Source: Bacteroidales bacterium UBA4284 (GTDB lineage: Bacteria; Bacteroidota; Bacteroidia; Bacteroidales; UBA932). From it: a stretch of 18,785 nucleotides of DNA. A program made the position numbers and the translations under genes. The stretch lies in NCBI GenBank assembly GCA_002395925.1, contig DGVM01000047.1, forward strand, positions 12,628 to 31,412, in the 5' to 3' direction. The notes under the pieces were generated by a model. The model searched no databases. It was not told the origin of the DNA and saw nothing but the letters and a program-made list of their open reading frames with translations. The number at the start of each line of letters is the position of its first letter. Position 1 is the stretch's first letter. Below are positions 1 to 18,785 of the stretch, piece after piece.

Positions 1-1424
<1,424 letters not shown>

Positions 1425-1453
1425 ATGTTTGATTTTAAAAAGCTTATAATAAG

Positions 1454-3139
1454 ATGAAAAGATTCATAATATTGCTTGGCACCCTTTGTGTCGCGGGCTT
1501 TACAGCAGCAGCTCAGGATTCGTATTATGCCGAGATGCTCAGCCGCAACAACTACTACGGAACCGCCCGTTCCATAGCCCTTGGCGGCGCCATGACGGCC
1601 CTTGGCGGCGACCTTGGCTCGGTGACTTTCAACCCTGCCGGTTCCGCTGTCAACGACTATTGCCAGTTCACCATTTCTCCCGGGCTGCTGTTCTCTACGA
1701 CCGGAGCGTCTTATGATCCCACAGGCAAGGAGTCGTTCGGCGATCCCCTTAAGACCAGCCATACCAAGTTCAATCTCCCCAATATCGGGCTCAACCTGGT
1801 GTTCTTCCCTTCGGAAGAGAGTTGGATAACCTCCACCTCGCTGGGCATCATAGCCAATACCACGAATACTTTCCTCAATTATTCCATGGGGCGTGGCGTC
1901 AATTCCAGTACTTCCTTCACCGCTGGTCTGGCAAGGGCCGCCGGCGGTCTGGGCTACGATGACTTCGGCCGCGACCTTGCAGCGGCCTACGACGGCAATC
2001 AGTTCGGCGAGTACGGCCCTGTAGGTTCGTACAAATATGTCGGCTCTGCGGAGCGCCTGCGTCCCGACGAAGCCTGGAGCTATGTTCCCGGTGCACTCGA
2101 TCAGACATCCATCTACAATACCTACGGCACCAAGACGGACCTCGTCTTCAATCTCGGATTCAACGTGCAGGACCGTTTCTTCTTCGGAATGAATATCGGA
2201 ATACCCAACGTCCGTTACCGCAGGGAAGAGGTGTTCTTCGAGAGCGCACAGAATCCCGAACTGCACCCCGTAATCTTCTACGACAAGAACGACAATCTGG
2301 TGACAACCAACTTCCTCAGCTCTACCAACAGCTATCAGCTCAATACCGACGCTACCGGAATCAACGCCCGCTTCGGTTTCATTGCCCTGATAGGGGAGAG
2401 CCTCAGGCTGGGTGGCGCGATACAGACCCCTTCCCGTCTTGCCATTACGGAGTCATGGCTCTACAAGGCCTCGTCGTCGTATGAGGATTCCAATTTCGAC
2501 AGCACCGGGAAATCCACCGTGGGCGAATACAGCTACAATCTGCGTACTCCCTACGTTGTAGATGCCGGTCTTGCCTATACGCTTCCCGGACTGGGACTGC
2601 TGAGCATCGATTACGAACTCACCGACTACTCCGTCATGAAGTACTCCGACCGTCAGGACGGCCGTAACAACATCTTCTACGAAGACGCATGGAGCACGCA
2701 GAACTATATCAACAAGACCTTCTGCGGACTTTCCCATTCGGTTCGTGCCGGTGTTGAATTCAAGCCCGTCGATTTCCTGTCGCTGCGTGCCGGTTACAGT
2801 TTCGTCTCCGACCCCGAAAAGTACTGGCTCGACGAGGGCGGCAACCGCGTGACTGCCGAGAACTGGAAGGGTTACAACCAGATACTCACGAGCAGCCATT
2901 ATTTCGACAGCGTCACTCACGCCGTGTCCTTCGGCCTTGGATATTCGTCGGGCGGGTCCTTCTTCGCCGACGTGGCACTGCGCCTGACGTCCTATCCCCG
3001 TGCCTACTATTCCCCTTACTATTACGGTTCCTACGAAGCCCTGGACAAGGACGGCAAGCCGCTCGACGTCCTCGCGCCGGTCGAAGTGCTGACCCATAGC
3101 GTTTTCGATGCCGTAGCAACTTTGGGATGGAGGTTCTGA
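1454..3139 (+). CDS. OmpP1/FadL/TodX-like outer membrane barrel protein
   Basis: The protein is 561 residues. Residues 1-20, MKRFIILLGTLCVAGFTAAA, form a signal peptide cut before Gln21. The mature N-terminus has SRNNYYGTARSIALGGAM, then TALGGDLGSVTFNPAGSA, the hallmark of the FadL/OmpP1/PorV-like families in Bacteroidales; such proteins are often labelled hemin receptor or OmpP1. Alternating aromatic beta-strands fill the rest and the chain ends in Trp-Arg-Phe, a typical barrel-assembly C-terminus. Known FadL proteins transport hydrophobic compounds, while PorV is a type IX secretion shuttle; this sequence alone does not decide between them. The substrate is unknown. It is 29 nt after the lipoprotein gene and 13 nt before lpxD, so a three-gene envelope transcript is likely. 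The ATG has an A-rich leader and no Shine-Dalgarno. Confidence 0.87.
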   Translation: MKRFIILLGTLCVAGFTAAAQDSYYAEMLSRNNYYGTARSIALGGAMTALGGDLGSVTFNPAGSAVNDYCQFTISPGLLFSTTGASYDPTGKESFGDPLKTSHTKFNLPNIGLNLVFFPSEESWITSTSLGIIANTTNTFLNYSMGRGVNSSTSFTAGLARAAGGLGYDDFGRDLAAAYDGNQFGEYGPVGSYKYVGSAERLRPDEAWSYVPGALDQTSIYNTYGTKTDLVFNLGFNVQDRFFFGMNIGIPNVRYRREEVFFESAQNPELHPVIFYDKNDNLVTTNFLSSTNSYQLNTDATGINARFGFIALIGESLRLGGAIQTPSRLAITESWLYKASSSYEDSNFDSTGKSTVGEYSYNLRTPYVVDAGLAYTLPGLGLLSIDYELTDYSVMKYSDRQDGRNNIFYEDAWSTQNYINKTFCGLSHSVRAGVEFKPVDFLSLRAGYSFVSDPEKYWLDEGGNRVTAENWKGYNQILTSSHYFDSVTHAVSFGLGYSSGGSFFADVALRLTSYPRAYYSPYYYGSYEALDKDGKPLDVLAPVEVLTHSVFDAVATLGWRF

Positions 3140-3152
3140 GAAGCTCTTTGTG

Positions 3153-4145
3153 ATGCAACTTACCGCAAAAGAAATAGCCTCCCTTCTGGGGGGGACCGTG
3201 GACGGCGACCCTATGGCCGCCGTCTCATCGTTTGCCAGGATAGAGAATGGCAAGCCGGGGCAGCTGTGCTTTTTCGCCAACCCCAAGTATGAGCACTACG
3301 TATATGCCAGCAAGGCCTCCATACTGCTTGTAAATGCAGATTTCCAGCCGTCTGCCGCTGTGGCCCCGACGCTTGTGCGCGTCCCCGATGCGTATTCGGC
3401 GCTTGCCAGGCTCATGAATTACGTGGCGGCGCAGCGAAGGAGCGGCAAAGCTCACCGCGGGCGCTGCCGCATCGCCTGGAGCGCACGCCTGGGCAAGAAG
3501 GTCTGGGTGGGGGATTATGTAACAATCGGTGCCAGATGCCGTATAGGCGACGGTACCCGGATTCTGGGCAACGTCACCATAGGCGAGGGGACCGTGATAG
3601 GCCGCGACTGCATCATCTATCCCGGAGTTCATATCTTCCCCGGTATGATAATAGGCGACAGGGTGATACTCCACGCCGGCTGCATCATAGGTGATGACGG
3701 TTTCGGCAATGCCCGTCAGGAAGACGGCAGCTGGCAGAAAATCGAGCACCTCGGCAACGTAATCATCGGCAACGACGTAGAGATAGGTTCCAATACCACG
3801 GTCGATCGTGCACCTATGGAATCCACCATAATAGAAGACGGTGTGCGTATCGACAACCTCTGCCAGATAGCGCACGGGGTGGTTGTAGGACGCAACACTG
3901 CCATGGCCGCCCAGTGCGGAATCGCCGGCTCCGCCAAGGTTGGCGAAGGCGTGATCCTGGGCGGGCAGGTCGGTGTCAACGGACATATTTCCATCGCCGA
4001 CGGCACAACGGTCTGCGCCAAGTCGGCGGTGATAGGCAACGTACGCAAGCGCGGGACCGTGCTCTACGGCAATCCGGCCATCGACCACCGTACTTTTCTT
4101 AAGGCGTACGCCCTTTTCAAGAAAGCCGCTGACGACGCTCAGTAG
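3153..4145 (+). CDS. lpxD: UDP-3-O-acylglucosamine N-acyltransferase LpxD
   Basis: LpxD adds the N-linked 3-hydroxyacyl chain to UDP-3-O-acyl-glucosamine, the third step of lipid A synthesis, using acyl-ACP in the cytoplasm. The protein is 330 residues (E. coli 341). The N-terminal domain (about 1-100) begins MQLTAKEIASLLGGTVDGD. A left-handed beta-helix of hexapeptide repeats, such as IGEGTVIGRDCIIYPG, covers about 110-295. The catalytic base corresponds to His241 in CQIAHGVVVGRNTAMAAQ. An Asn-rich DDGFGN loop and a C-terminal helix are also present. I chose the ATG at 3153; a GTG codon directly before it (3150) is in frame. It lies 13 nt downstream of the FadL-like gene. The usual Bacteroidales neighbour, fused lpxC-fabZ, is absent here. 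Confidence 0.95.
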   Translation: MQLTAKEIASLLGGTVDGDPMAAVSSFARIENGKPGQLCFFANPKYEHYVYASKASILLVNADFQPSAAVAPTLVRVPDAYSALARLMNYVAAQRRSGKAHRGRCRIAWSARLGKKVWVGDYVTIGARCRIGDGTRILGNVTIGEGTVIGRDCIIYPGVHIFPGMIIGDRVILHAGCIIGDDGFGNARQEDGSWQKIEHLGNVIIGNDVEIGSNTTVDRAPMESTIIEDGVRIDNLCQIAHGVVVGRNTAMAAQCGIAGSAKVGEGVILGGQVGVNGHISIADGTTVCAKSAVIGNVRKRGTVLYGNPAIDHRTFLKAYALFKKAADDAQ

Positions 4146-4173
4146 GCAGACTGTACCGCCCGGCTTGCATATG

Positions 4174-4209
4174 ACAAAAATGTTTCGCAAATTTGCGGAA
4201 CATTTTTGT
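4174..4209 (+). terminator. 36-nt palindrome, probable terminator after lpxD
   Basis: Two 18-nt arms, 4174-4191 and 4192-4209, are reverse complements with a single mismatch that would be a G-U pair in RNA, and there is no spacer. The left end is A-rich and the right end T-rich (CATTTTTGTT), so the hairpin could terminate on both strands. It ends 14 nt before the NTPase start. Being an almost perfect palindrome at that place, it could also be a protein-binding operator for that gene. Confidence 0.65.
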
Positions 4210-4223
4210 TACCAAACCATCCG

Positions 4224-5381
4224 ATGGATACTCCTTTCGTGTACAACCGGCCTGTGTCCGGCCGCAACTTCATAGGCCGCAAGACGGAAATCCCCGTCCT
4301 GGCAAACCTGCTTCGTGAGGGCGAAAACGTAGTGATGTACGAACCGCCCAAGACCGGCAAGGATTCGCTGCTCCAACAGGCTTTCTACGACATGAAGCTT
4401 TCTGGGATACAGTTCAACATAGCCAGTGTATCTCTGCTTAATGTCCGTTGCATCAGTGATTTCTGTCTTCTCCTCGGCTCCTCCATGCTCAAGCTTTTCG
4501 GCGCTTCCAAACAGGAATATTCGGTGCTTGTGGCGGAGCTTCTGGGCAAGACCCATTTCGTCTTCGACGAGCAGGTTTACGAGAATTCCGGGAGCCTGCT
4601 TGCCCTGGGCTGGGACATTGACGACGACGATATCCGCACCCTGCTTTCGCTGCCGTACAGGCTTGCGCGCCGCAGCGGCCGCAAGTTCTACGTGTGCATC
4701 GATGATTTCCAGAACGTGATGCTGACCGAAGACGGTGAACGGATATGCGGTCTTATGCAGGAGGTCTTCAAGGCCCGTACGCCAGATGACCGCGCCCGTG
4801 CGTCGTATATCCTGTACGGCTCTTCCGTCAATGCAATGAAGGAAATCTTCTCCCGCCGCAAGCTTTTCTTCCGGCAGGTCGAGAGGGTGGAGCTCACGCC
4901 TATCGAGACGAAAGACATTGTGGATTCGGTGAACCGCGGCTTCCTTGCGAGCGGCAAGGTCATCGACAAGGAACTGCTCACCGGCGCCTGCAAGCTGCTT
5001 CGGGACAATATATACTACATCAACTTTTTTGCCTCGATCTGTGACTCCCTCTCCAAGGGCTACATCATGGAGCCGGTGCTGCTGGAGGCGCTTTCCGACC
5101 TTGTGGCTATTCACGAGCCGTCGTTCAAGGCCATCATGGCCGACCTTACCACCTTCCAGGTCTGCCTGCTCCGCGCGATTGTGGACGGGCATACCAAGTT
5201 CAGCAGCGCAGAGGTCATCCACCGGTACAACCTCAATTCTTCCGCCAACGTGCGCCGGCTCAAGGACGCTCTTTGCAAAAAAGAAATCGTCACCTTCGAT
5301 TCCGAGGACGTTCCGCACATCATCGACCCTCTGTTTGAATACTGGGTTACCAAATATTATTTCCACATATCGACTGAGTAG
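4224..5381 (+). CDS. ATPase_2/STAND-like P-loop NTPase with degenerate Walker A and C-terminal winged helix
   Basis: The protein is 385 residues from the ATG at 4224. It begins with a GRNFIGRKTEIPVL segment (residues 13-26) typical of the archaeal-type ATPase_2 family. The P-loop follows at 40-48 as EPPKTGKDS: Lys46 is kept, but the usual first Gly is Glu40 and the usual Thr/Ser after Lys is Asp47. Walker B is FYVCIDD (155-161) and a sensor-1-like strand YILYGSS lies at 195-201. The C-terminus from about 309 is a winged-helix region ending DPLFEYWVTKYYF, as in related ATPases. There is no signal peptide or membrane segment, so it should be cytoplasmic. Its function is not known to me. Loss of the Mg-coordinating Thr/Ser suggests weak or altered nucleotide hydrolysis. 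It is bracketed by two strong inverted repeats and appears monocistronic. Confidence 0.8.
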   Translation: MDTPFVYNRPVSGRNFIGRKTEIPVLANLLREGENVVMYEPPKTGKDSLLQQAFYDMKLSGIQFNIASVSLLNVRCISDFCLLLGSSMLKLFGASKQEYSVLVAELLGKTHFVFDEQVYENSGSLLALGWDIDDDDIRTLLSLPYRLARRSGRKFYVCIDDFQNVMLTEDGERICGLMQEVFKARTPDDRARASYILYGSSVNAMKEIFSRRKLFFRQVERVELTPIETKDIVDSVNRGFLASGKVIDKELLTGACKLLRDNIYYINFFASICDSLSKGYIMEPVLLEALSDLVAIHEPSFKAIMADLTTFQVCLLRAIVDGHTKFSSAEVIHRYNLNSSANVRRLKDALCKKEIVTFDSEDVPHIIDPLFEYWVTKYYFHISTE

Positions 5382-5521
5382 GCAGCCGCGGCCAGGGTGT
5401 TCCGTTTCGAAGCCGTATGCACCCGCGCATGTAGCGGGAGGGGCCCATCGCCAGCGATGGGAGGGGCCGAGCGAAGCGAGAGCGGAGAAACGGAACACCC
5501 TGGCCGCCGCCTGCTCAGTCG
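5371..5521. repeat. Long imperfect inverted repeat with branched internal hairpins
   Basis: A perfect 21-nt inverted pair is formed by 5388-5408 and 5487-5507. Complementarity extends outward to 5371 and 5521 with one G-U mismatch and a 3-nt bulge, giving a stem of roughly 33 bp. The left arm includes the last codons and the stop of the NTPase gene. The 78-nt interior holds hairpins CCCGC/GCGGG (5422-5438) and CCCATCGC/GCGATGGG (5444-5461), a direct repeat GGGAGGGGCC (5436-5445 and 5459-5468), and the mirror sequence GAGCGAAGCGAG. It may act as a transcript end for the NTPase gene, a REP/REPIN-like repeat unit, or a structured RNA. No T-tract follows it directly and no target-site duplication is evident. 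Confidence 0.75.
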
Positions 5522-5553
5522 AGCAAGCATTTGGAAATGAGAGTGAAAAAAAT

Positions 5554-5584
5554 TTTGCCGGAAAGGAATTAATAACTATATTTG
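5554..5584 (+). promoter_or_regulatory. rplU-rpmA promoter, Bacteroidota consensus
   Basis: TTTG at 5554-5557 and TATATTTG at 5577-5584 are separated by exactly 19 nt. This is a full match to the primary sigma factor consensus TTTG-N19-TAnnTTTG. Transcription should begin near 5590, giving a leader of about 75 nt before rplU. Confidence 0.8.
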
Positions 5585-5642
5585 CAGGCTTTTATGACCG
5601 ATGAGCAGGTAAAGAGCTGCCGGAGAGCAGACGCTTACGGTC

Positions 5643-5661
5643 CAAACATTTAAATTGTTTG
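5643..5661 (+). promoter_or_regulatory. Hairpin immediately before rplU start
   Basis: CAAACA (5643-5648) and TGTTTG (5656-5661) form a perfect 6-bp stem with loop TTTAAAT. The stem ends 4 nt before the rplU ATG at 5666. In RNA it would sit in the initiation region, so it could modulate translation, but the stem is AU-rich and weak. I do not recognise a known ribosomal-protein leader. Confidence 0.35.
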
Positions 5662-5665
5662 ATTG

Positions 5666-5977
5666 ATGTACGCAATCGTAGACATTGCAGGCCAGCAGTT
5701 TAAAGTAGAGGCTGGCAACGAAATCTTTGTGCAGAGGCTCGCCGATGCCAAAGGTGCTGGTGTAGAGTTCTCCAAGGTTCTCCTCGTAGCAGACGGAGAC
5801 GCCGTAAAGGTAGGAACTCCCTATGTGCAGGGCGCAGTGGTCAAGGCCACCGTCCTCGATGACGAAGCAAAGGCCGACAAGGTTCTTGTATTCAAGAAGA
5901 TCCGTCGCAAGGGCTTCCAGAAGCTCAACGGCCACCGTCAGAAACTTACCAAGATCAAAATCAACGAAATCGCTTAA
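5666..5977 (+). CDS. rplU: Large ribosomal subunit protein bL21
   Basis: The protein is 103 residues, the normal length for bL21, which binds 23S rRNA in the large subunit. It begins [20 protein letters not shown] and carries the conserved C-terminal segment [21 protein letters not shown] took the ATG at 5666; a TTG codon directly before it is also in frame but would only add one residue. It is the first gene of a two-gene operon with rpmA, which starts 5 nt after its stop, the order found in most bacteria. A consensus promoter lies upstream at 5554-5584 and no Shine-Dalgarno is present. Confidence 0.97.
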
Positions 5978-5982
5978 GAATT

Positions 5983-6243
5983 ATGGCACACAAGAAAGGT
6001 CAATCCAGTTCAAAGAACGGTCGTGAGTCGCAAAGCAAACGCCTTGGTCTCAAGAAATTCGGCGGCGAGGTCGTAAAGGCCGGCAACATCATAGTCCGCC
6101 AGAGAGGAACAGTCCACAACCCTTCCACAAACGTCGGCATGGGCAAGGACCACACTCTTTACGCACTTATCGACGGCACCGTCAAGTTCACTCGCAAGAG
6201 AGACGACAAGTCCTATGTTTCCGTAGTTCCTTTCGAGAGCTAG
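5983..6243 (+). CDS. rpmA: Large ribosomal subunit protein bL27
   Basis: The protein is 86 residues and begins [20 protein letters not shown], then [20 protein letters not shown], with the family signature [14 protein letters not shown]. The N-terminal tail of bL27 reaches into the peptidyl transferase centre. It starts directly with Met-Ala-His-Lys-Lys, without the cleaved N-terminal extension seen in Firmicutes. It follows rplU by 5 nt and is followed after 22 nt by an intrinsic terminator, closing the operon. Confidence 0.97.
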
Positions 6244-6265
6244 GAATCAGGAATTATGAAAATCG

Positions 6266-6307
6266 AATGACTTGCTCTTCGGCCCTCGGAGTAGCAGGTC
6301 ATTTTTT
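6266..6307 (+). terminator. Intrinsic terminator of rplU-rpmA
   Basis: AATGACTTGCT (6266-6276) pairs with AGCAGGTCATT (6293-6303) with one G-U pair. The stem continues as CTTCG/CGGAG past a one-base bulge to a loop of about 5 nt, and TTTTTT follows at 6302-6307. It lies between rpmA and the serS start at 6323, so serS probably needs its own promoter or depends on readthrough. I see no consensus TAnnTTTG box in the 15 nt left before serS. Confidence 0.85.
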
Positions 6308-6322
6308 GTTAAAAACAGAGCT

Positions 6323-7594
6323 ATGCTAACACTCAAGTCACTTCGGGATGACCCCAAGGCGGTCATAGAAAAACTCAAGATAAAGAATTTCGACGCCCAG
6401 CCCATAGTGGACAAGGTCCTGGAACTGGATGCCCGCCGCCGTTCCCTCCAGACGGAGGCCGATGCACTCCTTGCCCAGCAGAAGCAGAAGGCTGCCGAGA
6501 TAGGCGCCCTCATGAAGCAGGGCCTGCGCGACGAGGCCGAAAAGGCCAAGGCCGCCGTAGCCGAGCTCAAGAACAAGTCGGGCCAGCTGCTCGCCGAAAT
6601 GGACGAAGCTGCCCGCCAGATGGAATCCAACCTCGTTCTAATGCCCAATATGCCCTGCAGCCTGGTAAAACCCGGCAAGGGCGCCGAGGACAACGAGATC
6701 GTCAAGATGGGCGGCCCCGAGGTGAAGCTCCCTCAGGACGCACTTCCTCACTGGGAGCTTGCCAAGAAGTACGACATCATAGACTTCGACCTCGGAGTCA
6801 AGATAACCGGTGCCGGTTTCCCCGTTTACAAGGGCAAGGGAGCCAAGCTTCAGAGGGCGCTGATTAACTTCTTCCTCGATTGCAACACTGCGGCCGGCTA
6901 CAAGGAAGTCGAGCCTCCCGTGGTCGTAAACCGCGACTCCGGATTCGGTACCGGCCAGCTTCCCGACAAGGAAGGCCAGATGTATCACTGCGAGGTTGAT
7001 GACTTCTATCTCGTGCCTACCGCAGAGGTCCCCGTGACGAATATCTTCCGCGACGTAATCCTCCCTGCGGACCAGATTCCTCAGCGTCTTACGGCTTACA
7101 CTCCCTGCTTCCGTCGCGAGGCCGGCAGCTATGGCAAGGATGTACGCGGTCTCAACCGCCTGCATCAGTTCGACAAGGTCGAAATCGTCCGCGTCGAAAA
7201 GCCTCAGGACAGCTACAAGGCACTCGACGAGATGGTAGCCCATGTGGAGGGCATAGTGAATAAGCTAGGCCTCAAATACCGCATCCTGCGCCTTTGCGGC
7301 GGCGATATGTCCTTTACTTCCGCCATTACCTACGACTTTGAGCTTTGGAGCGCAGCCCAGGAACGCTGGCTCGAGATCAGCTCCGTCAGCAACTTCGAGA
7401 CCTTCCAGGCCAACCGTCTTCACCTTCGCTACCGCGACGAGGACGGCAAGACCCAGCTGGCCCATACGCTCAACGGATCTTCTCTCGCGCTTCCCCGCGT
7501 AGTCGCGGCCCTGCTCGAGGACAACCAGACCCCGGACGGAATCGTCATTCCCGAAATACTCCGTCCCTATACAGGATTCGACAAGATTGACTAA
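6323..7594 (+). CDS. serS: Seryl-tRNA synthetase
   Basis: The enzyme charges tRNA-Ser (and tRNA-Sec where present) with serine. The protein is 423 residues from the ATG at 6323 (E. coli 430). Residues 1 to about 100 are the antiparallel coiled-coil arm, rich in Lys, Glu and Ala, that contacts the long variable arm of tRNA-Ser. Class II motif 2 is near 261-289 (PCFRREAGSYGKDVRGLNRL, then HQFDKVE) and motif 3 near 382-398 (TLNGSSLALPRVVAALL). An in-frame TTG start further upstream at 6272 would fall inside the rpmA terminator and is unlikely. The last codons overlap the start of ruvC by 8 nt, suggesting coupled translation. Confidence 0.96.
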   Translation: MLTLKSLRDDPKAVIEKLKIKNFDAQPIVDKVLELDARRRSLQTEADALLAQQKQKAAEIGALMKQGLRDEAEKAKAAVAELKNKSGQLLAEMDEAARQMESNLVLMPNMPCSLVKPGKGAEDNEIVKMGGPEVKLPQDALPHWELAKKYDIIDFDLGVKITGAGFPVYKGKGAKLQRALINFFLDCNTAAGYKEVEPPVVVNRDSGFGTGQLPDKEGQMYHCEVDDFYLVPTAEVPVTNIFRDVILPADQIPQRLTAYTPCFRREAGSYGKDVRGLNRLHQFDKVEIVRVEKPQDSYKALDEMVAHVEGIVNKLGLKYRILRLCGGDMSFTSAITYDFELWSAAQERWLEISSVSNFETFQANRLHLRYRDEDGKTQLAHTLNGSSLALPRVVAALLEDNQTPDGIVIPEILRPYTGFDKID

Positions 7595-8144
7595 GTCCCG
7601 CACTATACTCGGAATCGATCCCGGAACCAACCTTCTTGGTTTCGGGATTGTCCGTGTGGATGCGGCAGGCCATCCGTCATACGTTGATATGGGCGTGCTT
7701 GACCTGCGCCGTGTCGAAGACATCTATGAGAAACTGCGGATAATACACGAAAAAGTCTGCGCCCTGTGCGAACTGCACAATCCCGACGACCTTGCGATAG
7801 AATCTCCGTTCTACGGACGCAACGCACAGGTTATCTTCAAGCTGGGACGTGCCCAGGGAGCCGCCATGACGGCCGCTCTCCTGCATGGAGCAGGCGTTTA
7901 CGAATATGCTCCGCGCAAGGCCAAGCAGGCTATATGCGGCAACGGAGCGGCATCCAAGGAACAGGTGGCTCTGATGGTTGAGCGTACGCTCGGCATAGAC
8001 ATCGACCCCAGTCACCTTGACGCAACCGATGCACTGGCAATCGCGATGTGCCATTACTACCAGCTCAAAAGCCCTCTTGCCTCCAAGGGAGGCGGCGGGT
8101 CCTGGGAAAAGTTCATCGCTGCCAACCCCGACAGAATTAAATAG
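7587..8144 (+). CDS. ruvC: Holliday junction resolvase RuvC
   Basis: RuvC is the dimeric Mg-dependent endonuclease that resolves Holliday junctions with RuvAB. The protein is 185 residues, slightly longer than E. coli (173). The RNase H-like fold is visible: ILGIDPGTN with catalytic Asp11, AIESPFYGRN with Glu72, and HLDATDALAIAMCH with His143, Asp145 and Asp148. These align with the known catalytic Asp7, Glu66, Asp138 and Asp141. The start is a TTG at 7587; no ATG or GTG lies between it and the catalytic Asp, so the rare start is the only one that keeps the first strand. It overlaps serS by 8 nt. The stop is followed by two more TAG codons in frame. Confidence 0.95.
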   Translation: MTKSRTILGIDPGTNLLGFGIVRVDAAGHPSYVDMGVLDLRRVEDIYEKLRIIHEKVCALCELHNPDDLAIESPFYGRNAQVIFKLGRAQGAAMTAALLHGAGVYEYAPRKAKQAICGNGAASKEQVALMVERTLGIDIDPSHLDATDALAIAMCHYYQLKSPLASKGGGGSWEKFIAANPDRIK

Positions 8145-8190
8145 TAGTAGTGTTTAAACCTCAATCGCGCACACGCGTCAAAAGAAGGTT

Positions 8191-11136
8191 ATGAGTAGTT
8201 TCAAAAGATATCTCCTGGCTGTGGCGGCACTGTTGCTGCTCGGCACCGGCGCTTTTGCCCAAAACACCCTCAAGGCCGTCCTTAAGGATTCTTCCAGCGG
8301 TGAGCCTGTCGGCTTTGCCACCGTTTCCCTTACCAGGGAAAAAGCAGGCAAGCCCGACAAGTATGTACTCAGCGATGCGGACGGCAAGGTCGAGATAAGC
8401 GGCGTCCGGTCAGGAACCTATATCCTGAAGGCTGAACTCCTCGGCTACAAGGCCTTTGAGAAAAAGATAAAGATGCCCGACGACAGGGAGATGGGCGAGG
8501 TCAAGATGGATCCCGACCGAGAGCAGCTCGAGGCTGCTTCCGTATCTGCCGTCGGCAATCCCATCCTGGTCAAGAAAGATACCATCGAGTACAACGCCAA
8601 CTCTTTCAAGACCACTGACAACGACGTTCTTGAGGACCTTCTCAAAAAGCTCCCCGGCTTCGACGTCTCCGAAGACGGCTCCATAACGATCAACGGTAAA
8701 ACCGTCAATAAGATAACCATAGGCGGCAAGACATTCTTCCTCGACGATCCTCAGCTTGCCTCCAAGAATATCCCTGCAAAGGTAATCAGCAAGCTCAAGG
8801 TCATCGACAAGAAGTCTGAGCAGGCCGAGTTTACCGGCATCGACGACGGCGAAGAAGAGACCGTAATCGACCTGAGCGTACGCCCCGGCATGATGAACGG
8901 CGCATTCGGCAATGTTTCCGCAGGCGGCGGCCACGACATCAAGCCCGCATCCCAGTATCCCGAGGGCAAGGACTGGAAGAACGACGGCTGGCGCTATCAG
9001 GGCGCTGCTTTTACTGGCAAATTCACAGAGAAGACACAGATTTCCATCATAGCCAACGCCAACAATACCAACAACCGCGGATTCAACGACCTGTCGGGCA
9101 ACATGATGGGCAATATGCGCGGTGGCGGCGGCGGATTCGGCGGCGGTAACGGCGGCTGGGGCGGAAACAACGGCATTACCACCTCCTGGATGGGAGGCGC
9201 CAATGTTGCTAGCAACCTGTTCGACAACAAGATGGATATCAGCGGCAACTACCTGTACAACAATACCCAGAAGTATATTGAGGAGCAGAGTTCCCGCACT
9301 ACCTACCTGTCGGACTACAATCAGATTTACAATTCCGACGGCTTCAACGACACCCGCAGCTGGGGACACCGTTTCGGCATGCGCCTGGACCACAAGTTCT
9401 CCGAGAACACTTCCGTCCTCTTCCAGCCGCAGGTTAACTTCGGCGGCGGTTCGTTCCTCCAGCAGAGTGACTACTCCACCGACTACGACCGCAGCGGCGT
9501 ACTGGAGAAGATAAACAAAGGCGATTCCGACAACAGCGGCGAAAACCGCAACGTCAACGTCAGCGGCTTCGGCCTCCTTCGCCAGAGACTCGGAAAGCCG
9601 GGCCGTACCCTTACTGTAATGGGCCGGTACAGTTTCTCCAACAACAAGCTCAACTCCTTGAACAGGTCCAATGTGTTCTCCGATTACGGTGCGGACGCTT
9701 CATGGCAGGACCATCAGGTGACCGACCAGACGATAGACCAGAAGAGCAATTCCCAGTCGGTGTTCGGGCGTGTCACATACACTGAGCCCCTGGGCGAAGG
9801 ATTCTTCGTGGAGGCCAATTATGGCTACCGCTGGTCCCGTTCCACCTCGGAAAAGAAGACATACGACAACACCAACGGCGGAGAATACGACCCTTACTAC
9901 TCCAACAGCGTCATAAATGACAGCAGGCGTCACGACATCGGCGGCAACTTCCTTTACCAGACCGACAAGTTCCGCGCCCAGCTGGGCTTCTCGGCCATCC
10001 CTACCACCACCCACAACGAGACATACCGCGCCGGGCAGCAGCTCGACCCTTACGATGATACCCGCTGGCGCTTTGCTCCTACGGGAATGCTCTGGTGGGA
10101 GATGGGAGAAAATGCCAACATGCGCATGTTCTACCGCGGCTCCTCCAACCAGCCGAGCGTCTCTCAGCTCATACCGGTGCCCGACAATACCAACCCGCTC
10201 CGGATTTCGTTCGGTAATCCCTATCTGGCACCCTACTTCAGCCACAATCTGTTCGGCGACTACCGCTTCAACAACAAGAAGACATTTACTTCCGTCAACG
10301 TGCGTTTCAACGGCAGTTACGTGCAGGACGCCATAACCAGCGCAACCTGGTACGGCACCAACGGCGCTGCCTACTCCATGCCTTTCAACGGACACGACTC
10401 CTTCAGCTTCGGCGCCAATCTGTTCGCCAACATCCCCCTGGGACAGTCCGGTTTCAGCATCAGCGAGATGGCAAGGGCCAACTACAGCACCAATGCTTCC
10501 TTTATCGGAGGCGACGACGTGACCGCCCTCATCGACAACTATTACGATGCGCAGACCGGCGACATGCAGTACAAGGAGTTCATGGAGGCATACGAGCGCG
10601 GAGATTTCAAATTCCAGGAGAACGTCATCAGGACCGTCAGCGCGACTGAACGCCTGAGGGTGACGTACCGCAAAGACAACATCGAGCTCGCCCTCAGCGG
10701 ACGCACGAGGGTCAATAAGTCCTGGTACACCATCAGTGAAAAGGAAGTCAACCCTACCTTCAACAACCAGGTCAGGGCTTCCGTCAACTGGACCTGGGAC
10801 TCTCCGGGACTCACCTTCAAGAGCGAATACAACTACAACTGGTACAACGGTTACGAGAGCTCCCTGAACTATCGGCCCGAGCATATCCTTAACGCCGAAA
10901 TCCAGAAACTCCTCTTCAAGAAGAAGGTGACTCTTGCGCTCAAGGGCTACGACATTCTCGGACAGGCCAAGAACGTAAGCGTATCCGACAGTTCCAACTA
11001 CCATTCCGAGGTTTACAACAACACCCTTGGGCGCTATATAATCCTTTCGTTGACCTATCGCTTCGGCAACTTTGACCGTTCCAAGATGCGTGGCCCCGGA
11101 GGCCATGGCGGTCCCGGCGGTCCCGGCCGCAGATAG
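8191..11136 (+). CDS. TonB-dependent-receptor-like outer membrane beta-barrel protein with carboxypeptidase-regulatory-like domain
   Basis: The protein is 981 residues. Residues 1-24 are a signal peptide ending AFAQ. About 25-105 form a carboxypeptidase-regulatory-like Ig-type domain (GEPVGFATVSL, DADGKVEISGVRSGTYILKA). A plug-like region follows (PILVKKDTIEYNANSF, LLKKLPGFDVSEDGSITING, IGGKTFFLDDP). The remainder is a long beta-barrel with many aromatic, Asn- and Gly-rich strands, matching the OMP_b-brl_3 type family of Bacteroidota. A Gly-rich insert lies near residues 308-330 and the C-terminus is Gly/Pro/Arg-rich (RGPGGHGGPGGPGRR) rather than the usual aromatic end. There is no SusD partner next to it, so a polysaccharide role is unsupported; substrate unknown. 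A purine-rich AAGAAGG precedes the ATG by 2 nt. lnt follows 27 nt later. Confidence 0.88.
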   Translation: MSSFKRYLLAVAALLLLGTGAFAQNTLKAVLKDSSSGEPVGFATVSLTREKAGKPDKYVLSDADGKVEISGVRSGTYILKAELLGYKAFEKKIKMPDDREMGEVKMDPDREQLEAASVSAVGNPILVKKDTIEYNANSFKTTDNDVLEDLLKKLPGFDVSEDGSITINGKTVNKITIGGKTFFLDDPQLASKNIPAKVISKLKVIDKKSEQAEFTGIDDGEEETVIDLSVRPGMMNGAFGNVSAGGGHDIKPASQYPEGKDWKNDGWRYQGAAFTGKFTEKTQISIIANANNTNNRGFNDLSGNMMGNMRGGGGGFGGGNGGWGGNNGITTSWMGGANVASNLFDNKMDISGNYLYNNTQKYIEEQSSRTTYLSDYNQIYNSDGFNDTRSWGHRFGMRLDHKFSENTSVLFQPQVNFGGGSFLQQSDYSTDYDRSGVLEKINKGDSDNSGENRNVNVSGFGLLRQRLGKPGRTLTVMGRYSFSNNKLNSLNRSNVFSDYGADASWQDHQVTDQTIDQKSNSQSVFGRVTYTEPLGEGFFVEANYGYRWSRSTSEKKTYDNTNGGEYDPYYSNSVINDSRRHDIGGNFLYQTDKFRAQLGFSAIPTTTHNETYRAGQQLDPYDDTRWRFAPTGMLWWEMGENANMRMFYRGSSNQPSVSQLIPVPDNTNPLRISFGNPYLAPYFSHNLFGDYRFNNKKTFTSVNVRFNGSYVQDAITSATWYGTNGAAYSMPFNGHDSFSFGANLFANIPLGQSGFSISEMARANYSTNASFIGGDDVTALIDNYYDAQTGDMQYKEFMEAYERGDFKFQENVIRTVSATERLRVTYRKDNIELALSGRTRVNKSWYTISEKEVNPTFNNQVRASVNWTWDSPGLTFKSEYNYNWYNGYESSLNYRPEHILNAEIQKLLFKKKVTLALKGYDILGQAKNVSVSDSSNYHSEVYNNTLGRYIILSLTYRFGNFDRSKMRGPGGHGGPGGPGRR

Positions 11137-11163
11137 GACGGCACCAAATCATAATCAGACACA

Positions 11164-12789
11164 GTGAAACCCAGAATCTCCACCAGCGCAGCCCTTTGGC
11201 TGCTGAGCCTTTCTTCCGGAGTGCTGCTGAGCATCCCGTGGCTCATTCCGGGATGCGGTTTAGTGGCCCTCGTCGGATTCGTCCCTCTGCTTGTCGCAGA
11301 GTATATAGCCCATGGCGCCGGCATCAAACGCTTCTGGATCTGGCACTACAGCTGCTTTGTGCTGTGGAATGCCCTGACTACGTTCTGGGTCTGCAATGCG
11401 ACGGTAGGCGGAGGGATATTCGCAGTGCTTGCCAACGCGCTGCAGATGTCGCTGGTGTTCGGACTTTTCCGCCTTGCCCGAAAGCGTCTTGGCGGCGTGC
11501 TGCCCTACATACTTCTTGCTGCTGCATGGATAGCGTGGGAGAGATGGTATCTGACCTCGGCCCAGATTTCCTGGCCCTGGCTCGTCCTGGGTAACGCTTT
11601 CGCTACCAGCATCAATGATATCCAGTGGTACAGCATAACGGGAACCCTTGGCGGCTCTCTTTGGGTATGGTGCGGCAATCTCGGGCTCTTCTCGCTGCTG
11701 ACGGCGGTTTCCGGCGGCAGGTGGAAGGAATGGACCGGGGTGGCGCGTGCGGCCGTAATTTCGGCGCTCCTGCTGCTTTTCGCCGGCGTCCCCGTGCTTT
11801 CCGGTATTATGTACGCAACGTACCAGGAACGCTCGGAAAAGCAGGTCTCCGTAGTCATAGGCCAGCCCAATCTCGACCCCTACAAGAAGTTCGGCTCCAT
11901 GAGCCAGAGCGCCCAGAACGACCTGCTGCTCAGTCTCGTGGGGCCCGAGCTCGAAGAGAGCCCGGCAGACTTGCTTATCGCACCGGAAACGTTTACTTCC
12001 GACGTTATACTCAACGATATACATTCGTCCGCCTCGTGGCAGCGCTTTCACAGCTTCCTTGCCGGTCATCCCGGAACCGACTTTCTCTTCGGCGCGGTTA
12101 CAAACGAAATCTTCAACACCCGCAGCGCTCCGAGCCTTAACAGTTTCCCGTTTGGAAGCGGCTGGAGGATGCCTCACAACAGCGCCATAGTTCTCTCTGC
12201 TGACGGCAGGACCGAGATTTTCCACAAGAGCAAGCTTGTGGTCGGCGTGGAAATGACGCCTTATCCCAAGATATTCGTGCCCATCGACAACTGGCTTGCC
12301 CCCAAGTTCGGGGCGACTGCGCTCATGGGACGCGATTCGGGGCAGGAGGAGATTTCGCTGCTGCACCTTGCCGACGGGACACCCCTCGGATGCGCCGTGT
12401 GCTATGAATCAGTATATGGAGAGTATTGCACAGGGTATGCCTCCCGCGGCGCAGGATTCCTCACCGTCATTACCAATGATGCGTGGTGGGGCGATACGCC
12501 AGGTTACAGGCAGCATTGCAGTTACAGCTGTCTGCGGGCCATAGAGACCCGGCGCGACATCGCCCGCTGCGGCAACACCGGCATCAGCTGTTTCATCAAT
12601 CAGCGGGGCGATATAGTTTCGCGCACCCCCTGGTGGGAGGAAGCGGTGCTGCGCGGCAGCGTCAATGTCAACACCCGCCAGACATTCTTTACCCGCCACG
12701 GCGATGTCGTGGGGCGTGTCTGTACGCTGGTTTTCCTGCTGCTTGCAGCTTTACTGGCCGTCAGCCTCTTCCGCAAGCGCGAAAACTGA
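11164..12789 (+). CDS. lnt: Apolipoprotein N-acyltransferase Lnt
   Basis: Lnt transfers a phospholipid acyl chain to the N-terminal Cys of lipoproteins, the last maturation step, in the inner membrane. The protein is 541 residues. The first 220 or so are several hydrophobic membrane segments, followed by a nitrilase-fold periplasmic domain and a last membrane helix near 515-535. The catalytic triad is visible: Glu275 in IAPETF, Lys355 in FHKSKLV and Cys413 in CAVCYES, matching the known Glu-Lys-Cys triad. Glu363 matches a further conserved acidic residue. The start is GTG at 11164. No promoter-like sequence is seen in the 27 nt after the barrel gene, so co-transcription is likely. Its presence fits the lipoprotein gene at 516 as one of many clients. 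Confidence 0.93.
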   Translation: MKPRISTSAALWLLSLSSGVLLSIPWLIPGCGLVALVGFVPLLVAEYIAHGAGIKRFWIWHYSCFVLWNALTTFWVCNATVGGGIFAVLANALQMSLVFGLFRLARKRLGGVLPYILLAAAWIAWERWYLTSAQISWPWLVLGNAFATSINDIQWYSITGTLGGSLWVWCGNLGLFSLLTAVSGGRWKEWTGVARAAVISALLLLFAGVPVLSGIMYATYQERSEKQVSVVIGQPNLDPYKKFGSMSQSAQNDLLLSLVGPELEESPADLLIAPETFTSDVILNDIHSSASWQRFHSFLAGHPGTDFLFGAVTNEIFNTRSAPSLNSFPFGSGWRMPHNSAIVLSADGRTEIFHKSKLVVGVEMTPYPKIFVPIDNWLAPKFGATALMGRDSGQEEISLLHLADGTPLGCAVCYESVYGEYCTGYASRGAGFLTVITNDAWWGDTPGYRQHCSYSCLRAIETRRDIARCGNTGISCFINQRGDIVSRTPWWEEAVLRGSVNVNTRQTFFTRHGDVVGRVCTLVFLLLAALLAVSLFRKREN

Positions 12790-12805
12790 GCAGGCGTTCA
12801 TCAAA

Positions 12806-12821
12806 TATCGTATATACGATA
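12806..12821. promoter_or_regulatory. 16-nt perfect palindrome, operator candidate
   Basis: TATCGTATATACGATA is a perfect palindrome that ends 8 nt before a -7 box (TATCTTTG, 12830-12837) and covers the place where a -33 box would be. That is a classic position for a dimeric repressor or activator site. It is too short, and has no loop, to be a good RNA hairpin, so a DNA-level role is more likely. The binding protein is unknown. Confidence 0.5.
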
Positions 12822-12829
12822 AAAAGTAT

Positions 12830-12837
12830 TATCTTTG
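12830..12837 (+). promoter_or_regulatory. -7 box for the PASTA/pseudouridine synthase pair
   Basis: TATCTTTG matches TAnnTTTG exactly. It ends 6 nt before the ATG at 12844, so the transcript would be leaderless or nearly so. No TTTG is found 19 nt upstream; the palindrome at 12806-12821 occupies that region, suggesting a regulated promoter. Confidence 0.5.
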
Positions 12838-12843
12838 TGTGAT

Positions 12844-13632
12844 ATGGCAAAGAAAGACAGTTCATTCAAAGGTGCCTGGATAGTCCGCAACCTGCTGCTC
12901 GGAGTGGTGTTCGTGCTGCTTATCGTAGCTATAGCAAGCATATATCTTTCAATCCGTACGCGTCACGGCAAGGAAGTGACGGTTCCCGACCTGACGAACC
13001 TCAGCGTCGCCGATGCCCGTCATGCGGCGTCTTCGGCCGGCCTGCGCGTCCAGGTAATTGATTCCGTGTTTATGCGCAGGGTTCATCGCGGTGCGGTCGT
13101 AAGCCAGCTTCCCAAACCCGGTTCCAGCGTAAAGCCCGGCAGGAAGATTTCCCTGACCATCAACTCCGTAGTTCCCAAGAAGGTATCCATGCCCAACCTG
13201 ATACACGTCTCGCTGCGTCAGGCAAAGGCTGAACTGGTCTCCAGGGGCCTTACCCTCGGCAGGCTCAACTACGTCAGCGACATAGCCACGAACAATGTGC
13301 TCCGCCAGCAGATGCACGGACGCGACATTGCTCCCGGTCAGGAGATTTACAGCGGCTCCGTCATCGACCTCACTCTCGGACTCAACGGTTCCGACGCCAT
13401 GACATACGTACCCAAGCTTCACGGCTACAGGTATCTCAACGCGGTCAGCGCCCTGCACGACAACTCATTGAACGTCAGTGCCCTGATCTTCGACAAGTCG
13501 GTCCGGACCTACAGCGATTCGCTTGCCGCCGTAGTATATTCCCAGCGCCCTGCGGCTACCGGTTATCCGACCGTAATGGGCACCGGAGTCACACTTTACC
13601 TCAAGCTTGATGCTGACGAGCCCGCAGACTGA
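12844..13632 (+). CDS. Single-pass membrane protein with three PASTA domains
   Basis: The protein is 262 residues. A short basic cytoplasmic N-terminus is followed by one membrane helix (about 13-36) and then three tandem PASTA-like domains: about 43-108 (VTVPDLTNLSVADARHAASS), 111-180 (VSMPNLIHVSLRQAKAELVS) and 185-256 (YVPKLHGYRYLNAVSALHDN). PASTA domains in other bacteria bind peptidoglycan or muropeptides, usually as the outer part of Ser/Thr kinases or penicillin-binding proteins. Here there is no kinase or transpeptidase domain. I chose the ATG at 12844 over a TTG at 12835 that falls in the promoter box. Its 3' end overlaps the pseudouridine synthase gene by 23 nt, a pairing found across Bacteroidota. 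Its precise role is not known to me. Confidence 0.9.
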   Translation: MAKKDSSFKGAWIVRNLLLGVVFVLLIVAIASIYLSIRTRHGKEVTVPDLTNLSVADARHAASSAGLRVQVIDSVFMRRVHRGAVVSQLPKPGSSVKPGRKISLTINSVVPKKVSMPNLIHVSLRQAKAELVSRGLTLGRLNYVSDIATNNVLRQQMHGRDIAPGQEIYSGSVIDLTLGLNGSDAMTYVPKLHGYRYLNAVSALHDNSLNVSALIFDKSVRTYSDSLAAVVYSQRPAATGYPTVMGTGVTLYLKLDADEPAD

Positions 13633-14665
13633 TCCCGAGATTCTCTCCGAAGAGCAGGAACTGTTCGAGCATTTCCGCCTGGAGGTCGATCCCGGCCAGG
13701 CGCCTCTGCGCATCGACAAGTTCATGTCCACCCACATGGAGCATACTTCGCGCAACCGCGTGCAGTGCGCCATCCGCGAAGGCTTCGTGCAGGTAGGGGA
13801 CAAGACGGTAAAAGCCAACTACATAGTACGCCCTGGCGACGTCATCCGTTTCGTTATGCCGTACAGGCGCCGCGGAGTCGAGATAATTCCCCAGGACATC
13901 CCTCTCAACATAGTGTATGAAGACGACGACGTGCTCATCGTCGATAAGCCGGCTGGTATGGTGGTGCATCCCGGACACGGTAACTATGAGGGTACGCTGG
14001 TAAATGCCCTGGCATTCCATCTGGGCATCAGTCAGACGGCGGACGATGAAGGCGACGACCGCATGGGGGTGCTGGTGCATCGTATCGACAAAGACACCAG
14101 CGGACTCCTTGTGGTGGCCAAGAATGACAAAAGCCAGATGCGCCTCGCCCGTCAGTTCTTCGAACATTCGATAGAACGTCGCTATGTTGCGATAGTCTGG
14201 GGCGACATGCCGGGCGACGAGGGCACCGTGGACGCCAACCTCATGCGCGACCCTTCCGACCGTCTTCGTTTCTGTACCACTACCGACCCCGAAAAGGGCA
14301 AGAGGGCCGTCACGCACTGGAAAGTGCTGGAGCGGCTCGGCTTTGTGTCGCTGGTGGAATGTAAACTCGAAACCGGGCGCACGCACCAGATACGCGTGCA
14401 TCTTTCCAGCATAGGGCATCCCATTTTCGGCGACGAGAAATACGGCGGCACTGAAATCCGTCAGGGAACCATTTATGCCAAATACAAGCAATTCATCTCC
14501 AATTGCTTCAAGATATGCCCCCGTCAGGCGCTGCATGCCCGCACCCTGGGCTTCGTACATCCTGCGACGCGCAAATTCATCTGCTTCGAGAGCCCGATGC
14601 CGCGCGATATGTCGGAGCTGCTGGAAAAATGGCGTGCATACGCAAAAACCGGAGCAGGGGAGTAA
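13610..14665 (+). CDS. rluD: RluD/RluA-family 23S rRNA pseudouridine synthase
   Basis: The protein is 351 residues. An S4 RNA-binding domain lies at about 34-95 (LRIDKFMSTHMEHTSRNRVQ). The RluA-type catalytic domain carries the signature HRIDKDTSGLLVVAKN, with nucleophilic Asp160, and RTHQIRVHLSSIGHPIFGDE further on. RluD makes pseudouridines in helix 69 of 23S rRNA; the exact target here is inferred from domain layout, and RluC-like specificity is not excluded. I take the ATG at 13610, which overlaps the PASTA gene by 23 nt. A TTG directly before it is also in frame. It converges with lon, and the stop codon sits in the loop of the hairpin at 14649-14682. Confidence 0.92.
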   Translation: MLTSPQTDPEILSEEQELFEHFRLEVDPGQAPLRIDKFMSTHMEHTSRNRVQCAIREGFVQVGDKTVKANYIVRPGDVIRFVMPYRRRGVEIIPQDIPLNIVYEDDDVLIVDKPAGMVVHPGHGNYEGTLVNALAFHLGISQTADDEGDDRMGVLVHRIDKDTSGLLVVAKNDKSQMRLARQFFEHSIERRYVAIVWGDMPGDEGTVDANLMRDPSDRLRFCTTTDPEKGKRAVTHWKVLERLGFVSLVECKLETGRTHQIRVHLSSIGHPIFGDEKYGGTEIRQGTIYAKYKQFISNCFKICPRQALHARTLGFVHPATRKFICFESPMPRDMSELLEKWRAYAKTGAGE

Positions 14666-14682
14666 GCGTCCCTCTGCTCCGG
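14644..14682 (-). terminator. Intrinsic terminator of lon, embedded in the 3' end of the pseudouridine synthase gene
   Basis: CCGGAGCAG (14649-14657) pairs with CTGCTCCGG (14674-14682). GGGA/TCCC extend the stem past one bulged base, with a 7-nt loop. Read on the minus strand the hairpin is followed by CCGGTTTTTGCG, giving a T-tract at 14648-14644, so it fits a terminator for lon. On the plus strand no T-tract follows, but the hairpin would form at the end of the convergent gene's transcript as well. Confidence 0.8.
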
Positions 14683-14703
14683 CTCTGATATAAGCTGCAG
14701 GGC

Positions 14704-17076
14704 CTATTCGAAGATGTAGCTGATTACGTCGTCGATAGTCTCTACGTAGTGGAAGGTGAGCCCGCGGACATAGATTTCCTTGATGTCCTCCACATCCTTG
14801 CGGTTCTCTTCGGATATTACGATGGTGTGGACTCCGGCCCGCTTTGCGGCCAGTATCTTTTCCTTGATGCCTCCCACTGGCAGTACGCGTCCTCGGAGTG
14901 TCATTTCTCCTGTCATGGCTATGCCTTTCCTGACGCACTCTCCGCGCAGGGCCGAGACCATGGAGCTGACCATGGTGATACCCGCCGACGGGCCGTCCTT
15001 GGGAGTTGCACCCTCGGGTACGTGGACATGGATGTCTTTCTCGGAGAAGGTCTTGGAATCCATCTTCGCCATCTGGGGATGGGCTTTGATGTACTGGTAG
15101 GCGATGGTGGCCGATTCTTTCATCACGTCGCCCAGGTTGCCGGTCATGGTCATGACGCCCTTCCCGTTGCTCACCGAGCTCTCTACGAAGAGGATTTCGC
15201 CTCCCATCTGAGTCCAGGCGAGGCCGGTCACGACACCGGGGGCTTCGTTGCCCTTCTGCATGTCGTGGAAATTCGTAGGCAGGCCGAGATACTCCTTGAG
15301 GTGCTCCGGTTTGATGGTTCCGGGATACTCCTGACCCAGGGCTATCTTTTTGGCAGTGACACGTGCGAGCTTTGCAATCTGCTTCTCCAGACCGCGCACG
15401 CCGCTTTCGTGGGTGTACTGGTCGATGATGGCCTTGATTCCAGCAGCGCTGACCTTGAGAGTCTTGGAGTCGAGTCCGTGCTCGCGGAGCTGCTTGGGAA
15501 GGAGGAAGTTCTTGGCGATTTCCGCCTTCTCCTCTGCGAGGTAGCCGGAAACGTTGATGAGTTCCATACGGTCGAGCAGCGCAGGCTGGACCGGCGAGAT
15601 GCTGTTGGCGGTCGTAATGAACATTACCTTGCTCAGGTCGTAGTCCAGGTCGAGGTAATTGTCGTGGAAGGTGGAGTTCTGCTCGGGATCGAGAGCCTCC
15701 AGCAGCGCCGATGACGGATCGCCCTTGAAGTCGGCTCCGAGTTTGTCGATTTCGTCGAGCACGATCACCGGGTTGGAGGTGCCGGCACGCGCGATTCCGT
15801 TGAGGATACGTCCGGGGAGGGCACCGACGTATGTTTTGCGGTGGCCGCGGATTTCGGCCTCGTCGTGCATGCCGCCGAGGGAAATCCTGACATACTTGCG
15901 TCCGAGAGCCTTGGCGATGCTCTTGCCAAGCGATGTCTTGCCCACTCCCGGAGGCCCGTAGAGGCAGAGGATGGGCGATTTCATGTTGCCCTTGAGCTTG
16001 AGCACGGCAAGGTACTCGATGATACGCTCCTTAACGGTATCGAGCCCGTAGTGGTCTTCGTCAAGGATCTGCTGGGCGTGCGAAAGGTCAAGATTGTCCT
16101 CGCTGACCTCGTCCCAGGGGAGCTGCAGCATGAAGTCGAGATAATTGTACTGGATGCTGTAGTCGGGGGAGTTGGGATTGTGCTTCTGCAGGCGGGAGAG
16201 CTCTTTTTCGAAGGCCTGCGCTATGGCCTCGGGCCACTTTTTGGCAGCGGCCCTTTCGCGGAGCTTGTCCACGTCTTCGGCATCATCCATGCCGAGCTCT
16301 TCCTGGATGGTACGGAGCTGGCTGTTGAGGTAATATTCCCTCTGCTGCTGATCGATTTCGCTTTTGACCTTCTGGTTGATGTCTTGCTTGAGCTTCATCA
16401 GCTGAACCTGCATGTCGAGTATGGCGAGCAGTTTCATGGCACGCACGCTGATGTCGTCGTACTGCAGCAGTTCCATCTTCTCGCGGAAGTTCTCGACATC
16501 GATCGTGGTGGCTACGAAATTCACCAGGAACTCGAAGTTGTCGATGGCCTTGAGTGCGCCTATGGATTCGCGGGAGCCGAGATTGGACGAACGGAGCACC
16601 TGCATGGCCTTGTCCTTGATGGCCTCGGACATGGCTTTTACGTCGGCAGATGCCGCATTGTACGCCAGCTCGCGCAGGTACAGCACACGTGCGGTTATAT
16701 AAGGGTCCATGCCTACGATGGCATCGACACGGATGCGTTTGAAGGCCTGCAGAATGGCGGTCAGCGTGCCGTCAGGCATCTCCAGGGTCTTGAGGATGCG
16801 GCAGACGGTGCCGAACTCGTAGAGGTCTTCCGCCGAGGGCTCCTCGACGGTTACGTCTTTCTGCGGCACGGCGCCGATAAAGAAATCGTGCTGCTCCGCG
16901 TCCTGGATGAGACGGATGGATTTTTCCCGCCCTATGGTGATAGGGAATACCGTTCCCGGAAACACTGCGGCGTTTCGGAGCGCCAGGATCGGGAGTACGT
17001 CGGGAAGCTGGGACTCGTCGAGCTTCGAGGATACTTCTCCTTGCACGACAGGAATAATGTTTATATCTTGCTTCAT
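14704..17076 (-). CDS. lon: ATP-dependent Lon protease
   Basis: Lon is a hexameric AAA+ Ser-Lys protease degrading misfolded and regulatory proteins in the cytoplasm. The protein is 790 residues (E. coli 784). The N-terminal substrate domain (about 25-225) opens with [21 protein letters not shown] coiled segment follows, then the AAA+ module with Walker A GPPGVGKT (374-381, Lys380), Walker [11 protein letters not shown] and TTANS sensor. The protease domain contains PKDGPSAG with Ser697 and GGIKEK with Lys740, the expected 43-residue spacing of the catalytic dyad. The ATG at 17074-17076 gives a complete N-domain. It is divergent from hup across 173 nt and converges on the pseudouridine synthase gene. 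The upstream region carries a direct repeat of ACTGACAAT next to the start. Confidence 0.97.
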
Positions 17077-17099
17077 ATTGTCAGTGTCAAATTGTCAGT
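17077..17099 (-). repeat. Direct repeat at the lon start
   Basis: On the minus strand ACTGACAAT occurs twice (17099-17091 and 17085-17077), separated by 5 nt, the second copy touching the lon ATG. A 14-nt period is not a typical helical repeat for a dimer site. It could be a small duplication or an RNA-level element in the initiation region. Confidence 0.5.
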
Positions 17100-17166
17100 A
17101 AAAGGGTAAAATCTGTCCGAATCCCTATCTGGTCAATCTCTGTGCCAAAGAAAGACTTAAAAATAT

Positions 17167-17197
17167 TTTGATTGTTAAAAATAAAGTTATAATTTTG
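17167..17197 (+). promoter_or_regulatory. hup promoter, Bacteroidota consensus
   Basis: TTTG at 17167-17170 and TAATTTTG at 17190-17197 are separated by exactly 19 nt, a full consensus match. Transcription should start near 17203, leaving a leader of about 47 nt that contains the palindrome at 17217-17228. The surroundings are strikingly AT-rich compared with the genes. Confidence 0.8.
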
Positions 17198-17216
17198 CGT
17201 TCTCAATCAGAAACAC

Positions 17217-17228
17217 GGTTAATTAACC
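17217..17228. promoter_or_regulatory. Palindrome in hup leader
   Basis: GGTTAATTAACC is a perfect 12-nt palindrome just downstream of the expected hup start point. It has no loop and is AT-rich, so a DNA-binding site is more plausible than an RNA hairpin. Autorepression is one possibility but no binder is identified. Confidence 0.4.
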
Positions 17229-17249
17229 AACTAACATATACTTAAAGAT

Positions 17250-17525
17250 ATGACAAAAGCAGAAATCGTCAGTGAAGTTGCAAAGGCAACCGGCATTGAA
17301 AAGGTAACAGTCCAGACTGTTTTCGAGGCTTCCATGGAAGCTATCAAGGGATCCGTAGTAAAGAAAGAGCCCGTGTATCTTCGTGGTTTTGGCAGCTTTA
17401 TCATCAAGCATCGCGCAACAAAGGCCGCCAGGAACATCACCAAGAAGACCACCATTACCATTCCTGAGCACGACATCCCTGCCTTCAAGCCGTCCAAGGC
17501 CTTCGTTGCCGAGCTTCAGAAATAA
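17250..17525 (+). CDS. hup: HU-family DNA-binding protein
   Basis: The protein is 91 residues, the normal HU length; HU is a dimeric nucleoid protein that bends DNA. It begins MTKAEIVSEVAKATGIEKVT and has the family signature RGFGSF at 45-50. The beta-arm reads AARNITKKTTITIPEHDIPA (59-78): where classical HU/IHF has RNP with the DNA-intercalating proline, this one has Arg61-Asn62-Ile63. Such arms are, as I recall, common in a Bacteroidota HU clade. The ATG at 17250 follows an AT-rich leader without Shine-Dalgarno. The 29-residue gene starts 17 nt after the stop and probably shares the transcript, with the terminator at 17644-17678 closing the unit. Confidence 0.94.
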   Translation: MTKAEIVSEVAKATGIEKVTVQTVFEASMEAIKGSVVKKEPVYLRGFGSFIIKHRATKAARNITKKTTITIPEHDIPAFKPSKAFVAELQK

Positions 17526-17542
17526 TTTAACATTTTTCTTAT

Positions 17543-17632
17543 ATGCCCAACGGAAAGAAGCATAAGAGGCATAAGATGGCGACGCACAAACGCAAGAAGC
17601 GTCTCCGCCTCAACAGACACAAAAAGAAATAA
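17543..17632 (+). CDS. 29-residue highly basic protein, probable small ribosomal protein (bS22/AURKAIP1-COX24-like)
   Basis: The ATG at 17543 opens a 29-codon frame. It begins MPNGKKHKRHKMATHKRKKR and its last nine residues are LRLNRHKKK, ending in TAA at 17630-17632. More than half of the residues are Lys, Arg or His. The pattern KK-K-RHK-x-x-x-HKRKKR resembles the AURKAIP1/COX24 (DUF1713) domain of mitochondrial mS38 and the actinobacterial 30S protein bS22. From memory, near-identical short proteins are widespread in Bacteroidota, often as hypothetical. It lies 17 nt after hup and just before a strong terminator, in front of RNase G. Coding status is inferred from composition, position and family resemblance. 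It is short enough to be missed by gene finders. Other small ribosomal proteins, such as bL38-type, are an alternative. Confidence 0.75.
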   Translation: MPNGKKHKRHKMATHKRKKRLRLNRHKKK

Positions 17633-17643
17633 AAAGTCGCTTT

Positions 17644-17678
17644 AGGCCCGGCGGGGGATCCGGCGGGCCTTTTGTTTT
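17644..17678 (+). terminator. Intrinsic terminator or attenuator between the small basic gene and RNase G
   Basis: AGGCCCG (17644-17650) pairs with CGGGCCT (17664-17670), with a GC-rich interior holding a GGATCC palindrome. TTTTGTTTT follows at 17670-17678. It ends 16 nt before the RNase G start at 17695, so no separate promoter fits between them. Expression of that gene must come from readthrough or from a promoter overlapping this hairpin. Confidence 0.85.
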
Positions 17679-17694
17679 ACCCTAACCGTCCCAA

Positions 17695-18785
17695 ATGGAG
17701 TCCGAAAACCAAGTCAAAGACCTTGTGGTCGACGTTGGCTCGTCCGAGGTGCGGCTGGCTCTCATGGAGAACCACCGCCTCATCGAGTACAGCAGAGAAT
17801 CGAGTCAGGGTCGCAGTTTTTCGGTGGGGGATGTATATCTTGGAAAAGTCAAGAAAATACTTCCCGCGCTGAATGCTGCTTTTGTGGACATCGGCGACAG
17901 CAAGGAAGCGTTTATCCATTATCTGGACCTGGGCCTGCATTTCGACGCATTCGACACTTTCGTGCGCGACAGCAATCCCAACCGCAATCTGCAGGAGTTT
18001 TTCTCTGGTATCAAAATAGGCACCCCGCTTGCCAAAGAGGGGCGCATCGAGGATTACCTCAAACCCGGGCAGATGATAATAGGCCAGATAGTTAAAGAAC
18101 CGATATCCACAAAGGGATCCAGACTGACAGCCGAGATTTCATTGGCAGGACGCAACATCGTGCTGCTCCCCTTCGCACAGAAGGTGAGCGTCTCCCAAAA
18201 GATTTCCTCGAAAGAGGAAAAACGCAGGCTCGAAACCCTCGTAGGCAACATCCTTCCCCGTAACTACGGTGCCATCATACGCACTGCGGCCGAGGGCAGT
18301 TCCGCTGCCGTGCTGGTAGCCGAACTCAAATCCCTCATAGAGAAGTGGGAGAGTTCCTGGAAGAAGATTTCGAGAAACAAAAGCATAGGACTGCTGTTTA
18401 CGGAGTATTCCAAAACCACCACCGTCCTCCGCGACCTCCTCAACGACAGTTTCTCCAACGTTTACGTAAACGACGAGAAAATCTATGAGGAAACTCGCCG
18501 ATACATCTCCCTCATCTCACCGGAGCAGGAAAAAATAGTCAAGCTCTACGAGGGGAAGGAACCGATTTTCGACCACTTCGAGGTCACAAGGCAGATAAAG
18601 AGTTCCTTCGGAAAGATAGTCCCTATGAAGGGTGGGGCGTACCTTGTAATCGAGACAACCGAGGCCCTCGGTGTCATCGACGTCAACAGCGGCATCCGTG
18701 CAAAGACCAACGACCAGGAAGAGAATACTTTCGAGGTGAACCGTCTGGCCGCCGAAGAAATAGCCCGCCAGCTGAGGCTGCGCGA
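17695..18785 (+). CDS. rng: Ribonuclease E/G family protein, N-terminal part (runs off right edge)
   Basis: The frame is open from the ATG at 17695 to the window end, 363 complete codons. It begins MESENQVKDLVVDVGSSEVR and has an S1 domain from about 37 (GDVYLGKVKKILPALNAAFV, DIGDSKEAFIHYLDL). The RNase E/G catalytic domain includes GIGLLFTEYS-like segment SIGLLFTEYSKTTTVLRDLL and VIDVNSG, where Asp329 aligns with the first catalytic Asp (Asp303 of E. coli RNase E), followed by NRLAAEEIARQLRLR. The second catalytic Asp and the Zn-link lie beyond the edge. RNase G/E cuts single-stranded RNA, maturing 16S rRNA and initiating mRNA decay. An insertion of about 40 residues (DTFVRDSNPNRNLQEFFSGI region) interrupts the S1 domain, as I recall for Bacteroidota members. 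RNase G is more likely than E on phylum grounds. Confidence 0.93.
   Translation, partial: MESENQVKDLVVDVGSSEVRLALMENHRLIEYSRESSQGRSFSVGDVYLGKVKKILPALNAAFVDIGDSKEAFIHYLDLGLHFDAFDTFVRDSNPNRNLQEFFSGIKIGTPLAKEGRIEDYLKPGQMIIGQIVKEPISTKGSRLTAEISLAGRNIVLLPFAQKVSVSQKISSKEEKRRLETLVGNILPRNYGAIIRTAAEGSSAAVLVAELKSLIEKWESSWKKISRNKSIGLLFTEYSKTTTVLRDLLNDSFSNVYVNDEKIYEETRRYISLISPEQEKIVKLYEGKEPIFDHFEVTRQIKSSFGKIVPMKGGAYLVIETTEALGVIDVNSGIRAKTNDQEENTFEVNRLAAEEIARQLRLR

Follow-up and report, generated by a model that had tools for sequence, protein, structure and literature searches.

The question raised by this locus is whether a frame of only 29 codons, lying between hup and rng, encodes a working protein, and if so, which one. 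The window, i.e. the whole 18,785-nucleotide stretch of DNA that was analysed, contains the features collected in Table 1. According to the original prediction, the frame specifies an extra protein of the small ribosomal subunit, of the mS38/bS22 kind. The best explanation overall is that it very probably is the gene for bS22, a supplementary protein of the 30S subunit in Bacteroidota.

Table 1. Features of the bS22 locus, with their positions in the window and the evidence for each
Feature	Position	Strand	Evidence and remarks
bS22 gene (assigned by orthology)	17543..17632	+	29 aa, MPNGKKHKRHKMATHKRKKRLRLNRHKKK; translation, PDB matches, relatives, pN/pS
hup, HU-family DNA-binding protein, before bS22	17250..17525	+	91 aa; PF00216, E 1.1e-23
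rng, ribonuclease of the Rne/Rng family, truncated where the window ends	17695..18785	+	TIGR00757, E 9.1e-91
lon protease, divergent neighbour upstream	14704..17076	-	TIGR00763, E 2.6e-278
Match to a promoter of the Bacteroidota type, TTTG-N19-TANNTTTG, before hup	17167..17197	+	pattern search
Hairpin and T-run between bS22 and rng; putative terminator or attenuator	17644..17678	+	RNA folding; not listed by a simple terminator scan

The frame runs from ATG to TAA and yields 29 residues before the stop. More than half of these had been described as Lys, Arg or His, and the translation confirmed this, with 10 Lys, 5 Arg and 4 His (19/29, 66%). Lys and Arg only make up 15/29 (52%), compared to the 55–65% positively charged residues quoted for other members (PMC10085706). 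The predicted placing of the frame, 17 nt after hup and 12 nt before a terminator, agreed with the sequence as well: the gap between the end of the hup stop and the start codon is 17 nt, and the bS22 stop is followed after 11–12 nt by a hairpin with a T-run, the outer A-U pair starting at 17644 and the G-C stem at 17645.

A sequence search of the PDB with the peptide retrieved three distinct sequences, whose alignments span the whole peptide or leave out its final residue only. The closest was chain 10 of 9i5v, named 'AURKAIP1/COX24 domain-containing protein' (E 1.4e-9, 90% identity over 29 residues), followed by chain 5 of 7jil, which carries both the names 30S S22 and 50S L38 (E 4.6e-9, 83% identity over 29 residues), and by chain V of 8fmw, named bS22 and matched over the full length of the chain (E 6.2e-4, 64% identity). 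By these identities, the full-length peptide resembles a protein that has been built as bS22 into a ribosome model, and the names of the chains bear out the kind of protein that had been proposed. Chain V of 8fmw is presumably the Borrelia bS22, the database entry itself saying only bS22, and a structure of the Flavobacterium johnsoniae ribosome with bS22 has reportedly been described by Jha et al. in 2021. A PDB profile search with eight members returned no further chains; this profile contains the three PDB sequences themselves and is therefore no independent test of the bS22 identity. No actinobacterial bS22 was present among the sequence or profile matches at E ≤ 10.

The 7jil entry is the F. 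johnsoniae ribosome (PMC9976891), and bS22 in this ribosome had already been reported, as cited in PMC10085706, while the Borrelia protein is described as closer to F. johnsoniae bS22 than to its mycobacterial counterpart (PMC10618245). A literature search for the PDB codes 9i5v, 9i5x, 9oz9 and 9p0e gave no paper containing any of them, and none of the titles and abstract beginnings among the matches listed dealt with bS22 function in Bacteroidota. As a protein of the Bacteroidota small subunit, bS22 is known and not new.

Conservation of the window bS22 was judged from relatives. A scan of genome contigs with the HU protein confirmed at least 513 relatives, of which the best 80 were kept, and in all 80 of these loci, as in the window, the frame follows hup at gaps of 8–40 nt. 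Together these 81 sequences hold 15 peptide variants. Among the 79 copies of equal length, a set that omits two 30-residue copies (L040 and L073), pN/pS was 0.08, and the variable columns at codon positions 1, 2 and 3 numbered 8, 3 and 26, of 28 each. The comparison of synonymous and non-synonymous change, which had been put forward as a check, consequently favours a gene, with most of the change at third positions, and the frame is under purifying selection. That the frame might have arisen by chance in a stretch that is basic and A-rich, as its length of only 29 codons might suggest, is refuted by its presence in 80/80 kept relatives (the best 80 of at least 513), by the pN/pS value and by the named PDB matches, leaving this reading a probability of practically nil. 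We conclude that this frame, with its 29 mostly basic residues, is a genuine gene.

It is also a gene that genome annotation easily overlooks. In an hmmscan the peptide had no match to any Pfam or NCBIfam family, and PF08213 (COX24_C, the COX24/mS38 C-terminal domain), which we take to be the former DUF1713, did not match it. When PF08213 was compared with eight bS22 members, three were matched, weakly (best E 0.17). In seven Bacteroidota genomes it never exceeded its curated cut-off, two weak matches sitting elsewhere than bS22, and in 14 control genomes there were three with a match, one of them above the cut-off. The suggested check with the DUF1713 model hence came out negative, though direct comparison finds the gene; PF08213 misses the Bacteroidota bS22 branch. 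We assign the frame to bS22 by its orthology to the modelled ribosomal protein, and not to PF08213. Among other searches, Rfam gave three matches within positions 16900–17800 of the window, all far below gathering scores, and a strict bS22 DNA pattern had no match in viral contigs.

The ribonuclease that had been noted next to the frame is an RNase E/G family enzyme, its partial protein scoring 304.8 bits and thereby falling just under the TIGR00757 cut-off of 325.95. Upstream of hup lies one of two matches in the window to the TTTG-N19-TANNTTTG pattern, compared to 0.15 expected by chance; the pattern follows the consensus known for Bacteroidota promoters. The neighbourhood was followed further in 69 wider loci (29 from the phylum draw described below and 40 fetched by position from its list), four of which (L107, L133, L162 and L163) were without the strict frame pattern. 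With flanks of approximately 1–1.5 kb, at which farther neighbours are missed, rng was located downstream on the same strand, 50–329 nt from bS22, in 33 of 65 wider loci, and HU at most 70 nt upstream in 18 of 65. The frame persists in wider loci where hup or rng is missing from the covered stretch. The order hup-bS22-rng extends beyond close relatives but is not obligatory.

The frame lies just before the hairpin with its T-run and rng, and in all 80 sequences with rng visible it is found 8–207 nt upstream of this gene, which would suit a role as leader peptide of rng, or as its translated attenuator, instead of a working protein. However, the frame varies freely at synonymous sites but conserves its amino acids, and 32 of the 65 wider loci retain it although no rng was found in the covered stretch. 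In addition, peptides nearly identical to it are modelled in ribosomes, and the structures of orthologues contradict a leader function, which makes this explanation exceedingly improbable; it was rejected in favour of bS22.

The spacer between bS22 and rng was analysed in its own right. The core CGG[GA][GA]GATCCG occupies the hairpin position in 52 of 81 sequences and was found four times elsewhere in 636 kb. In the 80 spacers bounded by a visible rng (the L059 sequence breaks off 15 nt past the bS22 stop), folding placed the core in a stable fold in 52 cases and gave another fold below -15 kcal/mol in 24, the other four being only 8–9 nt long. These four loci (L022, L026, L028 and L038), in which the start of rng follows the bS22 stop without a hairpin, suggest a tight bS22-rng operon. 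With one mismatch allowed, the hairpin and T-run pattern was encountered once each in three genomes, at bS22-rng, and was absent from a fourth. This form of the hairpin is clade-restricted, since the pattern matched in 5 of 79 genomes of the G001 family, G001 included, the other four being pattern matches alone.

Pair counts over 49 distinct hairpin sequences gave 90.6% standard pairs, compared to 85.6% in shuffles (0/500 shuffles); cells with changes on both sides numbered 30, compared to 13.5 (0/500 shuffles). Six pairs were changed on both sides, a number also reached by 123/500 shuffles, the sequences being related; that most of the core does not vary is by construction, because the 49 sequences were selected by means of it. 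Furthermore, a partly palindromic element of 24 nt that resembles GTCTGCCATTTTAGCAGTCTGCTA was observed 7–15 nt after the bS22 stop, before the hairpin. By strict pattern it is present in 14 of 81 sequences (L042, L044, L045, L047, L049, L050, L053, L057, L062, L063, L064, L067, L068 and L073). It occurs once per genome in 10/10 genomes picked as carriers, and in 0/99 genomes of a separate draw from the phylum.

The hairpin and the 24-nt element may simply represent a terminator whose sequence was inherited. It is also possible that the spacer hairpin is a control element or attenuator of rng, for which it is a candidate. More speculatively, the hairpin, in which CGG and CCG flank an invariant GRGAU loop, might form a clade-specific cis-element, joined in some relatives by the single-copy 24-nt element, that sets how much RNase E/G the hup-bS22 transcript yields; the sensor would perhaps be the nuclease or bS22 itself. 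We regard this as rather unlikely; if true, the supply of RNase E/G would be tied to ribosome assembly.

Beyond the close relatives, a phylum draw of 296 genomes around G001 gave a bS22 match at E ≤ 1 in 289, reaching E ≤ 2.4e-4 in 288 and E 0.72 in the remaining one (G252); these matches were judged by E-value, with individual inspection being partial. The anticipated conservation in relatives is thus seen in the draw as well as in the kept loci. Presence in nearly all genomes drawn is what one would sooner expect of a ribosomal protein with a housekeeping role than of a weapon, and this bears on whether the peptide could be a free nucleic-acid-binding or antimicrobial peptide, for which the ribosome is a secondary site. 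Its 66% Lys, Arg and His and its gene adjoining that of HU are compatible with such a role, as is the reported inhibition of bacterial growth and cell-free translation by externally added C. acnes bS22 (PMC10085706), but reading by eye revealed no hydrophobic stretch fit for a signal peptide in the 29 residues. A free peptide is accordingly held to be highly improbable and was rejected, the ribosomal protein bS22 being preferred.

No match at E ≤ 1 was obtained in 7 of the 296 genomes. A profile search of these seven and G252 yielded two weak matches, which were unlike bS22 once translated, and a degenerate bS22 pattern was about as frequent in the eight genomes as its reversed control, which it exceeded in two (26 vs 23 and 17 vs 16). 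Because seven genomes are without a match and the profile search was unconvincing, bS22 is not universal in the phylum. In the family of G151 (with G199 and G203), which comprises 27 genomes, a good match was observed in 3 (E ≤ 2.8e-6), a poor one in 1 (E 0.69) and none in 23. For both G151 and G199, a single contig of about 3.6 Mb makes up nearly the entire assembly, and an assembly gap is therefore an unlikely cause of the missing bS22. Natural loss of bS22 or its strong divergence, including divergence beyond detection, is possible in this family, and a lineage apparently without bS22 would provide a natural test of its function.

Prompted by a paper on mS38 (PMC6582356), the idea that bS22 goes together with translation without Shine-Dalgarno (SD) sequences was also tested, using a crude gene calling (first ATG, frames of at least 150 aa) and small samples. 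In genomes without convincing bS22, a 5-base SD word before the start was counted in 0/66 (G203), 1/67 (G231), 2/57 (G278), 3/58 (G290), 4/29 (G252), 2/21 (G295) and 0/13 (G407) genes, or 12/311 for the seven genomes together. The counts with bS22 were 0/63 (G273), 0/62 (G174), 4/57 (G034), 10/69 (G128), 0/37 (G253), 2/45 (G235), 1/60 (G285), 3/43 (G409) and 2/14 (G411), as well as 1/145 in the close loci L001–L030, or 23/595 for all bS22-bearing sets. With SD words at 3.9% both with and without bS22, no consistent link was found. The negative is not clean, because SD words exceed the control position in G290 (3 vs 0), G252 (4 vs 0) and G295 (2 vs 0), and also in the bS22-bearing G128 (10 vs 0). 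G203 and G407, whose sampled genes are without SD words, are members of the G151 family. In L001–L030, GGAG, GAGG or AGGA was present just before the start in 3/145 genes compared to 27/145 in an upstream control, which suggests avoidance of short SD-like words before starts, the loci being related and the genes not independent.

As to the role of bS22, published descriptions place the Borrelia protein in a pocket of the 16S rRNA formed by h2, h27, h44 and h45, in contact with H68 of the 23S rRNA (PMC10618245), and C. acnes bS22 between h27, h44 and h45, in contact with H67 (PMC10085706), while mycobacterial bS22 is located near the decoding centre (PMC6133939). The site near the decoding region that had been proposed is supported by this pocket of orthologues (PMC10618245), and its use in the window organism would follow by orthology. 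A plausible course is that hup and bS22 are probably co-transcribed from one promoter, the transcript probably ending mostly at the hairpin before rng. The basic peptide would then insert as a bent helix into the h2/h27/h44/h45 pocket, touch H67/H68 upon subunit joining, and in this way may stabilise the subunit interface as well as the decoding helix at its base. In this instance raw sequence thus disclosed a very short gene whose product is very probably a true ribosomal component, which the Pfam and NCBIfam models tried miss and which direct comparison finds in nearly all phylum genomes drawn. Bacteroidota ribosome inventories and gene callers should include bS22.

Among known systems, the F. 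johnsoniae bS22 (7JIL chain 5) belongs to the same phylum and shares the MP-x-GKK start, the THKRKKR core and the NRHKKK end, though five substitutions separate the two and its PDB chain has 30 residues, the window peptide being one shorter. The order hup-bS22-rng found in the window is likewise seen in part of the wider Bacteroidota loci. Chain 10 of 9i5v differs by three substitutions, and its name shows that some genomes do carry an annotation for genes of this kind. Borrelia bS22, in contrast, comes from another phylum and is reported to use a GUG start (PMC10618245). For the actinobacterial proteins of M. smegmatis and C. acnes the same 30S pocket is reported (PMC10618245, PMC10085706, PMC6133939); the C. 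acnes protein, 37% identical to that of F. johnsoniae (PMC10085706), has 33 residues, compared to 28–30 in the matched PDB chains and 29 in the window. Finally, mS38 (COX24/AURKAIP1) and eL41 are described as analogous to bS22 and as occupying an equivalent site, mS38 being longer than bS22 and eL41 a single unbent helix of 24 residues (PMC10618245), and the likeness of both to bS22 is a published structural analogy (PMC10618245, PMC10085706).
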